A stretch of 64,000 nt of DNA from Caldithrix abyssi DSM 13497 (lineage in GTDB: Bacteria; Calditrichota; Calditrichia; Calditrichales; Calditrichaceae): contig NZ_CP018099.1 in the NCBI RefSeq assembly GCF_001886815.1, positions 744,001 to 808,000 of the forward strand, given 5' to 3'. The notes below the pieces were generated by a model that worked only from the letters and a program-made list of their open reading frames with translations, made no database searches and was not told where the DNA came from. Positions 1 through 64,000 of the stretch are shown here, piece after piece. Each line of letters begins with the position of its first letter. Position 1 is the stretch's first letter. The translations under genes and the position numbers were made by a program.

Positions 1-102
1 AACGGACAATTGCAGCTGGGCACCTGGCAGGGCATCTATTTTTGTGAGTTTGACGGACCGCGCAACAGAAAAATTTGGATACAACTGGTTCCGGGAATTT
101 AG
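1..102 (+). CDS. YjbQ/UPF0047 family protein, C-terminal fragment
   Basis: Only the last 33 codons are inside the window; the gene is cut by the left edge and ends with TAG at 100-102. The fragment carries the family's characteristic tail, LGTWQ followed by EFDGPR, which in UPF0047 (YjbQ) proteins sits at the C-terminus of a small beta-barrel. Family members have been linked to thiamine-phosphate synthase-like activity, but the physiological role is unsettled. The frame is open from base 1. The next gene is 241 bp downstream, so it is probably not in the same transcript. Confidence 0.8.
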
Positions 103-343
103 GACTTATTTTTTTCGTCTAAACGGACGATAAGAAACATTAGTTTGCGGTTTTAGCCTGGAATTTTTTGATTTCAAGCTAAAACAATCTTTTCCCGTTT
201 TCCTGCAATTCAATGAGAAAAGGGTGATGTGTAACAAGAATTGTTTCATTGAAAATTGTAAAAGACTCTTTGACCGTATTTAGATTTGAAGTAAAAGGGT
301 TATTCTTTTATTTTTTTGAAAAAACAAAAAAGAGGAAGTCTCC

Positions 344-1951
344 ATGTTAGAAGACGTAATGGATGTTTTTATCGAACGAATTCGCAAGAAAGTTCTGGCC
401 AACCAAAAAATGAACGAAATCCCTCTGGCTTATTTGATGACGCTCGACATTCCCCAGTCCATCAAACATTTTTTTGATCAGGAAGTGGAACTGTGGATTC
501 GTGAAGAGGAAGAGAAATTTACCAGCAGCGATCGTTTTGACTATGACCTTCCGGAAGTGCGCGTTTTGATCGACCGTATCTTTGACATCCTGAAACAGAC
601 TGCGCGTTTCACCATCCCCAAATTCAATCAATTACTGGAGCGCGCCGTTAAGCTGCAAATGAATTTTGTGATTGAACCGCACCGGACGCTAACACAATTT
701 CTATTTAAAGACAGCAATATCATTTCTACCATCGAAGTGTACGACACTCTGAAATATTTCTTTCAGTTTGAATATTACAAGGAAGCGATCTCCGATTACT
801 TTAATAACAAGTACATGAAGGAGATTTCGCAAGATCAGTTTGTCACTTTGATCAACAAAATTGATGAAAAAGTATTTGCCGAAAATCGTGTTGAAATGGC
901 CTTAAAGGTGATCAAGACCATTATGAATTTTTTGAGCGAGGCGCGGGGTACAGAAGTTACCTCGTTGTCGGCAGACGTTTTGCTGGCCGCTTTAAAAGAT
1001 CGCAACCTGCACGATCTGGTAAAACGCTTCGAAAACGCTCAACAGCAAATTCAACTATCTGAGTTCTCTTTTGACGAAATTGAAAGCATTCTTTTTGGAC
1101 GTTTTGAAGAAGCCCTTGAGTCGCCCGCAGAAAAATTGCGTTTTGAAGACATCGAAAGTATTGAGCAGGAAGAGCTGCGTATTGAGGTGGATGATATTGA
1201 AGTGGGAGAAACGCCTCTTGAACAGCAAATCGCAGACGCTGTGGAGGAACTGGAGAAAGTAGGTGAAAAAATAGGGGCGCCTGAACTGGAAACGGATGAT
1301 ATTGAAGAGGAAGAAGACGAAGAAGAATTTGAAGAAGAAGAGGAAGAGCTTGAGCATGAAGAAATGACGACGCCCGAAAAAGATTTTGAATTGATCGAAG
1401 AGCCGGCGGCCGACATGTCCGGTGAGCTAATCGAAGAACAACCGCTTACTGTTGCCGAAGAACCAGGCGCCGAGGAGGAATCTTTTTCCATTGTGGAAGA
1501 ACCTGTGGAGAGCGAGCCGCAGCCCGAAGTTGAAGAACAGCCCGTCGAACCGCAGATGCCTGCGGAAGAGCCCATGCTCGAGCAGCCTCCCGAACCTGAG
1601 CCGGTAAAGACTTCTAAAGTAGCCGACGACCTGGCCGATCACCTGGCCCGCCAAATTTCAGGCGAAGGCCCGTTGCAAGATTTACACACCATGATCAAGG
1701 GACGCACGCGTAAAAAGATCATCAAAAAACTCTTCCGCAAAGATGAAAAAACATATAATGAGTTTATTGATCGATTGAACGCCATGAGCTCCTGGAAAGA
1801 AGCATCGCATTTTATTGACGACACTTTTTACGAGTTAAATATCAACCCTTATTCAAAAGAAGCCATTACCTTTAGCGATATCGTTTACATGCGTTTCTTC
1901 CCGAAGGACAAATACATTGGACAGAACCTTGAGGAAGACAAATTCGATTAA
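344..1951 (+). CDS. Large acidic protein of unknown function
   Basis: This 535-residue protein is not one I recognise. The start is an ATG preceded by GAGGAAG. Three parts can be seen. Residues 1-250 are mixed and mostly helical in character, with no signal peptide or membrane segment. Residues about 250-425 are extremely acidic: long Glu/Asp runs followed by Pro-Glu-rich stretches with repeated EEP and EPxPE motifs, likely disordered. Residues 426-535 form a basic-to-mixed C-terminal domain containing an RTRKKIIKK patch, probably folded. It is a cytoplasmic protein by sequence. It lies just upstream of the DUF2520 gene (34 bp gap), so the two may be cotranscribed. The layout of two folded ends joined by an acidic linker suggests a scaffold or adaptor, but no function can be assigned. 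Confidence 0.85.
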   Translation: MLEDVMDVFIERIRKKVLANQKMNEIPLAYLMTLDIPQSIKHFFDQEVELWIREEEEKFTSSDRFDYDLPEVRVLIDRIFDILKQTARFTIPKFNQLLERAVKLQMNFVIEPHRTLTQFLFKDSNIISTIEVYDTLKYFFQFEYYKEAISDYFNNKYMKEISQDQFVTLINKIDEKVFAENRVEMALKVIKTIMNFLSEARGTEVTSLSADVLLAALKDRNLHDLVKRFENAQQQIQLSEFSFDEIESILFGRFEEALESPAEKLRFEDIESIEQEELRIEVDDIEVGETPLEQQIADAVEELEKVGEKIGAPELETDDIEEEEDEEEFEEEEEELEHEEMTTPEKDFELIEEPAADMSGELIEEQPLTVAEEPGAEEESFSIVEEPVESEPQPEVEEQPVEPQMPAEEPMLEQPPEPEPVKTSKVADDLADHLARQISGEGPLQDLHTMIKGRTRKKIIKKLFRKDEKTYNEFIDRLNAMSSWKEASHFIDDTFYELNINPYSKEAITFSDIVYMRFFPKDKYIGQNLEEDKFD

Positions 1952-1985
1952 TGACCGCTTCAGGTTTGATGTTTAAAGGATCGCC

Positions 1986-2852
1986 ATGCAAAACGCCCTG
2001 GTAATTGGCTGTGGAAAAGTGGGCAGCAGCCTGTTCAATCTGCTGGTTGCCGCCGGTTTTGAAAGGGTTTTTGTTGTAGACACCATTAAGCGTTTTAATA
2101 AGGAATGGGCGCCCTTTTTAGGCGCTGATTCCTTTTTTAATGATCTGGCTGCATTGCCCGAAGCCCATTTTGATTTGCTGGCCATCTGTACGCCTGACGA
2201 TCGGATTGAAGAGGTTGTGGGGCAACTAAGCGCCCGTTCGTTAAAGGCGGAGAGGATTTTTCACACCTCCGGCAGCAAAACGGCCGATCTTTTGCAGCCT
2301 TTAAAATCCGGGGGCGCTATCATCGGCAGCCTGCATCCATTGCAATCTTTCACCCGCCTGTTTTTACCACCGGAAATCTGGCGGGGCATTGTTTGTACCT
2401 TTCAAGGCGATTCGCCGCTTTTCACTTATTTACAAACGATCCTGCAGTCTTTTGGTAGTAAAATCGTTCCCATCAACATCCGACAAAAACGTCAGCTTCA
2501 CCTGGCCGCAACCATCGCCGCTAATTTCCAGGTTGCTCTTTACAGTTGGGCGGAGCAAATTTTAAAAGACGCCCAACTGACCGAAGGCGATTTAAACCAA
2601 CTGCTTGGGCCGTTAATCCGGCGTGTGGGACAGAATTTAAATGAACAGCCGCTTTCCAGAATTCTGAGCGGCCCCCTGCAACGGGGCGATGAAGGCACAA
2701 TCCACCAACATTTTTCCATTTTAAAAGAGAATAAGCGACCGCATGACGCACCATTGTACCGGCTGCTGTCTTTGAAGCTGCTGGAAAATCCGCAGTTTGA
2801 AATTTTACAGCGTGAAAAACTTAAAAAGCTACTGGAGAACTATGAAACTTGA
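1986..2852 (+). CDS. Rossmann-fold DUF2520 protein (putative NAD(P)-dependent oxidoreductase)
   Basis: A 288-residue cytoplasmic protein. The N-terminus has a dinucleotide-binding glycine motif, GCGKVGSS at residues 8-15, and the acidic end of beta-2 (VVDT). The middle contains HTSGS and GSLHPLQSF, which are typical of the Rossmann-like plus DUF2520 architecture. These proteins look like 6-phosphogluconate dehydrogenase or F420-dependent NADP oxidoreductase relatives, but their substrate is not established. A short AAGGA precedes the ATG. The stop codon overlaps the following phosphatase gene by 11 bp, so the two are translationally coupled. Confidence 0.85.
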   Translation: MQNALVIGCGKVGSSLFNLLVAAGFERVFVVDTIKRFNKEWAPFLGADSFFNDLAALPEAHFDLLAICTPDDRIEEVVGQLSARSLKAERIFHTSGSKTADLLQPLKSGGAIIGSLHPLQSFTRLFLPPEIWRGIVCTFQGDSPLFTYLQTILQSFGSKIVPINIRQKRQLHLAATIAANFQVALYSWAEQILKDAQLTEGDLNQLLGPLIRRVGQNLNEQPLSRILSGPLQRGDEGTIHQHFSILKENKRPHDAPLYRLLSLKLLENPQFEILQREKLKKLLENYET

Positions 2853-3663
2853 TTATCACATACACACAAAACTCTGTAAGCATGCCACCGGCGAGATGGA
2901 AGAGTACGTGGAACAGGCCATTGAAAAAGGCTTTAAGGAGATTGCCTTCACCGATCATATTCCACTGCCGCAAGCGTTCGATCTTGCGCACCGTATGGAA
3001 TTGCGGCAAATCGATGACTATTTGAATTCGATAGAAAAATTACGCGTTCGCTATCCTGAAATATCCATTTTAACGGGCATTGAGGCCGATTTTTATGACG
3101 GCTTCGAAGATTTTTTAGATGCGTTTCTCAGCCGCCATCCGTTTGAAATCATTATTCTTTCCGTACATTTTGTTCGCCACTGGCCCAAAGGCAACTGGGC
3201 TTTCAGCTATTATTTTCCCGATCGCGCAATCGCCGAAATTTATTCAGATTATTTGCAGGCCATCATGCGCGGCATTCAAACCGGACTGTTTAATGTGCTT
3301 GGTCATCTGGATTTGATCAAGCGCGACGAAGCCCGCCTGCTCGACCATAATGAATCGGAAGTCAGAGAGCTTTTGCAACTGGCGGCAAGACAGCAAATGG
3401 CGGTTGAGATTAACACGTCCGGCTTGCGTAAGGAAATCGGCGAGCCCTATCCGCACCAAACTATCTGGCCGTTATTGGCTGAGTATCAGCTTCCGGTGGT
3501 CATGGGGTCTGACGCGCACGCACCCGGCCAGGTGGGCTTTGACTTTACAAACATGGAACGGGCCCTGTCTCAAATCGGCGGCCTGCAAAAAGTGCGCCTG
3601 ATTAACGGGTGTTTTAAACCCGTCGAATGGGCAAAGGGGAAAGAAATGGTTAAACCAGTTTAA
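2842..3663 (+). CDS. PHP-family histidinol-phosphatase
   Basis: A 273-residue PHP-domain phosphoesterase of the HisJ/HisK type, which removes phosphate from L-histidinol phosphate in histidine biosynthesis. Visible metal ligands are the N-terminal DYHIHT (His6, His8), FTDH, the GIEADF glutamate, the SVHF histidine and the C-terminal GSDAH. An in-frame ATG lies 45 bp further upstream, but I chose the ATG at 2842 because the family starts directly with this HxH strand and because GGAGAA lies just before it. It overlaps the previous gene by 11 bp. No other his gene is present in the window, so a different phosphomonoester substrate cannot be excluded. Confidence 0.88.
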   Translation: MKLDYHIHTKLCKHATGEMEEYVEQAIEKGFKEIAFTDHIPLPQAFDLAHRMELRQIDDYLNSIEKLRVRYPEISILTGIEADFYDGFEDFLDAFLSRHPFEIIILSVHFVRHWPKGNWAFSYYFPDRAIAEIYSDYLQAIMRGIQTGLFNVLGHLDLIKRDEARLLDHNESEVRELLQLAARQQMAVEINTSGLRKEIGEPYPHQTIWPLLAEYQLPVVMGSDAHAPGQVGFDFTNMERALSQIGGLQKVRLINGCFKPVEWAKGKEMVKPV

Positions 3664-3674
3664 AGAGGAGAATT

Positions 3675-4094
3675 ATGCAAGACATCTGGCAAAAGGTCAA
3701 TAAAGATATCGATCAAATTTTACAAAACTACCGCAGGGTTGCAGTGGTTGGCGTATCGGATAAGCCCTACCGCCCCAGCTACGATATTACGCGTTATCTT
3801 TTAAATCGCGGCTTTACCGTTTTTCCGGTGAATCCGAAGCTGGAGAAGGTGCTGGACGCGCCCTGCTATCCTTCATTGAAGGCCGTTCCCGGACCCATCG
3901 AAATTGTTAATATCTTCCGTCGGCCTGAATTTGTGCTGCCCATTGTGGAAGAAGCAATTGAAGTGGGCGCCAGAGTGATCTGGATGCAATTGGGCGTGGC
4001 CAATGAGGAAGCGGCGCGGCTGGCTCTGGACGCCGGTCTGCAGGTGGTAATGGACGCCTGCATTAAAGTGGAACTGGCCTACCGCGGAATTTGA
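3675..4094 (+). CDS. CoA-binding domain protein (YccU-like)
   Basis: A 139-residue single-domain protein of the CoA-binding family related to the N-terminal part of succinyl-CoA synthetase alpha. The Rossmann motif VAVVGVSDKPYRPSY is near residue 23, followed by GFTVFPVNPK and the family-typical IVNIFRRPEFV and WMQLGV. These stand-alone proteins probably sense or bind CoA derivatives; a reaction is not known. The gene follows the histidinol phosphatase by 11 bp with AGAGGAG before its ATG, and precedes the TraB gene by 10 bp, consistent with one operon. Confidence 0.88.
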   Translation: MQDIWQKVNKDIDQILQNYRRVAVVGVSDKPYRPSYDITRYLLNRGFTVFPVNPKLEKVLDAPCYPSLKAVPGPIEIVNIFRRPEFVLPIVEEAIEVGARVIWMQLGVANEEAARLALDAGLQVVMDACIKVELAYRGI

Positions 4095-4104
4095 AAGGCG
4101 CGTC

Positions 4105-4971
4105 ATGAAAAAAAATCTTTTTGGTCTGCTGGCCGTTCTATTATTTGTTAATATCCTTTTTGCGGGGCCGCAGCACTCCATCTGGGAAGTTATCGGCAAA
4201 CAAAACAAAGTCTTTCTGGTGGGCTCTTTTCATCTGCTTACAGAAGATCAATATCCGCTTCCCTCTGTGTTCGATTCTGTTTACGACCAAAGCGCCGTTG
4301 TGGTTTTTGAAGCCGATCTGGACAGCCTTAGCTCGCCAGCAGTAGTTTCCAAATTTCTGCAAAAAGGGCTGCTGACGGGCGATCGAACTTTAAAAAACGT
4401 GTTGTCCGACTCCGTTTTTACAAAGTTGAAGAAAACTTTTGAAGAATTGGGGCAGCCGACTGAGCTGTACCTGAAAATGAAGCCCTGGCTGGTAGCGCTC
4501 ACCTTAAACCAGTTGAACATGGCGCGATTAGGATTTAAGGCGGAGCTGGGCATCGAATTTTACTACGCCCGGAAGGTCAAAGAAGAAGCCAGGCCTGTGC
4601 AATCCCTGGAGAGCGTCGCCTTTCAGATGGGGTTGATGGAAAAACTCTCCGAAATCAATGCGGACGAGTTGATTTTACAGACCATCGAAGACATCGAACG
4701 TTCCGAGGCAACGATTCCGGAGCTGATCAACGCCTGGCAAAGCGGGAATACCCGTGCGCTGGATTCGCTATTGAACGCCAGTTTTAAGGACTTCCCGGAG
4801 ATCGGAGTCTTTTTACTCATCAAACGGAATCAAGCCTGGTTTAAACAAGTCGAACGGTTTTTGCGGGATGATCGTAACTATCTGGTGGTTGTTGGCGCCG
4901 GGCATCTGGTCGGGACAGAGGGCCTGGTGGAACTTTTGCGCAAAAAAGGTTATCGTTTAAAACAGTTGTAA
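4105..4971 (+). CDS. TraB/GumN family protein with signal peptide
   Basis: A 288-residue secreted protein. Residues 1-20 form a clear signal peptide (MKKN, then a hydrophobic stretch, then FAG). The mature part begins with the family's conserved strand (SIWEVIG, VFLVGSFHLL), and the C-terminus carries the second hallmark VVGAGHLVG followed by GLVELLRKKGY. TraB/GumN proteins have an EreA/TIKI-like fold with GxxH motifs, and a metal-dependent hydrolase activity is suspected. The substrate is unknown. Likely periplasmic. It sits in the tight plus-strand run between the CoA-binding and DUF72 genes. Confidence 0.85.
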   Translation: MKKNLFGLLAVLLFVNILFAGPQHSIWEVIGKQNKVFLVGSFHLLTEDQYPLPSVFDSVYDQSAVVVFEADLDSLSSPAVVSKFLQKGLLTGDRTLKNVLSDSVFTKLKKTFEELGQPTELYLKMKPWLVALTLNQLNMARLGFKAELGIEFYYARKVKEEARPVQSLESVAFQMGLMEKLSEINADELILQTIEDIERSEATIPELINAWQSGNTRALDSLLNASFKDFPEIGVFLLIKRNQAWFKQVERFLRDDRNYLVVVGAGHLVGTEGLVELLRKKGYRLKQL

Positions 4972-4983
4972 AGGGGAGCGTTT

Positions 4984-5754
4984 GTGCGGCGTTACAGGCT
5001 CTACATCGGAACTTCTGGCTGGTCGTACAGGGATTGGAAAGGGGGTTTTTATCCGGAGCAGATAAAGCCGGCTCAATACCTCAATCACTACAGCCGGCAT
5101 TTCAATTCGGTAGAGGTTGACTCTACTTTTTACGGGATTCCCCGACTCACAACGGTTGAGAACTGGTTTGCTCAAACCCCGGAAGATTTTATTTTCACCT
5201 TAAAGGTTCCGCAAATCATAACGCACGAAAAGCGCTTACAAAATTGCAGAGCTGAATGGGAGGCCTTTCTGGAAACGACGACCGGTCTTAAACAAAAACG
5301 GGGGCCTCTCATCTTGCAATTTGATTACAAATTTAATTTTGGAGATTATTTTCGTGCGCTGGATGACTTTCTGGCTGAACACGCCGGGCAGGCAAAGCTG
5401 GCCGTGGAAATCAGAAACCGGCGCTGGCACAATGAACAATTTTACGGCATGCTGAAAGAGCGCGGTGTTGCCCTGGTTTTAAACGATTTGTACTACATGC
5501 CGCGCGTTGTAAAGTTGACCGCCCCTTTCACTATTGTGCGACTTCTGGGCAATCGTAAACAAATTCCGGATGATTTTACGCATGTGCGTGTAAACCGGGA
5601 ACACGATTTAAACTGGTGGGCCGAACGGATCGAACAGTTTTTAGAAAAAGAACTGGAGGTGTACGTTTATTCTAATAATCGCTATCAGGGCCATGCTCCC
5701 TCTACCATTCGAACCCTAATGCAAAAGCTGGAAGATCGCAACCTGCACTTTTAA
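4984..5754 (+). CDS. DUF72 family protein
   Basis: A 256-residue protein of the DUF72 (YecE-like) family. It starts with the hallmark IGTSGWSYRDWKG and FYPE, then the family strings VEVDSTFYGIP, FTLKVPQ, ITH, LAVEIRNRRW and the closing YVYSNNRYQGHAP. The fold is a TIM barrel; the function is unknown. The start is GTG with AGGGGAG six bases upstream, 12 bp after the TraB stop. A second, diverged DUF72 gene is present at 47833-48645, so the genome has at least two paralogues. Confidence 0.9.
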   Translation: MRRYRLYIGTSGWSYRDWKGGFYPEQIKPAQYLNHYSRHFNSVEVDSTFYGIPRLTTVENWFAQTPEDFIFTLKVPQIITHEKRLQNCRAEWEAFLETTTGLKQKRGPLILQFDYKFNFGDYFRALDDFLAEHAGQAKLAVEIRNRRWHNEQFYGMLKERGVALVLNDLYYMPRVVKLTAPFTIVRLLGNRKQIPDDFTHVRVNREHDLNWWAERIEQFLEKELEVYVYSNNRYQGHAPSTIRTLMQKLEDRNLHF

Positions 5755-5771
5755 ATCACGGGAGAACAACA

Positions 5772-7004
5772 ATGAAGCCATTTTTACCTATCTTATTCAT
5801 TTTACTGACTCTGGCCAGTTGTCAGGGAAAATCCAAACAAACGGTCGTAATCGGTCTGGATCGTGTCACGGAATACCAGCATCTTTTTGAAAATAAAAAT
5901 CTGGGCATTATTGCCAACCACACCGCGTTTAACAGTCGGGGCGAATTTATCCTTAACGTGTTTCAGAACATTCCTGGCGCAAAAATCAAAGCGCTGTTCG
6001 GACCGGAACACGGTTTTAGAGGCAATTACGCGGCCGGTAAAAAAATCGATGAGCACTCGTTGCTGGATTCTATTCCCATTTACAGTCTTTACGGAAAGGA
6101 CGTAAAACCAACGCCGGAGATGCTGGCCAATATTGATGTTTTAATCTTCGACATTCAGGATATCGGCGCTCGTTTTTACACATACATCTGGACCATGGCC
6201 CTGGCCATGGAAGCTGCCGCGGAGCAAAATATTCCTTTTGTAGTTCTGGATCGTCCTAATCCCATTAACGGAGAGGCGATCGAAGGGCCGTTATTGGACA
6301 CTGCGTTTGCTTCGTTTGTGGGGCTTTTCCCTATTCCGGTGCGTCACGGGATGACGGCGGGCGAACTGGCCACGTTGTTTAATGAACAGGGCTGGCTAAA
6401 AAACGGCGTTAGAGCGAAGCTGCGGATCGTTCCTATGAAAAACTGGCAACGTTCCATGTGGTACGATCAAACCGGCCTAAAATTCATTGCCCCGTCGCCC
6501 AACATGCCCGACCTGGCAACGGCTACGGTTTATCCGGGAATGTGTTTGCTGGAGGGCACCAATGTTTCCGAAGGGAGGGGAACGGAAATGCCCTTTTTGC
6601 AATTTGGCGCGCCATGGATAAAGACTGCTGTTTTATTAAAAGAATTGCGCGCTTTAAATTTGCCGGGCGTGCAGTTTGATTCAACTATTTTTAAGCCGCA
6701 ATCCATTCCAGGAAAGGCAGTTCACCCCAAGTTTGAGAATCAGCGTTGTTACGGGGTTCGTTTGCGCGTTACCGATCGTAACGCCTTTCGCTCTTTTAAA
6801 ACGGGCGTTTTAGTGATTAAAGCTTTGCACGATTTATATCCCGATCACTTTGCCTGGCGTGTAGGGCATTTTGATCGTTTGTGCGGAACCGATGCTGTTC
6901 GCCTGGCTATTGAAAAGGGCGAACAACTGGATGTTCTTTTTGAGCAGTGGGAAAAAGAAGGCGAGGCCTTTCAGAAACAGCGTCAGCCTTATTTGCTTTA
7001 TTAG
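5772..7004 (+). CDS. DUF1343 lipoprotein, NamZ-like exo-beta-N-acetylmuramidase
   Basis: A 410-residue protein with a type II signal peptide: hydrophobic residues 3-14 followed by the lipobox LASC with the lipidated Cys17. The mature part has the DUF1343 signature stretches NHTAFNSRG, FGPEHGFRG, FDIQDIGARFYTYI, VLDRPNPI, and TNVSEGRGTE. The characterised family member NamZ releases N-acetylmuramic acid from the non-reducing end of peptidoglycan fragments. A role in murein turnover outside the inner membrane is therefore likely. It ends the plus-strand run that begins at the DUF2520 gene. The 3' side is followed by the hairpin region invaded by two insertion sequences. Confidence 0.88.
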   Translation: MKPFLPILFILLTLASCQGKSKQTVVIGLDRVTEYQHLFENKNLGIIANHTAFNSRGEFILNVFQNIPGAKIKALFGPEHGFRGNYAAGKKIDEHSLLDSIPIYSLYGKDVKPTPEMLANIDVLIFDIQDIGARFYTYIWTMALAMEAAAEQNIPFVVLDRPNPINGEAIEGPLLDTAFASFVGLFPIPVRHGMTAGELATLFNEQGWLKNGVRAKLRIVPMKNWQRSMWYDQTGLKFIAPSPNMPDLATATVYPGMCLLEGTNVSEGRGTEMPFLQFGAPWIKTAVLLKELRALNLPGVQFDSTIFKPQSIPGKAVHPKFENQRCYGVRLRVTDRNAFRSFKTGVLVIKALHDLYPDHFAWRVGHFDRLCGTDAVRLAIEKGEQLDVLFEQWEKEGEAFQKQRQPYLLY

Positions 7005-7036
7005 AATACTGCCTTCGTAGCATCTATCCCGCCATG

Positions 7037-8743
7037 GAGGCTGTTGCATGGGGGGGAGGAATTAATGCTTATATTCTCCGATATTGATAATTTTTTCTCA
7101 TTCTTAAGCGTTGGGCAAAATATAGAATTAAAAACGCCAAAATATTCTTTGAAAATAAAATTAATAGATCATCTTTTTCTTGTGATGCTGTTATAAACGC
7201 TGCTAAACGTTTCCCTAACATATTTTTAAATAGAACATTAATATTATGCCCAATACACATTAACGTAAATTCACTACGAACATTATTAAGACCAGATAAG
7301 GAAAATCCACGATAGCCTAAATTATGCTTCAAGTTACCAAAAACAGGTTCAACTGTCACCGAACGCTTTTTTAGTCGTTCCTGCGCCGCTGAAGTTTGTA
7401 ACTTTTTCGCCATACGTTCGCAATAACTCTCATTAACTGAACGATGGATTTGCTTAACTTTCTTTTTACTGGAAATGCATAAATTAATTAAGGGACAGTC
7501 CTGACAATCATTGGAACGATATACGATCCGTTCGCTATTCCTCTCAACTGGAAAAAGCTTCTTACCCGCCGGACATTCATAGTAATCTCCCTGTTCATGA
7601 TACACAAAATCACTTCGTTTTAGTTTTCTTTCTTCTTTTTGCAATTCTTCCTTGGAGGTCGGTGTCTCCTTTATCGAACGATTGGATAACTGGGGATCGG
7701 CTATTACGGCATCAATCTGCTTTTCTTCCAATTCTTTTAGGTCTGTGCTATTGTGATAACCGGAATCGGCCGTGTAAGATCGCTTATCATCTGAACCAAG
7801 ATTCTTCTCTACTTGTTCTTGGATCGGTATGAATTGACCCTGGTCGTTGGGCTGGCTTACCACTTCATGGGCTACAATTAAATGACTGGACATATCTACG
7901 CCTAATTGTGCGTTATAACCCGGCCCATCCACCGAAGGCATCATGCGGGCATCCGGCTCTTTTACATTTATTTGATGTCTTGAACGATGTTCTGATTTGA
8001 GCTGTTTCTTACGCTCTTTCAATTGGGCTTTACGTTCTAATATCTCTTTCTCTAAGCGCTCAAGCCGTTCTTTCTCCGCTCGAAGAGTTTCTAAATCTAA
8101 TTCATCCGTGGCCCCCTGTTCTACAAAATTACAGCGCTGCATGTATTGCTTGATCTCTGCTCTTAACTTCTCTATACGTTTGTCTAATTGATCCTCAGTG
8201 TAGCCATGACGCTTACTGCTGTGCGCTTTGATTTTCGTGCCATCTATGGCTATCTGGTTGAAACTACTTATGCCTTCGGCCTGGGCAATTAAAAGTATCT
8301 CTACAAAATATTGGTCTAATAAATCCAAATGTGCCTTGCGAAAACGACTTAATGTACTATGATCCGGATGCTGATTCCCAGTGATATAAATGTAGCGCGT
8401 ATCATATTTACACAATTCCTCCAGCTTACGGGTGCTGGTAATGCCGTTACTATAAGCATAAAACCATAAGGCAAGCATCATGTCTGGGGCATAAGAATCA
8501 CCGCCTTGTGAACTATAACGGGAATAAAGTGCACTTAAATCAAGGCGCGAAACCAACTCCACTACAAATCGACTCTTTGGATCGTCTCTGGCAAAATCTT
8601 CCACACTATAGCCAAAGAGATTCATTTGTGAGCGATTATAAGTAATAAAACTCATGGAATTCCTTTGTTATTACTTGTTTTATCTGTCGCCCAGAATTTA
8701 CAAATTTTTTGAATTTTACTCAAACTGAATTTGCAACAGCCTC
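7037..8743 (-). mobile_element. IS1182-like insertion sequence, copy 1
   Basis: A complete 1707-bp element. Both ends carry the 12-bp terminal inverted repeat GAGGCTGTTGCA, and it is flanked by a 4-bp direct repeat CATG (7033-7036 and 8744-8747), which marks the duplicated target. It contains one transposase gene read on the minus strand. It lies in one arm of an imperfect palindrome just after the DUF1343 gene. Copy 2 begins 68 bp further on, in the same orientation, and encodes an identical protein. Confidence 0.93.
7069..8655 (-). CDS. IS1182-family DDE transposase (copy 1)
   Basis: A 528-residue transposase that fills the IS. Residues 1-130 form the usual N-terminal helical DNA-binding domain. 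The catalytic triad is visible as Asp138 in IAIDGTKIKAHSS, Asp297 in YTADSGYHN and Glu436 in VEPVFGNLKH. A long charged coiled coil (about 160-220) lies between the first and second catalytic residues, and a cysteine cluster (Cys361, Cys384, Cys387, Cys393) before the last one looks like a zinc knuckle; both are usual for this family. The gene is intact, with no frameshift, and its product is identical to that of copy 2, so recent transposition is likely. Confidence 0.93.
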   Translation of the reverse strand: MSFITYNRSQMNLFGYSVEDFARDDPKSRFVVELVSRLDLSALYSRYSSQGGDSYAPDMMLALWFYAYSNGITSTRKLEELCKYDTRYIYITGNQHPDHSTLSRFRKAHLDLLDQYFVEILLIAQAEGISSFNQIAIDGTKIKAHSSKRHGYTEDQLDKRIEKLRAEIKQYMQRCNFVEQGATDELDLETLRAEKERLERLEKEILERKAQLKERKKQLKSEHRSRHQINVKEPDARMMPSVDGPGYNAQLGVDMSSHLIVAHEVVSQPNDQGQFIPIQEQVEKNLGSDDKRSYTADSGYHNSTDLKELEEKQIDAVIADPQLSNRSIKETPTSKEELQKEERKLKRSDFVYHEQGDYYECPAGKKLFPVERNSERIVYRSNDCQDCPLINLCISSKKKVKQIHRSVNESYCERMAKKLQTSAAQERLKKRSVTVEPVFGNLKHNLGYRGFSLSGLNNVRSEFTLMCIGHNINVLFKNMLGKRLAAFITASQEKDDLLILFSKNILAFLILYFAQRLRMRKNYQYRRI

Positions 8744-8811
8744 CATGGCTGGATTGGTTGAATGGTTGAATGGTTGAATGGTCGCCGGGTGTCATTCCTG
8801 TTCCAGCACTG

Positions 8812-10518
8812 GAGGCTGTTGCATGGGGGGGAGGAATTAATGCTTATATTCTCCGATATTGATAATTTTTTCTCATTCTTAAGCGTTGGGCAAAATATAG
8901 AATTAAAAACGCCAAAATATTCTTTGAAAATAAAATTAATAGATCATCTTTTTCTTGTGATGCTGTTATAAACGCTGCTAAACGTTTCCCTAACATATTT
9001 TTAAATAGAACATTAATATTATGCCCAATACACATTAACGTAAATTCACTACGAACATTATTAAGACCAGATAAGGAAAATCCACGATAGCCTAAATTAT
9101 GCTTCAAGTTACCAAAAACAGGTTCAACTGTCACCGAACGCTTTTTTAGTCGTTCCTGCGCCGCTGAAGTTTGTAACTTTTTCGCCATACGTTCGCAATA
9201 ACTCTCATTAACTGAACGATGGATTTGCTTAACTTTCTTTTTACTGGAAATGCATAAATTAATTAAGGGACAGTCCTGACAATCATTGGAACGATATACG
9301 ATCCGTTCGCTATTCCTCTCAACTGGAAAAAGCTTCTTACCCGCCGGACATTCATAGTAATCTCCCTGTTCATGATACACAAAATCACTTCGTTTTAGTT
9401 TTCTTTCTTCTTTTTGCAATTCTTCCTTGGAGGTCGGTGTCTCCTTTATCGAACGATTGGATAACTGGGGATCGGCTATTACGGCATCAATCTGCTTTTC
9501 TTCCAATTCTTTTAGGTCTGTGCTATTGTGATAACCGGAATCGGCCGTGTAAGATCGCTTATCATCTGAACCAAGATTCTTCTCTACTTGTTCTTGGATC
9601 GGTATGAATTGACCCTGGTCGTTGGGCTGGCTTACCACTTCATGGGCTACAATTAAATGACTGGACATATCTACGCCTAATTGTGCGTTATAACCCGGCC
9701 CATCCACCGAAGGCATCATGCGGGCATCCGGCTCTTTTACATTTATTTGATGTCTTGAACGATGTTCTGATTTGAGCTGTTTCTTACGCTCTTTCAATTG
9801 GGCTTTACGTTCTAATATCTCTTTCTCTAAGCGCTCAAGCCGTTCTTTCTCCGCTCGAAGAGTTTCTAAATCTAATTCATCCGTGGCCCCCTGTTCTACA
9901 AAATTACAGCGCTGCATGTATTGCTTGATCTCTGCTCTTAACTTCTCTATACGTTTGTCTAATTGATCCTCAGTGTAGCCATGACGCTTACTGCTGTGCG
10001 CTTTGATTTTCGTGCCATCTATGGCTATCTGGTTGAAACTACTTATGCCTTCGGCCTGGGCAATTAAAAGTATCTCTACAAAATATTGGTCTAATAAATC
10101 CAAATGTGCCTTGCGAAAACGACTTAATGTACTATGATCCGGATGCTGATTCCCAGTGATATAAATGTAGCGCGTATCATATTTACACAATTCCTCCAGC
10201 TTACGGGTGCTGGTAATGCCGTTACTATAAGCATAAAACCATAAGGCAAGCATCATGTCTGGGGCATAAGAATCACCGCCTTGTGAACTATAACGGGAAT
10301 AAAGTGCACTTAAATCAAGGCGCGAAACCAACTCCACTACAAATCGACTCTTTGGATCGTCTCTGGCAAAATCTTCCACACTATAGCCAAAGAGATTCAT
10401 TTGTGAGCGATTATAAGTAATAAAACTCATGGAATTCCTTTGTTATTACTTGTTTTATCTGTCGCCCAGAATTTACAAATTTTTTGAATTTTACTCAAAC
10501 TGAATTTGCAACAGCCTC
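8812..10518 (-). mobile_element. IS1182-like insertion sequence, copy 2
   Basis: A second complete 1707-bp copy in the same orientation as the first. The terminal inverted repeats GAGGCTGTTGCA / TGCAACAGCCTC are the same, but the flanking 4-bp direct repeat is ACTG (8808-8811 and 10519-10522). The different duplications show that the copies arrived by separate insertion events rather than by duplication of the segment. Every block I compared between the two copies was identical at the nucleotide level. Confidence 0.93.
8844..10430 (-). CDS. IS1182-family DDE transposase (copy 2)
   Basis: A 528-residue transposase with exactly the same amino-acid sequence as the copy at 7069-8655, including the D138/D297/E436 catalytic residues and the four-cysteine cluster. 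The start ATG is preceded by GGAAT on the coding strand, and the stop is 32 bp inside the left terminal repeat. No sign of decay is present, so either copy could supply transposase for both. Confidence 0.93.
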   Translation of the reverse strand: MSFITYNRSQMNLFGYSVEDFARDDPKSRFVVELVSRLDLSALYSRYSSQGGDSYAPDMMLALWFYAYSNGITSTRKLEELCKYDTRYIYITGNQHPDHSTLSRFRKAHLDLLDQYFVEILLIAQAEGISSFNQIAIDGTKIKAHSSKRHGYTEDQLDKRIEKLRAEIKQYMQRCNFVEQGATDELDLETLRAEKERLERLEKEILERKAQLKERKKQLKSEHRSRHQINVKEPDARMMPSVDGPGYNAQLGVDMSSHLIVAHEVVSQPNDQGQFIPIQEQVEKNLGSDDKRSYTADSGYHNSTDLKELEEKQIDAVIADPQLSNRSIKETPTSKEELQKEERKLKRSDFVYHEQGDYYECPAGKKLFPVERNSERIVYRSNDCQDCPLINLCISSKKKVKQIHRSVNESYCERMAKKLQTSAAQERLKKRSVTVEPVFGNLKHNLGYRGFSLSGLNNVRSEFTLMCIGHNINVLFKNMLGKRLAAFITASQEKDDLLILFSKNILAFLILYFAQRLRMRKNYQYRRI

Positions 10519-10620
10519 ACTGGCGGGATAAGGACCAGTCTTAAAAAAAATCCTTACTTGCACTGGTTGCCCGCACTGGGTGCCTGCGCTGGGTGCTTCC
10601 ACTGGGTGAAAACTACTATC

Positions 10621-10788
10621 CCTTTCCCAGAATAAAAGTCTGGGTGAGGGGACGTGGCCGATGGGGGATTTTTCCCGTCGGTGTTCAGGATTTCTGGCAC
10701 GGGCAATAAGCGTTCGGCGTGAAAGTAAAGGGCCTATTAATGGAGGATGTTGTCCCGTTGTTCAATCGTGTAAACCGTTGAAACGGTG
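10621..10788. repeat. Composite dispersed repeat A, copy 1
   Basis: Shares long near-identical blocks with 11325-11440 and 13631-13820: AATAAAAGTCTGGGTGAGGG, GACGTGGCCGATGG, GTTCAGGATTTCTGGCACGG and GGGCAATAAGC. It ends in the small palindrome ACCGTTGAAACGGT, directly followed by the tandem array. In copies 2 and 3 the left part (CCCTCATCCCC) is complementary to GGGTGAGGG, so the transcript could fold back. Confidence 0.75.
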
Positions 10789-11270
10789 GGCTATAATCAT
10801 GTCATCCCTTCGGGATTTTTAAAATAACCATTCATCTGATCGGCTATAATCATGTCATCCCTTCGGGATTTTTAAAACAAACCATTCATCCGATTGGCTA
10901 TAATCATTTCATCCCTTCGGGATTTTTAAAATAACCATTCATCTGATCGGCTATAATCATGTCATCCCTTCGGGATTTTTAAAACAAACCATTCAACCGA
11001 TCGGCTATAATCATGTCATCCCTTCGGGATTTTTAAAACAAACCATTCAACCGATCGGCTATAATCATGTCATCCCTTCGGGATTTTTAAAATAACCATT
11101 CATCTGATCGGCTATAATCATGTCATCCCTTCGGGATTTTTAAAACAAACCATTCATCCGATCGGCTATAATCATGTCATCCCTTCGGGATTTTTAAAAT
11201 AACCAATCAACCGATTGACTATAATCATTTCATCCCTTCGGGATTTTTAAAATAAACCATTCAGCCGATT
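10789..11270. repeat. Tandem array of nine 53/54-bp units with a hairpin core
   Basis: Units start with GGCTATAATCAT at 10789, 10842, 10896, 10949, 11003, 11057, 11110, 11164 and (as GACTATAATCAT) 11217, giving spacings of 53 or 54 bp. Every unit has the perfect small palindrome ATCCC-TTC-GGGAT followed by T5 and an A-rich stretch, then ACCATTCA. Two unit types differ in TAAAATAACC (53 bp) versus TAAAACAAACC (54 bp). A diverged single unit lies at 13890-13940. The whole unit is repeated, including what would be the spacer, so this is not a CRISPR array. Confidence 0.9.
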
Positions 11271-11324
11271 GACCAATCAACTCTTACACTTATTTCGTCA
11301 CCAACGTTGGCGTCCATTTTCCTG

Positions 11325-11440
11325 GGTAGCCCTCATCCCCTCATTCTCCCTCTTCCAGAATAAAAGTCTGGGTGAGGGGACGTGGCCGATGGGCGATTTT
11401 TCCCGACGGTGTTCAGGGTTTCTGGCACGGGCAATAAGCG
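11325..11440. repeat. Composite dispersed repeat A, copy 2 (short)
   Basis: Begins with GGTAGCCCTCATCCCCTC and runs through the same blocks as copy 1 up to GGGCAATAAGCG, then diverges. Compared with copies 1 and 3 it lacks the right-hand part ending in the CCGTTGAAACGG palindrome. Confidence 0.75.
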
Positions 11441-11521
11441 GGAAAAGATCATATTATCCTTCCGGGGATTTCCGGTCATTCATTCCACCGATCTATCAAT
11501 CAAAAAAGACGCTGATTCTCA

Positions 11522-13552
11522 TCATTTTTCAATCGGATAAAAGCGAATGGCCGTACCGCCGCCGGGCGCCAGGCGTAGAGTAAGAACAGTATTAGCGTCA
11601 ACAATCTTTTTCTCAATAAAATAATCGAGCGGAGCGCTTTGCCAGTCTGCGTGATCACCGTCCCGATAGATTTCTGCCATATACTTACGGTTTTGATCCA
11701 GAAAATATAACGGGGCTTTCAAAATTCGACCATGTTCATCGGTGATTGAACCAAGGTACCATTCGTCGCTGTGACGATCCTTACGCACGATGGTAACGTA
11801 ATCGCCAATACGCGCATGCAAAACTCTGGTTTCTTCCCAGTCCACCGGCACATCGATAATGAACTGAAACGCATCGCGATGGGCTTCGTAATTTTCCGGC
11901 AGATCGGCCGCCATTTGCAGGGGGCTAAAAATGATCACATACAGAGCTAACTGTTTGGCCAGAGTGGTGTTGACGCGATTATTTGGTCGGTACTGACTGA
12001 GCATGATGTCAAAAATGCCGGGCGTAAAATCCATTGGTCCAGCCAGTAAACGAGTAAAGGGCAGAATGACGGTATGTTCCGGAGGATTCCCGCCGTCTGC
12101 GCTCCAGGCGTTAAACTCCTGGCCCCGCGCCCCTTCGCGTGTCATCATATTGGGATAGGTGCGACGAATGCCTGTGTCCTTAATCGGCTCGTGAACATCA
12201 AGCATAATGTGATATCTGGCGGCGGTTTCCACGACTTTGCGATAGTGGCGAACCATAAATTGACCGTGGTGCATTTCGTACTGCACCTGACCGTTTTCAT
12301 CGATTCGTTTGATCTCTCTTCCGTGGGCAACGTAGCCGGTTTTTACGATATGAATGCCCAGTTTCTGGTAAAAGCGGAAGGCGTCTTCCATTTGGGCTTC
12401 GTAATTTAGAACGCTGCCGCCGGTTTCATTGTGACCGATTAGCTGAACGCCTTTTTTACGGGCGTAGGCGGTAAGTTGTTTGATGTCGAAATCGGGATAG
12501 GGCGTGGTAAAGTTGAATTTTTCGCCGTTTTTAATCCAGTCGCCATCCCATCCCGTATTCCAGCCTTCCACCAGTACGCCGTCAAATCCGTATTTAGCAG
12601 CAAAATCGATGTATTTTTTGGTGTTTTCCGTGGTCGCTCCGTGTTTAGGGCCGGAACTCCAGGTAGATTTTCCAATGTGCATTTCCCACCAGATGCCCAC
12701 ATATTTACCCGGCTTAATCCAGGAAACATCTTTTAATTTATTGGGCTCATTGAGATTCAAAATTAAGTAAGAAGTAATTAGATCGCCTGGTGTTTCAGCA
12801 ATTTGAATGGTGCGCCAGGGACTTATCATGGGCGTTTGAGCTTTAACTTTTACGCCGTCGGACCAGGGCACCAGATCGGCTTCTAATTTGTACCGACCTG
12901 TTCGAGCCAGGGTCATGCTGGCAAAATCGGTTAAACTGGCCTCATGTATGCTGATGGCCAGGCCGTCATTACCTTCCATGGTAAAAGGTGTGTGAACCGT
13001 ATCGATTTGACTTAGCGGGCTGTTCTGGTAAAGATATTCGTAACGATTCCACTGGTAGGCTTTAATCCACCAGGCGCTATAATCGTGCGTAAAGTTAAAC
13101 TCGGTGCGTTCGTCCATAATTGCGAATTGTTTTAAGTTTTTTTGATCCGGCAGTTGATAACGGAAGCCAATGCCATCATCATAAACGCGAAATACAATGT
13201 TAAGGCGGCGTTGAAGGCCGGATTTCTCCTGGAGGCGGACGATTAGTTGGTTGTAGTGGTTGAGAATTTTTGCTGCTTCGCCCCATACCTGTTCCCAGGT
13301 TTGATCAACGCTATCTGTTGTCAGATCGGTTATTTTAAAATTGGCGTCTAATGGCGGTTGGTTTTTTAATACAAAGCCCAGCCTTGAAGAATCGATCAGG
13401 ATTTCGTTAAAACGGTAAACCTGATAGTAAGGGCGTCCCTGGTCTAAAATGAAATTTACTTTTAAAATGCCAGAAGGCGATTGAAGGGTGATTTGTTGCG
13501 CAGATAAGGGAAGGAAAAGACAAAAAAACAAGGGCCAGATTCGTTTAAGCAT
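11522..13552 (-). CDS. Glycoside hydrolase family 97 enzyme
   Basis: A 676-residue secreted glycosidase. Residues 1-19 are a signal peptide ending in SAQ. The N-terminal beta-sandwich (about 20-280) has DDGIGFRYQLP and the FTHDYSAWW region seen in GH97. The TIM barrel contains VGIWWEMHIGKSTW, LVEGWNTGWDGDW, IGHNETGG, LDVHEPIKDTGIRRTYPN and TREGARGQEFNAW. Family enzymes are calcium-dependent alpha-glucosidases or alpha-galactosidases; the Glu residues in HEPIK and REGARG match those of the inverting, SusB-like subgroup, though I cannot decide the substrate. Most likely periplasmic or outer-membrane facing. It stands alone, with no SusC/SusD or transporter beside it, and is enclosed on both sides by repeat A copies. 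Confidence 0.92.
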   Translation of the reverse strand: MLKRIWPLFFCLFLPLSAQQITLQSPSGILKVNFILDQGRPYYQVYRFNEILIDSSRLGFVLKNQPPLDANFKITDLTTDSVDQTWEQVWGEAAKILNHYNQLIVRLQEKSGLQRRLNIVFRVYDDGIGFRYQLPDQKNLKQFAIMDERTEFNFTHDYSAWWIKAYQWNRYEYLYQNSPLSQIDTVHTPFTMEGNDGLAISIHEASLTDFASMTLARTGRYKLEADLVPWSDGVKVKAQTPMISPWRTIQIAETPGDLITSYLILNLNEPNKLKDVSWIKPGKYVGIWWEMHIGKSTWSSGPKHGATTENTKKYIDFAAKYGFDGVLVEGWNTGWDGDWIKNGEKFNFTTPYPDFDIKQLTAYARKKGVQLIGHNETGGSVLNYEAQMEDAFRFYQKLGIHIVKTGYVAHGREIKRIDENGQVQYEMHHGQFMVRHYRKVVETAARYHIMLDVHEPIKDTGIRRTYPNMMTREGARGQEFNAWSADGGNPPEHTVILPFTRLLAGPMDFTPGIFDIMLSQYRPNNRVNTTLAKQLALYVIIFSPLQMAADLPENYEAHRDAFQFIIDVPVDWEETRVLHARIGDYVTIVRKDRHSDEWYLGSITDEHGRILKAPLYFLDQNRKYMAEIYRDGDHADWQSAPLDYFIEKKIVDANTVLTLRLAPGGGTAIRFYPIEK

Positions 13553-13963
13553 TAGTTTCTCCTATTAAAATTTTTAGACAAAATACGAAAATCGGGAGAA
13601 AAGTAACAAATTTTTTAAATGTTTCTAGGGGGTAGCCCTCATCCCCTCATTCTCCCTCTTCCAGAATAAAAGTTTGGGTGAGGGGACGTGGCCGATGGGC
13701 GATTTTTTTCAAACGTTGTTCAGGATTTCTGCCACGGGCAATAAGCTTTTCCTGTGAAAGGGAAGGGCCTATTAATGGAGGATGGCGTTACGTTGTTCAA
13801 TCGTGTAAACCGTTGAAACGGTTTCCCTCTGGTTCCATCCGGGATGACCAGGCGATGGTGCGTTTTGGATTCCCGCCGTTGAAACGGCGGGCTATAATCC
13901 TTTTATCCTTTCGGGATTTTTAAAATAACCATTCAGTCAATCGACCAATCAACCAATCAACTC
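13553..13963. repeat. Gene-free repeat region upstream of GH97 (repeat A copy 3 and a diverged array unit)
   Basis: About 13631-13820 is the third copy of composite repeat A, ending in ACCGTTGAAACGGT. It is followed by a second palindrome CGCCGTTGAAACGGCG near 13873-13888 and one diverged unit of the 53-bp array (GGCTATAATCC, ATCCTTTCGGGAT). The end is a run of CCAATCAA/CATTCA nonamers. It contains the upstream region of the GH97 gene; I could not identify a promoter with confidence. A frame open through it has no protein-like content. Confidence 0.75.
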
Positions 13964-15739
13964 TTAACCTTCTACCTTCCCCTTCCTTTTAACCGTTAGC
14001 AGGGTAATATCATCGCTCTGTGGCATCTGGCGGGCAAATTGATTTAAACGTTCGACGATGCGCTCATTTAACGCACGGGCAGAAAGTTGAGCGCCGTTGT
14101 AGCGAAGAATTTCTTGCAGTCTCTTTTCGCCGAACTCTTCGTCGGCGATATTCATGCATTCGGTAACCCCGTCGGTGTACATGGTAATCAGTGCGCCGGC
14201 TGGCAGCAATCCAGCGCCCGCTTCGTAGCTGGCCTCGGGAACAACGCCTAAAAGCAAACCACCTTCCGTTAATTGTTCAAGCTTTCCGTCCGGTGTGATT
14301 AAAAAGGGCGGATTGTGGCCGGCATTCACATATTCAAAGGCGCCTGTTTGCGGGTTCAATTTTAAAATAAAAAAGGTAATGAAATGTTCAATAGAAGTAT
14401 TTTTGTAGATCAGTTGATTGAGCTTCTGCGTTATTTGCGCCAGAGAGTAGCGTTCGGCGTACAACGTGTGCAATCCGGCCTGTAGATTGGACATTAAAAG
14501 CGAGGCGGGCATGCCCTTGCCAGAAACATCGGCGATGGTTAAAATGATCTGCCCGTCGCTTAGCGGAAGGATATCGAAATAATCGCCGCCCACCTGTTTG
14601 CTGGGAATGTTCAGACCGTGGATATCCAGACCGCTGATTTCAGGAAAGGAGCGGGGGAGTAAGCGATTTTGAATGTCTCTGGCAATACTCAATTCTTCTT
14701 CCATGCGCTCCTTTTCGATGGTTTCCTGGATGAGACGCGAGTTTTCAAGAGAGATCATGGCAATATTAGCCAGAGTGGACACAAATTCCAGTTGTAAAGG
14801 CTCGTAAGGTTTTTGATCCATGCGCGCGCCTAAAAAGATGAAGCCGCCGATGGCGTTTTTAATCTCCATAGGAACAACCAGGTGAATATTGAAATCCAGC
14901 AGGTGGCGAAAATCCTCAGACTCATTCACCAGCAAAGGGTGATCAATCCTGGCCAGGCGATCGCAGTCGTTTAGCACGGCCTGACAGCAATCTTCAGGAA
15001 AGTGCGAGCCTTTGCGAAAGACCACCTGCCAGCCGTTCTCCTTTTTTTGAACCACAAAAAATTGGTTCACCAGCATCTGTCCCATCAAAGAAAAGGATAG
15101 TTGTTTTAAAATCAGCTCTTCTTCAAATATCTGATTCAGCTCCTTGCCGATTTCAAAAAGTGTTTTTAGTTCCTGAATTTTTTCATCGAGCGAGCGATTA
15201 ACCTTTTTCAATTCCGCAATAATCAGGGCATTTTCGATGGCCTGACCGGCAATATTGCAAATGGAAAACAGAAAATCGATTTCATCGCTGGAATAAGGCT
15301 GATGGGTTAACTTGCTGCCGAAGCCGATTAACCCCTTAATTTGGTTTTTGGACAGAATGGGCAGCAGGAGTTCGATTTTGGCTTCTTTAAAAAGATGAAT
15401 CCAGGCTTCGTTTGAGGTGAGCGTGGAGAGCAAAAGCGGTTCCGTAGGGGCATTGGCAATATGGAGCGTTTTCCCGGCCCAGTCTCTGGGAAGCCCCTTA
15501 AAGTTCAAAACCTTAAAACGTTTATCTTCTTTAATTAAAGCCAATCCTCTACTGATGAGCATTCGTCCCATGGGAATAAGGAGCACGTTGTCTAATATGC
15601 TGCGCAGGTCTAATGAAGAATTAAGCAGCTGACTCAATTCGAACAGGGAAGAGAGTTCCAGCAGGCGTTTGTCCGCTTCTTTGGTTTCCAGTTCGCTTTT
15701 ATGGCGTTCCCGAAAGCTGCTTAAATAGGTGGCTTTCAT
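13964..15739 (-). CDS. GAF-domain SpoIIE/RsbU-type protein phosphatase
   Basis: A 591-residue cytoplasmic protein. Two GAF-like sensory domains can be traced (about residues 25-180 and 200-340), followed by a helical linker (EKERMEEELSIARDIQNRLLP) and a PP2C-type SpoIIE phosphatase domain. The phosphatase has the metal-binding signatures GGDYFDILPL, IADVSGKGMPASLLM, NAGHNPP and MYTDGVTE. Such phosphatases dephosphorylate STAS anti-anti-sigma proteins and so start partner switching. It is the last gene of a minus-strand run with an RsbW-type kinase (6 bp gap) and a STAS protein, its likely partners. Confidence 0.92.
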   Translation of the reverse strand: MKATYLSSFRERHKSELETKEADKRLLELSSLFELSQLLNSSLDLRSILDNVLLIPMGRMLISRGLALIKEDKRFKVLNFKGLPRDWAGKTLHIANAPTEPLLLSTLTSNEAWIHLFKEAKIELLLPILSKNQIKGLIGFGSKLTHQPYSSDEIDFLFSICNIAGQAIENALIIAELKKVNRSLDEKIQELKTLFEIGKELNQIFEEELILKQLSFSLMGQMLVNQFFVVQKKENGWQVVFRKGSHFPEDCCQAVLNDCDRLARIDHPLLVNESEDFRHLLDFNIHLVVPMEIKNAIGGFIFLGARMDQKPYEPLQLEFVSTLANIAMISLENSRLIQETIEKERMEEELSIARDIQNRLLPRSFPEISGLDIHGLNIPSKQVGGDYFDILPLSDGQIILTIADVSGKGMPASLLMSNLQAGLHTLYAERYSLAQITQKLNQLIYKNTSIEHFITFFILKLNPQTGAFEYVNAGHNPPFLITPDGKLEQLTEGGLLLGVVPEASYEAGAGLLPAGALITMYTDGVTECMNIADEEFGEKRLQEILRYNGAQLSARALNERIVERLNQFARQMPQSDDITLLTVKRKGKVEG

Positions 15740-15745
15740 GGGCTT

Positions 15746-16192
15746 TTACCTTTTATTTTTAAATTTAATCAAATGTACTTTGGTTTTTTTGCCGGGCGTG
15801 ATGTTAAATCGCACATCATCCATCACCTTTTTCATCAGGTGAATGCCAAGCCCGCCGGCGCGCCCTTTTTTCAGAGAATGATTTAAATCGGGCTCGGGTA
15901 GCTTTTCAGGATCAAAACCGCTTCCGTAATCGGTAACAATGATTTCCGCCTTTTGATCGTCAATAATTATTTCCAGATCGATCGGTTTGGTGGCGTCAAA
16001 GCGGTAAGCGTGCTTGATGACATTGGTGCAGGCTTCGTCCACGGCCAGCTCGATCTGATCGATTTGTTCCGCGCTAAATCCGGCTTTCTGTACCAGTTCA
16101 TGGATAAAATGGCGGATCGTCTGCAAATTATCGGTCGAGGCTGTAATTTGCAGGCGAAATCTTTGTCGCTTATGTTTTTCTTTTTTGCTCAT
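15746..16192 (-). CDS. RsbW/SpoIIAB-type anti-sigma factor serine kinase
   Basis: A 148-residue GHKL ATPase. The N box is AVDEACTNVIKHAY, the G1 box VTDYGSGFDP, and the G2 region GGLGIHLMKKVMD, all intact. Proteins of this type bind and hold a sigma factor or other output and phosphorylate a serine in their STAS antagonist. It lies between the STAS gene at 16232-16573 and the phosphatase at 13964-15739, completing a partner-switching module. No sigma factor gene is close by, so the output may be encoded elsewhere or may not be a sigma factor. Confidence 0.9.
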   Translation of the reverse strand: MSKKEKHKRQRFRLQITASTDNLQTIRHFIHELVQKAGFSAEQIDQIELAVDEACTNVIKHAYRFDATKPIDLEIIIDDQKAEIIVTDYGSGFDPEKLPEPDLNHSLKKGRAGGLGIHLMKKVMDDVRFNITPGKKTKVHLIKFKNKR

Positions 16193-16231
16193 ATCTTTAG
16201 TTTCGTAAATAATTTAAAAAAGTTGCCTGAA

Positions 16232-16573
16232 TTAAAAACTTTTAATGGCCTGCGCCTCGTCGTCAAAAATTTCAAACAGCGCCGGAAATCCCAGTAAATC
16301 AAATACCTTGTACACCCGTTCGGAAAGGTTGCACAGTTTAATATCGCCCTGATTGCTGCGCACCTCTTCGATAAAGCCCATAAAAACGCCCAGACCTGCG
16401 CTGCTGATGTAATCCAGGTCTTTGAAATTGACCACAATTTTGTAGCGCCTTTCTTCGATTAACTGGTTCAGTGCGCTTTCGAACTGAGGAACGGTGTGCG
16501 CATCCAGAAAGCCGGCGACATAGAGCACCGAAATATCGTTTTTGTCTGTTCGTGTAACCTGAAAACCTTTCAT
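16232..16573 (-). CDS. STAS-domain anti-sigma factor antagonist
   Basis: A 113-residue single STAS domain. The phosphorylatable serine region is DYISSAGLGV, with the usual preceding strand KIVVNFKDL and the following helix GVFMGFIEEV. It should be phosphorylated by the adjacent RsbW-type kinase and dephosphorylated by one or both SpoIIE phosphatases of the cluster. A second STAS gene lies at 35266-35607, next to a GAF kinase. Confidence 0.92.
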   Translation of the reverse strand: MKGFQVTRTDKNDISVLYVAGFLDAHTVPQFESALNQLIEERRYKIVVNFKDLDYISSAGLGVFMGFIEEVRSNQGDIKLCNLSERVYKVFDLLGFPALFEIFDDEAQAIKSF

Positions 16574-16587
16574 GTATTGCCTCCCGC

Positions 16588-18219
16588 TTATTCCATTCTT
16601 TTCAAAATAATTAAGGTTAAATCATCATGAAGATGATGCTCGCCGATGAACTCAAAAACATCGGAAATAAGATGTTTCTTTATGGTTTCTACAGACTGAT
16701 CTGCGTATTGTTTTAGAATGTGAGCCATGCGATTTTCTGTATATTCTTCCAGTTTGACGTTCATGGCTTCTGAAAGGCCGTCGGTGTAAAAAACGACCAC
16801 ATCGCCTTTTTCCAGAGAGACGATTTGTTCTTCTAATATTTTATTAAAGATCGGGCCGCGATCCAGGCCCACGGCAATGCCCTCGGGTTGGTGATAAACA
16901 ACCTGCTTGCTTTGAGCCTTATAATGGAAAATGGGACAGTGACCGGCGCGCGCAAATGTGAGGGCGTGCGCTTTAAAATCGAGTACGGCAAAAGCGAGCG
17001 TGATGAACGACTTTTTTTCCAGACTTTCGGAAAGCACTTTGTTTGTGTGGCATAAAATATCATAAGGCGAATGCAGTTGTTGGGCGACAGACTGAATGAT
17101 TCCCTTGACTTCGGCCATGTAAAAAGCAGCCGAGGTGCCCTTGCCGCTGACATCTCCTATGACAATGCCCATTTGATTCTGATCATGACGCGGAATAAAG
17201 TCGAAGTAATCTCCGCCAACCTCATAAGCGGCAATGGTTTCGGTGGTAAGCTGGTAGCCTGCAAGGCTGGGGCGCGTCTGGGGCAGCAAACGCAGTTGAA
17301 CTTCACGCGCGATTTTTAGCTCCTGTTCCAGCCGTTCGCGTTCAAACGACTTTTGTAACAGGTCGGCGTTTTCCAGGGCAATGGCCACCTGATTGGCGAA
17401 GGCTTCCAATAGATTGACATCATCCGGATCAAAGCCAAAGCTGGTGGATTTTGCCGCGTAAAGCAGACCAAAGAACTGATCGTTAACGCCAATTATGGGC
17501 GTGACCACCAGCGAAGCTATTTTGGTTCTGAAGCCGTGAAAGTAAGTTTTCTTCTGATCCGATGTGAGTTCGTTCAGCACCAGCGATTTCCGCTCTTTTA
17601 GGATCTGGCCGCTCAATTTTTGCAGAGCGCCTCTTTCCAGTTTGGTCGCATCCTGTACCGAAAGATTTTTAGTGGCGACCACGTGAAAGGAGTCGGCGGC
17701 TGGTTGGTACAGCTCGATCCAGCTAACATGTGAATCGGTAACCTCAATAATCAGGTTGGTAATTAAGCTGGTAAGCCTGGAGGTGTCCAATTCTACCGAA
17801 ATCGCGCGCGTCAGATTTTGTAAGCTTTTCACTTCCTGCATTTTGCGTTCAAAAATGCGCGCAGTGGGCAGTTGCAATAATAGATAAATGGAACAGGTTA
17901 ACGTGTAAAAAAAAAGGAAAAACCAGCTGCCGTTAATGAAAACCGCATGAACCAGGCTGTGGTAGGCCACCGGCAATTCGTAAGCAAAATCGAAAAGGTA
18001 AGAGACGCCCCATAAAAACATAAAGGCAAAAAAGGTGTAGTAAAATTTTTCTTTTCTGGTTAAATAGGTAATCCAGCTATTGCGCAGCGATAACAAAAAC
18101 AAAAAAATTAGCGTTATCACAAACGTGAAATTATTGTAAACGGAAGCGCCTCTAAACGACAGGTCCAGGGGACTTTTTAGCACGCTGGTTAAAATAGCGG
18201 TCAGAATCAGAAAAAACAT
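16588..18219 (-). CDS. Membrane-anchored GAF-SpoIIE phosphatase (C-terminal part of a probable larger sensor)
   Basis: A 543-residue frame. The N-terminal 120 residues hold four or so hydrophobic segments (FTFVITLIFLFLLS, FYYTFFAFMFLWGV, GSWFFLFFYTLTCSIYLLL). A GAF domain follows (about 140-290), then a helical linker ending in LLPQTRPSL and a SpoIIE phosphatase domain with GGDYFDFIPR, IGDVSGKGTSAAFYM, RAGHCPI and FYTDGLSEAMN. The upstream frame at 18152-18676 encodes membrane segments that run naturally into this one if one A is removed from the run at 18247-18255. The joined protein would be about 695 residues. The ATG at 18219 may therefore not be the true start. Confidence 0.88.
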   Translation of the reverse strand: MFFLILTAILTSVLKSPLDLSFRGASVYNNFTFVITLIFLFLLSLRNSWITYLTRKEKFYYTFFAFMFLWGVSYLFDFAYELPVAYHSLVHAVFINGSWFFLFFYTLTCSIYLLLQLPTARIFERKMQEVKSLQNLTRAISVELDTSRLTSLITNLIIEVTDSHVSWIELYQPAADSFHVVATKNLSVQDATKLERGALQKLSGQILKERKSLVLNELTSDQKKTYFHGFRTKIASLVVTPIIGVNDQFFGLLYAAKSTSFGFDPDDVNLLEAFANQVAIALENADLLQKSFERERLEQELKIAREVQLRLLPQTRPSLAGYQLTTETIAAYEVGGDYFDFIPRHDQNQMGIVIGDVSGKGTSAAFYMAEVKGIIQSVAQQLHSPYDILCHTNKVLSESLEKKSFITLAFAVLDFKAHALTFARAGHCPIFHYKAQSKQVVYHQPEGIAVGLDRGPIFNKILEEQIVSLEKGDVVVFYTDGLSEAMNVKLEEYTENRMAHILKQYADQSVETIKKHLISDVFEFIGEHHLHDDLTLIILKRME

Positions 18220-18676
18220 GCTGGCGTAAAAATAAAGTTTGGTGCGTTTTTTTTTGTTTATAAAAGATTAAATTTCGCAGATTGAGGATGAAACCAACCA
18301 TGGAAAAAAGTCCGATCATCGAAACAAAATTGGAATAGACAATGGTTTGCAAATCGTCCGTTTGCGGCGGAAAATCGATGGTCACGAACTCCGGTTTAAA
18401 AATAAATTTTAAAAGGGAGATCACCGCGTAAACGCTTAACAGGTTAAGAACAATGATTTTGAGGTTGTGCTGAACATTTTTGATATTAAAAATGTTCAGT
18501 GTTTTCAGGTAGATGTAAATAAGCCAGATTATAAAAACACTAAGCCCTTCGTGCACGTACCCTAAAAAATTAAAGACGCCTAAGTTTTTGAGCCCGATTA
18601 AATCAAATAGAAAAGAAAGCCCCGAGGCCCCTAAAATGATAACTAATAGTAAGTGTTTGGTTAATTGTTTTCTCAT
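18152..18676 (-). CDS. Membrane sensor N-terminal part, probably split from the phosphatase by a frameshift
   Basis: A 174-residue frame with about four membrane segments (HLLLVIILGASGLSFLF, LSVFIIWLIYIYL, IIVLNLLSVYAVISLL, SMIGLFSMVGFILNL). After residue 140 the reading frame passes a run of nine A (18247-18255) and continues for about 30 residues of unlikely composition. In the neighbouring frame the sequence after the run reads RTKLYFYAS then MFFLILTAIL, which continues the membrane domain directly into the phosphatase frame at 16588-18219. I therefore read it as the N-terminus of one eight-segment sensor phosphatase. Its ATG overlaps the lipoprotein gene's stop by 4 bp. Confidence 0.75.
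   Translation of the reverse strand: MRKQLTKHLLLVIILGASGLSFLFDLIGLKNLGVFNFLGYVHEGLSVFIIWLIYIYLKTLNIFNIKNVQHNLKIIVLNLLSVYAVISLLKFIFKPEFVTIDFPPQTDDLQTIVYSNFVSMIGLFSMVGFILNLRNLIFYKQKKTHQTLFLRQHVFSDSDRYFNQRAKKSPGPVV
18247..18255 (-). other. A9 homopolymer at the probable frameshift
   Basis: Nine consecutive T on the plus strand (A9 on the coding strand), inside codons for Lys-Lys. Eight A would join the two overlapping frames into one sensible protein. The run could be a sequencing error, a phase-variable tract, or a site of transcriptional slippage. Confidence 0.7.
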
Positions 18677-19977
18677 TCAATCACAATCCTGTATGGAAAA
18701 GGCGCATCACTAATTTTGCCGATTACCCTGCCATCAGGCTTTAGATGAATCAATTGGTGTAATCGGCTGTCTGCTACTACCACATTGCCATTATAAGGAT
18801 TAATGGCAATATCTTCAATATGTTTAAAACCATCCAGTGTTGTAAGACGTACACCTGAGGGAGAAAGTTGCAAAATTCTGGCGACATTGTCCATATTTTC
18901 TGCCAGCCAGAGGGCCTGATCTTGTGGATTTTCACGCACAATGGCAGCGCCCTGGCCGCTGTACACTTTTTCCGCATCCCCGGAAAGAACGGAATACCTG
19001 TAAACTTCGTTGCCCGTCTGGCTCTGATTAATAAAGTAAAGATGCGTGCCCCCCTGGTTGCCTGCTAAAAAAATCAACCGTTCGTAGTCGTCGATGACGT
19101 TAGTCTGGTTTCCATTTTGATCATAAATCACAATCCGATTTAATCGAAAATCCAGCACATAGACATTCCCTGAAGCATCGATGACAATGGTTAGCGGTTT
19201 TTTTAATCCATCGTCGATTAACTCGGCCTCCTGTGAGCCGCTTGCGGAAAATCGATATAAGGAGCCGGTTGAATCGGTAATCCAGAAGGCTTTTTGTGCG
19301 GGATGATAGGCGCAGGCGTAAGGATATCGGATATTTTCGATGGCTGCTAAAAGCGCGCCGCTTTCGGAGTCGAGCAACTCGGCGTAGTGGAAGAGCGGAT
19401 ACGTAACCAGAACCTGACGATCGGACCGATTCAGGGCCAGACCTTCCGGAATCCAGATGGCGTAATGGGTCAACAAACGGTGTCTTAGGCCGTAAGAATA
19501 TTTGTAAAAGTATTCATCCCAGCGATCTAATAACCAGATTTTTCCGGGGCCGGGCACAGTGTTTAAAACTCTGGTGGGAGGCGATTCTAAAGAACGACCA
19601 ATCAGGGTCAGATAATAGGAGTGAAGCACATCAAAGCTCAAAGAGGTATCGGTAAAGGAAGATTGCGTGGGCGGTAAAACGGCCCGACTCGTAAAATGAT
19701 TCTGGCCGCTCACCTTACGGTAGATGTGGAATCCGGTGAATTCGATGCCGGACGGCGGGTTCCAGTAAAAGGAGATCAGGGAGTCTGCAGTAGTCAAAGT
19801 GAGGGGGATATCCAGGGAATCCAGCTTGTTTTGCGGATCAAAAACGTTGTCCCGCTCCCTCACGGAACATGCGACAAAAAACAAGCTGACGGTCGCAAGG
19901 CAAAAAAACAAGGAAACGATTAATTTTTTAATATTTTTGCTGGCCAAGCTCAAAGCGTCAAGCCTGTTGAAATACAC
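18673..19977 (-). CDS. Predicted lipoprotein with beta-propeller (NHL-like) repeats
   Basis: A 434-residue protein with an N-terminal hydrophobic segment (about 19-36) ending in the lipobox FVAC, followed by SVRERDNVFDP, a usual start for outer-membrane lipoproteins of this group. Residues about 50-140 resemble a fibronectin type III domain (FYWNPPSG, GFHIYRK, SYYLTLIG). The rest has repeated beta-propeller blades (GNVYVLDFRLNRIVIYDQNG, GNVVVADSRLHQL). Such proteins are usually scaffolds or ligand binders. The start I give is a GTG inside the adenylate kinase 3' end (20 bp overlap), which makes a long n-region; an internal TTG is possible. It precedes the sensor-phosphatase with a 4-bp overlap, so it may be the sensor's partner. 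Confidence 0.8.
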   Translation of the reverse strand: MYFNRLDALSLASKNIKKLIVSLFFCLATVSLFFVACSVRERDNVFDPQNKLDSLDIPLTLTTADSLISFYWNPPSGIEFTGFHIYRKVSGQNHFTSRAVLPPTQSSFTDTSLSFDVLHSYYLTLIGRSLESPPTRVLNTVPGPGKIWLLDRWDEYFYKYSYGLRHRLLTHYAIWIPEGLALNRSDRQVLVTYPLFHYAELLDSESGALLAAIENIRYPYACAYHPAQKAFWITDSTGSLYRFSASGSQEAELIDDGLKKPLTIVIDASGNVYVLDFRLNRIVIYDQNGNQTNVIDDYERLIFLAGNQGGTHLYFINQSQTGNEVYRYSVLSGDAEKVYSGQGAAIVRENPQDQALWLAENMDNVARILQLSPSGVRLTTLDGFKHIEDIAINPYNGNVVVADSRLHQLIHLKPDGRVIGKISDAPFPYRIVIE

Positions 19978-20617
19978 TCGTTAAAATTTCTTCAATTTCG
20001 TTAAACACTTCATTAACGGTTCTGTTTCCGTCAATGGAGTAAAATTTATTGAATTGTCGGTAATAATCGCGCACAGGAGCCGTTTGTTCATGATACACCT
20101 GCAATCTTTTATGGATCGTTTCTTCGTTGTCGTCCTGTCGTTTGACGATTCGTCCGCCGCATTGCGGGCATTTTAAATCGGGGGGGAAAGGGTTGCCCAC
20201 GGGATCAAAAATTGCCCCGCATTTTTCACAAATGCGTCGCGAGGTAAGACGTTTAATGATTACGGTTTCGGGGACGGTAATTTCGATGCAAACGGGCGAG
20301 GTCAGTTTTTTTTCTTTAAATAACCGATCCAGACCGTTGGCCTGTTTGATGGTTCTGGGAAAGCCATCCAGAATAAAGCCGTTTTTGCAATCCGGCCTGG
20401 AAATCCGTTCGTCGATCAACCCTAACATAATATCATCGGAAACCAGGTCGCCTCTGGCAATAATTTCTTCTGCCTTTTTTCCCAGCTCGGTTCCCTGACG
20501 GATGGCCTCGCGCAGCATGTCGCCGGTAGAAATTTGAGGAATATGATATTTTTGGCTGATTAATTTAGCCTGAGTCCCTTTTCCAACGCCTGGCGCACCA
20601 AACAAAATGATGTACAT
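19958..20617 (-). CDS. adk: Adenylate kinase
   Basis: A 219-residue adenylate kinase (ATP + AMP = 2 ADP) of the long, zinc-lid type. Motifs are the P-loop GAPGVGKGT, the AMP-binding STGDMLR and DGFPRTIKQA, and a LID with four cysteines (CEKCGAIF and CPQCGG). The start at MYIILFG is preceded by AGGAGG; an upstream in-frame ATG would add nine residues that the family lacks. The 3' end overlaps the lipoprotein frame by 20 bp. It is outside its more usual ribosomal-protein operon here. Confidence 0.96.
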   Translation of the reverse strand: MYIILFGAPGVGKGTQAKLISQKYHIPQISTGDMLREAIRQGTELGKKAEEIIARGDLVSDDIMLGLIDERISRPDCKNGFILDGFPRTIKQANGLDRLFKEKKLTSPVCIEITVPETVIIKRLTSRRICEKCGAIFDPVGNPFPPDLKCPQCGGRIVKRQDDNEETIHKRLQVYHEQTAPVRDYYRQFNKFYSIDGNRTVNEVFNEIEEILTSVFQQA

Positions 20618-20697
20618 CGGTTTAGCTCCTCCTTGCAAGTTCAAATCCTAAAAGTTTGATAACCATATTTAAAAGATTTTTAATCCGAATTCCAATT

Positions 20698-21327
20698 TTA
20701 TTTTTGAAGCATACTATCAATTTGCGAAAAAGAAAGATCCATTACGGGGTATTTTTGCCAGCCCACCATATCGTAATGCCACCATTCAGATGAGATGGGC
20801 TTAAAGCCATGTTTTTCCATGACCGTTTTTAATATCCAGCGATTTAAACGAATGCTGGCCGGAAGTTTCATGTAATTATGATGAGCGCGTTTTGTGAAAT
20901 CGTCATATTCTGTGGGCATGGGCAGTTCTTTGCCGGTTGAATCGACTAACGTCAGATCGACCGCACAGCCCCGATTATGGCGAGAACCTTTGGCCGGATT
21001 TGCCACATAGCGTGCATCGGGCATAATTTGCCACATTGCCTTTTGAACGCTTAAAGGGCGATATGCGTCAAATATTTTTAAACCAAGGCCAAGGGTTTGC
21101 AATTCTTTTTGCACTTCGTTCAACTTTAAAGCCGCCTCTTTAACCAGGAAGCATCGCGCCTGATCGTACACAGCCCGATGCAAAAAGTTGTTGCTGGTTG
21201 CGTAACGAATGTCCAGAATGATAGAGGGATTCATCTTTTGAATATCCACAAATTCCGGAGTTTTATCAGGTTGTTGTCCGTAAATGAACGAAAGGGACAG
21301 AACCAGAAATAATATTAACTTGCGCAT
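20698..21327 (-). CDS. VanX/DdpX-like D-Ala-D-Ala dipeptidase
   Basis: A 209-residue M15D zinc dipeptidase with a signal peptide (MRKLILFLVLSLSFIYGQ), so it acts outside the cytoplasm. Zinc-site and catalytic signatures are SRHNRGCAVDLTLVD and SSEWWHYDM; DAYRPLSVQ supplies the conserved arginine. The enzyme hydrolyses D-Ala-D-Ala. Export points to wall turnover or nutrient scavenging rather than vancomycin resistance, and no van genes are nearby. I use the ATG at 21327; a TTG 18 bp upstream is possible but would spoil the signal peptide n-region. Confidence 0.9.
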   Translation of the reverse strand: MRKLILFLVLSLSFIYGQQPDKTPEFVDIQKMNPSIILDIRYATSNNFLHRAVYDQARCFLVKEAALKLNEVQKELQTLGLGLKIFDAYRPLSVQKAMWQIMPDARYVANPAKGSRHNRGCAVDLTLVDSTGKELPMPTEYDDFTKRAHHNYMKLPASIRLNRWILKTVMEKHGFKPISSEWWHYDMVGWQKYPVMDLSFSQIDSMLQK

Positions 21328-21434
21328 TAAAAAAATACCCGTCAATTGTTTTTGTTACTTTTTAAAGATAAGCAATTATTAAAAATGAAAAAAGCCAAAT
21401 ATCACAGATAATCAAGAAAATCTCATAAAAAGAT

Positions 21435-21463
21435 TTGTGTCCTTTACAAATAAATTTTATTTT
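21435..21463 (+). promoter_or_regulatory. Candidate promoter for the ilvE leader
   Basis: TTGTGT, a 17-base spacer, then TATTTT. The -10 agrees with the other promoters in the window; the -35 is a weaker match. It would give a leader of about 155 nt that contains the leader peptide and the hairpin. It lies between divergent genes, so a promoter for the plus strand is required somewhere here. Confidence 0.45.
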
Positions 21464-21504
21464 AATTGTGAAAAGTAATCTTTAAAAAATGATTTGGATG
21501 ATAG

Positions 21505-21540
21505 ATGCTTAAAAGAAACATTTTGATAATAATTTTTTAG
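21505..21540 (+). CDS. Branched-chain-rich leader peptide upstream of ilvE
   Basis: An 11-codon frame, ATG to TAG, encoding MLKRNILIIIF. Six of eleven residues are Leu or Ile, with Ile-Ile-Ile next to the end. A weak GGAT lies upstream of the ATG as a possible ribosome-binding site. The stop is 10 bases before a strong terminator hairpin and about 90 bases before the aminotransferase gene. This is the classical arrangement of amino-acid attenuation leaders (ilv, leu operons). I did not find a clear antiterminator, so the exact mechanism is open. Confidence 0.7.
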   Translation: MLKRNILIIIF

Positions 21541-21550
21541 CTTTATTGTA

Positions 21551-21594
21551 CCCCCTTGTCTCCTTTTACGGGAGGTAAGGGGTTTTTTATTTTT
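21551..21594 (+). terminator. Attenuator terminator in the ilvE leader
   Basis: The arms CCCCTTGTCTCC and GGAGGTAAGGGG pair with one small internal mismatch around a TTTTACGG loop, followed by T6ATTTTT. No plus-strand gene ends upstream (the neighbour is divergent), so the hairpin must act on the leader of the downstream ilvE transcript. Confidence 0.8.
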
Positions 21595-21627
21595 ACGGAT
21601 CAGCACAATGTAAAAGGAGGATATTGG

Positions 21628-22659
21628 ATGGAAAGAGCAAAACTTGACTGGTCAAATCTGGCATTTCAGTACGTAAAAACGGACTATCATCTGGAATATT
21701 ATTTTAAAGATGGCAAATGGTCTGAGGCCAACATTGTTGAGTCGGACAGGGTTGAGCTGCACATTGCGGCCACGGCTCTGCACTATGGCCAGCAGTGTTT
21801 TGAAGGATTGAAGGCCTTCGAACGAGCAGATGGACGCGTTTCGGTTTTTAGAGTGGATGAAAACGCCAAACGGATGAAAAGATCCGCCGAAAAGATTTTA
21901 ATGGAACCCTTTCCGGAAGATAAATTTATTGAAGCGGTATTCAAAGTAGTGCAGTTAAACCGCCGCTTTGTCCCGCCCTATGGCTCCGGTGCCAGTTTGT
22001 ATGTGCGGCCGTTACTTATCGGAACTTCTGGTGTTATTGGCGTTAAGCCTTCTACTGAGTATATGTTCCTGATTTTTGTAATGCCGGTCGGCCCCTATTT
22101 TAAGGGCGGTTTAAAACCCATTCGCCTGCTGGTTGAAGAGGAGATTGATCGCGCGGCGCCTTTGGGCGTGGGCGATGTAAAAGTGGGCGGAAATTATGCC
22201 GCAGGATTGCGGGCTTCGCATAAGGCAAAGTCTTTGGGTTACAACGAGGTGCTTTATTTAGACGCCAAACATAAAAAATATATCGATGAGTCCGGACCGG
22301 CTAACTTTTTTGGCATTACACAGGACAATAAGTACGTTACGCCGGCTTCTTCTTCCATTTTACCCAGCATCACCAATATGAGCCTGCGCACCCTGGCGGA
22401 AGATGAGCTGGGGATGAAGGTAGAACAAAGACCGATTGATGTAGAGGAGATTTTCGATTTTAAAGAGGCGGGCTGTTGCGGAACGGCAGCGGTTATTACG
22501 CCGGTTAAAAGCATAAAATATCGTGATCGCGAAGTTACCTATTTGCAAGGCGATGAAGTGGGGCCTGTTTGTCGTAAGCTGTACGATACGTTAACGGGTA
22601 TTCAACTGGGTACCGTAGAGGACAAATACGGTTGGAATTTTGAAATCCCCATGGATTAA
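21628..22659 (+). CDS. ilvE: Branched-chain amino acid aminotransferase
   Basis: A 343-residue class IV, fold-type IV PLP enzyme that interconverts Leu/Ile/Val and their 2-oxo acids. The PLP lysine is Lys185 in GDVKVGGNYAAG. Other motifs are LHYGQQCFEGLKAF near the start, YVRPLLIG, DESGPANFFG and GCCGTAAVITPV. The pattern matches the longer BCAT type rather than the E. coli IlvE type. The ATG at 21628 follows a perfect AAAGGAGG at seven bases. An upstream in-frame start would read through the attenuator and is rejected. Regulation by the Ile/Leu-rich leader fits the product. Confidence 0.95.
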   Translation: MERAKLDWSNLAFQYVKTDYHLEYYFKDGKWSEANIVESDRVELHIAATALHYGQQCFEGLKAFERADGRVSVFRVDENAKRMKRSAEKILMEPFPEDKFIEAVFKVVQLNRRFVPPYGSGASLYVRPLLIGTSGVIGVKPSTEYMFLIFVMPVGPYFKGGLKPIRLLVEEEIDRAAPLGVGDVKVGGNYAAGLRASHKAKSLGYNEVLYLDAKHKKYIDESGPANFFGITQDNKYVTPASSSILPSITNMSLRTLAEDELGMKVEQRPIDVEEIFDFKEAGCCGTAAVITPVKSIKYRDREVTYLQGDEVGPVCRKLYDTLTGIQLGTVEDKYGWNFEIPMD

Positions 22660-22671
22660 AGTCTCAAAAAG

Positions 22672-22713
22672 CGGGGAGAGAATGTCGAAAGCGCTCTCCC
22701 CGTTATTTTTTTT
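22672..22713. terminator. Terminator between ilvE and the convergent DUF948 gene
   Basis: CGGGGAGAG pairs with CTCTCCCCG (nine base pairs), followed on the plus strand by TTATTTTTTTT. On the minus strand the hairpin is followed by GCTTTTTGAG, so it may serve both convergent genes. Confidence 0.88.
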
Positions 22714-23041
22714 GCCAGCTTAACAGGCGATTTATTAATTGCACCACCGTTCCAATGACCTGCGCAATATTCATTAGCGGCTCTTTAATCTCTTTGGTAA
22801 CCGTGCGTTCAATGCTGGCAATATCCTGCATTGTATCTTCTGCGGTTTTCATCACATTATCCAGCCGATCTGTAATGCTATGAAGATTTTTTAAGATTTC
22901 CGGAAGATCCTCGTTTACTACGCTTAACGTTTTGTTGAGCCTGCCCAATGTATCGCGCAGGCGAAGAACCACCGGAATTAACAGGTAAACCAGCACGGTT
23001 AGCGAAAGTAAAAAGATTGTAAAGGCAATTTCCCACACCAT
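22703..23041 (-). CDS. DUF948 membrane-anchored protein
   Basis: A 112-residue protein with one N-terminal membrane segment (about 4-25) and a long amphipathic helix behind it, the DUF948/YtxG layout. Its role is unknown; in Firmicutes such genes accompany YtxH and general-stress functions. The YtxH-family gene at 23205 on the same strand is the expected neighbour. Its stop lies in the T tract of the terminator shared with ilvE. Confidence 0.85.
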   Translation of the reverse strand: MVWEIAFTIFLLSLTVLVYLLIPVVLRLRDTLGRLNKTLSVVNEDLPEILKNLHSITDRLDNVMKTAEDTMQDIASIERTVTKEIKEPLMNIAQVIGTVVQLINRLLSWQKK

Positions 23042-23129
23042 GAATAAGCTCCTTCTCTAAATGATTTCATTGAAAAGAGCGTGCTTTAATTCGACCATCG
23101 AAATAAAGAACGCTTTTCAACAAACAAAG

Positions 23130-23159
23130 CGCGTTCCCTGAATAATTTTCGGGAACGCG
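23130..23159 (-). terminator. Hairpin terminator after the YtxH gene
   Basis: Nine-base-pair stem CGCGTTCCC / GGGAACGCG with a 12-base loop. On the minus strand it is followed by CTTTGTTTGTTG, a moderately T-rich tail. It lies 45 bp after the YtxH stop. Confidence 0.65.
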
Positions 23160-23204
23160 GCCATGTAAAAGATGATTCGTTAATTAATGACGGAAGCGTG
23201 TAAG

Positions 23205-23558
23205 CTATTTTTCGCTTTTAGCGGTTTTGGATTTTTTCGCTTTTTTTTCCGTCTTTTCCTCTTCCGTCCCTTTCAGTTCTTCCTCGAATTCACGTTCTTC
23301 TTTGGAAATTTCTTCTTCAGAACGAAAGGCGGATTTGCCTTTTTCCAGCGTTTCCGAAACTTTGTCGCGCAGGTTATCCAGTTCTTCTTTTAATTTATTG
23401 AGTTCGACCCGTGCTTTGTCGTACAGCTCCTCGGATTCGTCTTTAAGCGATTCGCGCACGTCGCGGCCGGGCTTTGGCGCAAATAAAATCCCGATTGCCG
23501 CCCCAATAAATCCGCCAACTAAAAAACCTTTTACAAAATTGCCACCATTATCTGCCAT
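23205..23558 (-). CDS. YtxH-domain protein
   Basis: A 117-residue protein. Residues 8-27 form the glycine-rich membrane segment FVKGFLVGGFIGAAIGILFA followed by APKPGRDVRE, the YtxH signature. Residues 40-85 predict a coiled coil and the C-terminal 35 residues are almost entirely Glu and Lys. Family members are envelope-associated, of unknown function. AGGAGGGTGT precedes the ATG. It pairs with the DUF948 gene downstream. Confidence 0.9.
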   Translation of the reverse strand: MADNGGNFVKGFLVGGFIGAAIGILFAPKPGRDVRESLKDESEELYDKARVELNKLKEELDNLRDKVSETLEKGKSAFRSEEEISKEEREFEEELKGTEEEKTEKKAKKSKTAKSEK

Positions 23559-23856
23559 GACACCCTCCTGCTTTTAGATATACTTATAAAATAGTGAAAT
23601 AATTACTTACATTCAATATTCGATTAATTTTAATAAAAATGAAGGGAAAAAGTTCATTAAATTTTTGAGCGCGCTCTAAAAAGCGTGATTGGACATTTCG
23701 ATCGAAGAGTATAAAGGTGAAAGAGTTTAGTAGTTTAGGAGTTTAGAAGCGGTTTTTGAACCTTGATTAATAGGATTACAGGATTACCTCGATTTTTTTC
23801 GCTTGAAAAATTTCATGCTCTATTTTAAGGCCAAATTTTGTAAACGGAAAAAGCAA

Positions 23857-23967
23857 ATGATAGAACTACTTCGCCCTTACGAGTGTGGTCATTCGTTATC
23901 TTTTATTCTGGTAGAAGAGGATGAAGGCGGAGAAGTCGTCCAGTACATTTTCTCCGGGCTAAAGTGA
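23857..23967 (+). CDS. Possible 36-residue small protein
   Basis: An ATG-TGA frame of 36 codons with a balanced, protein-like composition (starting MIELLRPYECG and ending YIFSGLK). A weak CGGAAAAAG precedes the ATG. I recognise no family, and a frame of this length can occur by chance. It could also be the end of a decayed gene. Confidence 0.25.
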   Translation: MIELLRPYECGHSLSFILVEEDEGGEVVQYIFSGLK

Positions 23968-23988
23968 AAATTCCCTGAAAAATTTTAA

Positions 23989-24017
23989 TTGCATTTTGAA
24001 ACTTTTTTTAATATTTT
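23989..24017 (+). promoter_or_regulatory. Promoter of the TetR gene of the RND locus
   Basis: TTGCAT, 17-base spacer, TATTTT. The -10 overlaps the left arm of a candidate operator that begins at 24014, which suggests autorepression. Confidence 0.6.
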
Positions 24018-24046
24018 TCGAACAATAAAGAAAAATATTCGAAAGA
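24014..24046 (+). promoter_or_regulatory. Candidate TetR operator 1
   Basis: An imperfect palindrome: TTTTTCGAACA on the left and TATTCGAAAGA on the right. It overlaps the -10 of the regulator's promoter and the Shine-Dalgarno region. It shares TTTTTCGAACAA with the element upstream of the RND gene. Confidence 0.55.
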
Positions 24047-24053
24047 GGAAAAG

Positions 24054-24644
24054 ATGAGCGCGAAAGCGATCGCCGATAAAAAGAAATTTATTCTGGAAAT
24101 TGCGCAAAGTTTATTTGCCCATTTTGGCTTGAGCAAAACCACCATCGAAGATATCGCCCGCAAAGCCCACATGGGCAAGGCCAGTATTTACTACTATTTT
24201 GCCAATAAAGAAGCGATTTTTAAAGAGGTTATTGAAAAAGAAGGGCGAATTTTGCAAGAAAAGCTAATTGACGCTGTTAACAAAGAACATACGCCTCAGG
24301 GGAAAATCCGCAGTTACATTATAACGCGCATGACGACCATTAAAGACCTTGCTAACTACTACAGCGCACTGCGCGACGAGTATTTAAAACACTATTCATT
24401 TATTGAAAAGATCAGAACTTCTTACGATGCCTTTGAGATTACCATGCTCAGCACCATTCTAAATGCCGGCCATAAAGAAGGTGTTTTTGAAGTTGAAGAT
24501 TCTAATTTAACGGCAGAAACAATCGTTGCCGCCATGAAGGGCCTGGAATTCCACTGGAGCATCCAAAATAGCAAAAAAGAAATTGTTGAAAAAGTAGAAT
24601 CACTTTTAAGAATTCTTTTCAAGGGTATCGAAAAAAGAGAGTAA
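24054..24644 (+). CDS. TetR-family transcriptional regulator of the RND export locus
   Basis: A 196-residue TetR regulator. The N-terminal HTH is typical: ILEIAQSLFAHFGLSKTTIEDIARKA then GKASIYYYFANKEAIFKEV. The C-terminal ligand domain belongs to no subgroup I can name. GAAAGAGG precedes the ATG. The gene stands 66 bp before the RND transporter on the same strand, and both are preceded by similar candidate operators, so it likely represses itself and the export genes in response to a lipid-like or toxic ligand. Confidence 0.92.
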   Translation: MSAKAIADKKKFILEIAQSLFAHFGLSKTTIEDIARKAHMGKASIYYYFANKEAIFKEVIEKEGRILQEKLIDAVNKEHTPQGKIRSYIITRMTTIKDLANYYSALRDEYLKHYSFIEKIRTSYDAFEITMLSTILNAGHKEGVFEVEDSNLTAETIVAAMKGLEFHWSIQNSKKEIVEKVESLLRILFKGIEKRE

Positions 24645-24651
24645 AATTTTT

Positions 24652-24685
24652 TTGCATTTTTTTCGAACAAAAAACGATATTGTTC
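24652..24685 (+). promoter_or_regulatory. Promoter and candidate TetR operator 2 before the RND gene
   Basis: TTGCAT and GATATT are separated by 18 bases. The inverted repeat GAACAA-N9-TTGTTC (24665-24685) covers the spacer and the -10. Operator 1 has the same half-site geometry, GAACAA-N9-ATATTC. Confidence 0.5.
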
Positions 24686-24710
24686 CAAATATAAAAAAGG
24701 AGCCGCTTAA

Positions 24711-27623
24711 ATGGAACGATTGGCTGAATCTGTCGTCAAATACAGAATCCCGATTATCATTAGCGTTGTTTTCTTAACCGTTTTTTTTGGATATCAACTT
24801 AAAAACATTAAAGTCAATAGTGATCTTTTTTCTTACCTGCGGGAAGATGATCCGGATGTACAGCTGTTTAATAGAATCGGCAAGGAATATGCCGGCACTT
24901 CCATTGCCATGGTTGGTATTGGCGCAGACGATATATTTACGCACAAGACCTTGAACGTTATTAATCGAATCACAGAAAAGATTAAACAAATTGACGGCGT
25001 GGCTACCGTTATGAGTCTCACCGATGTTCTGGATATCCGTAGCTTTGAAGGCAGTCTTGAAGTGGGGAGGCTGATCGATAAGAACAATATTCCGGATGAT
25101 CCGCAGAAGCTCAGGCAAATTAGATCGTACACGCTCTCCAAAGATATGTACAATGGACGCATTGTATCGCCTGATGGTAAGGTAACCATTATCATTGCTC
25201 GCTTAAAACAAAATGCAGACAAACAGGAGGTAGCCCGTAAAATTCAGGAAATAGCGCAAAAAGAGGCGGGCAGTTATCAACTTTACTTCTCCGGCCTGCC
25301 CATGCAAATGCTGGAAGTAAATGACATCATCATTAGCGATATGCTTTATCTTGTGCCGCTTGTGGCGCTGGTTCTGGTTTTTATGCTCTATTTTAGCTTC
25401 CGCACGAAAAGAGGCGTCATTTTACCCCTGTTAACGGTAATAATCAGTACCATCTGGGCCATGGGGCTGATGAGTTTGTTGGGTGTTGAGCTCTCCATCA
25501 TTTCAAACATTATGCCTGTTTTACTAATCGCTATTGGTTCTGCGTACGGCATTCACATGATTGCCCGCTATAAAGAAGATATCAAAGGGGCTGCCGATAC
25601 GATTTCTTGTATCAAACATTCGTTGAGTACCGTAGGAGTTCCAATTATTCTGGCTGGAATGACCACCGTGGTTGGCTTTTTTTCTTTTGCAGGATCATAT
25701 CTTACTGCCGTTAATGATTTCGGCATTTTTACGGGTATTGGCGTAATTTTTGCGCTGGTTATTTCCATTACTTTTTTACCGGCCTTTCTCACCTTTTTAA
25801 AAAAGCCAGAGATAAAAACCATTAATAAAGAGGGCAAAAAAGAAAACGCATTAGACCGTTTTCTGGATCGGTTGGCCTTTTTCGTACTTAAAAACGAAAA
25901 ATTGATTATCATTTTGGGCGGGCTGCTGGTCATCATATCCATCATTGGTCTGCCCAGGATTAAACGTGAAGTCAATATGATCGAATACTTCAAAGAAGAT
26001 ACGGATATTCGCATTGCCGAAGTTATGATGGAAAAAAAATTTGGCGGCTCTACTCCTGTACAGGTTCTGGTTAAGGGCGATCTGAAAAATCCTTTTGTCC
26101 TCAAAGAGATGCGCAAATTTGAAAAATTTCTTGAAAGCGTTCCTTACGTAAGCAAGCCTCAGTCGATTGCCGATTTAATTTGCGAAATGAATAAGGTGAT
26201 GAATAACCACTACACCATTCCCGATACGCGAGAAGGCGTCGCCAATCTCTGGTTTTTTATTGAAGGAGAATCCATTTTAGAACAACTGGTTAACAATGAA
26301 GGTAACGAGGGCATTATCCAGGCCAATTTAGCCACCATGGCAACCGGCAAGATTTTAAAAAGCGTAAACATGATCAATGACTACATCAAAAACGAAATGG
26401 ACACTGCACTGGTTGCGGTAAAAATTAACCAGGACAACGCCCAGGAAATTATTAACTTGAAAATTCCGGAAATTACGCAGCTTATTTTATCTGATTTTAC
26501 CAGACACCAAATCGAAACCGAAGTAGATCGGGCGCAGTTGAGGAAGCTGATTCGTGAAATTTACCTTACCAAACGCGTGCAGTTTGATGACCGCACCTTA
26601 AACGACATTTCCGAAAAGGTGGTTGATTTCTTTCTCAATGAGTCGGAAATCGAGATAGATGATGAAGCGCTCATCCGGCAAATTACCGATCAAATTCTGG
26701 ACCTGGTAAAATCGGGAAACCCTATCAGTGAAGCGGCCATCAAAAAGACGCTGACCAGACAACTGGCTTCCAGAGGGAGTTATGACGCGGATGAAATTGC
26801 CGACACCGCTTATTCTTTATTTGTGATTTTAGATGAGTACTGGCAGTATCAGCGCATCATGGAGGGTGTGGATTTAATCATCGCCCGTTTTGCGCCGGAA
26901 GCAAAAAATAATGCAAAACTGCGCGATGCCTTGCGGGACGATCTATGGGTATTAAATGAAAAGGTGATCGCTTTGCCATCGGCAGTCGCTTCCAGTAAAG
27001 GATTGGAGGGAGATCGTGTTTCTGTTCAATTTGTTCAATCGGGCATGCCCTTAATCTTCACAAAACTGGATGACAGTTTAATGAAGAGTCAAATTCAAAG
27101 TTTATTCATAGCCCTGGTTTTGGTAACAATCATCTTAATCATTCAGTTAAATTCCGTTACCGGCGGCTTAATTTCTATTACGCCCATTATTTTAACGGTA
27201 TTGTTAAATTTTGCTTTAATGGCCTACTTAGACATTCCCCTGGACAATGCAACCATGATGATTGCCAGTATTGCCATAGGAATCGGGATCGATTACTCCA
27301 TCCATTTCACCCATCGATTTAAAGAAGAATTTTCCAGGAGCGACGATCCACTAAAGGCGTTGGAAGCGACCATGCTTACCACTGGCAGGGCCATATTAAC
27401 CAATGCATTGGCCGTGGGGGCGGGCTTTATTATTCTGATTTTTGCGCAGTTAATTCCCATTCAACGCTTTGGCTGGCTGACGGCAACAACCATGTTATTT
27501 AGCAGTATCGGGGCCGTTACTTTTTTACCGGCTCTTATTTTATTTACCAGAGCAAGGTTTGTCGGCAATTTTCGGAATTTTTCTTTTCCTGATAAAATAG
27601 TAGGCAAAAAAAGAGGGCGCTGA
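24711..27623 (+). CDS. RND/MMPL-family inner-membrane exporter
   Basis: A 970-residue transporter of the RND superfamily, MMPL/COG1033 type. The layout is duplicated: one TM segment, a large periplasmic loop, six TM segments (about 210-400), a second periplasmic domain (about 410-780, longer than usual with a Glu/Asp-rich helical insert) and six C-terminal TM segments. Signature regions are GSAYGIHMIARYKED in the first half and GIGIDYSIHFTHRFKEE in the second. The family moves lipids and hydrophobic compounds with proton-motive force. Downstream genes supply a PAP2-like membrane protein, a LolA-like periplasmic carrier and an outer-membrane barrel, so it is probably part of an envelope lipid-export route. 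AAGGAG precedes the ATG. Confidence 0.92.
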   Translation: MERLAESVVKYRIPIIISVVFLTVFFGYQLKNIKVNSDLFSYLREDDPDVQLFNRIGKEYAGTSIAMVGIGADDIFTHKTLNVINRITEKIKQIDGVATVMSLTDVLDIRSFEGSLEVGRLIDKNNIPDDPQKLRQIRSYTLSKDMYNGRIVSPDGKVTIIIARLKQNADKQEVARKIQEIAQKEAGSYQLYFSGLPMQMLEVNDIIISDMLYLVPLVALVLVFMLYFSFRTKRGVILPLLTVIISTIWAMGLMSLLGVELSIISNIMPVLLIAIGSAYGIHMIARYKEDIKGAADTISCIKHSLSTVGVPIILAGMTTVVGFFSFAGSYLTAVNDFGIFTGIGVIFALVISITFLPAFLTFLKKPEIKTINKEGKKENALDRFLDRLAFFVLKNEKLIIILGGLLVIISIIGLPRIKREVNMIEYFKEDTDIRIAEVMMEKKFGGSTPVQVLVKGDLKNPFVLKEMRKFEKFLESVPYVSKPQSIADLICEMNKVMNNHYTIPDTREGVANLWFFIEGESILEQLVNNEGNEGIIQANLATMATGKILKSVNMINDYIKNEMDTALVAVKINQDNAQEIINLKIPEITQLILSDFTRHQIETEVDRAQLRKLIREIYLTKRVQFDDRTLNDISEKVVDFFLNESEIEIDDEALIRQITDQILDLVKSGNPISEAAIKKTLTRQLASRGSYDADEIADTAYSLFVILDEYWQYQRIMEGVDLIIARFAPEAKNNAKLRDALRDDLWVLNEKVIALPSAVASSKGLEGDRVSVQFVQSGMPLIFTKLDDSLMKSQIQSLFIALVLVTIILIIQLNSVTGGLISITPIILTVLLNFALMAYLDIPLDNATMMIASIAIGIGIDYSIHFTHRFKEEFSRSDDPLKALEATMLTTGRAILTNALAVGAGFIILIFAQLIPIQRFGWLTATTMLFSSIGAVTFLPALILFTRARFVGNFRNFSFPDKIVGKKRGR

Positions 27624-27624
27624 G

Positions 27625-28383
27625 ATGCAGACTATGGTGGATTTGGATCGGCTAACGACAAAAGTTGGTTACCTTCGACGGGCAGGTATTATTTTACTGC
27701 TATATCTTGTTCATTCTCATTTGTACAATTACATTGGCGTACATGCTGTTAGCAATAATTTGAACCTGATGACCGGATTTGACCGCCTGTTTCCCTTTAT
27801 TCCGGTCATGGTCTATCCTTATATGTCGTTGTATGTTGGTATTTTTCTGGTCGCCATGCTTTTAAAAGGAAAAGATTTCCTACATTTTGTAGGTATGCTT
27901 ATCACAATTGAACTGATAACCTATCCAGTGTTTTATTTTTTCCCTGCGGTCTATCCCATGCCGCAATTTGAAGCAAACAATTTTACCACGCGTTTTTTAC
28001 AATGGTGTTTTCAGGCCGATGTTCACAACAACACCTTTCCCAGCTTGCACGTCAGCCTGGCCATGGGCACGGCATTGGTGATCAATAATCGTCATAAAAA
28101 AGCGGGGAAGGCCGCCATCCTATGGGCCGTCGTAGTAGCCTTTTCTACCGTTCTGGTAAAAAAGCATTTTTTTATCGATGTCATGGGCGGCCTGGTTGTG
28201 GCGCAGGCGGCGTACAGTCTGACTGTTAAAAATGAATACATGGAAAAGTGGTTAAATGAATTGGAACAAAAATGGCAAAAAGCGCCGGAGCGCATGGCCA
28301 TTATGCTGAATAAATTAAACACAGATAATTTACAACATTCAAAGGCGTTTACATTATTGTTTATATTTTTAGGGCTAAAGTAA
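27625..28383 (+). CDS. PAP2-superfamily integral membrane protein (Aur1-like)
   Basis: A 252-residue protein with about six membrane segments. The core catalytic motifs are NNTFPSLHVSLAMG and, one helix later, KKHFFIDVMGG (His and Asp of phosphatase motif 3). The first, basic motif of classical PAP2 enzymes is not evident, as in the Aur1/inositolphosphotransferase-type branch. A lipid phosphate phosphatase or phospho-head-group transferase is therefore likely, substrate unknown. It begins 1 bp after the RND stop, so the two are translated together. Lipid chemistry next to a lipid-type RND exporter supports a common substrate. Confidence 0.8.
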   Translation: MQTMVDLDRLTTKVGYLRRAGIILLLYLVHSHLYNYIGVHAVSNNLNLMTGFDRLFPFIPVMVYPYMSLYVGIFLVAMLLKGKDFLHFVGMLITIELITYPVFYFFPAVYPMPQFEANNFTTRFLQWCFQADVHNNTFPSLHVSLAMGTALVINNRHKKAGKAAILWAVVVAFSTVLVKKHFFIDVMGGLVVAQAAYSLTVKNEYMEKWLNELEQKWQKAPERMAIMLNKLNTDNLQHSKAFTLLFIFLGLK

Positions 28384-28405
28384 ACTAACAAGAGGAGTTC
28401 TTGCC

Positions 28406-29146
28406 ATGAGAAGTGTAATAAATCTTATTTTTGTTTCATTATTTATTATTTGGGGAAATGTTGTAGCGCAAGACGCTCAATCGATTGTAGCTAAAGCAGA
28501 CGCTGTGGTCAATGCACCCAAAGATCAGAAGGCCACCCTGACAATGATTTTGATTGATAAGAACAGAAACCAAAAACAGCGGATAGCGGAATTTTTACAA
28601 AAAGGCGATGATAAAAGAATCATGCGTTTTACGGCGCCGGCGGATCAAAAGGGAATCGCTTTTTTAGGCTTGCCTAATGATGTACAATATTTGTACATGC
28701 CGGCATTTCACAAAGTACGACGGATAGCTTCTCATGTTAAAAACACCAAATTTGCCGGAACCGACTTCACCTACGATGATCTGAGTTCGTTTAGTTACGC
28801 CAAAGATTACAACGCCAAATTGTTAAGTCAAGACGATCAATTCTGGGTGCTGGAATTAACGCCAAAGCCCGGCGTAAACAAAGACTACGGCAAATTAAAA
28901 ATGTGGGTGCGCAAAGATAATTACTATCCTGCTAAAGTAGAATTTTATGACAAAGGCGGAAATTTGTGGAAGGTGATGGAGCGCCGTCAGATCGAAAAAG
29001 TCGGCAAGTACTGGGTGTCTAAGGAGATGGAAATAAAGGATTTAAAAGAAGAGCACGCGACCATCATGAAGCTGGAAAATATCGAATTTGATACGGGGCT
29101 TCCGGACAAACTGTTTACGAAACGATATTTAAAAAGGGCAAAATAA
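28406..29146 (+). CDS. Outer membrane lipoprotein-sorting protein, LolA-like (COG2834)
   Basis: A 246-residue periplasmic protein with a signal peptide (residues 1-22, ending VVAQ). The sequence matches the LolA/COG2834 fold: ATLTMILIDKN, RIMRFTAPADQKGIAFLG, YLYMPAFHKVRRI, FAGTDFTYDDLSS, LKMWVRKDNYYP. Proteins of this subgroup are usually encoded beside MMPL/RND exporters and are thought to carry a hydrophobic cargo across the periplasm. AGAGGAG precedes the ATG, 22 bp after the PAP2-like gene. Confidence 0.9.
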   Translation: MRSVINLIFVSLFIIWGNVVAQDAQSIVAKADAVVNAPKDQKATLTMILIDKNRNQKQRIAEFLQKGDDKRIMRFTAPADQKGIAFLGLPNDVQYLYMPAFHKVRRIASHVKNTKFAGTDFTYDDLSSFSYAKDYNAKLLSQDDQFWVLELTPKPGVNKDYGKLKMWVRKDNYYPAKVEFYDKGGNLWKVMERRQIEKVGKYWVSKEMEIKDLKEEHATIMKLENIEFDTGLPDKLFTKRYLKRAK

Positions 29147-29276
29147 TTTTAAAAAGCGAAAAAAAATCCCTCTAAAAAGAAGAACAATGAAATAATGGTT
29201 GAGAAATAGGTCTTTTTAGAAGACAAATGATCTTCATCAAAATTTTTCACCGGTCTCGACAAAGCGGAGGTGAACT

Positions 29277-30620
29277 ATGAAACGAATCATAACTCTTATA
29301 ACAATTTTATTTTCGGCTCAATTGATAGCGCAGGTAAATATCAATGGATATGTGCAAACTTACAATCGTGCGCGATTACAGCAAGAAGGGAAATTTACAT
29401 GGAATGAAAATCGGTTAGGTCTGAAATTTGAGGGCAATCCATCGGAGAATATTCATTATTACAGCGAAGTGCGTCTGCGGGCTTTTGGTTTCCCCTCTGT
29501 CTTTACGACTTCTGATTTGCAACGCCGTGAAAAGGATGCCGTCCAGCCCTGGGGTCTGGAATTCCGTGAGGCCTATATCGACATTTACGGCTTCTTAAAT
29601 GAAAATCTGGATGTTCGCATCGGCCGTCAGCGCATCGCCTGGGGAACGGCCGACAAATTCAATCCCACAGATAATTTAAATCCGGACGATCTGGAAGATA
29701 TTTTCGACTTTGGCCGCCATCTGGGAAGCAACGCCATAATGGCGACTTATTATTGGGGAGATTACACCCTGTATGGCGTTTTCATTCCGGTTTTTACGCC
29801 GGCCACGATGCCATTTGGAGACTGGGCAACGGCCTTTACGCCGCCATTGAACTTACCGCCTGGCATGCAGTTGGCTTCTTTTCAGGATCATATTCGACTT
29901 CCGGAAAACAAGGTAGCCGAAACGTCGAGCGGCGGAATTAAAGTAGCGGGCAATTGGTTTAACTACGACTGGTCGTTAAGTTATTTTAACGGCCGTGACG
30001 ATCTGCCACTGATCACTGCGGTTTCTCTGACGCCCACCGCCACGCCCGGTTTTTTGGATGCGAACGTGGAAATGGAGTATCCCCGCATTCAGGTAATTGG
30101 CGCCGATATGGCGGGCTCAATCGGAGATGTGGGAATCTGGGCGGAGGGCGCACTGTTTCTGCCCAAAAAAGTTTACAATAATCTTACCATTCCACACCCG
30201 CAACTGGGCATGATTACTCAACGGGAAATAGCGCTGGATGATGAGCCCTATTTTAAATGGGTTGTGGGAGGCGATTATACTTTTAAAAGCGGCTGGTACT
30301 TGAATGCCCAGTTTTTGCACGGATTTATCCACGAACGGGGTAAAGATAATTTAAACGATTATCTTCTGGTGCGCTTTGAAAAGAATTTTATGAACGATGC
30401 GCTGAAAATTGTTCCTTTAGGAATTGCCGTGGCCATACCGGATTGGAATGATATAAAAAACAATTATGGGATTGCCGGCGGCCCGGAAATTGACTACTAT
30501 CCTATCGATGCGCTGGAGATTTCCGTCGGGGCTTTCATTATTGACGGCAAAGGGGACAACATATTCAGTCGGGTAAAAGATTTTGATGCAGGATTTTTTA
30601 AGATCACCTACTCTTTTTAG
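29277..30620 (+). CDS. Outer-membrane beta-barrel protein of the RND locus (DUF1302-like)
   Basis: A 447-residue protein with a signal peptide (MKRIITLITILFSAQLIAQ) and alternating beta-strand pattern throughout, ending in an aromatic residue (ITYSF) as outer-membrane barrels do. Segments such as GLEFREAYIDI, VRIGRQRIAWGTADKFNP and NPDDLEDIFDFGRHLGS recall DUF1302/alginate-export-type barrels that accompany LolA-like and RND genes. It is probably the outer-membrane exit or acceptor for the exported substrate. GGAGGTG precedes the ATG. A 130-bp gap separates it from the LolA-like gene, and inside it TCTAAAAAG and CTTTTTAGA could form a hairpin that lowers expression. Confidence 0.8.
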   Translation: MKRIITLITILFSAQLIAQVNINGYVQTYNRARLQQEGKFTWNENRLGLKFEGNPSENIHYYSEVRLRAFGFPSVFTTSDLQRREKDAVQPWGLEFREAYIDIYGFLNENLDVRIGRQRIAWGTADKFNPTDNLNPDDLEDIFDFGRHLGSNAIMATYYWGDYTLYGVFIPVFTPATMPFGDWATAFTPPLNLPPGMQLASFQDHIRLPENKVAETSSGGIKVAGNWFNYDWSLSYFNGRDDLPLITAVSLTPTATPGFLDANVEMEYPRIQVIGADMAGSIGDVGIWAEGALFLPKKVYNNLTIPHPQLGMITQREIALDDEPYFKWVVGGDYTFKSGWYLNAQFLHGFIHERGKDNLNDYLLVRFEKNFMNDALKIVPLGIAVAIPDWNDIKNNYGIAGGPEIDYYPIDALEISVGAFIIDGKGDNIFSRVKDFDAGFFKITYSF

Positions 30621-30810
30621 GATACTTCCTCTGGAAGATCAATCCCGCCCGGTCGGGATTTGAAAATTTTTGTGCTGCTGGATTGGTTGAATGGTTGATT
30701 AGTTGAATGGTTGAATAGAAATTTATAAATGCGCAAATATTGAACATCATTGGAGAAAAATTTCCAACGAACAGTTCTTCCTACTCCCCCAGATTCTTTT
30801 TTTTGGAAAG

Positions 30811-30870
30811 GGGGTGAGGGAAAGAAAAACTTTATAAAAATACATTTTCTTTGACTTTTGGGACAGCCCC
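30811..30870. repeat. Dispersed repeat B, copy 1
   Basis: The block GGGTGAGGGAAAGAAAAACT, then TATAAAAATACATT and TTTGACTTTTGGGACAGCCC, recurs at 34861-34923 and 56124-56183. Confidence 0.8.
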
Positions 30871-31087
30871 AGCAAGTGTGCCGATTTGCTTAGCTTTAGT
30901 CTCAGAATAATTTGTTTAATCTTCTTCTGCGATGATTGGCGTAGTCTTCGAGAAAATTACCTTGAGAGTGTTGCGGTTGATTTTGGTTGCGGCTCTGCTG
31001 CCTTGAGACAAAATTTAAATTATTTTACGGCGCATGGTCTGAGGTATTACAATTGTTCATTTAAAGTAAACGTCAAAGCTAAAAAAA

Positions 31088-31326
31088 CTGAATGTCCCCC
31101 AAAATTTCAAACAAAGACCTTATAATCGATTGATATTTAAGGGAATACATTAGCTGAATGTATGAAAAACTCACCTCATTCCCCCGCCTTGCTCTGTGAG
31201 TCTTTTTGCAAAGAGAAGGGGATAAGAGCATACCTAACGTGTTAGTAAGTATGAAATTAGGGGGTGAGTTGTAAAAATGATTTTAGAAAAAATATTGTAA
31301 TCTTAAAAAATTTGGGGGACATTCAG
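31088..31326. repeat. MITE-like element with 17-20 bp inverted ends
   Basis: CTGAATGTCCCCCAAA at 31088 and its complement TTTGGGGGACATTCAG ending at 31326 bound a 239-bp segment. The flanks CAAAGCTAAAAAAAC (31074-31088) and CAAAGCCAAAAAAAC (31327-31341) form an imperfect direct repeat. A nested inverted repeat, AACTCACC...CCCCC against GGGGGTGAGTT, lies inside. No coding capacity is seen. Confidence 0.6.
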
Positions 31327-31402
31327 CAAAGCCAAAAAAACATTTGACTATTGCAGTTAAAATTATTAATATTGCTGGATCAATTCATTAAAGGAGAGAT
31401 TA

Positions 31403-31705
31403 ATGGCCATCAAAACAATCGATCTTCGTAAACTTAAAGGCGTTTCGCCAAATATTTATGAGGCTTGTTTGCTTATTGCGGCGCGCGCTCGCCAGATCAA
31501 CAGCAAACGAATCGAAGAGCGCAAAGAAAAAGAGATGGCAGATAACGTTCGGGATTACTTCGATGAAAATGATCTCTACGATCATGAGCTAATCAAAGAA
31601 CTCAAGTTCGAAAAAGAAATTAATCCAACGGTTATTGCTCAGGATGAGTTTTTTGAGGGTAAAATTAAAGCCATCTATCCTAAAGAAAGTAACGAAATCA
31701 AATAA
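31403..31705 (+). CDS. rpoZ: DNA-directed RNA polymerase omega subunit
   Basis: A 100-residue protein. NIYEACLLIAARARQIN is the conserved omega helix that grips the beta-prime C-terminus, and NPTVIAQDEFFEGKIKAIYP matches the C-terminal block seen in omega subunits of the Bacteroidetes/FCB type. AAAGGAGAG precedes the ATG. It is followed at once by a strong terminator whose T tract ends three bases before the start codon of the amidohydrolase. Confidence 0.85.
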   Translation: MAIKTIDLRKLKGVSPNIYEACLLIAARARQINSKRIEERKEKEMADNVRDYFDENDLYDHELIKELKFEKEINPTVIAQDEFFEGKIKAIYPKESNEIK

Positions 31706-31732
31706 AGCCCTGCCCGTCAGGGCTTTTTTTTT
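31706..31732 (+). terminator. Intrinsic terminator after rpoZ
   Basis: AGCCCTG, five-base loop, CAGGGCT, then a run of nine T. The stop of rpoZ is at 31705, so the stem starts immediately after it. Confidence 0.9.
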
Positions 31733-31735
31733 CTC

Positions 31736-33310
31736 ATGAAGACATCTCTTTTTTACAATGCACGTATTTTCCCTTCGGTCCATTCCCATCCTTTCCATTG
31801 GTTAATAGCCCAGAACGGGCGTGTGACAGTCCTGGGACGGGAGAAAGACGAAATTCCGCGCCTGCCAATAGAAGCCCGATTTGACTTGCAGGGCAGAGTG
31901 GTGATTCCGGCCTTTGGCGATGCGCATGTCCATTCCTTATGGGCGGCCAAGGCGTTTATGGAAATTGATTTAAGCGGCGCGCAAAGTTTGGCGGAGGCCT
32001 TGAACATTTTAAAGGAAAGCAAAACGCGTTATCAGCCGGGGCAGTGGGTCGTTGGCAGGGGATTTAACAAAAACCGCTGGAAAGACGGTGTTCCCGCGAG
32101 AGTGTTGTTGGATCGTATTTTTCCTCAAAATCCTGTTTATCTGGAGTCGCAGGATTGCCATTCGGCCTGGGTTAATTCTCTGGCATTTACAAACGTTGGG
32201 GTTAAAGAAAACACGCCGGATCCGCCTGGCGGAAGATTTTTGCGCGAGCCGGAGGGTGCATTCAGCGGTCTGGTGTTGGACAGGGCCATGGAACGGTTTA
32301 AAAATGCCCTGCCTGCTCCTGATGAACAACAACTGCTCCAGGCTCTGGATCGCTTTGTCGGCCAATTATTAACAAACGGCATTACGAGCATTCATACCAT
32401 GGAAGGCGCGCAGGCCTTTTCGCTGTGGGAAAAGTATTTTTTACGTTTCGGGCGTAAAATGCGCGTGGTGTTCTATTTTCCCCAGGAAGAGATGGACGAA
32501 CTGATTAAAAGCGGCCTGTATTCCGGTTATGGCGATCCCTGGTTAAGAATCGGCGGCATTAAGTTTTTTAGCGACGGTTCGCTTGGATCGCAAACGGCGG
32601 CCATGCGCCAGCCGTATGAAAATCAGCCTGATAACATGGGGCTTTTGTTGTTTAACGAAGATGAATTATTGGAGCGCGTCAAACGGGCGGAATCTCATCG
32701 TCTGGCCACGGCTATTCATGCCATTGGCGACCGGGCCGTACAGCTTGTGCTGAAGGTGCTGCAGCAGACCGCCGCGCTCCGAAAACAACATGGTCTGGTC
32801 AGCCGGATTGAGCATGCCCAGCTTGTTCCGCCAGACCTGCTGCCGCTTTTCAGGCAGTATGGTCTGGCGGCCTCCATGCAGCCCATTCACATTGCCGACG
32901 ATGTGGAGATTGCCGACAGGTACTGGGGAGAGAGGAGTCGCTTTGCCTATCCCTTTCGCTCACTCCGGGAGATAAATGTCCCCCTGGCTTTTGGCAGCGA
33001 CGCGCCGGTGGCGCCGGCCGATCCTTTAAAAGGGATCTTTTCGGCGGTTTTTAGAAAAAGCAGATTTCAACTGTCAAAGCCAACATGGACTGTGGAAGAG
33101 GCGCTTGACGTTCGGCAGGCTGTGCAGGCCTTTACCGAAGGGGTGGCCCAGGCGGCTGATTCCTCTGCCTTTCAGGGCTCTTTGCTGACTGGCAAATGGG
33201 CTGATTTTATTGTTTTAAGTGATGATATTTTTAACATGCCAGCGGAGCGTATGCTAAGCGTAAAGGTGGAGAAGACCATTCTTGATGGTAGTATTGTGCA
33301 TGCTGTTTGA
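31736..33310 (+). CDS. Amidohydrolase, YtcJ-like
   Basis: A 524-residue metal-dependent hydrolase of the amidohydrolase-3 (YtcJ/NfdA-like) family. The N-terminal beta domain leads to the metal motif FGDAHVHSLWAAKAF; further ligands are in HTMEG, HAIGDRAVQLVL, RIEHAQLVPP and FGSDAPVAPADPL. Lysine in GGIKFFSDGSLGS is the usual bridging position of this family. The natural substrate cannot be inferred; relatives act on N-substituted formamides and cyclic amides. The start codon lies three bases behind the rpoZ terminator T tract and lacks a Shine-Dalgarno sequence, so it would depend on read-through or on a leaderless transcript. Cytoplasmic. Confidence 0.88.
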   Translation: MKTSLFYNARIFPSVHSHPFHWLIAQNGRVTVLGREKDEIPRLPIEARFDLQGRVVIPAFGDAHVHSLWAAKAFMEIDLSGAQSLAEALNILKESKTRYQPGQWVVGRGFNKNRWKDGVPARVLLDRIFPQNPVYLESQDCHSAWVNSLAFTNVGVKENTPDPPGGRFLREPEGAFSGLVLDRAMERFKNALPAPDEQQLLQALDRFVGQLLTNGITSIHTMEGAQAFSLWEKYFLRFGRKMRVVFYFPQEEMDELIKSGLYSGYGDPWLRIGGIKFFSDGSLGSQTAAMRQPYENQPDNMGLLLFNEDELLERVKRAESHRLATAIHAIGDRAVQLVLKVLQQTAALRKQHGLVSRIEHAQLVPPDLLPLFRQYGLAASMQPIHIADDVEIADRYWGERSRFAYPFRSLREINVPLAFGSDAPVAPADPLKGIFSAVFRKSRFQLSKPTWTVEEALDVRQAVQAFTEGVAQAADSSAFQGSLLTGKWADFIVLSDDIFNMPAERMLSVKVEKTILDGSIVHAV

Positions 33311-33844
33311 TTAATAGGGACAGGCTTGAGGGGTTGTGGCCTTTTTTAGGATGAATTGGTGTGGCTGATCGTAAAAGGGGGGGGAGGCGGTTTGATGAAG
33401 GGGGAAATTGTGAATGTGGGGAGAGGTTTGCGCCCCCGGGCAGCGCCCGGGGGGGATGTGCAGGGGGGCATAAGCCCGGTGCAACGCACCGGGCTGACGC
33501 GTCAAACACCGTTGGGACTTCACTGAGCGAGTAGTTTGCCAAAATACACATATGTGGAAGTTAAAAAAATCCCACTGAAACAAGGCGAGGAACCCGGGGC
33601 AGCGCCCCGGGTGTATGAAAATCAATAACTAAAGCAGCAAAGCCGCAACCAAAACTAACCGCAAAGAGCACAAAGAAGTCACAAAGTACGCAAAGAAAAA
33701 ATAAAACAAATTATTTAACATGTAAGTAAAAAACTCATGGGCTGGGGGATGAGTTTTTAAAACAGCACAAAAATTTTCGCGCGATAAAACGTCAGAAGTT
33801 TTGAAGGAAGTATCCTAAAGCTCTGAAGGAGCGAGTTATTCAAA
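33311..33844. repeat. Hairpin-rich gene-free region left of the Y1 transposase
   Basis: Three strong palindromes with a three-base loop: CCCCCGGGC-agc-GCCCGGGGG (33433-33453), AGCCCGGTGC-aac-GCACCGGGCT (33473-33495) and ACCCGGGGC-agc-GCCCCGGGT (33592-33612). Then comes a CGCAAAGAGCACAAAGAAG-type repeat (33629-33700) that recurs at 34555-34630, the hairpin AAAAACTCAT/ATGAGTTTTT (33729-33758), and GCTC-tgaag-GAGC next to the transposase 3' end. I see no protein gene. Confidence 0.75.
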
Positions 33845-34297
33845 CTAATCCCAAACGTAACGTTCATCATATTCTATCTGATATTTTTTTAAAAATCCGA
33901 TAAATTCTTCTTGATACGTTTTTTTACCATGGAGTTCTTCCTGCTTTTCGATATACTGGATCACCGTTTGTAGTTGAGACATCCCTATTGAAAAAACACC
34001 GTATCCTTTTTGCCAATGAAATTTTTGATAAATACTTCCCTTGGTTTTTATCCATTTGGAAGAACTCGTTTTTATTTCTTCTATCAATTTGCAAGCCGTT
34101 ATTGTTCTTGAAAGTTCACACACGATGTGAACATGATCAGATGTACCATTGATTTTGTGTGGGAAACAGCCAAAATTTTTACACATTAGAGCCAAATAAT
34201 GATGCATTTCATGCCTAATTTTTTCGTTTAAAAAAGGATAGCGATTTTTTGTACTAAATATGATGTGAAGAATTATTTTAGATAATGATTGAGACAT
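33845..34297 (-). CDS. IS200/Y1-type transposase (REP-associated type)
   Basis: A 150-residue HUH transposase of the Y1_Tnp family. It has the HUH motif in TSDHVHIVCEL and the nucleophile tyrosine in QTVIQYIEKQEELH. The length is that of a complete single-domain protein. The ATG at 34297 follows GGAGGAAGTGTT; an upstream in-frame TTG would add 15 residues without support. No TnpB gene is present. The many small hairpins around it, including four that share a CCCGG(T/G)GC stem, suggest a REP-associated (RAYT-like) enzyme or an IS200 element with its hairpin ends. Confidence 0.88.
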   Translation of the reverse strand: MSQSLSKIILHIIFSTKNRYPFLNEKIRHEMHHYLALMCKNFGCFPHKINGTSDHVHIVCELSRTITACKLIEEIKTSSSKWIKTKGSIYQKFHWQKGYGVFSIGMSQLQTVIQYIEKQEELHGKKTYQEEFIGFLKKYQIEYDERYVWD

Positions 34298-34860
34298 AAC
34301 ACTTCCTCCATATTCATTAACGCGTTTTGTAGAATTATGCAAAATGTAAATTTTAGCGTCATTTAGAGGATCCAGCCAGGAAGTGGGACAGGAAAGCTTT
34401 TGTTTTGGCCGATGTTCTTATTTTCACCATCCCGCCTGGCGAGGTGGTGAATGAAAAGCATATGCATTTTGCAGAATCCTACTTAACGTATTTTAAATTT
34501 AGGCATTATATTAAGAATATTAAAATAATTTTAAACATGATGAGTCTCTTTTCCAAAGCAGCAGAGCCGCAACCAAAAACGAACCACCAAGAGCGCAAAG
34601 AAGCCACAAAGCGCACAAAGATTTTTTCACGCAAACCCTTTTGTCAAGCCTTAGTTGAAAAGGGAACGCCAGTGTCGAAAAGAAAAAATAGAACTGTATC
34701 TCACCATGTAAGAGGAAAACTAAGCAAATCGGCACAATTTACGCCCGAGGGTGTCTCAAAAGCGACATCAAATGTATATATATGCAAAAAATAGAGAAAA
34801 GTTCACAATGGCCTCACCCCATTTCCCCCTCTCCCGATTTTCGGGAGAGGGGGAATTAAA

Positions 34861-34923
34861 GGGGGGTGAGGGAAAGAAAAACTTTATAAAAATACATTGT
34901 CTTTGACTTTTGGGACAGCCCCA
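34861..34923. repeat. Dispersed repeat B, copy 2
   Basis: Near-identical to 30811-30870 over GGGTGAGGGAAAGAAAAACT through GGGACAGCCCC. It is preceded by CCCCATTTCCCCCTCTCCCG, whose complement forms a fold-back with the GGGAGAGGGGG that follows. Confidence 0.8.
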
Positions 34924-35198
34924 GGGCGGGGGATGAGTTTTTAAAACGGTACAAAAATTTTCGCATCCCGCCATGGCTGGACAGATCTTACAAAGGAAGT
35001 TTTCTAAATAATGTTTCTATTGGAAAGTATTTTTCTCTTCGCCAACATATTTCGACATTTCGGGGCCCGTCTCAATTTTCGGCGTTCTTTGTGCCCGGTG
35101 CTGCGCACCGGGCACCTCCCCCGCCCACCATCGAAGCGCGTCTTCAACGCGCTTCCCCTCTACTTCCCCGCTTTACCCCTGCCCAACTTAAGATTAAA

Positions 35199-35227
35199 TT
35201 GACAGATTTGTTGCAATTGATTATTTT
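35199..35227 (+). promoter_or_regulatory. Sigma-70 promoter of the STAS gene
   Basis: TTGACA, 17-base spacer, TATTTT. The start codon is 39 bp beyond the -10. It is the first promoter-like element upstream of the STAS gene. Confidence 0.7.
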
Positions 35228-35265
35228 AAACTGTTAAGATCAATTGAACAATTGAGGAGCTTACT

Positions 35266-35607
35266 ATGAAAATTAAAGAAAAAATAGTCGATCACATTGC
35301 TGTGCTGACCCTTTCTGGTAAAATGATGGGCGGGCCGGAAACCACGGCTCTTCATGATCACATTAAAGGTTTGATTCAGGATGGTATTAAAAAAGTCGTG
35401 ATTGATCTTGGAGAAGTAAAGTGGATGAATAGTTCCGGAATGGGCGTGTTAATGGCCTGTATGACCACGCTCTCTAACGAAGGCGGAAAATTAGTCCTGG
35501 CTCGCGTTTCGGAAAAAGTGAATAGTTTGCTGATTATTACGCAATTGATTAAAGTATTTGAAACGTACGAAACGGTCGATCGCGCCGTTGCCGCTTTAAA
35601 AGAATAG
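35266..35607 (+). CDS. STAS-domain anti-sigma factor antagonist
   Basis: A 113-residue single STAS domain with the phosphoserine site VKWMNSSGMGVLMA and the usual strand KKVVIDLGE. It has its own promoter and is followed by a terminator, so it is a one-gene transcript. Its kinase and phosphatase are not adjacent; the RsbW/RsbU set at 13964-18219 could act on it. TTGAGGAGC precedes the ATG. Confidence 0.92.
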   Translation: MKIKEKIVDHIAVLTLSGKMMGGPETTALHDHIKGLIQDGIKKVVIDLGEVKWMNSSGMGVLMACMTTLSNEGGKLVLARVSEKVNSLLIITQLIKVFETYETVDRAVAALKE

Positions 35608-35693
35608 CCAGGCTTTTTAAGCAAATGGGTAAAACGGACGCTTGTCAAACGTTTTTGCCCCGCTATTTAAATAAAACTTAAATGATCATTATG

Positions 35694-35718
35694 GGCGGAA
35701 GAAGATTCCGCCTTTTTT
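35694..35718 (+). terminator. Intrinsic terminator after the STAS gene
   Basis: GGCGGAA, five-base loop, TTCCGCC, then six T. It lies 86 bp after the STAS stop. It overlaps the earliest in-frame TTG of the downstream kinase, which argues against that start. Confidence 0.85.
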
Positions 35719-35905
35719 GTTTATTGCCCCAGAAACAGTCGGCTGGTTATTGACTTCTATTGCTATTTCTACCTGTTTTGCACTATATTTAAAAGCAAGA
35801 CAAACAATTAAAAATGGGAGCCTGTTTTTAATCCTCAAGTGTAAATGTAACGGTTCGATTTTAATTAAAGAGGATAATCGTCCATGCAAACAGCAGGAAA
35901 GCGCC

Positions 35906-37660
35906 GTGCGTAAAGAAATAGATATTTTACGAGAACGCGTATCCCATCTGGAAAGGGAGTTGCGCCACAAGCAGTTAATTATTTCGTCGATCCATGAAAT
36001 TGGCAAAGCCTTAAGCTCCGAATTACGCATTGATCGTCTCCTTCCTTTGATTATGGAGGAAGTCACGCAGATCATTGACGCCGAACGGAGTACCTTTTAT
36101 GTGGTAGATCACGAGCGGGGCGAGCTGTGGTCTAAAATTGCCCAGAAGGCCGAAATCAGTGAAATCCGCTTGAAAATCGGAATGGGCATTGCCGGACATG
36201 TGGCCAAAACCGGAGAAACCGTCAATATTCAGGACGCCTATTCCGATCCGCGTTTCGATCCTTCTACCGACAAAAAGACCGGCTACCGCACGCGCAGCGT
36301 TTTGTGCATGCCCATCTTCGAACCCATTCGCAGCTCTAAAAGCAAACCTAAAATTCTGGCCGTTATTCAAGCGCTCAACAAAAAAAGCGGCCATTTTACG
36401 CGTGAAGACGAAGAATTAATGGCCAGCCTGGCCGCCCAACTGGCCATTACCCTGGTAAATTCCCAACTCTACCTCGCCCTGGAAAAACGAATTCAGGAAT
36501 TAAATCTCCTTTATTCCATTGAACAGGAAGCCTCCTACACCGATCAGGATGATACCCTCTACGACCGTTTATTAGATAAACTCGTAAGCACTTTAAAAGT
36601 AAAAGCCGGCTTAATTGCCTTCTACGATGCAAAAAATCATACATTCGGTCCCTATTATTTTAAGAATATTCACAAGACCGATAGCAAAAAAATTGATCTG
36701 GCATCCGATCTGGGCATTGAAGGACATGTTCTGCGCAGCGGCGAAGTCTATTACACCAATTGCGCCACGCACGATCCGCTTTATCTGCAAAACCAGCCCA
36801 GCGGCCTAAAATTCAAAATTAATCAATTGATCTGCGCGCCGCTTATTATCAACGATCAACCCGTGGGCATTATCCAGCTATTCAATAAAATCAACCAAAA
36901 CGACATCTTTATTAAAGACGACGTTAAAATTTTAACCTCGGCCAGCAGACAGATTTCGCGTTTAATTGAAGCGCGCAAACTGCGACAGGAAAAAATCAAG
37001 GCCGAACGCCTGGCCACCATTGGCAATATGCTCAGCACAATCGTGCACGATCTGCGCACGCCCATGAACAATATTTTCGGTTTCGTCGATTTAATGCGCG
37101 ATGAAGAAGACCCTGATCTAAGAAACGAATACGCCGAAATCGTCATCAAACAAATCCAGATTCTAAACAATATGGCGCACGATGTACTCGATTTTGCCAA
37201 AGGGAAAACAAGCATTTTACCGGTTAAATATCCCGTTAACAAACTGCTGGAAGATTTCAAAAAATTGTTTGAAAACGAAATCAAAAAACAGGGCTATGAG
37301 TTTGAAGTCGAATGCAGGGCCGCCAGCATGCTGTACGTGGATCCCGACAAGGTCATCCGCATCTTTATGAATATCATGAAAAATGCCCTGGAAGCCATGG
37401 ATAAAGGCGGCAAATTTTCGATCAAAGCGTTTGAAGCTAACGGTGAGGTGGTATTTCAGCTTTCAGACACGGGCAAAGGAATTCCGCCGGAAATTAAAGA
37501 CCGCCTCTTCGAATCATTTGTTACCAGCGGTAAAAAGGGCGGAACCGGCCTGGGCCTGGCCATTGTTAAAAATCTGGTGGAGCAACACAAAGGACGAATC
37601 GAAGTCGAATCAACCCCGGGTAAGGGGACAACCTTTAAAATTTATTTTAAGAAGCTGTGA
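35906..37660 (+). CDS. Soluble GAF-GAF histidine kinase
   Basis: A 584-residue kinase from the GTG at 35906, preceded by AGGAAAG. A short coiled coil is followed by two GAF domains (about 25-190 and 215-355; FYVVDHERGELW, GIAGHVAKTGETVNI, and LGIEGHVLRSGEVYY). HisKA has the phosphoacceptor in IVHDLRTPMNNI, and the ATPase domain has MKNALEAM, DTGKGIPPEIKDRLFE and GGTGLGLAIVKNLV, all intact. The frame stays open upstream to a TTG at 35717 and would encode a hydrophobic segment, but that TTG lies in a terminator. No cognate regulator is adjacent. The stop overlaps the next gene region (HDAC-like). Confidence 0.88.
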   Translation: MRKEIDILRERVSHLERELRHKQLIISSIHEIGKALSSELRIDRLLPLIMEEVTQIIDAERSTFYVVDHERGELWSKIAQKAEISEIRLKIGMGIAGHVAKTGETVNIQDAYSDPRFDPSTDKKTGYRTRSVLCMPIFEPIRSSKSKPKILAVIQALNKKSGHFTREDEELMASLAAQLAITLVNSQLYLALEKRIQELNLLYSIEQEASYTDQDDTLYDRLLDKLVSTLKVKAGLIAFYDAKNHTFGPYYFKNIHKTDSKKIDLASDLGIEGHVLRSGEVYYTNCATHDPLYLQNQPSGLKFKINQLICAPLIINDQPVGIIQLFNKINQNDIFIKDDVKILTSASRQISRLIEARKLRQEKIKAERLATIGNMLSTIVHDLRTPMNNIFGFVDLMRDEEDPDLRNEYAEIVIKQIQILNNMAHDVLDFAKGKTSILPVKYPVNKLLEDFKKLFENEIKKQGYEFEVECRAASMLYVDPDKVIRIFMNIMKNALEAMDKGGKFSIKAFEANGEVVFQLSDTGKGIPPEIKDRLFESFVTSGKKGGTGLGLAIVKNLVEQHKGRIEVESTPGKGTTFKIYFKKL

Positions 37661-37662
37661 TT

Positions 37663-38607
37663 ATGGGACGGCTGGCAATCATCTTTCATCCGTTGTTTTT
37701 AGAGCACAATCCGGGAATTGGCCATCCGGAGCGCCCGGAACGGCTCAAAGCGATTCTTGACTATTTGAATGAGAAAAATTTTTTAAATCGTGTCGATCAA
37801 TTTCAGCCCTCCGAGGCGAGCGAAGAGGCTTTGCGGCTGATTCACGATCAAAGCCATATCGATTTTATCAAGAATCAGGCCGGAAAAGAGGGCGTTACGC
37901 TCGATGTGGGCGACACGGTTTTAAGTAAACATTCGGTTGGCGCTGCTCTGCACGCTGCGGGGGCGGGCGCACGCGCTCTGGAATTAGTTTTTAAAGAAGG
38001 ATACGATAAAGTTTTTGCAGCCGTTCGCCCGCCTGGCCATCATGCCGAGCGCAGCAGAGCCATGGGCTTTTGTGTTTTTAATAATGTGGCGATTGCCGCC
38101 CGCCTGGCTCAAAGGGAAAAATTCGCTGAAAAGATTTTAATCATTGACTGGGATGTGCATCATGGAAACGGCACGCAGCATGCTTTTTATGAAGACCCTA
38201 CGGTCTTCTACTTTAGCCTGCACCAGTACCCGCTGTTTCCTATGACCGGATTGCGCGAAGAAACAGGCAGCGGCCCCGGAAAGGGTTTTACCTTAAACGT
38301 ACCGCTCTCTTACGGCCAGGGCGACGCCGAGTATGTGGAGCATGTGGAACGTTCTTTGGCGGCAATCGAAAGCAGGTTTAAGCCAGATTTGATTTTAATT
38401 TCCGCCGGTTTTGACGCGCACGTTAAAGACCCGATCGGCGGCATGCGCCTTACCACCGCAGGCTTTTACAAATTAACCGAAATGGTGGCCCAATTTGCCA
38501 ATCGTTACTGTACGGGACGAATCATTTCATTTCTGGAAGGCGGATACCATCTGAACGCGCTGGCCGAAAGCGTACATCAGCATCTGGTATGTATGTTAAA
38601 ACATTAA
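37663..38607 (+). CDS. Histone deacetylase-family deacylase (AcuC-like)
   Basis: A 314-residue zinc-dependent deacylase of the arginase/HDAC fold. Catalytic residues are visible in RPPGHHAE (paired His), IDWDVHHGNGTQ (zinc Asp and His), SAGFDAH (zinc Asp) and EGGYHL (Tyr). Bacterial members deacetylate acetyl-lysine proteins or small amides such as acetylpolyamines. I use the ATG at 37663; a GTG at 37657 overlaps the kinase stop and is also possible. It is coupled to the GAF kinase and lies 12 bp before the methyltransferase gene. Confidence 0.92.
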   Translation: MGRLAIIFHPLFLEHNPGIGHPERPERLKAILDYLNEKNFLNRVDQFQPSEASEEALRLIHDQSHIDFIKNQAGKEGVTLDVGDTVLSKHSVGAALHAAGAGARALELVFKEGYDKVFAAVRPPGHHAERSRAMGFCVFNNVAIAARLAQREKFAEKILIIDWDVHHGNGTQHAFYEDPTVFYFSLHQYPLFPMTGLREETGSGPGKGFTLNVPLSYGQGDAEYVEHVERSLAAIESRFKPDLILISAGFDAHVKDPIGGMRLTTAGFYKLTEMVAQFANRYCTGRIISFLEGGYHLNALAESVHQHLVCMLKH

Positions 38608-38619
38608 TCAGGGAATACC

Positions 38620-39339
38620 ATGCGAGTACATTTTAAATTTTTGCTTTTGAGTATTTTTTTAGTGGGGTGTGTACAGGAAAAATCTATGAAAAAAAATGAA
38701 GATTATTACGCAAAACTGCGCAAACAAATGGTTGAACAGCAAATTATTGCCCGGGGCGTTAAAGATCCCGCAGTGATCCGGGCCATGGAAAGCGTGCCGC
38801 GGCACCTATTTGTGCCAGAATCGGAAATGGCCTACGCCTACCTGGACGAACCACGTCCAATCGGGCACGGCCAGACCATCAGCCAGCCTTACATCGTAGC
38901 CTTTATGACCGAACAATTACATTTAAAGCCGACCGATCGCGTTCTGGAAATTGGCACCGGCTCGGGGTATCAGGCGGCGGTGCTGGCCGAGATTGTCGAT
39001 TCGGTTTATACCATTGAAATCGTTCCCGAATTGGCCCGCATCGCCCGCGAGCGATTGCAGGAGTTGGGCTACGACAATGTGCAGGTGAAACAGGGCGACG
39101 GCTACAACGGCTGGCCAGAAAAAGCCCCCTTCGACGCCATTATCGTTACTGCCGCGCCGCCCAACATCCCACCGCCCCTTCTGGAACAACTCAAGATCGG
39201 CGGCGTTATGGTTTTACCGGTCGGCGAATATGTGCAGGAACTGGTGGTGGTGCAAAAATCCGAAGAAGGAATCTCCATGCGCAATGTGCTGCCGGTAAGG
39301 TTTGTACCAATGACGGGCAAAGTGCAACAAAGTAAATAA
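38620..39339 (+). CDS. pcm: Protein-L-isoaspartate O-methyltransferase with lipoprotein-like signal
   Basis: A 239-residue protein. The catalytic part (from about residue 28) is a standard PCMT: VPRHLFVPE, YLDEPRPIGHGQTISQP, the SAM motif VLEIGTGSGYQAAVLAE, DAIIVTAAPPNIP. The enzyme methylates L-isoaspartyl residues in damaged proteins. Unusually, the N-terminus is a type II signal peptide with lipobox LVGC at Cys17. An internal ATG (codon 23, MKKNEDY) is preceded by AGGAAAAATCT and would make a cytoplasmic form. Since SAM is cytoplasmic, the internal start may be the working one, or the gene makes two forms. Confidence 0.92.
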   Translation: MRVHFKFLLLSIFLVGCVQEKSMKKNEDYYAKLRKQMVEQQIIARGVKDPAVIRAMESVPRHLFVPESEMAYAYLDEPRPIGHGQTISQPYIVAFMTEQLHLKPTDRVLEIGTGSGYQAAVLAEIVDSVYTIEIVPELARIARERLQELGYDNVQVKQGDGYNGWPEKAPFDAIIVTAAPPNIPPPLLEQLKIGGVMVLPVGEYVQELVVVQKSEEGISMRNVLPVRFVPMTGKVQQSK

Positions 39340-39494
39340 GAAAAGTCTTTGAAAAAAAATTATTAAATCTTCGTTCCTGCAAAATACTGCAAAACTTGCT
39401 GCGGGAGGAGACAGGATTTCTTAATAATCGGCAAAAGTTTTTCAAAGGCTCTCATGATAAAAACAGAACGACTAATCAACAGGGTGAAAAAAAA

Positions 39495-40625
39495 GTGAAA
39501 GCGCTTTTAGATCAATCGAAAGAGGTCATCAAAGATCGACTGGATCTGGAACTATTGAGTCGATTGTACGGTGTTCCAATCTTTAAACAAAAAAAAGAAC
39601 GGATCACCCTTGAAGATCTGGAAGAAATTCAGGATGAATTGCTGAGGCGAGGCATTTTTTCAAACATCGAAACCTCTCCCAATTACTACTATCTGAAAAT
39701 TTTAAAACCGTATCCGCCCAGGCGGAAACCGCGTTATTGGTTGCATCTGATCTTATTTCTATTGACTATTGTAACCACCAGCATGACCGGCGCCATGTTG
39801 CGAGGGCACGATCCGTTTGCTTCGTGGGCCGATTTTTCCACCGGTTTTAGTTATTCTTTTGCCTTGCTGGCCATCTTGTTTTCTCATGAGATGGGACACT
39901 ACCTGGCTGCCCGTTATTACCGCATTGACGTAACATTACCCTATTTTATCCCTCTGTTTTTACCCGCCTTCCATCCCGGAACATTGGGCGCCTTTATCAA
40001 GATGCGTTCGCCCATGCCGCATCGAAAAGCATTGTTTGACGTGGGCGTGGCCGGACCCCTGGCCGGGTTTGTGGTCAGCCTGATCTTTTTAATCATCGGT
40101 TTTAGCCGTTTGCCAGACACCAATGGCATTTACGCCTACATTTCTCAAATCCATCCCCTAAATGATCCGCACGGCATTAACCTGGTTTTGGGGAATACTT
40201 TGCTTTATGATTGGCTGGGAGCGTTTTTTGGCGCCAGCCGCCTGCCCATGAACGAGATGTATCATTTTCCGTTTATTTTTGCCGCCTGGTTTGGACTGCT
40301 GGTTACGGCGATCAACTTAATGCCGATTGGGCAGTTAGACGGCGGGCATATTACCTACGCCATGTTTGGAGACCGGGCGCGTTTCATTGCTCTGGGCGCC
40401 TTTGCCTTGTTAATCGTTTTGAACGTTTACCTGATTTCCAACTTCAATTCCTACATCTGGGTGTTGTGGTCAATTTTGATTCTGGTGTTCATTCGCTTCC
40501 GGCATCCTCCAACGCTGAACGATTCCATCATTCTGGATAAAAAGCGCCGCATTTTAGGCTGGATTTCGTACATTATTTTTGTGCTTTGTTTTTCGCCAAT
40601 GCCGTTTTATGTGACTAATATGTAA
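39495..40625 (+). CDS. Site-2 protease family intramembrane metalloprotease (M50)
   Basis: A 376-residue protein with a soluble N-terminal part (about 80 residues) and about seven membrane segments. Zinc motifs are HEMGH (about residue 121) and, near the C-terminus, LMPIGQLDGGH; the long loop between them (HPGTLGAFIKMRSPMPHRKALFDVGVAGP region) is typical of the EGY1/S2P-type branch. It cleaves membrane-bound substrates, often anti-sigma factors. I start at GTG 39495 behind AGGGTG; the frame stays open to a TTG at 39396 but that extension looks non-coding. Confidence 0.9.
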   Translation: MKALLDQSKEVIKDRLDLELLSRLYGVPIFKQKKERITLEDLEEIQDELLRRGIFSNIETSPNYYYLKILKPYPPRRKPRYWLHLILFLLTIVTTSMTGAMLRGHDPFASWADFSTGFSYSFALLAILFSHEMGHYLAARYYRIDVTLPYFIPLFLPAFHPGTLGAFIKMRSPMPHRKALFDVGVAGPLAGFVVSLIFLIIGFSRLPDTNGIYAYISQIHPLNDPHGINLVLGNTLLYDWLGAFFGASRLPMNEMYHFPFIFAAWFGLLVTAINLMPIGQLDGGHITYAMFGDRARFIALGAFALLIVLNVYLISNFNSYIWVLWSILILVFIRFRHPPTLNDSIILDKKRRILGWISYIIFVLCFSPMPFYVTNM

Positions 40626-40637
40626 GGGTTTTTTAGG

Positions 40638-41228
40638 ATGTTTTTTGTTTTTTTGTTTATTTTAATCGTATTTATTCTGTGGGCGATTGTTTTGTATGTG
40701 CGGAAATCTCACTGGGACACCATCCACAGAAACCTGTTAGACCTTGAAGATCACTTTGAGGGCAAGGTTATTCGAAGGGGCTTTGCCGCGCGACCATTTT
40801 TCCATGGCAAAGTTAAAGGATATCCGTTCACCTTAAATATCAGCACGGAACGCCTGAAAGATAAGCGCATGAATTATGTGGATATCAGCTGGGACCTGCC
40901 GGCCGGCGAAGCGCTGACCATTTCTGAACTGGAATGGCTTAAAAAACAGCGGGAAAACAATACCGAAGGCCTGACCGTGGTTGAAGCAGAAAACGGCAAA
41001 AAATTCGCCTTTATTCACAAAAACAAGAAACGGCTGGAACAAATTGTCGGGTACCCGGTTGTAAAGGATTTTATTAATCACTTTGAAGAATTGTGCTACG
41101 TATTTTTGAGTAAAAACGGTCTGATCTGTGAGTTCAGTACGGACAACCTGGCCAGGGCCACAGAATTTGAAAGTTTGAACAAACGGTTGGATTTACTAAA
41201 AAAATTAGGAGAGGCATTTAAACAATGA
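40638..41228 (+). CDS. Membrane-anchored protein of unknown function
   Basis: A 196-residue protein I do not recognise. Residues 1-22 form one membrane segment and the rest is a soluble domain of alternating strands and helices (EGKVIRRGFAARPFFHGKVKGYPFTLNIST, then a helix, then VEAENGKKFAFIHKNKK). The soluble domain most likely faces the cytoplasm. It sits between the M50 protease (12 bp) and era (4-bp overlap), so translation is coupled to era. Confidence 0.8.
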   Translation: MFFVFLFILIVFILWAIVLYVRKSHWDTIHRNLLDLEDHFEGKVIRRGFAARPFFHGKVKGYPFTLNISTERLKDKRMNYVDISWDLPAGEALTISELEWLKKQRENNTEGLTVVEAENGKKFAFIHKNKKRLEQIVGYPVVKDFINHFEELCYVFLSKNGLICEFSTDNLARATEFESLNKRLDLLKKLGEAFKQ

Positions 41229-42124
41229 ATTTGATTGAGACCCCGGAAAATTTTAAAAGCGGATATGTGGCGATTATCGGTTTGCCCAATGCCGGCAAAT
41301 CTACCCTGTTAAACGCCTTGTTAAACATTAAATTGTCGATTATTTCCGCCAAACCGCAAACAACGCGTCGAAGGGTGCTGGGCATTTTAAACAAAGCGGA
41401 ATATCAGGTCGTTTTTATCGACACCCCGGGCATTATTAAACCAAAATACAAATTGCACACGCGCATGATGGAACAGGTTCACACCGCTCTGCAGGACGCC
41501 GACCTGCTGGCCTTAATCGTGGATGCCACGGAACATAAACATCCCGTAGAAGTGGATCTGGAAGCCATGAATCCCAAAAAGAAACCGGCGCTGTTGTTGT
41601 TAAATAAAGTGGATTTAATTAACAAACAGGATTTGCTGCCTTTGATCGATCAGTACCGGGAATTCTATCCGTTTGAGGAGATTATTCCGATTTCCGCCTT
41701 GAAACGCGATGGAGTGGATCAGGTGGAGCAGGAAATCGTCAAACGCTTACCGCAGCATCCGCCTTTTTACCCGCCCGATGTTTTAAGCGACCAGCCGGAG
41801 CGCTTTTTTGTGGCCGAAATCATCCGGGAAAAAATTTTTGAACGTTTTTTTCAGGAAGTGCCCTATTCAACCGAGGTGGTGGTCGAAGAATTTAAAGAAC
41901 GCCCGGGCAGCAAGGATTACATCTATGCCATCATCTATGTGGAGCGGCCATCACAAAAGGGAATCATCATTGGAAAAAAAGGCGAGGCTCTTAAAAAGAT
42001 AGGCGAGGCTGCCCGTCGGGAAATAGAAGAATTTCTGGGCCGCAAAATCTACCTTGAGCTGCGCGTAAAAGTCAACGAAAATTGGCGCTACGACGAACGT
42101 AAATTAAAACGCCTAGGTTATTAA
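41225..42124 (+). CDS. era: GTPase Era
   Basis: A 299-residue essential GTPase that binds 16S rRNA during 30S assembly. G motifs are GLPNAGKST (G1), DTPG (G3), NKVD (G4) and SALK (G5); the C-terminal KH domain has KGIIIGKKGEALKKIG. The start overlaps the previous gene by 4 bp (ATGA). Confidence 0.97.
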   Translation: MNLIETPENFKSGYVAIIGLPNAGKSTLLNALLNIKLSIISAKPQTTRRRVLGILNKAEYQVVFIDTPGIIKPKYKLHTRMMEQVHTALQDADLLALIVDATEHKHPVEVDLEAMNPKKKPALLLLNKVDLINKQDLLPLIDQYREFYPFEEIIPISALKRDGVDQVEQEIVKRLPQHPPFYPPDVLSDQPERFFVAEIIREKIFERFFQEVPYSTEVVVEEFKERPGSKDYIYAIIYVERPSQKGIIIGKKGEALKKIGEAARREIEEFLGRKIYLELRVKVNENWRYDERKLKRLGY

Positions 42125-42184
42125 CCGTTTTAAACCGCCTGTTGACAAAGATAAAGCTGACGTCTGTATTGGTCAGGAGGGTCT

Positions 42185-43546
42185 TTAATCGATCTGGTAT
42201 TTTTTCAGTTTAGAAATAAGCGTGCTGCGATTCATCTTTAGCATTTTAGCCGTTTGCACTTTGTTGAATTTGTTTTGTTCCAGGGCCTTGATGATCAGAT
42301 TTTTTTCATAGTCTTCGACCAGTTGATTAAAGCCGCGCGAAAAATCGATTTTTTCGGTGTTAAATTCGCCCACGTAATTACGAATATTTTCCGGAAGATC
42401 TTTTACGGTAATAATATTCTTTTTATTCAAAACAATGATTCGTTCAATCAGGTTTTCCAGCTCGCGGATGTTGCCGGGGTAGTCATATTTTTCCAGGATA
42501 TCCATGGCTTCCGGCTCAATATCCATTACGTTTTTGCCGTAAATTTTATTGAACTTTTCGATAAAGTGGTAGGTCAGGTATTTGATGTCTTCCCGGCGTT
42601 CCCGTAGGGGCGGAACGCGGATGGGGATGACATTCAGACGGTAGTAAAGATCCTGGCGAAAGGTGCCTTCCTGCATGGCTTTTTTCAGGTCTTTGTTGGT
42701 GGCGGCAATGATCCGCACATCCACTTTGATGGTCTCTGTTCCGCCGACGCGTTCGAATTCGCCTTCTTGCAAAACGCGTAAAAGCTTAAGCTGCATGTTT
42801 AAAGAGATATCGCCTATTTCATCCAGAAAGAGCGTGCCGCCGTTGGCCATTTCGAAACGGCCGATTTTGTCGCGAATGGCGCCGGTAAACGCTCCGCGCA
42901 CATGACCGAATAATTCGCTTTCCAGTAAACTTTCGGCCAGTACGCCGCAGTTAATTTTTACGAAGGGCCGCTTGGCGCGTGGGCTGTTGTAGTGGATGGC
43001 GTTGGCAATCAGCTCTTTGCCCACACCGCTTTCGCCTTCGATTAAAACCGTAGTGTTGGTTGCTGCCACATCTTTCACCAGGTCAAACAGTTTGCGGATG
43101 TTTTCGGTTTTACCAATCATGTTGGTAAAATCGTAGGTCTGCTTTAGCTTGCTAAGCAGATATTCATTTTCTTTGATCAGAGAGTTGAGCTGGGTAATGC
43201 GTTCAACTTTAGAAAGAATTTCATTGATGCGGATCGGTTTCAGGATATAATCTTTTGCGCCCATCTTCATGGCGTCCACAGCGGTTTCGATGGTGCCGTG
43301 GGCGGTTACCATGATCACCGGAATGTGAGGATAATCCTTGGTAAGCACGCGCAATAACTCCATGCCATCCATCTCTGGCATGCGAATATCGGTAAGGATT
43401 ACATCCGGCTCCTGCTGTTTAATGATATTAATGGCCTCCAGTCCATTGAGGGCGGTTACGGGAGTGTATCCTTTCTTTTCGAATACTTCCCGCATTAAAT
43501 CCAGAGCATCCCGCTCGTCATCCACAATGAGTATTCTGGCCTTCAT
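42185..43546 (-). CDS. NtrC-type sigma-54-dependent response regulator
   Basis: A 453-residue regulator: receiver domain (DDE near residue 9, phosphoacceptor in ILTDIRMPEMDG), AAA+ domain (Walker A GESGVGKE, sigma-54 contact loop GAFTGA, Walker B LFLDEIGD) and a C-terminal Fis-type HTH (KVQTAKMLKMNRSTLISKLKKY). It needs RpoN, which is not encoded in the window. AGGAGGG precedes the ATG. The gene follows the unusual receiver-PAS-kinase by 13 bp, which makes that protein its likely partner. Confidence 0.95.
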   Translation of the reverse strand: MKARILIVDDERDALDLMREVFEKKGYTPVTALNGLEAINIIKQQEPDVILTDIRMPEMDGMELLRVLTKDYPHIPVIMVTAHGTIETAVDAMKMGAKDYILKPIRINEILSKVERITQLNSLIKENEYLLSKLKQTYDFTNMIGKTENIRKLFDLVKDVAATNTTVLIEGESGVGKELIANAIHYNSPRAKRPFVKINCGVLAESLLESELFGHVRGAFTGAIRDKIGRFEMANGGTLFLDEIGDISLNMQLKLLRVLQEGEFERVGGTETIKVDVRIIAATNKDLKKAMQEGTFRQDLYYRLNVIPIRVPPLRERREDIKYLTYHFIEKFNKIYGKNVMDIEPEAMDILEKYDYPGNIRELENLIERIIVLNKKNIITVKDLPENIRNYVGEFNTEKIDFSRGFNQLVEDYEKNLIIKALEQNKFNKVQTAKMLKMNRSTLISKLKKYQID

Positions 43547-43559
43547 CAGCCCTCCTGCC

Positions 43560-44990
43560 TTAATTTAAAGGAAATACTAATGATAATATAAGGGTTGAAT
43601 GGTCGTCTTTCAAATGATGTTTGATCTGATATTCGTCCAGCAAATACCTGATAATGGTCGTTTCCAGGGCAAATTTCTTTTTTTCACCTTCATTAAACTT
43701 CAAACAACTCTTCAACAACAACTGATCCGGAACCTGAGTGGCATCCGACAATTTAAAATCTATTACTAATTGTTTTGTACTCTTCGTTTTATCCACCGGT
43801 TTATTGCTAATAGTTATTCGCGAGTTGGTGCCGCTTAGGTTAAAAATCAAATCGATTAAGGTAGAAAGCAATAATTCTATCTGGGCCGATTGCCCGTAGA
43901 TGGGCGGCAGCGCATCCAGTTCAAAGCGGATGGAGCTATTCTGACTTTCCAGTAAATCTTTTAATTTGGGCTGCTGAATCAAACTATTAAAAACGTCATT
44001 TAAAAATACGCGTTGCGGTACCAGATCGCGATTAAGAGAGGTAACGGCCACCAATTTACTGATCACATCGTTAATGCGTGTTAGCTGGCGTTCAATCAAT
44101 TTAATCGTATGCAAATCTGACTGTTCCAGATGAGGATTGCTCTGGAATAATTGCAAGCGTCCCCAGATTACATTCAGTGGATTTAGCAGGTCGTTGGCCA
44201 GGGACTCGGAAAAGGCTTTTAATAGAGCGGATGAGTCGGAGCTATTATAGAGCGATTCCGCTTCGGTAAGCGTTTTCCCTTGAATAATAAAATACAGTTC
44301 ATGATTCCGCACCGCTCTAATTATAACGGGAAACGGAAATTCGTTGAAATCTTTATCCGATAAATAAAGATCCATGCTAATGCTTTGTTCAGGATGGTCA
44401 TGCCAGCGCATGGTCAAAAATTGCCAGACCTTTTCGCCGTCCTTTAAAAAATCGAAAAATTTTAATCCTTCAACTTCATCCGTTTGAATTTTCAGAATCT
44501 CTCTTGCCGGTCGGTTAAGAAATACAATGTCGCCATCGGAATGTACAATCGCCGTAAAGGTCAGGCTGTCGTCAAGAGCGGTTCGGATCAGGTTGTTGTA
44601 TTCCAGAGTGGGAACATGACTTTCGTTGAACGCGGTGTAAATATTGCTAAGAAGCAGGGGCAGGCGCGACTCCATCTGATCTTTTTTTACGAAATTAATT
44701 TTTTTAAAGCCGGGCCAGTCGTTAACGCTGGAAAGATCGTGGGCGATGATGATGTATGCCAGATCAGGGAAAGAGTGATAAAGCGTTTTAATGGTTTGTC
44801 CGTTGATTCCGGCAAAAGTCTGGTCGATAATAATCAGGTCATGGTGTTTTTGAGACAATGAGCCGATCATCGCCTCTTCACTGCTTACGGCGCTGATTTC
44901 GTATCTGGTGGCGCCCAGAATGCCTTTTAAAAGATGAAGTAAATCTCGCTCCTCACTTAAAACTAAAATATTAAACGTTTGACTAAGCAT
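43560..44990 (-). CDS. Receiver-PAS-histidine kinase-like protein with degenerate kinase core
   Basis: A 476-residue cytoplasmic protein. Residues 1-115 are a receiver with Glu-Glu in place of Asp-Asp, phosphoacceptor Asp56 (LIIIDQTF) and a conserved Lys near 102. A PAS domain (about 135-245) follows. The DHp helix reads ANDLLNPLNVI where a kinase has AHExxNPLxxI, so the phosphoacceptor His is replaced by Asn266. The ATPase domain is also worn: no clear DxGxG or GxGxGL motif is present. It thus looks like a pseudokinase or phosphatase/scaffold. It overlaps gltX by 8 bp and precedes the NtrC-type regulator. Confidence 0.85.
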   Translation of the reverse strand: MLSQTFNILVLSEERDLLHLLKGILGATRYEISAVSSEEAMIGSLSQKHHDLIIIDQTFAGINGQTIKTLYHSFPDLAYIIIAHDLSSVNDWPGFKKINFVKKDQMESRLPLLLSNIYTAFNESHVPTLEYNNLIRTALDDSLTFTAIVHSDGDIVFLNRPAREILKIQTDEVEGLKFFDFLKDGEKVWQFLTMRWHDHPEQSISMDLYLSDKDFNEFPFPVIIRAVRNHELYFIIQGKTLTEAESLYNSSDSSALLKAFSESLANDLLNPLNVIWGRLQLFQSNPHLEQSDLHTIKLIERQLTRINDVISKLVAVTSLNRDLVPQRVFLNDVFNSLIQQPKLKDLLESQNSSIRFELDALPPIYGQSAQIELLLSTLIDLIFNLSGTNSRITISNKPVDKTKSTKQLVIDFKLSDATQVPDQLLLKSCLKFNEGEKKKFALETTIIRYLLDEYQIKHHLKDDHSTLILSLVFPLN

Positions 44991-46437
44991 TTAAATCATT
45001 CATTTTTTTAACATAATTTATAGCATTTTTCAGGCGGTTCAAAACCTTTTTAGAACCTAATACATAAATTAACTCAAAAATCCCTGGACTGGCTGTGCTG
45101 CCGGTCAACGCCAGACGCAGCGGCTGGATTAGTTGCCCGGCCTTCAGGTTCATATCTTCTGCCTTTTGGCGCAGTTCTCGCTCGATTCGTTCAACCTGGT
45201 CGTAAAAATCCGGCGTTTGGTTCTTAAAAAACGCGTAAAGTTCATTTAACAGGCTAAGGCCCGTCTCTTTTAGAAAAAATTTGCGCACGCCTTTTTCTTC
45301 ATAACGTTCGGGGTCTTTAAAATAGAGCAAAAGGCCATCGGCCAGGTCTGTTAATGTTTTAGAACGGATTTTTTGTAATTTGACTAAATACAATAAACGC
45401 TCGTCGGCGCGCAAATCCTGTTCTGTAATGCCTCGCTCGGACAAAAAGGGGCGAATCATTTCTATTAAAGAATTTTCATCGTAATCGGCAAGATATTTGG
45501 CGTTCATCCACAGCAATTTTTGTTCGTCAAAAACGGCGGCGGTTTTATTGATGCGCTTCACTTTAAATTCTCTGATTAATTCCGCCCTGCTAAAAATTTC
45601 CTGATCGGTTCCCGGAGACCAGCCCAGCAAACACAAATAGTTAAACAGCGCTTCGGGCAAAATACCGCGCTCTTTGAACTCTTCTACAGAGGTAGCGCCG
45701 TGCCGTTTAGAAAGCCTATTTTTGTCTGGCCCTAAAATTAACGGCACATGGGCAAATTGCGGGGGTTGCCAGTTCATGGCCCGGTAAATTAAAATTTGTT
45801 TATTGGTATTGGGCAGGTGATCGTCGCCTCGCAAAACGAGATTAACACTCATATCGTGGTCGTCCACAACCACGGCCAGTTGATACACGGGCGTTCCGTC
45901 AGAGCGCACAATAATAAAGTCATCCAGCGTGTTGTTGTCCACTTCCATCCGGCCGTGAACCAGATCGTCAAAAACAATTTGTCCCTGAGGCACTTTAAAG
46001 CGAATGGCAAAAGGCTGTTTGCGTTCCAGTCTTTCCTGAACCTCGTCTGGCGATAAGCGGCGGCAGGCGCCGTCATAGCGCTGGTTTAGCTTTAAGGCCT
46101 CAAACTTACGCCGTTTTTCTTCCAGTTCTTCTTTGCTGCAAAAACAACGGTATGCCTTTCCCTTTTTTAATAGATGGTTGGCCACTTCAACATGGCGAGA
46201 TCGATTTTTGCTTTGATAAAAAACCTCGTCATCCCAGTCGAGTCCCAGCCAGCGAAGGCTGTTTAAAATTTGTTGTACGGATTGCGGCGTACTGCGTTGC
46301 AAATCGGTGTCTTCGATGCGCAGCAAAAATTTACCCTGACTTTGTCTGGCGAGCAACCAGTTAAAAATAGCCGTGCGCGCTCCGCCTACATGTAAGTAAC
46401 CGGTAGGGCTGGGGGCAAAACGTACGGTGTAGCCCAA
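44983..46437 (-). CDS. gltX: Glutamyl-tRNA synthetase
   Basis: A 484-residue class I synthetase that charges tRNA-Glu. The HIGH-type motif is PSPTGYLHVGGARTA and the KMSKS-type motif is LSKRHGA; LLGWSPG and the C-terminal anticodon-binding helical domain follow. Its length is typical of bacterial GluRS. It is the first gene of the minus-strand run with the pseudokinase and the NtrC-type regulator, an unusual pairing of housekeeping and regulatory genes. Confidence 0.96.
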   Translation of the reverse strand: MGYTVRFAPSPTGYLHVGGARTAIFNWLLARQSQGKFLLRIEDTDLQRSTPQSVQQILNSLRWLGLDWDDEVFYQSKNRSRHVEVANHLLKKGKAYRCFCSKEELEEKRRKFEALKLNQRYDGACRRLSPDEVQERLERKQPFAIRFKVPQGQIVFDDLVHGRMEVDNNTLDDFIIVRSDGTPVYQLAVVVDDHDMSVNLVLRGDDHLPNTNKQILIYRAMNWQPPQFAHVPLILGPDKNRLSKRHGATSVEEFKERGILPEALFNYLCLLGWSPGTDQEIFSRAELIREFKVKRINKTAAVFDEQKLLWMNAKYLADYDENSLIEMIRPFLSERGITEQDLRADERLLYLVKLQKIRSKTLTDLADGLLLYFKDPERYEEKGVRKFFLKETGLSLLNELYAFFKNQTPDFYDQVERIERELRQKAEDMNLKAGQLIQPLRLALTGSTASPGIFELIYVLGSKKVLNRLKNAINYVKKMNDLNA

Positions 46438-46584
46438 TGCTTCTCCTTTTTAAGCTGTGACTTTTTCAAATAAATTATGTAAATTGTATTAGTTTACAAA
46501 AAAAATGACTTTTTAACAAATGACGGGCGTCAACAAAAAAACAAATTTAATAATTTTCAGGGGAAATTTTAGGGTAAAAACAGA

Positions 46585-47853
46585 ATGAAAAACAGCGCTG
46601 TCAGAGATCCTTTTAAAAATCTTCAATATTACCGTTTCTGCGCGTATGGATTTTTGAAAAATCTGCGTTTTTTTGACGCTTTTCTGATCCTCATCTTTAG
46701 GGAAGCGGGGCTCTCTTATTTGCAAATCGGCTCATTGTATTCGATCAGAGAAGTTTTTAAAAATATTTTCGAAATTCCTTCGGGCATTGTGGCCGATACC
46801 TTTGGACGTAAAAAGGCCATGCTGTTTTCTTTTGGCGCCTATATTTTTTCGTTTGCTCTATTCTACCTCGGCCGGTCGTATGTTGTTTTTGCCCTGTCCA
46901 TGATCGTATTTGGCCTGGCAGAAGCCTTCCGCTCCGGAACGCACAAAGCGATGATTTTAAAATATCTGGAATTAAATAACTGGACGTCTCTTAAAACGCA
47001 ATTTTACGGAAGAACCCGATCGTGGAGTCAACTGGGCTCGGCGTTAAGCTCCCTGCTGGCGGTTGGCATTATCTTTTTAACGCATCAATACCGCGCTCTG
47101 TTTTTAATTTCGGCTATTCCGTATGTGCTCGATTTTATTAACCTGGCCAGCTATCCGGATGAACTGGATGCGGCTCAGTTGCAAAGGAAAGAAGGTTTCT
47201 GGCTTCGTTTAAAACGGAATTTAAAAGATTATTTTACGCAATTTGCCTCCGTGCCACACGTTCGCGCCTTTTTTAGCGCCGCTTCTTTTGGCGGATTTTT
47301 TAAGACGCTGAAAGATTACCTGCAACCCGTTCTGCAAACTCTGGTTTTGCAGATGCCTGTTTTTTTCGCTCTTAGTGAAAAACAGCGTACGGCCATTCTG
47401 ATTGGCGCAAGTTACTTTGTTTTGTATCTGTTAACCTCTTACAGCGCGCGTAATGCCTTTAAACTGGAAGCCCGTTTCAAAAACCTGGCGCTGGCCATTG
47501 ATGCGGCTTACCTGGTAGGCGTTTTAAGCGTGATCTTTTCTGGCCTGTCGCTCATGTTAAAAATGGGCTTGTTAGCGGCATTATTGTACGCCGGCCTGTA
47601 TCTAATACGCAACATCAGAAGACCGTTGATTGTGAGTTATTTGAGCGAGCTGTTGCCGTCTAACATCATGGCTTCTGGCCTGAGCACGGCCAGTCAGTTA
47701 GAGACGCTGGTGGTCGTGGTGGCCAGCCCCATTTTAGGCGCCTGCGTCGATTTTTTTGGACTTGGCGCGGGCATTGCAATGCTCGGTTCGCTGTTTCTGT
47801 TGCTCTTTGTTTTTGTCCGCGTGTCTAATAGTTCAATCATTAAAAATATTTAG
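46585..47853 (+). CDS. Major facilitator superfamily transporter
   Basis: A 422-residue protein with about 12 membrane segments. The loop between TM2 and TM3 holds the MFS signature as GIVADTFGRKKAM. The second half begins after a long basic cytoplasmic loop (about 205-225). A substrate cannot be inferred. The 3' end overlaps the convergent DUF72 gene by 21 bp. Confidence 0.9.
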   Translation: MKNSAVRDPFKNLQYYRFCAYGFLKNLRFFDAFLILIFREAGLSYLQIGSLYSIREVFKNIFEIPSGIVADTFGRKKAMLFSFGAYIFSFALFYLGRSYVVFALSMIVFGLAEAFRSGTHKAMILKYLELNNWTSLKTQFYGRTRSWSQLGSALSSLLAVGIIFLTHQYRALFLISAIPYVLDFINLASYPDELDAAQLQRKEGFWLRLKRNLKDYFTQFASVPHVRAFFSAASFGGFFKTLKDYLQPVLQTLVLQMPVFFALSEKQRTAILIGASYFVLYLLTSYSARNAFKLEARFKNLALAIDAAYLVGVLSVIFSGLSLMLKMGLLAALLYAGLYLIRNIRRPLIVSYLSELLPSNIMASGLSTASQLETLVVVVASPILGACVDFFGLGAGIAMLGSLFLLLFVFVRVSNSSIIKNI

Positions 47854-48645
47854 CTGGTTCTGAATGAGGTTTAACATTTGCCTGGCGTTTTTAATAGCCT
47901 GCCCTCGCGGATGGTTGTTGAAAAAGATGTAGGTGCGGTAGGTTTTTTGCAATAATTGACGGATATTGCCCATCCATTGTTCAAGTTCTTCTTCCGTGTA
48001 AAGATAATCGTAGCGGGCGGAACCTTTGCCTTCCCACCAGTTTTGGGCATTGCGCCCATGAAAACGCACATATCCGAAGCGCGTCGTTGCCAGGGCCTGC
48101 GGCGGAAGCAAACCGGGTAGTTGCGGCTCGTCCACATTTACGTAGCCAATGTTGTTTTGTTCTAAAAACTGGTACATGGGAGGCGTAATCCAGCTAATGT
48201 GTCGGAATTCAACAAATAGTGGATGCTCTTGCAAAAGCTCTCTGGTTTGTAACAGATATTTGCGGTTTTCTTCGTTATTTTTAAACGAGTAGGGAAACTG
48301 CGCCAGAAAGCCATGGAATTTCCCGCTGTCGATCATCGGTTTTAAAGCGTTTAAAAGCTGAGCGATGGCCTGCGAATTTTCCTGGCGGCGGTGCGTTGTT
48401 TCCTGATGCGTTTTCACAATAAAACAGAAATTGGGCGGCGTTTTTTCTACCATGCGCCGGATGGTAAAGGAATTGGGGATGGCGTAATAAGTGCTGTTGA
48501 TCTCTACGGCATTAAAAAATTGCGCGTAAAATTCTAAAAATTTACTTTTAGATAAATTGGCGGGGTAAAAGTGGCTGCGCCAGTCTTCATAACTGTAACC
48601 GGATGTGCCGATTTTTACGTCAATGTGAATTTCTGGTGAATCCAT
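47833..48645 (-). CDS. DUF72 family protein (second paralogue)
   Basis: A 270-residue DUF72 protein starting with KIGTSGYSYEDWRSHFYP, then VEINSTYYAIP, FCFIVKTHQ, FVEFRHISW and the closing YIFFNNHPRGQA. It is clearly related to, but diverged from, the product of 4984-5754. The function of the family is unknown. It stands alone on the minus strand and overlaps the MFS gene tail-to-tail by 21 bp. Confidence 0.9.
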   Translation of the reverse strand: MDSPEIHIDVKIGTSGYSYEDWRSHFYPANLSKSKFLEFYAQFFNAVEINSTYYAIPNSFTIRRMVEKTPPNFCFIVKTHQETTHRRQENSQAIAQLLNALKPMIDSGKFHGFLAQFPYSFKNNEENRKYLLQTRELLQEHPLFVEFRHISWITPPMYQFLEQNNIGYVNVDEPQLPGLLPPQALATTRFGYVRFHGRNAQNWWEGKGSARYDYLYTEEELEQWMGNIRQLLQKTYRTYIFFNNHPRGQAIKNARQMLNLIQNQLNIFND

Positions 48646-48708
48646 AGTTCGCTAACTTTTTTTTTGCAAATTAAAGAAAATGAGAAATAAAATCAAAAAG
48701 GATTAATC

Positions 48709-49425
48709 ATGCAAACCTATCTGATTGTTGGATGTACTTCTGGTATTGGTAAAGCTTTGACGGAAATACTTGTAACTAAAGGCCATCGCGTGCTGGGCGC
48801 AGGCCGCAGTCAATCGGCGCTGGAGGAACTTTCCCGGAAATTTCCAGATTTTTTTTCGGGAAAAACGCTGGATATTCGGCAGGAACAAAAGACGATGGCG
48901 GCGCTGGACGAATGGCTGGATGAGCAGCCGGCGATTGATGTGGCGGTGATCGCTTCGAGTATTGTGGGCGCCAACCCCGAGCTGGAGTGGGAGATTGAAA
49001 AAAACATCATCCAGACCAATGTGCTGGGCTGGGCGGCGGTTTGCAACAGAATGGCCCGCTATTTTGAACAGCAGGGCAGGGGGCATCTGGTTGGAATAAC
49101 CTCGCTGGCTAAATACCTGGCCAGCGTTAATCCGGCTTACATTGCCACCAAAGCGTTCGAAGGAAAATATCTGGACGGCCTGCGTTCCCGTCTGGAACCC
49201 CGGGGCGTTCATGTTACGGAAATCATGCCCGGTTTTGTAGAAACCCCGATGATCGCCGATCGGAACAATGCGTTCCTCGTCATCTCACCGGAAAAAGCGG
49301 CCAAAAGTATTTTGCGCGCCATAAAAAAAAGAAAACGTCGGGCGGTTATTTCCACCCGCTGGAAAATATTCAGATTGTTGTTGCCCCATTTGCCCGCCGT
49401 CTTATTGGTAAAACTGCGCGGCTAA
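48709..49425 (+). CDS. Short-chain dehydrogenase/reductase
   Basis: A 238-residue SDR. The cofactor motif is GCTSGIGKAL (residues 8-17), the catalytic triad region has GITSLAKYLASVNPAYIATKAFE, with Ser, Tyr and Lys in place, and MPGFVETPM follows. The C-terminus is basic and hydrophobic (about 205-238), resembling SDR7-type enzymes that touch the membrane. Substrate unknown. AAAGGATT precedes the ATG. Confidence 0.9.
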   Translation: MQTYLIVGCTSGIGKALTEILVTKGHRVLGAGRSQSALEELSRKFPDFFSGKTLDIRQEQKTMAALDEWLDEQPAIDVAVIASSIVGANPELEWEIEKNIIQTNVLGWAAVCNRMARYFEQQGRGHLVGITSLAKYLASVNPAYIATKAFEGKYLDGLRSRLEPRGVHVTEIMPGFVETPMIADRNNAFLVISPEKAAKSILRAIKKRKRRAVISTRWKIFRLLLPHLPAVLLVKLRG

Positions 49426-49548
49426 CATACGTAAATCGAACTTCAATTTGATTTTGATTGTTGCTTGTTGATTCTCCATTTGATAATTCACCATTAAATT
49501 TGTAATTTAATAAATTGTAAATTGTAGAATTCAGAATTCAGGTGAAAA

Positions 49549-50316
49549 TTGAAATTAGAAGAAAAGATACAGATCATAAAAGAAAGCGGCAATATTCCGC
49601 GCCATGTGGGCGTCATTATGGATGGCAACGGGCGCTGGGCCAAACGACGCGGCCTGCCGCGCGTGGCCGGTCACGGAGAAGGCGTTAATTCCGTTGAGGC
49701 CATTGTGGAAGCCTGCGGCGAGCTGGGCGTTGACTATTTAACCATCTACACTTTTTCCGAAGAAAACTGGCGCAGGCCAAGCTGGGAAGTGGCTTCTTTA
49801 ATGCAGTTGCTGGTTTCTACCATCAACCGTAAAATAAAGCGCCTGATGGAGCAGAATGTCAAAATTCAGACCATTGGCCATCTGGAAAAACTACCCGACT
49901 TTGCGCGAAACAGCATGCAAAAGGCCATGGAAATGACAAAAGACAACACCGGCCTGACGCTAAATGTGGCGCTCAGTTATGGCGGAAGGCAGGAGCTTGT
50001 AGATAGCTTTAAAAAATTGGCGCAAGAAATTAAAGCGGGCCGGCTGGATGAACGGCATATTAATGAGGAAACCATCGCGCAGTTTTTATATACGGCCAAT
50101 CAACCGGACCCGGACCTGATCATCCGTACCGGCGGCGAAAAACGCATCAGCAACTTTTTGCTGTGGCAAATCGCTTATGCGGAAATCTACTTTACTGAAA
50201 CCGCCTGGCCTGACTTCCGCAAGCCCCAGTTCGTGGACGCCATCTGGGATTATGCCCATCGCGAACGCCGATTTGGCATGGTTAGTGAGCAACTTAATAA
50301 TGAGATGAATGTATAA
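49549..50316 (+). CDS. uppS: Isoprenyl transferase (undecaprenyl diphosphate synthase)
   Basis: A 255-residue cis-prenyltransferase that makes the C55 lipid carrier for cell-wall synthesis. Motifs: HVGVIMDGNGRWAKRRGLPR with the catalytic Asp, GHGEG, YTFSEENWRRP and the C-terminal RTGGEKRISNFLLWQIAYAE. The usual reading RTSGE/RLSNF is here RTGGE/RISNF. The start is a TTG behind AGGTGA, since no in-frame ATG fits. It lies 8 bp before the small membrane protein gene. Confidence 0.95.
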   Translation: MKLEEKIQIIKESGNIPRHVGVIMDGNGRWAKRRGLPRVAGHGEGVNSVEAIVEACGELGVDYLTIYTFSEENWRRPSWEVASLMQLLVSTINRKIKRLMEQNVKIQTIGHLEKLPDFARNSMQKAMEMTKDNTGLTLNVALSYGGRQELVDSFKKLAQEIKAGRLDERHINEETIAQFLYTANQPDPDLIIRTGGEKRISNFLLWQIAYAEIYFTETAWPDFRKPQFVDAIWDYAHRERRFGMVSEQLNNEMNV

Positions 50317-50324
50317 AGCGTGTA

Positions 50325-50738
50325 ATGGAAGAAGCTCCGAAAAAGTCTTTTAAAAATTTCAGTATTTCGTTTAAGTATTTTGTGCTTGCCTTCTGGAAGA
50401 CCATTCTGGCGTGGGTAATCATTGTCAGCTTTGTGGTGGTGGCCATTCATCTTAATGTGGACAAATCGATTATTGGCGGCGCCGTGGTCATTTTTGGCAT
50501 TATTTCGCAGGCGTTTATCGGTTTGTTGAATATTATTGGATTAATCCCCATCATCGGCCCCATTGTGGCCAAGGTGCTGGCTTTGCCTTTTTTCTGGCTG
50601 CTCAATGCCATGGGCTATTTTGTTTCCATTCTGGCCATCAAAAAGGGCTATACCAGCGAGGTTGTTAACTACCGCATTCTAACCGTCGTTTTTTTAATTG
50701 GTATTGTTATCGGGTTTATTTTAGGTAAGCTGATTTAA
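50325..50738 (+). CDS. Small integral membrane protein of unknown function
   Basis: A 137-residue protein with four hydrophobic segments (about 20-45, 47-70, 72-100, 113-135) and a short basic N-terminus. I recognise no family. The arrangement uppS, this gene, folC with gaps of 8 and 4 bp indicates one operon; a link to lipid carrier use is only a guess. Confidence 0.75.
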   Translation: MEEAPKKSFKNFSISFKYFVLAFWKTILAWVIIVSFVVVAIHLNVDKSIIGGAVVIFGIISQAFIGLLNIIGLIPIIGPIVAKVLALPFFWLLNAMGYFVSILAIKKGYTSEVVNYRILTVVFLIGIVIGFILGKLI

Positions 50739-50742
50739 AAAG

Positions 50743-52038
50743 ATGAAGTACGCTCAGGCCGTCCGTGAGATTTACGCTTTACAGGAATTTGCCATCAAAC
50801 TGGGGCTGGAAAATATTTCGGCGCTATCCTCCAGATTGGGGAATCCCCATCTAAAATATTCGGTTATCCACCTTGCCGGCACAAACGGCAAGGGATCCAC
50901 GGCTTTTTTCATCCACGCTCTGTTGCAGGCCCATGGTTTAAAGAGCGGCCTGTTTACCAGTCCCCATCTTAGCGATTACCGTGAAAGAATTCGCGTGAAT
51001 GACGAATTTATTAACAAAGATTTTATCGCCGAATTCTGGCTCCAGAACAAAGATTTCATTCTGCAAAAGAAAGCCACATTTTTTGACACGTCAACGGCCA
51101 TGGCCTTTAAATACTTTGCCGATATGAACGTAGATGTGGCCGTTATAGAAACCGGGCTGGGCGGTCGGCTGGATTCTACCAATATTGTCCGGCCGCAGAT
51201 GGTTGTATTAACGCCGATCGATTTTGACCACCAAAAACAGTTAGGCAATACGCTTGCTTCCATTGCTCGCGAAAAAGCGGGCATTATTAAAAACGGCGCT
51301 CCCGTATTTTGCGCGCCGCAAAAACAGGAAGCGCTTACGGTGTTTCTGCAACACATTCAACGCCCCGATCAGTTTAACTATTTGACAGATCTGGCCGCTT
51401 ACCGGATTCTGGAGAGTTCTCTGGATGGCATGCGCTTCGAAGTACAGTTTAAAAAGACTTCGGAAAAACATTGTTTTCGCACGTCTCAGACCGCAGATTT
51501 TCAGGCCCAGAATATTACCCTGGCTCTGGTGGCTGGAAGGGCTTATCTGGAAAGTCAGAGGCTGGCATGGTCGGAAGAAAAAACGCAACAGGCGCTACTT
51601 AACGGTTTGTGGCCGGGTCGCCTGCAAACGGTGCGTAAGGTCCCGCGCGTCATTTTTGATGTGAGCCACAACCCTGCCGGTATTATCCGCACGCTTTCTT
51701 TTGTTAAACGCAAAGCGCCTGAACATAAAATTCATCTGTTGATCGGATTGCTGGAACATAAAGATCACAAAGAAGTTGTAAATTTTTTAAGCCGTCAAAA
51801 TATGAATATATATTTAACAGAACCGCAATCGATTAAAAAGCTGGCGGTGGGGAAGCTGGCCGACGCCTTTATTAAAAAAGGCAAAAGCGTCCATATCTAT
51901 CCAGATCCCGTTGAAGCAGTACAAAAAATATTGAACAGGATAAAAAAAGATGAGTTATTAATCGTGATGGGCAGCCATTATTTAATCGGATATTTGATTA
52001 ATGAATTTTCCGAAAATCCCGAATATTCATTTTATTAA
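50743..52038 (+). CDS. folC: Folylpolyglutamate synthase / dihydrofolate synthase
   Basis: A 431-residue Mur-ligase-type enzyme that adds glutamate to (dihydro)pteroate or folates. Motifs: ATP-binding HLAGTNGKGSTAFFIHALL, SPHLSDYRERI, ETGLGGRLDSTN, TPIDFDHQKQLG and FDVSHNPAG. Length and order agree with the bifunctional bacterial type. It is the last gene before the rho promoter region. Confidence 0.94.
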   Translation: MKYAQAVREIYALQEFAIKLGLENISALSSRLGNPHLKYSVIHLAGTNGKGSTAFFIHALLQAHGLKSGLFTSPHLSDYRERIRVNDEFINKDFIAEFWLQNKDFILQKKATFFDTSTAMAFKYFADMNVDVAVIETGLGGRLDSTNIVRPQMVVLTPIDFDHQKQLGNTLASIAREKAGIIKNGAPVFCAPQKQEALTVFLQHIQRPDQFNYLTDLAAYRILESSLDGMRFEVQFKKTSEKHCFRTSQTADFQAQNITLALVAGRAYLESQRLAWSEEKTQQALLNGLWPGRLQTVRKVPRVIFDVSHNPAGIIRTLSFVKRKAPEHKIHLLIGLLEHKDHKEVVNFLSRQNMNIYLTEPQSIKKLAVGKLADAFIKKGKSVHIYPDPVEAVQKILNRIKKDELLIVMGSHYLIGYLINEFSENPEYSFY

Positions 52039-52159
52039 GATCCTATGTTGTAGAAGTTAACGTCTGGCAGACACAGAGCATTGTGCAGAGCCGGCAGAAT
52101 ATGTTGCCGGCAATCAAATAGACATAGTTAAACAAAGCGAAAAGGAGAATCAATAAAAT

Positions 52160-52188
52160 TTGACATGATTGTTTAATACTTTTATATT
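52160..52188 (+). promoter_or_regulatory. Strong sigma-70 promoter of rho
   Basis: TTGACA, 17-base spacer, TATATT: close to consensus. It gives a leader of about 110 nt before the rho ATG at 52308, long enough for the autoregulation commonly seen in rho genes. Confidence 0.8.
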
Positions 52189-52307
52189 GCCATTACGTGG
52201 TAACACCTTAATAAAAGTCGAATTAAACATACCTGAATTTGTTAAATTGAATATCTCTGGTCTTAAAATAAATGTTAAACAAACAAAAATATTGATGAGG
52301 TTGACGT

Positions 52308-53558
52308 ATGTTGGATATTGAAGAACTCAAAAAGAAAAAAATTACCGAGCTGACCAAAATTGCTCAGGATATGAACATTACCGGTATTTCCGGTTTAAAG
52401 AAATCAGAGCTAATATATCGTATTTTAGAAGAACAAACCGCGCAGGAAGGTTTGATTTTTTCCAAAGGCGTGCTGGAAATTTTGCCTGATGGTTACGGCT
52501 TTTTGCGCTCGTCCGATTACTCCTACCTTCCAGGTCCGGACGATATTTATGTCTCGCCATCGCAAATTAAGCGCTTTGGTTTGCGCACCGGCGATACCAT
52601 TACAGGACAAATTCGCCCCCCAAAAGACAACGAGCGCTTTTTTGCCCTGCTGCGCGTAGAGGCCGTAAACGACGAAAGCCCGGAAAAAGCGCGCGAACGG
52701 AACCTGTTCGAAAACCTGACGCCGCTCTATCCCATGGAGCGTTTGAATCTCGAAACATCCAGCAAAGACTATTCCATGAGGATAATGAACCTTTTAACGC
52801 CCATCGGCAAGGGGCAGCGCGGTTTAATTGTGGCCCAGCCCAGAACAGGTAAAACCATTTTGCTGCAAAAAATCGCCAATTCCATTACAAAAAATCATCC
52901 CGAAGTGGTGCTAATGGTGCTTTTAATTGACGAGCGCCCGGAAGAAGTAACCGATATGGAACGTTCTGTGGACGCCGAGGTGATTAGCTCAACTTTTGAT
53001 GAACCGGCTGAGCGGCACGTTCAGGTGGCCGATATGGTGCTGGAAAAGGCAAAGCGTCTGGTGGAATACAAACGCGATGTGGTCATTTTGCTGGATAGTA
53101 TTACGCGTCTGGCGCGGGCGCACAACACGGTTGTGCCGCATAGCGGTAAAATTTTGTCCGGCGGTATTGATTCCAATGCCCTGCAAAAACCCAAGCGCTT
53201 TTTCGGATCGGCGCGTAACGTGGAAGAAGGCGGCAGTTTGACGATTATTGCCACCGCGCTGGTCGATACCGGATCGCGAATGGACGAGGTCATCTTTGAA
53301 GAATTTAAGGGAACGGGCAATATGGAGCTGATGCTTGATCGTCGCCTGACCGATCGCCGCATCTTCCCGTCTATCGACATCAATCGTTCCGGAACGCGTA
53401 AGGAAGAATTGTTGCTCAGCCGCGAAGAGCTGGCGCGTGTCTGGATTTTACGCAAGTTGCTGAACGAAATGAATCCGATCGAAGCCATGGAGTTCTTGCT
53501 GGAAAAGATGTCTGAGACCAAAAATAACAGGGAATTTTTACGCATGATGAATTCGTAA
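52308..53558 (+). CDS. rho: Transcription termination factor Rho
   Basis: A 416-residue RNA-dependent hexameric ATPase. Residues 1-45 are the Rho N-terminal helical domain, then the OB-type RNA-binding domain ([32 protein letters not shown] region). Walker A is PRTGKT, Walker B VVILLDSI, followed by TRLARAHN and the R-loop region [16 protein letters not shown]. Length is as in E. coli Rho, without large insertions. The order rho-rpmE-prfA is conserved in many bacteria. Confidence 0.97.
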
Positions 53559-53628
53559 AAATTCTTTGCATTTGTGTTCATTTTACTTTAAATTACTAAG
53601 CTTAAGTTAATTACCAAGGAGGATCGTT

Positions 53629-53829
53629 GTGAAAAAGGGTATTCATCCCGAATATAAATTAGGCACGGTTTCCTGTGCTTGTGGGAATACATTCCAAACG
53701 CGTTCGACCGTTGGCGATCTGAAAGTTGAAATTTGCTCGAATTGTCATCCATTCTTTACGGGTAAACAAAAACTGGTCGACTCTGCCGGCCGTGTTGAAA
53801 AGTTTATGAGAAAATACAATCTGAAATAA
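53629..53829 (+). CDS. rpmE: 50S ribosomal protein L31
   Basis: A 66-residue L31 protein. It starts [10 protein letters not shown] and has cysteines at SCACGN and [15 protein letters not shown], the zinc-type (C+) form. AAGGAGGATC precedes the start, which is GTG. It is followed by a strong terminator. Confidence 0.96.
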
Positions 53830-53861
53830 TCTTTAGATTGTTTCTCGTTTTCGAAATTAAA

Positions 53862-53901
53862 AAACGGAATGAAATGGGTTGCCAGGTCATTCCGTTTTTT
53901 T
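53862..53901 (+). terminator. Intrinsic terminator after rpmE
   Basis: AAACGGAATGA pairs with TCATTCCGTTT around a 14-base loop, with T7 at the end. It separates rho-rpmE from yqhQ-prfA, 21 bp before the yqhQ start. Confidence 0.88.
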
Positions 53902-53922
53902 GTTTAATTAATAGAGGAAGTT

Positions 53923-54933
53923 ATGGCCAATCAATCCGATGAAAAAATAATGCCGGTTGGCGGGCAGGCGGTTATTGAGGGCGTGATGATGCGTTCTCCC
54001 AAGCGCATTGCCACGGCCGTCCGGCGCGCCAACGGCACCATAGAAGTGCGGGTGGACGAGTTTCAATCGCTCATTCAAAGACATAAAATTTTGAACATTC
54101 CCATTGTACGCGGCGCCGTCACTTTAATTGAAGTAATGATCATGGGTATTAAAACCCTGCAGTGGTCTGCCGACAAAGCCATGGAAGATCTGGAAGCCGA
54201 GGAGGCAAAAAAGAATCCGAAAAAGAAAAAAAAGAAGAAAAAAGGCATGTCCACAACCGGCGCGGTCTTTTCTCTGGTCATTGCCCTGGGTATTGGCGTT
54301 GCCTTTTTCTTTGCGCTGCCGCTTTTTCTGACCACAGAAATCTTTAACATTGAACGTCAGGCATTGACTTTTAATCTGGTGGCCGGCCTGTTCAGAATCA
54401 CTTTCTTTTTGTTGTACGTCTGGGCAATTTCGTTTATGAAGGATGTACACCGCCTGTTTGAATATCACGGCGCAGAACATAAAACGGTTTTTGCCTTTGA
54501 AAAAAAGACTTTGCTATCGCCGGAAAACGTGCAAAAGTTTTCCACCTACCATCCGCGCTGCGGCACCAGCTTTCTGGTCATGGTTATGCTGATCAGCTTA
54601 CTGTTTTTTGCCGTGGTCGATACGCTGATCATGTTGAGTACCGGACAAATGTCCTTGCTCATCCGCCTGGCTGTGCATTTACCGTTGATTCCGGTGGTAG
54701 GCGGCATTAGTTACGAAGGTTTAAAAGCCTCGGCCAAAAACATGGACCATCCGCTGGTGCGCGCCTTAATCGCCCCGGGGTTGTGGCTGCAACGTATTAC
54801 AACCCAACCACCCGACGACCAGCAGCTGGAGGTGGCCATCGTCGCCTTAAAAACGGCCCTGGGCGAAGAGTTTGCCGGCGAGCTGGTTGATGAACCTGTC
54901 ATTCAATCGGAAGTCATTCCCGTTTCGGCATAG
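53923..54933 (+). CDS. yqhQ: DUF1385 (YqhQ-like) membrane protein
   Basis: A 336-residue protein of the DUF1385 family. It begins with [22 protein letters not shown], has IVRGAV and [12 protein letters not shown], then a lysine-rich cytoplasmic stretch (about residues 95-107, from an A-rich tract), two or three membrane segments, the conserved [13 protein letters not shown] and HPRCGTSFL with His and Cys, and further membrane segments. The function is unknown. AGAGGAAG precedes the ATG. It stands 8 bp upstream of prfA, a common association. Confidence 0.92.
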
Positions 54934-54941
54934 GAGCAATT

Positions 54942-56021
54942 ATGAAAGAAAAAATTCAGGCACTGCAAAAAAGACTGGATGAATTAAACAAAGAACTTTC
55001 GGATCCCTCTGTATTCAACGATCAGGGACGTTACAAGCAGCTTTCGCGGGAACATAGCGAAATAAGTAAAATTCTTGAAATCGGCGCGCCGTATTTGAAA
55101 GCGCTGGAAGCCTACGAAGAAAATAAGGCGATTATTGAAGAAGACAGCGATCCGGAACTGGCGGCCCTGGCTAAAGAAGAGAATGAAGACTTAGAAAAGA
55201 AAATTGCCGATTATGAGGAAAAATTAAAGCTCCTGCTCATCCCCAAAGATCCGGACGATGCCAAAAACGCCATTGTGGAAATTCGGGCCGGTACGGGCGG
55301 CGACGAAGCGGCCATCTTTGCCGGCGATTTGTACCGCATGTACACGCGGTATTGCGAGGATCATGGATTTAAGATTGACGTGATGAGTTCCACGCCCTCC
55401 GAACGCGGCGGTTTTAAGGAGATTATTTTTATGGTTGAAGGCCCGGACGCCTACGGAACGTTAAAATACGAGAGCGGCGTCCACCGCGTGCAACGCGTTC
55501 CGGAGACAGAAACCCAGGGTAGAGTGCATACTTCTGCCGCCTCGGTGGCGGTTTTGCCGGAAGCAGAAGAAGTGGATGTGGAAATCGACCCCAACGAACT
55601 GCGCATCGATGTGTTTCGCTCCAGCGGGCCGGGCGGCCAGAGCGTCAATACCACCGATTCCGCAGTGCGTATTACGCATATTCCAACCGGACTGGTGGTG
55701 ACCTGTCAGGATGAGAAGTCACAGCACAAAAATAAAGCCAAAGCCTTAAAGGTTTTGCGCACGCGCTTGCTGGACATGGCCATGCAGGAGCAGCGCTCGG
55801 CCATCGACGCCCAGCGTAAATCCATGGTTGGAAGCGGCGACCGTAGCGCTAAAATACGCACCTATAACTTCCCCCAGGGCCGCGTAACCGACCATCGCAT
55901 CGGATTAACGCTTTACAAGCTGGACCGCATTATGGAAGGCGATCTGGATGAGTTGATCGAAGCCCTGCATCTGGCGGCCAGAAACGAAAAATTACAGGAA
56001 GAGTACGAAGCAAAAGCGTAA
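54942..56021 (+). CDS. prfA: Peptide chain release factor 1
   Basis: A 359-residue RF1 that reads UAA and UAG. The GGQ motif is in [35 protein letters not shown] and the C-terminal [14 protein letters not shown] are also conserved. A prmC methyltransferase gene, which often follows prfA and methylates the GGQ glutamine, is not present downstream; the gene is followed by repeats. Confidence 0.96.
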
Positions 56022-56343
56022 CACGGCTCATCTTTACGGAAACGCAGCCGCAGCATTTAAAAAACGCAAAGAATGTTTTAAATTTAAAACAGTTTGCAAT
56101 AGCCCTCACCCCAGGGAATTAAAGGGGGTGAGGGAAAGAAAAGATTTAAAAAATACATTGTCTTTTACATTTGGGACAGCCCCCTGGAGAATAACCGTCC
56201 GTTGGAAACTTTTCTCCGATGGTGTTCAATAATTCCGCACTTGTAAAATTCTATTCAACCATTCAACCATTCAACTATTCAACCATTGAACCATTCAACT
56301 CTTACACTCTTCTCCCTCTCCCTTCCGTTGAAATGGATTTTGT
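56022..56343. repeat. Gene-free region with dispersed repeat B copy 3 and CATTCAAC microsatellite
   Basis: Repeat B copy 3 occupies about 56124-56183 (GGGTGAGGGAAAGAAAAG ... TTTGGGACAGCCCC). Then comes a tandem run of ATTCAACC nonamers (about 56253-56305), the complement of the GGTTGAATG runs at 8753-8785 and 30670-30718. It separates the convergent prfA and NtrC-type genes. No gene is seen. Confidence 0.75.
56124..56183. repeat. Dispersed repeat B, copy 3
   Basis: Shares GGGTGAGGGAAAGAAAA, AAAATACATTGTCTTT and TTTGGGACAGCCCC with the copies at 30811 and 34861. It is the most diverged of the three. Confidence 0.75.
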
Positions 56344-57723
56344 TTATCTCTCCGCTCGTTCAATGCCATATTTGGCCATTTTGTAACGCAAATTGCGTTC
56401 GCTCAGCCCCAGGGCGCGGGCTGCCTGACTCTGATTAAAATCTGCCTCCTCAAGAGCTTTAAGGATCAGATCTTTCTCAAACGCTTCCACCTTTTGACGG
56501 AAGTCGCCGGGATAGTACTCAACGGGCGGCGCCTGTTCCTTTTTACCCACCACCCGCATCTGGATGGGGAGATCGTCCGCTTCGATAATCTCCGATCTGG
56601 AAAGCACCACTGCCCGCTCGATCAAATTTTCCAGTTCGCGAACGTTGCCCGGGTAGTCGTACTTCATCAAAAGGTCCATCGCCTCTCGTGAAATGCCCTT
56701 GATCTCCTTGCCATTTTCAGCGGCGTATTTTTTAATAAAGTGGTCGATTAGCATGGGAATATCTTCTTTACGTTTACGAAGAGGCGGAACTTTAATATTG
56801 ATGACATTCAAACGGTAGTAGAAATCTTCGCGAAACGCTCCCTCTTGAATCATCTTTAACAGATCGCGATTGGTGGCCGAAATCAGGCGTACGTCCACCT
56901 TGCGCGATTGATTGCTTCCCACACGCTGAAACTCGCCGAACTGTAAAAAACGTAACAACTTTACCTGAACCGAAAGCGGAATATCGCCCACCTCATCCAG
57001 AAAAAGCGTTCCGCCGTCCGCCTCCTCCACGCGTCCGGCGCGGGCCTGAATGGCGCCGGTGAAGGCCCCTTTTTCATGACCGAACAATTCGCTTTCCAGC
57101 AGGCTTTCCGAAATGGCCGCGCAGTTAATAACCACCAGTGGTTTATCCTTGCGCGGACTGGCAAAATGGATGGCGCGAGCAATCAGTTCTTTGCCCGTGC
57201 CGCTTTCTCCTTCAATGAGCACCGACGCTCTGCTCTTTGCCGAGCGCGCCGCCATGTTCAAAGCCTCTTCCATCAAAGGGCTGGCGCTGATGATATTGGT
57301 AAAGCGGTGCTTGTCAGAAAGTTTTTGCCGTAATTCGGCATTCTCTTCGGTTAATTGTTTAAACTGAAAGGCGCGATTAATCAGTAATTCCACTTCGTCT
57401 AATTCCAACGGCTTGGTCAAATAATCGTAAGCCCCGTCCTTCATGGCCGCCACAGCCTCTTCAATATTGCCGTAGGCGGTCATAATGATAACCGTGATTG
57501 AGGGATTGATCTCTTTTACCGCCTTAAGCAAGTCATAGCCCGATTTGCCGGACATCTTTACATCGGTTAAAACCAGGTCAATGGCGTTTTGTTTGATGAT
57601 TTGCAGGGCCGCGTCAAAGTTTCCGGCCTTATACACCTGATAGCGCTTTTTAGCCAGAAAACCGGCTAACGACTCCCGTTGAATTTTTTCGTCGTCAACC
57701 ACCAGGATGGAGAATTGTTTCAT
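56344..57723 (-). CDS. NtrC-type sigma-54-dependent response regulator (second)
   Basis: A 459-residue regulator: receiver (VVDDEKIQRES, phosphoacceptor in VLTDVKMSGKSG), AAA+ domain (GESGTGKE, GAFTGA, LFLDEVGD) and Fis-type HTH (FNQSQAARALGLSERNLRYKMAKYG). It acts with RNA polymerase containing sigma-54. Its start overlaps the stop of the upstream histidine kinase by 4 bp, so the pair is a standard two-component system. Confidence 0.95.
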   Translation of the reverse strand: MKQFSILVVDDEKIQRESLAGFLAKKRYQVYKAGNFDAALQIIKQNAIDLVLTDVKMSGKSGYDLLKAVKEINPSITVIIMTAYGNIEEAVAAMKDGAYDYLTKPLELDEVELLINRAFQFKQLTEENAELRQKLSDKHRFTNIISASPLMEEALNMAARSAKSRASVLIEGESGTGKELIARAIHFASPRKDKPLVVINCAAISESLLESELFGHEKGAFTGAIQARAGRVEEADGGTLFLDEVGDIPLSVQVKLLRFLQFGEFQRVGSNQSRKVDVRLISATNRDLLKMIQEGAFREDFYYRLNVINIKVPPLRKRKEDIPMLIDHFIKKYAAENGKEIKGISREAMDLLMKYDYPGNVRELENLIERAVVLSRSEIIEADDLPIQMRVVGKKEQAPPVEYYPGDFRQKVEAFEKDLILKALEEADFNQSQAARALGLSERNLRYKMAKYGIERAER

Positions 57724-59726
57724 TGTGCTTCTCCTTTCGGTTCCTTGATAGGTAGTTCAATAATAAACCTGGCTCCCTGAATTTCTTTACCCTCTTTGCG
57801 GTAGGGACTTTCCACCTTAATTTTCCCACCGTGCGCTTCAACGATTTTCTCCACAATGCTCAGGCCAATGCCGGTTCCTTCTTCCCGGGTCGTAAAGTAA
57901 AGGTCAAAAATTCGCTCTTTCAGCTCTGGCGGAATACCGCCGCCCTCATCTTCAATCAATATCCGCGCTTTATTTTCTGAAACCTCAAGCCGTACACTAA
58001 CCGCCGAGTGTGGAGGAGAAGCTTCCATGGCGTTTTTGACCAGATTGATCAACGCCTGCTTGAACTGATCGCGATCAATAGGCAGACGGACGTCGGATTG
58101 GATGTGAAGGCTAAGGGGGGAACTGCCGCTGGCCTGTAAAACGGGCTTCAGACCGCTTAAAAATTCGCCCAGCGAAGTGGATTGAAACTTCAGGCGCGGG
58201 GAACGGGCGTAAATTAAAAAAGAATGAACAATCTGGTTTAAGCGTTCGGTCTCCTGACGAATGGCGGAAGTCATTTGTCGGAACTCTTCATCATTTTCAG
58301 TGGGTCTAAATTCTTTTTGCAGACGTTGCGCCAGCATGGCAATCCCATTCAACGGATTGCGGATTTCATGCGCCACGCGCGAAGCCAGCTCGCCCATGGC
58401 CAGTAGTTTGTTGCGCCGTGTGCGTATTTCATCCAGTTCTTTTTGTGAGGTAAAATCACGTACAATCAATAGGTACAGCAAGTCAGAATGATTTTCTTCG
58501 GAGCCGGCATTAACCTTTTTACCGCTAATCAGCAGAAAATGGTTGTCATGTTGAAATGAGAAGTTCTCAATCTCCTGAAAATCCTTTATTTTTTGTTTAA
58601 GCTCCGATGGCAAAAATTGAATGGCGGAGTTGAAACGGTCAACGTCCTGTGCGCCGGTTAATCTGGCGTAGGCCGCATTGGTGAATTCAATTTCAAAGCG
58701 CGAATTAAAAGCCAGAATGCCGTCGCTCATGTTTTTCAGGATGGAAATGGTGTAGGTCTCTAACTGACTCAGGCGGCTTTGCAAAAGAGCCACGTTTTGT
58801 CTGCTTAAAATGAAACGCATGACCAGAAAACCCAGAATTAACAGCAAAAGAGAATTAAAGATCAAACGGCGAACAAGGTTTTGTTGTAGGTGCGCCAGAG
58901 CAGTGGTCGCCAGACCAATACGGATGGTCATCTGATTCGGCGCCGGCTGCCAGTAATCAAAGATGGTTTGCTCGGCGCTTTTTAAGATTTGCCAGCTTAT
59001 TCTGGAAGAAGAGGCCTCCGCCGGCGGTTCCAAGGGCGCCAGCAAAAAATCGCCGGCTTCTAACAGGGGACGCTGATCTTTTAACAATTGAATATAAAGG
59101 ATGCCCGGCGATTTGACGATTTCGTTTAACCACCTTTTCATCCCCCGAAAGCGCATCATGCGTTCGCCCATCGCCGGCCGTATTATAACCACCATATACC
59201 CCTGCTGGTTGGCGCGCCGGATGATTAAAAATGGCGGCAAATGGCGCTGTTGCGCTTCCGGCGGCGCAAGATAGATCAGTGAATCCCGCGGTAAAGTCTT
59301 TATGGCTTGCAGAAATAAATTGTGAAATCGTCTGACCATACGATCGCCCATCGAACCAGAGGGCGGGGGATTGAGTAGCTGGCCTTGTTCAGAAAAAAAC
59401 AGAACGCTGGCATGTAAGCGACGGCGGGCAAATTCAAATACCGGCCGCAGTTCCGGAAAGTTAAGGCTGTCTAATTGCCGAAGGGCCAGCCCGTCGTTGA
59501 TCAAGCGCTCCTTTTGATCCAGCAAAAACTGCTCGTCAAAGCGCATCATGGTCTGGCTGCCGCGCACAATGGTTTCGGCGACCAGGCGGCTTTGATCCTG
59601 CCAGAGACGAACCAGGTCCGATTTGGTGGAGTGGTACTCCATGACGGCCGGGAGAAAAATAATAACGGCCAGAACAATAAACAGTAAAACACCCCAAAGA
59701 CGAATATTGTTAATGTTTTTTTGCAC
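57720..59726 (-). CDS. Membrane sensor histidine kinase with PAS domain
   Basis: A 668-residue kinase. TM1 is near residues 10-28, a periplasmic sensor domain of about 240 residues follows, TM2 is near 285-310 (IFNSLLLLILGFLVMRFIL). A PAS domain (about 325-430) leads to HisKA with RVAHEIRNPLNGIAML and an ATPase domain with NLVKNAMEASP, EDEGGGIPPELKERIF and GTGIGLSIVEKIV. All catalytic motifs are intact. The partner is the NtrC-type regulator directly downstream. Signal and target genes are unknown. Confidence 0.94.
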   Translation of the reverse strand: MQKNINNIRLWGVLLFIVLAVIIFLPAVMEYHSTKSDLVRLWQDQSRLVAETIVRGSQTMMRFDEQFLLDQKERLINDGLALRQLDSLNFPELRPVFEFARRRLHASVLFFSEQGQLLNPPPSGSMGDRMVRRFHNLFLQAIKTLPRDSLIYLAPPEAQQRHLPPFLIIRRANQQGYMVVIIRPAMGERMMRFRGMKRWLNEIVKSPGILYIQLLKDQRPLLEAGDFLLAPLEPPAEASSSRISWQILKSAEQTIFDYWQPAPNQMTIRIGLATTALAHLQQNLVRRLIFNSLLLLILGFLVMRFILSRQNVALLQSRLSQLETYTISILKNMSDGILAFNSRFEIEFTNAAYARLTGAQDVDRFNSAIQFLPSELKQKIKDFQEIENFSFQHDNHFLLISGKKVNAGSEENHSDLLYLLIVRDFTSQKELDEIRTRRNKLLAMGELASRVAHEIRNPLNGIAMLAQRLQKEFRPTENDEEFRQMTSAIRQETERLNQIVHSFLIYARSPRLKFQSTSLGEFLSGLKPVLQASGSSPLSLHIQSDVRLPIDRDQFKQALINLVKNAMEASPPHSAVSVRLEVSENKARILIEDEGGGIPPELKERIFDLYFTTREEGTGIGLSIVEKIVEAHGGKIKVESPYRKEGKEIQGARFIIELPIKEPKGEAQ

Positions 59727-59851
59727 CGTAAACTCCGCATTTAACTTTAAGGCAAAATTACAAAGATTGTGCCAAAGAAAAAAATTTGAGTTTTAGCCTG
59801 GCGCAACCATTAAGTTTTTGACGGTCATTTACCGCAGAAGAATAAAAAAAA

Positions 59852-59880
59852 TTGACATCGAACAAAGTAAAGCGTATTTT
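59852..59880 (+). promoter_or_regulatory. Sigma-70 promoter of the second TetR gene
   Basis: TTGACA, 17-base spacer, TATTTT. It is followed at once by the palindrome GTGAA-CA-TTCAC, which would cover the transcription start. Confidence 0.75.
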
Positions 59881-59885
59881 TGTTA

Positions 59886-59897
59886 GTGAACATTCAC
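59886..59897 (+). promoter_or_regulatory. Candidate autoregulatory TetR operator
   Basis: GTGAACATTCAC has perfect five-base arms around CA and lies six bases downstream of the -10. Its form (TTAGTGAACATTCACA) is common for TetR autorepression sites. Confidence 0.6.
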
Positions 59898-59916
59898 ACA
59901 CAAAGGAATTTTTATT

Positions 59917-60498
59917 ATGGTGGCTTTTACGAAAAGACAGCGCGAAATCGTTAACACGGCCATTCAATTGATTGCAGAAAAAGGCATTCAGGAATTGACC
60001 ATAAAAAATTTGTCGAAAAAAATCGGAATTGCCGAGTCGGCCATTTATCGACATTTTGATAGCAAGTTTGATATTTTGATTGGTATTTTGACCCTGTTTA
60101 AGGATAACATAAACACCCTGAACAGGCAAATTCTGGAGATGGATCTTTCGCCCCGGGCTAAATTAGAGGTCATGCTTGAGCGGCGTTTTAAATATTTTTC
60201 CGAGAAACCGACCGTTGCCGCGGTAATTTTTTCTGAAGAATTGTTTCGGAATGATTCCCGACTTTCGAAGGCGGTTTTTGAGATTATGCAAGAAAATCAG
60301 AATTCCATGATCGGAATTATTTCTGAGGGGCAGGCAAGGGGCGAATTTCGCAAAGAGGTTTCTGCGGAAGAATTGTCATTTATGATTATCGGAGCGGTTC
60401 GGCTGATTGTAACCAAATGGCGTATGACGGATTTTTCTTTTGATCTTGTGGAGGAAGGCCAAAAACTCTGGCAAACCATAAAAATCCTGATTACCTGA
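59917..60498 (+). CDS. TetR-family transcriptional regulator
   Basis: A 193-residue regulator. The HTH region is IVNTAIQLIAEKGIQELTIKNLSKKIGIAESAIYRHFDSKFDILIGI, and the C-terminal part resembles the TetR_C_33-like domain seen in FCB-group regulators. AAAGGAAT precedes the ATG. It has its own promoter with an operator-like palindrome over the start site, so it probably represses itself. Its other targets are not evident; the next gene is 407 bp away. Confidence 0.92.
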   Translation: MVAFTKRQREIVNTAIQLIAEKGIQELTIKNLSKKIGIAESAIYRHFDSKFDILIGILTLFKDNINTLNRQILEMDLSPRAKLEVMLERRFKYFSEKPTVAAVIFSEELFRNDSRLSKAVFEIMQENQNSMIGIISEGQARGEFRKEVSAEELSFMIIGAVRLIVTKWRMTDFSFDLVEEGQKLWQTIKILIT

Positions 60499-60905
60499 TT
60501 GAAAAGAAGAGCAGCGAAAGCAAAAAATTCGGTATTCAGATTGAACGCAGCGATGCGTGGTAGCTTTTTTATTAGCGGAGGGGATATCGGTGGGGCCTTT
60601 TTCATCGAGAAAATTAAATTTCGATTAGAAGAAGGTTTTCCCCTCCTTAATTTTGAATTTTGCAGAAGTCTATTAATTCAACGGCAGACTTCGATGAGTA
60701 GTTTTTGGGTTTGCGGAGAAAGACGACGCAGATGACGAAAAATTTTACCTACTGCGCTGCGGAGTTCGACTGGTAGAAGCTGAAATGCATTGCGCAAGGG
60801 AAATTACGGATTTTGCGTTGTTTACCGATCGGCTTTGAATAGGCTGAACGTTTACGGGTGTGCGCAAATGTTGAAAAAAGTGAATTAAGGATAAAGGAAA
60901 ATCGG
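60499..60905. other. Gene-free region between the TetR and redoxin-like genes
   Basis: I see no convincing gene, RNA or repeat. A frame continues directly after the TetR stop but has poor protein composition. The right end holds AAAGGAAAATCGG, the ribosome-binding site of the next gene. Confidence 0.5.
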
Positions 60906-61523
60906 ATGAAGTCACAACTTGACAGATTAATGACGCGAATCGTACGGGCATCGGCATTGGTTGTTGTAAATCTACTGCTGATGGTTGTTTTTAGCTTTGC
61001 CGGGCAGGAAGGTAGAACGGTACCCCCTGATTCCGTCGTAGACTTTACTTTGAAAGATGCAAATAAAAAAGAATTTCGTCTGGCGGAGCACCTGGGACAA
61101 ATTATGATCCTGTCTTTCATACCCAATACCAAAAACAAGACGCTGGGCGCGCGCTGGTTAGAAAATAGTCGTTTTTGTGTGCAGAAATTAAAAAGCAAAT
61201 TCAACGGAGACATCATGGCCCTGGGTCTGAAAGAGATGACCGATTTTCCGATGTTTTTGCCCAGGTCCTTCATCAGAGCCAAATTGCGCAAGGAGCCGTT
61301 TCCTTACCTGATCGACTGGGAAGGCAAGGTGTTTGCGCAATTTGCCGTACAGAGCACACCCGTATTGATGGTCGTCGATGCCGGTGGAAAAATCGTTTAC
61401 CGGCAGGAGCTTACTGCGGACACGGATCGGTTCAACGCGCTTTGTACGCAAATTGAAGCGCTGATCGAACAGCAGCAACGCTCAGAAAAAAAAGCAGCTT
61501 CTCGGGAAGAAGAAAACGAGTAA
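60906..61523 (+). CDS. Exported redoxin-fold protein lacking the active-site cysteines
   Basis: A 205-residue protein with an N-terminal signal or anchor segment (about residues 13-34, ending FSFAG). The mature part has an AhpC/TSA-like thioredoxin fold: VVDFTLKDANKKEFRLAEHLGQIMILSF at the start and STPVLMVVDAGGKIVYR at the cis-Pro end. Where CxxC or the peroxidatic Cys should be, the sequence reads FIPNTKNKTLG, without cysteine. Redox chemistry is therefore unlikely; a binding role may remain. The ATG at 60906 follows AAAGGAAAATCGG. It precedes the synthetase gene by 21 bp. Confidence 0.75.
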   Translation: MKSQLDRLMTRIVRASALVVVNLLLMVVFSFAGQEGRTVPPDSVVDFTLKDANKKEFRLAEHLGQIMILSFIPNTKNKTLGARWLENSRFCVQKLKSKFNGDIMALGLKEMTDFPMFLPRSFIRAKLRKEPFPYLIDWEGKVFAQFAVQSTPVLMVVDAGGKIVYRQELTADTDRFNALCTQIEALIEQQQRSEKKAASREEENE

Positions 61524-61544
61524 TCCGAAGGCAGAGGAACAATC

Positions 61545-62636
61545 GTGAAAGTTTTTGAAATCATTGCAGAATACCAGAATCGCTACCCGTTGAACAAAGA
61601 ATTTTCCGAAAAGCTAAAGCTGTTGTTCGAGCGTTTGCTCATTGCGCACAACATCAGTTTTTTGCAGATCGAAACGCGTGTGAAGTCGTTGCCCAGTTTT
61701 TTGGATAAAGTTTACCGCGTTCTTTCTGCGGGAAAGGAATTTTCTTACAATTGTACCGATCTGGTTGGCATTCGCCTTATTACCTACTATTTAGAAGATG
61801 TTTATCAGATTGGCGAGCTGATCGAGCAAACCTTTAAAGTGCATTACAAAAATCTTGAGTACGATTCTCTGAATCGTTCGCCGGATCAGTTTGGCTATTC
61901 TTCTTTGCATTTTAAAGTTTCGTTATCGCCAGAGTATAACTATCCGCTTGATGTACAAAAGTTCAAGAACAATGTGTTTGAAATTCAGATTCGTACGGTA
62001 GCGCAACATGCCTGGGCCACCATTGACCACAAGCTGCGTTACAAAACCACGGAAAAAATCCCCAAACTCATTTTGCGTCAGATTTTTCAATTAAGCGCTC
62101 TGTTCGAACTGGCCGATATTCAATTTTCAAACATTAAAAAACAGCTCGAAGCTCAGGCCTCTGATGATTTAAAACGCTACCAGGCCGGAGACCTTTCTGC
62201 AAAAATTAACGCCCTGACCCTTGGATATTTTTTGAAAACGCACCAGACAACCATTGATGTGCTGGTCAAAGAAGCAAAGAGAATCGGTTTTAATGAAACC
62301 TCCATCCAGCAGGACCCTAACACCATTCGTTACCTGTTGATCCTTTTTAAACGCCTGGGCATTGAATCCATGGCCGAACTGGAACAACTCTTTGACGAAG
62401 CGCTGCAAAAAAAGGAGATTATTCTCAAAAACATTTACCGGATTATTTCAAATTCCAGTTATGCGCCTATTGATTATCCGTTTCCGGTCATCTTGCTGAT
62501 ATTGATAACTTTAAGACTGAAAATCATCGATTTTGACGCCATTGATGTTCAGGAGATCATCTTGAAATTAATGGGTAATCCGGAAGCGTCACTTGATGTT
62601 CCACCTGCCGATCAGGCTCTGCCGATTCAACAGTGA
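61545..62636 (+). CDS. RelA/SpoT-type (p)ppGpp synthetase domain protein
   Basis: A 363-residue protein. Residues about 40-200 are a RelA_SpoT nucleotidyltransferase domain: DLVGIRLITYY, the YSSLHFKV segment and FEIQIRTVAQHAWATIDHKLRYK. No HD hydrolase domain precedes it and no TGS/ACT domains follow, so it is of the small alarmone synthetase kind, but with a C-terminal helical extension of about 160 residues that I do not recognise. The visible synthetase residues look intact. A stress role through (p)ppGpp is likely. It is encoded 7 bp before the MlaE permease. Confidence 0.85.
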   Translation: MKVFEIIAEYQNRYPLNKEFSEKLKLLFERLLIAHNISFLQIETRVKSLPSFLDKVYRVLSAGKEFSYNCTDLVGIRLITYYLEDVYQIGELIEQTFKVHYKNLEYDSLNRSPDQFGYSSLHFKVSLSPEYNYPLDVQKFKNNVFEIQIRTVAQHAWATIDHKLRYKTTEKIPKLILRQIFQLSALFELADIQFSNIKKQLEAQASDDLKRYQAGDLSAKINALTLGYFLKTHQTTIDVLVKEAKRIGFNETSIQQDPNTIRYLLILFKRLGIESMAELEQLFDEALQKKEIILKNIYRIISNSSYAPIDYPFPVILLILITLRLKIIDFDAIDVQEIILKLMGNPEASLDVPPADQALPIQQ

Positions 62637-62643
62637 GGTTAAG

Positions 62644-63444
62644 ATGCGTGTATCCAGCATAATAGAAAATTTGCATTCTCTGTTTGTAAAATCGCTTTTT
62701 TTTGCTTTTTTCGCTGAAGTCAGGCGCCGCTTAAAATTTGCCTTTCGCGTACTTTCGTCCATGAACGCTGCTTTTCGTTACCGGCACGAAACCCTCTACC
62801 AGTTTTACGTGATGGGCGTTCAGGCGCTTTTTTTGGTTGTTTTAGCCACATCGTTTACCAGTATGGTCATGTCTTTTGAATACGGGAAAAAACTGGAGCC
62901 TTTTGGAGCCAAACTGCTTTTAGGGCGCATTATGGGCATTTCCATCATTCGCGAAATAGGCCCCATTGTAACGGGATTGATGATTGCTGGACGCACCGGC
63001 GCAAAAATTGTCTCCGAAATCGGTAATATGGTTTTGAGCCAGCAAACGGACGCGCTGCGGGCCTTTGGGCTTGATCCCATCAAACGTATTATTGTGCCGC
63101 GCGTTTTTGCCTCGGTTATGGTTATGATTCCTCTCACTGTGCTGGCTGATTCTGTGGGCATCATCGCCGGCTGGTTTGCGGCTGTGCGCTGGATTGGGGT
63201 GGACTCCGAGTTTTTCTGGCTTTCCATGCGCGGCGGATTGCTGGTAAAAGATTTGACGATAGGCCTGATTAAGCCGCCTTTTTATGGTTTGATTATTGGT
63301 TTGATCAGCAGTTACTATGGCTACACCATTCGCGGCGGCGCGGCAGGAATGGGGCGGGCCGCCACTCAGACGGTGGTCTTTGCCTCGGTCGGCGTTTTAT
63401 TTATCGACTTTCTTTTAACGCGCATTATACTTTCACTTTACTGA
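62644..63444 (+). CDS. mlaE: MlaE-family ABC transporter permease
   Basis: A 266-residue permease of the MlaE/YrbE family for phospholipid or other lipid transport between inner and outer membrane. It has five or so membrane segments, the signature SIIREIGPIVTGLMIAGRTGAKI, and LGRIMG and VPRVFASVMVMIPL in the usual order. The ATG at 62644 follows GTGAGGTTAAG; an earlier in-frame ATG inside the synthetase gene is less likely. The ATPase partner begins 10 bp downstream. Confidence 0.92.
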   Translation: MRVSSIIENLHSLFVKSLFFAFFAEVRRRLKFAFRVLSSMNAAFRYRHETLYQFYVMGVQALFLVVLATSFTSMVMSFEYGKKLEPFGAKLLLGRIMGISIIREIGPIVTGLMIAGRTGAKIVSEIGNMVLSQQTDALRAFGLDPIKRIIVPRVFASVMVMIPLTVLADSVGIIAGWFAAVRWIGVDSEFFWLSMRGGLLVKDLTIGLIKPPFYGLIIGLISSYYGYTIRGGAAGMGRAATQTVVFASVGVLFIDFLLTRIILSLY

Positions 63445-63454
63445 TTGAGGGAAT

Positions 63455-64000
63455 ATGGTTGAATTAGAAAAGGTATCGCTCACGCTGGGCAATCGTAAAA
63501 TTTTAGACAACGTTTCCTTTCACATCAATCCGGGAGAGATTGTTTTACTCAGCGGCGACAGCGGAGTTGGCAAAAGTACGATCCTTAAATTGATTTTGGG
63601 ATTGATTCGACCAACGGCGGGGAAGATTCACGTTCTGGGACATGACATTGGCGCCCTGAAGACCAGTGCGCTGATGCGCGTGCGTCAGCAGTGCGGGATT
63701 GTGTTTCAGGAGGGCGCATTGTTCGATTCGCTAACCGTGGAAGAAAACGTCAGTTTCTTTTTAAAAGAAGCGCTGCACCTGCCGCCGGATGAAATCAGAA
63801 AACGGGTTTCTGAAACGTTGAGCTATCTGGGCTTAATGGATTACCTTCATTACCTTCCGTCGCAATTGAGCGGCGGCATGAAAAAACGGGTGGCCATTGC
63901 CCGGGCCATTGTAACGCGCCCAAAGCTGTTGCTGTACGACGAGCCAACGGCCGGTCTGGACGCCCGCTCGGCAATTCGCGTGGTGGAGCTGATCCGTGAC
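63455..64000 (+). CDS. mlaF: MlaF-type ABC transporter ATP-binding protein (cut by window edge)
   Basis: An ABC ATPase open to the right edge; 182 codons are visible. Motifs: Walker A GDSGVGKST, Q-loop VFQEGALFDSLTVEENV, signature LSGGMKKRVAIARA, Walker B LLLYDEPTAGLD. GALFDSLTV is characteristic of MlaF-type proteins. ATG at 63455 follows TTGAGGGAAT. It forms the transporter with MlaE; a substrate-binding MlaD would be expected downstream. Confidence 0.93.
   Translation, partial: MVELEKVSLTLGNRKILDNVSFHINPGEIVLLSGDSGVGKSTILKLILGLIRPTAGKIHVLGHDIGALKTSALMRVRQQCGIVFQEGALFDSLTVEENVSFFLKEALHLPPDEIRKRVSETLSYLGLMDYLHYLPSQLSGGMKKRVAIARAIVTRPKLLLYDEPTAGLDARSAIRVVELIRD

Follow-up and report, generated by a model that had tools for sequence, protein, structure and literature searches.

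Upstream of ilvE in the single-contig genome of Caldithrix abyssi (4,978,541 bases), within the window (the whole 64,000-nucleotide stretch of DNA that was analysed), we identified a candidate attenuator in which a short ORF rich in branched-chain amino-acid codons ends at the foot of an intrinsic terminator. A conserved leader-peptide attenuator before ilvE is well supported by comparison with related genomes, and we assign a probability of roughly 0.6 to the complete model, in which the element would sense branched-chain aminoacyl-tRNA through occlusion of the terminator by the ribosome that translates the leader. An earlier note on this DNA had proposed a branched-chain leader attenuator serving ilvE alone, and conservation of both codon bias and hairpin in relatives bears that proposal out.

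The leader frame MLKRNILIIIF (ATG 21505, TAG 21540; 21505..21540, plus strand) reads directly as previously described, with Leu or Ile at six of its 11 residues, encoded by the regulatory codons CTT, ATT, TTG, ATA, ATA and ATT. An 11-nt spacer (21541..21551, plus strand) separates its stop codon from the first paired base of a 13-bp hairpin, CCCCTTGTCTCC-TTTTA-CGGGAGGTAAGGGG (21552..21582, plus strand), so that the closeness of ORF and hairpin was correctly seen, and the gap of 10 bases given for it was not. A 60-nt stretch containing this hairpin has a folding energy of −19.4 kcal/mol (z −2.5 relative to shuffles), in keeping with the strong terminator claimed; the hairpin is followed by the T tract TTTTTT (21583..21588, plus strand), the ilvE Shine-Dalgarno AAAGGAGGA (21613..21621, plus strand) and ilvE itself (ATG 21628; 21628..22659, plus strand). 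Profile searches confirmed the latter as a branched-chain aminotransferase of the class II ilvE type (NF009897 at E 3e-136; also TIGR01123 ilvE_II), and it is the sole match to its own protein in the genome (E ≤ 0.001). The upstream neighbour, a D-alanyl-D-alanine (D-Ala-D-Ala) dipeptidase (20698..21321, minus strand), is indeed divergent from it. Of the Ile codons in the window's long ORFs, 9.5% are AUA, versus two of four in the leader; these two codons could sharpen sensing, but A+T richness may explain them. Elsewhere in the window, at 30940 on the plus strand, lies a dispersed repeat of ~45 bases (CGTAATCTGCGAGAAAATTACTTTGCGCACGTTGCGGTTGATTTT) that also occurs at L154, L156, L157, L160, L164, L166 and L171 and in many genomic places.

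A putative promoter, TTTG-N20-TATTTT (21434..21463, plus strand), would set the start of transcription at ~21470. Its motif and N20 spacing, found post hoc, are common to all seven attenuator-bearing genomes, in which the element lies 26–46 nt 5′ of the leader ATG; the element is also present in G010, which is attenuator-free. We take it to resemble the Bacteroidota promoter type with TTTG at −33 and TAnnTTTG at −7, and a sigma70 consensus scan gave no match above chance. Because this promoter-like element puts the start 5′ of the leader, the terminator would lie within the ilvE transcript, and a start 3′ of the hairpin, which the earlier note had named as a refuting case, is not favoured, given the conservation of the element. 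Rfam covariance models (T-box, Leu_leader, ilvH, ilvB-OMG and others) gave no hit at or above the gathering score, bar one tRNA, across the window and the ilvE and ilvD loci of the relatives searched.

We compared 13 ilvE orthologues, from C. abyssi and 12 other genomes of the order (63–86% protein identity). The order of promoter, Ile/Leu/Val-rich mini-ORF, covarying terminator and ilvE is kept at seven of these 13 loci and the attenuator is absent from six, three of which share the divergent dipeptidase neighbour found at nine of the 13 overall. L012, L013 and L014 (G006, G009 and G014) carry the divergent ilvE/dipeptidase pair with neither a strong terminator nor a rich leader, and searches of these three genomes found no ilvD, and no ilvB or ilvC above family cut-offs. 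On the ilvE tree, whose forks are poorly supported, the attenuator label needs ~5 changes. Beyond the order, we examined 79 regions upstream of ilvE relatives in other phyla: 12 contained some hairpin, and in none of them did an Ile/Leu/Val-rich ORF lie at it. Within the seven, the hairpin alignment has an invariant CCCTT/AAGGG core and a changeable upper stem, with six of the 12 aligned pairs altered on both sides and 92.8% of cells paired. The leader ORFs occupy equivalent places, yet encode unrelated peptides: MLKRNILIIIF in C. abyssi and, in the six relatives, MIAIINLIISKI, MGKFMIIELNIIIRINRTVF, a 43-aa ORF ending in MMNAVIIIINYIIVLFYPVSKPLIVNFNT, MKHPYINIIRFESIIRLRIISLVNLL, MRFVLLFIIRVFIQ and MIIIHLVHIVNVIIIFIRKNITPYSFG. 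Richness in Ile/Leu/Val codons and the hairpin, whose conservation the earlier note had suggested checking, were kept, and the peptide sequence was not; since the seven peptides differ, what is conserved is codon content and not leader peptide sequence. The Shine-Dalgarno of the leader start codon is poor in most of the seven genomes and weak in C. abyssi.

The C. abyssi leader by itself is suggestive, weak evidence for Ile/Leu/Val richness, and is not compelling because ~10% of dinucleotide shuffles of this AT-rich leader also contain an ORF with six such codons ending near the hairpin (3.6% for Ile alone). Leader regions are 76–79% A+T, and an equally rich leader arises in 0.3–21% of shuffles, depending on the genome. 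Across all seven genomes the combined shuffle p for rich leader ORFs is 3.5e-5, a value to be read with the partial dependence of leaders that share ancestry within a genus. Ile/Leu/Val codons make up 66 of 132 codons in frame versus 41 and 21 in the other two frames, and Ile codons 42 of 132 versus 12 and 8; the ORFs were picked for richness, a choice for which the shuffle test accounts and this frame test does not. Of 143 regions upstream of genes, drawn from 483 kb of the C. abyssi genome, only that of ilvE pairs a strong premature terminator with an ORF composed half of Ile, Leu and Val. Across all 4.98 Mb of the genome, the ilvE leader is the single location of the terminator string CCCCTT-N5..26-AAGGGGTTTT, ruling the string out as a generic genomic element.

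In classical attenuators, the segment between the leader stop and the terminator pairs with the leader or with the left arm of the terminator. The ilvE leaders have codon enrichment and a terminator between ORF and gene in common with that class, but their stop-to-hairpin spacing leaves no space for such a segment 2, and an antiterminator, sought by pairing the left arm with RNA 5′ of it, did not exceed shuffles in six of the seven leaders (G011 reached p 0.04 with a pairing that the others do not share). Because the test for an antiterminator fails, we do not file the ilvE leader as a classical attenuator, and the earlier suggestion of a classical ilv/leu system is not supported. The earlier note's accompanying remark, that a ribosome reaching the stop would touch the hairpin, turned out to describe a general feature: the stop lies 1, 6, 6, 7 and 11 nt upstream of the hairpin in five genomes and inside it in G004 and G007. 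In E. coli, a translating ribosome represses a terminator less than ~27 nt from the stop codon (PMC4824070), and in an efp mutant, expression drops 26-fold when a motif that stalls ribosomes lies 5′ of the pyrL hairpin (PMC5021804). The pil1 system shows antitermination and high expression if the leader stop falls within or next to the hairpin, but not if it is at least 28 nt upstream (PMC3894217). A stop inside the hairpin or less than ~27 nt upstream, as in the pyrBI/pil1 type of occlusion, is found in all seven leaders. When we masked the RNA that a ribosome would cover while the stop codon occupied its A site, the basal pair was lost in five of seven, with C. abyssi (G000) and G011 at the edge of the footprint; a ribosome on the upstream Ile/Leu/Val codons, the first of which lies 41–72 nt from the hairpin, in most cases left the hairpin intact. 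Occlusion is probably a better account than an antiterminator.

Transcription would then start ~35 nt 5′ of the mini-ORF, and the first ribosome would translate the run of Ile/Leu/Val codons towards a stop codon at the foot of, or within, the intrinsic terminator. With charged tRNA plentiful, it would trail RNA polymerase to the stop and prevent closure of the hairpin, allowing read-through into ilvE; with charged tRNA scarce, it would be held on codons ~20–70 nt upstream, the hairpin would fold and transcription would end. The signal sensed would be branched-chain aminoacyl-tRNA, chiefly isoleucyl-tRNA, and ilvE expression would go up with an ample supply of branched-chain amino acids, e.g. 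in peptide fermentation, and be low in shortage. Such an inverted polarity, with read-through in plenty and termination in shortage, seems the likeliest reading at slightly better than even odds, and we favour it because a stop codon at or in the hairpin with no antiterminator is the pyrBI/pil1 geometry. The sequence itself shows the ORF, its codon bias, the hairpin, the promoter-like element, their conservation, the stop-to-hairpin spacing and the lack of a detectable antiterminator; that the leader is translated, that transcription terminates there in vivo, which tRNA is sensed and which polarity applies are inferred.

The biology of the host bears on polarity from both sides. C. abyssi is a peptide fermenter (PMC5317091) in which 2-oxoacid:ferredoxin oxidoreductase-type subunits were found, so that an aminotransferase under induction could act in catabolism. 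It also has one run of ilvD-ilvB-ilvH-ilvC-leuB-leuA-leuC-leuD-cimA-like genes (ilvB, ilvC and ilvD assigned by profile, the remaining names by sequence recognition). A tie between the attenuator and branched-chain amino-acid biosynthesis was rejected: G004 (96% complete) and G007 (76%) keep the ilvE attenuator with no ilvB, ilvC or ilvD over family cut-offs, and G010 and G016 show the reverse, with ilvB and ilvC present and the attenuator absent. A starvation-induced biosynthetic switch does not explain G004 and G007 well. The counterpoint is that C. abyssi combines a sole ilvE with a full ilv-leu operon, where turning the gene off in shortage would impede synthesis if basal read-through were too low. 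A single aminotransferase probably works in both directions, so that the polarity of ilvE could be either. In G011, a second ilvE-like aminotransferase, besides the attenuated ilvE, ends the ilv-leu operon (L143 15549-16490, reversed orientation).

A leader attenuator of classical polarity, in which a ribosome stalled by a lack of branched-chain amino acids would raise read-through, either through an unrecognised antiterminator or through a stall on the last Ile codons (20–29 nt from the hairpin) that blocks the terminator, strikes us as rather unlikely. It has biosynthetic logic where the full ilv-leu pathway exists, the leader of the ilvD operon in C. abyssi has a classical layout, and Ile/Leu/Val codons come within 20–29 nt of the hairpin in all seven leaders, near the 27-nt repression distance (PMC4824070). 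Yet the first such codon is mostly too distant for a stall there to block the hairpin, the gap between stop and hairpin is too short for segment 2, no antiterminator is conserved, and the switch is retained by the two genomes in which ilvB, ilvC and ilvD were not found. Were the mini-ORF instead to report general translation or growth rate, in an ampC-like manner without amino-acid specificity, its Ile/Leu richness would simply reflect AT-rich sequence, as the A+T content and the frequency of equally rich single leaders among shuffles would allow; the combined p, the frame-specific bias, strongest for Ile, and the matching aminotransferase downstream make this improbable.

To read the hairpin as a constitutive partial terminator, or as the end of a separate small transcript, with an ORF of no regulatory role is more doubtful again: the placement of ORF relative to hairpin and the codon bias are both conserved, and the promoter-like element sits just 5′ of the ORF, against which can be set the ilvE orthologues that lack a hairpin and the weak Shine-Dalgarno of the C. 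abyssi leader. Least credible is translational control, in which the left arm CUCCUUUUAC would sequester the ilvE Shine-Dalgarno. The hairpin left arm and loop CTCCTTTTAC (21560..21569, plus strand) are an exact 10-nt complement of the Shine-Dalgarno stretch GTAAAAGGAG (21610-21619), with a duplex of −18.3 kcal/mol (p 0.024), but the match is confined to C. abyssi among its relatives and competes with a terminator hairpin of equal stability that forms first. A secondary effect of this complement on ilvE translation is possible.

The ilvD-ilvB-ilvH-ilvC-leu operon is preceded by a contrasting leader (L139:14159-14491, minus strand, ~3.819 Mb of C. abyssi; also L140 and L142-L149). Its ORF, of ~53 codons in C. 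abyssi and 49–57 across relatives, is about half Ile/Leu/Val and ends NLLLLGIIIISLILILIIG*. Segment 1 (CTCGGGATT) lies inside the Leu/Ile codons, segment 2 (GTCAATCCCGAG) follows the stop, and segment 3 is TCGGGATTGAC; the pairings 1:2 and 2:3 are mutually exclusive, covary, are conserved in ten genomes of both families, and beat shuffles and slid controls on most measures. A further covarying stem stands at the start of the leader, which showed neither a T-tract terminator nor an Rfam match. This leader looks like a classical attenuator missing from Rfam, and the lineage appears to use classical attenuation too. Since the ilvD leader shows the classical layout, the layout at ilvE is not just that of a degraded classical leader missed by a poor search. 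We give even odds to a pairing of opposites in one genome, in which charged Ile/Leu/Val tRNA would induce the aminotransferase while the classical leader de-represses the biosynthetic operon on starvation.

If ribosome occlusion with inverted polarity is true, amino-acid codons in a leader would act as an induction signal, in a device of two parts only, ORF and terminator, with no antiterminator. Such a circuit would be simpler than, and opposite in sign to, the textbook one, and searches based on antiterminators would miss leaders of this kind. The presence of ilvE and ilvD leaders in one genome would permit a direct test of sign. Leader-peptide attenuation would also be extended to Calditrichota, for which we know of no earlier example; the published analysis of the C. 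abyssi genome does not mention attenuation (PMC5317091).

Among known systems, the ilvE leader is like E. coli pyrBI (pyrL), where the terminator is blocked only if the ribosome translating the leader arrives at it and tight coupling gives read-through (PMC4824070, PMC5021804); pyrBI senses UTP via polymerase pausing, whereas what varies at ilvE would be how fast the ribosome moves through Ile/Leu/Val codons. Streptococcus gallolyticus pil1 likewise has a stop in or beside an intrinsic terminator and distance-dependent, ribosome-induced antitermination (PMC3894217), but is switched by phase variation in repeat number and not by an amino acid. With the classical ilv/leu/trp/his attenuators of Enterobacteria and Actinobacteria, and of S. 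aureus ilv-leu (PMC5794164), the ilvE leader shares a short ORF rich in codons of the relevant amino acids, an intrinsic terminator and a matching metabolic gene; it differs in having neither antiterminator nor segment 2, in a stop that abuts or overlaps the terminator, in serving a single aminotransferase gene and, probably, in its opposite polarity. The ilvD operon leader (L139) resembles it in placing a Leu/Ile-rich ORF before branched-chain amino-acid genes, and departs from it in its ~53 codons, three segments, exclusive pairings and lack of a T-tract terminator.
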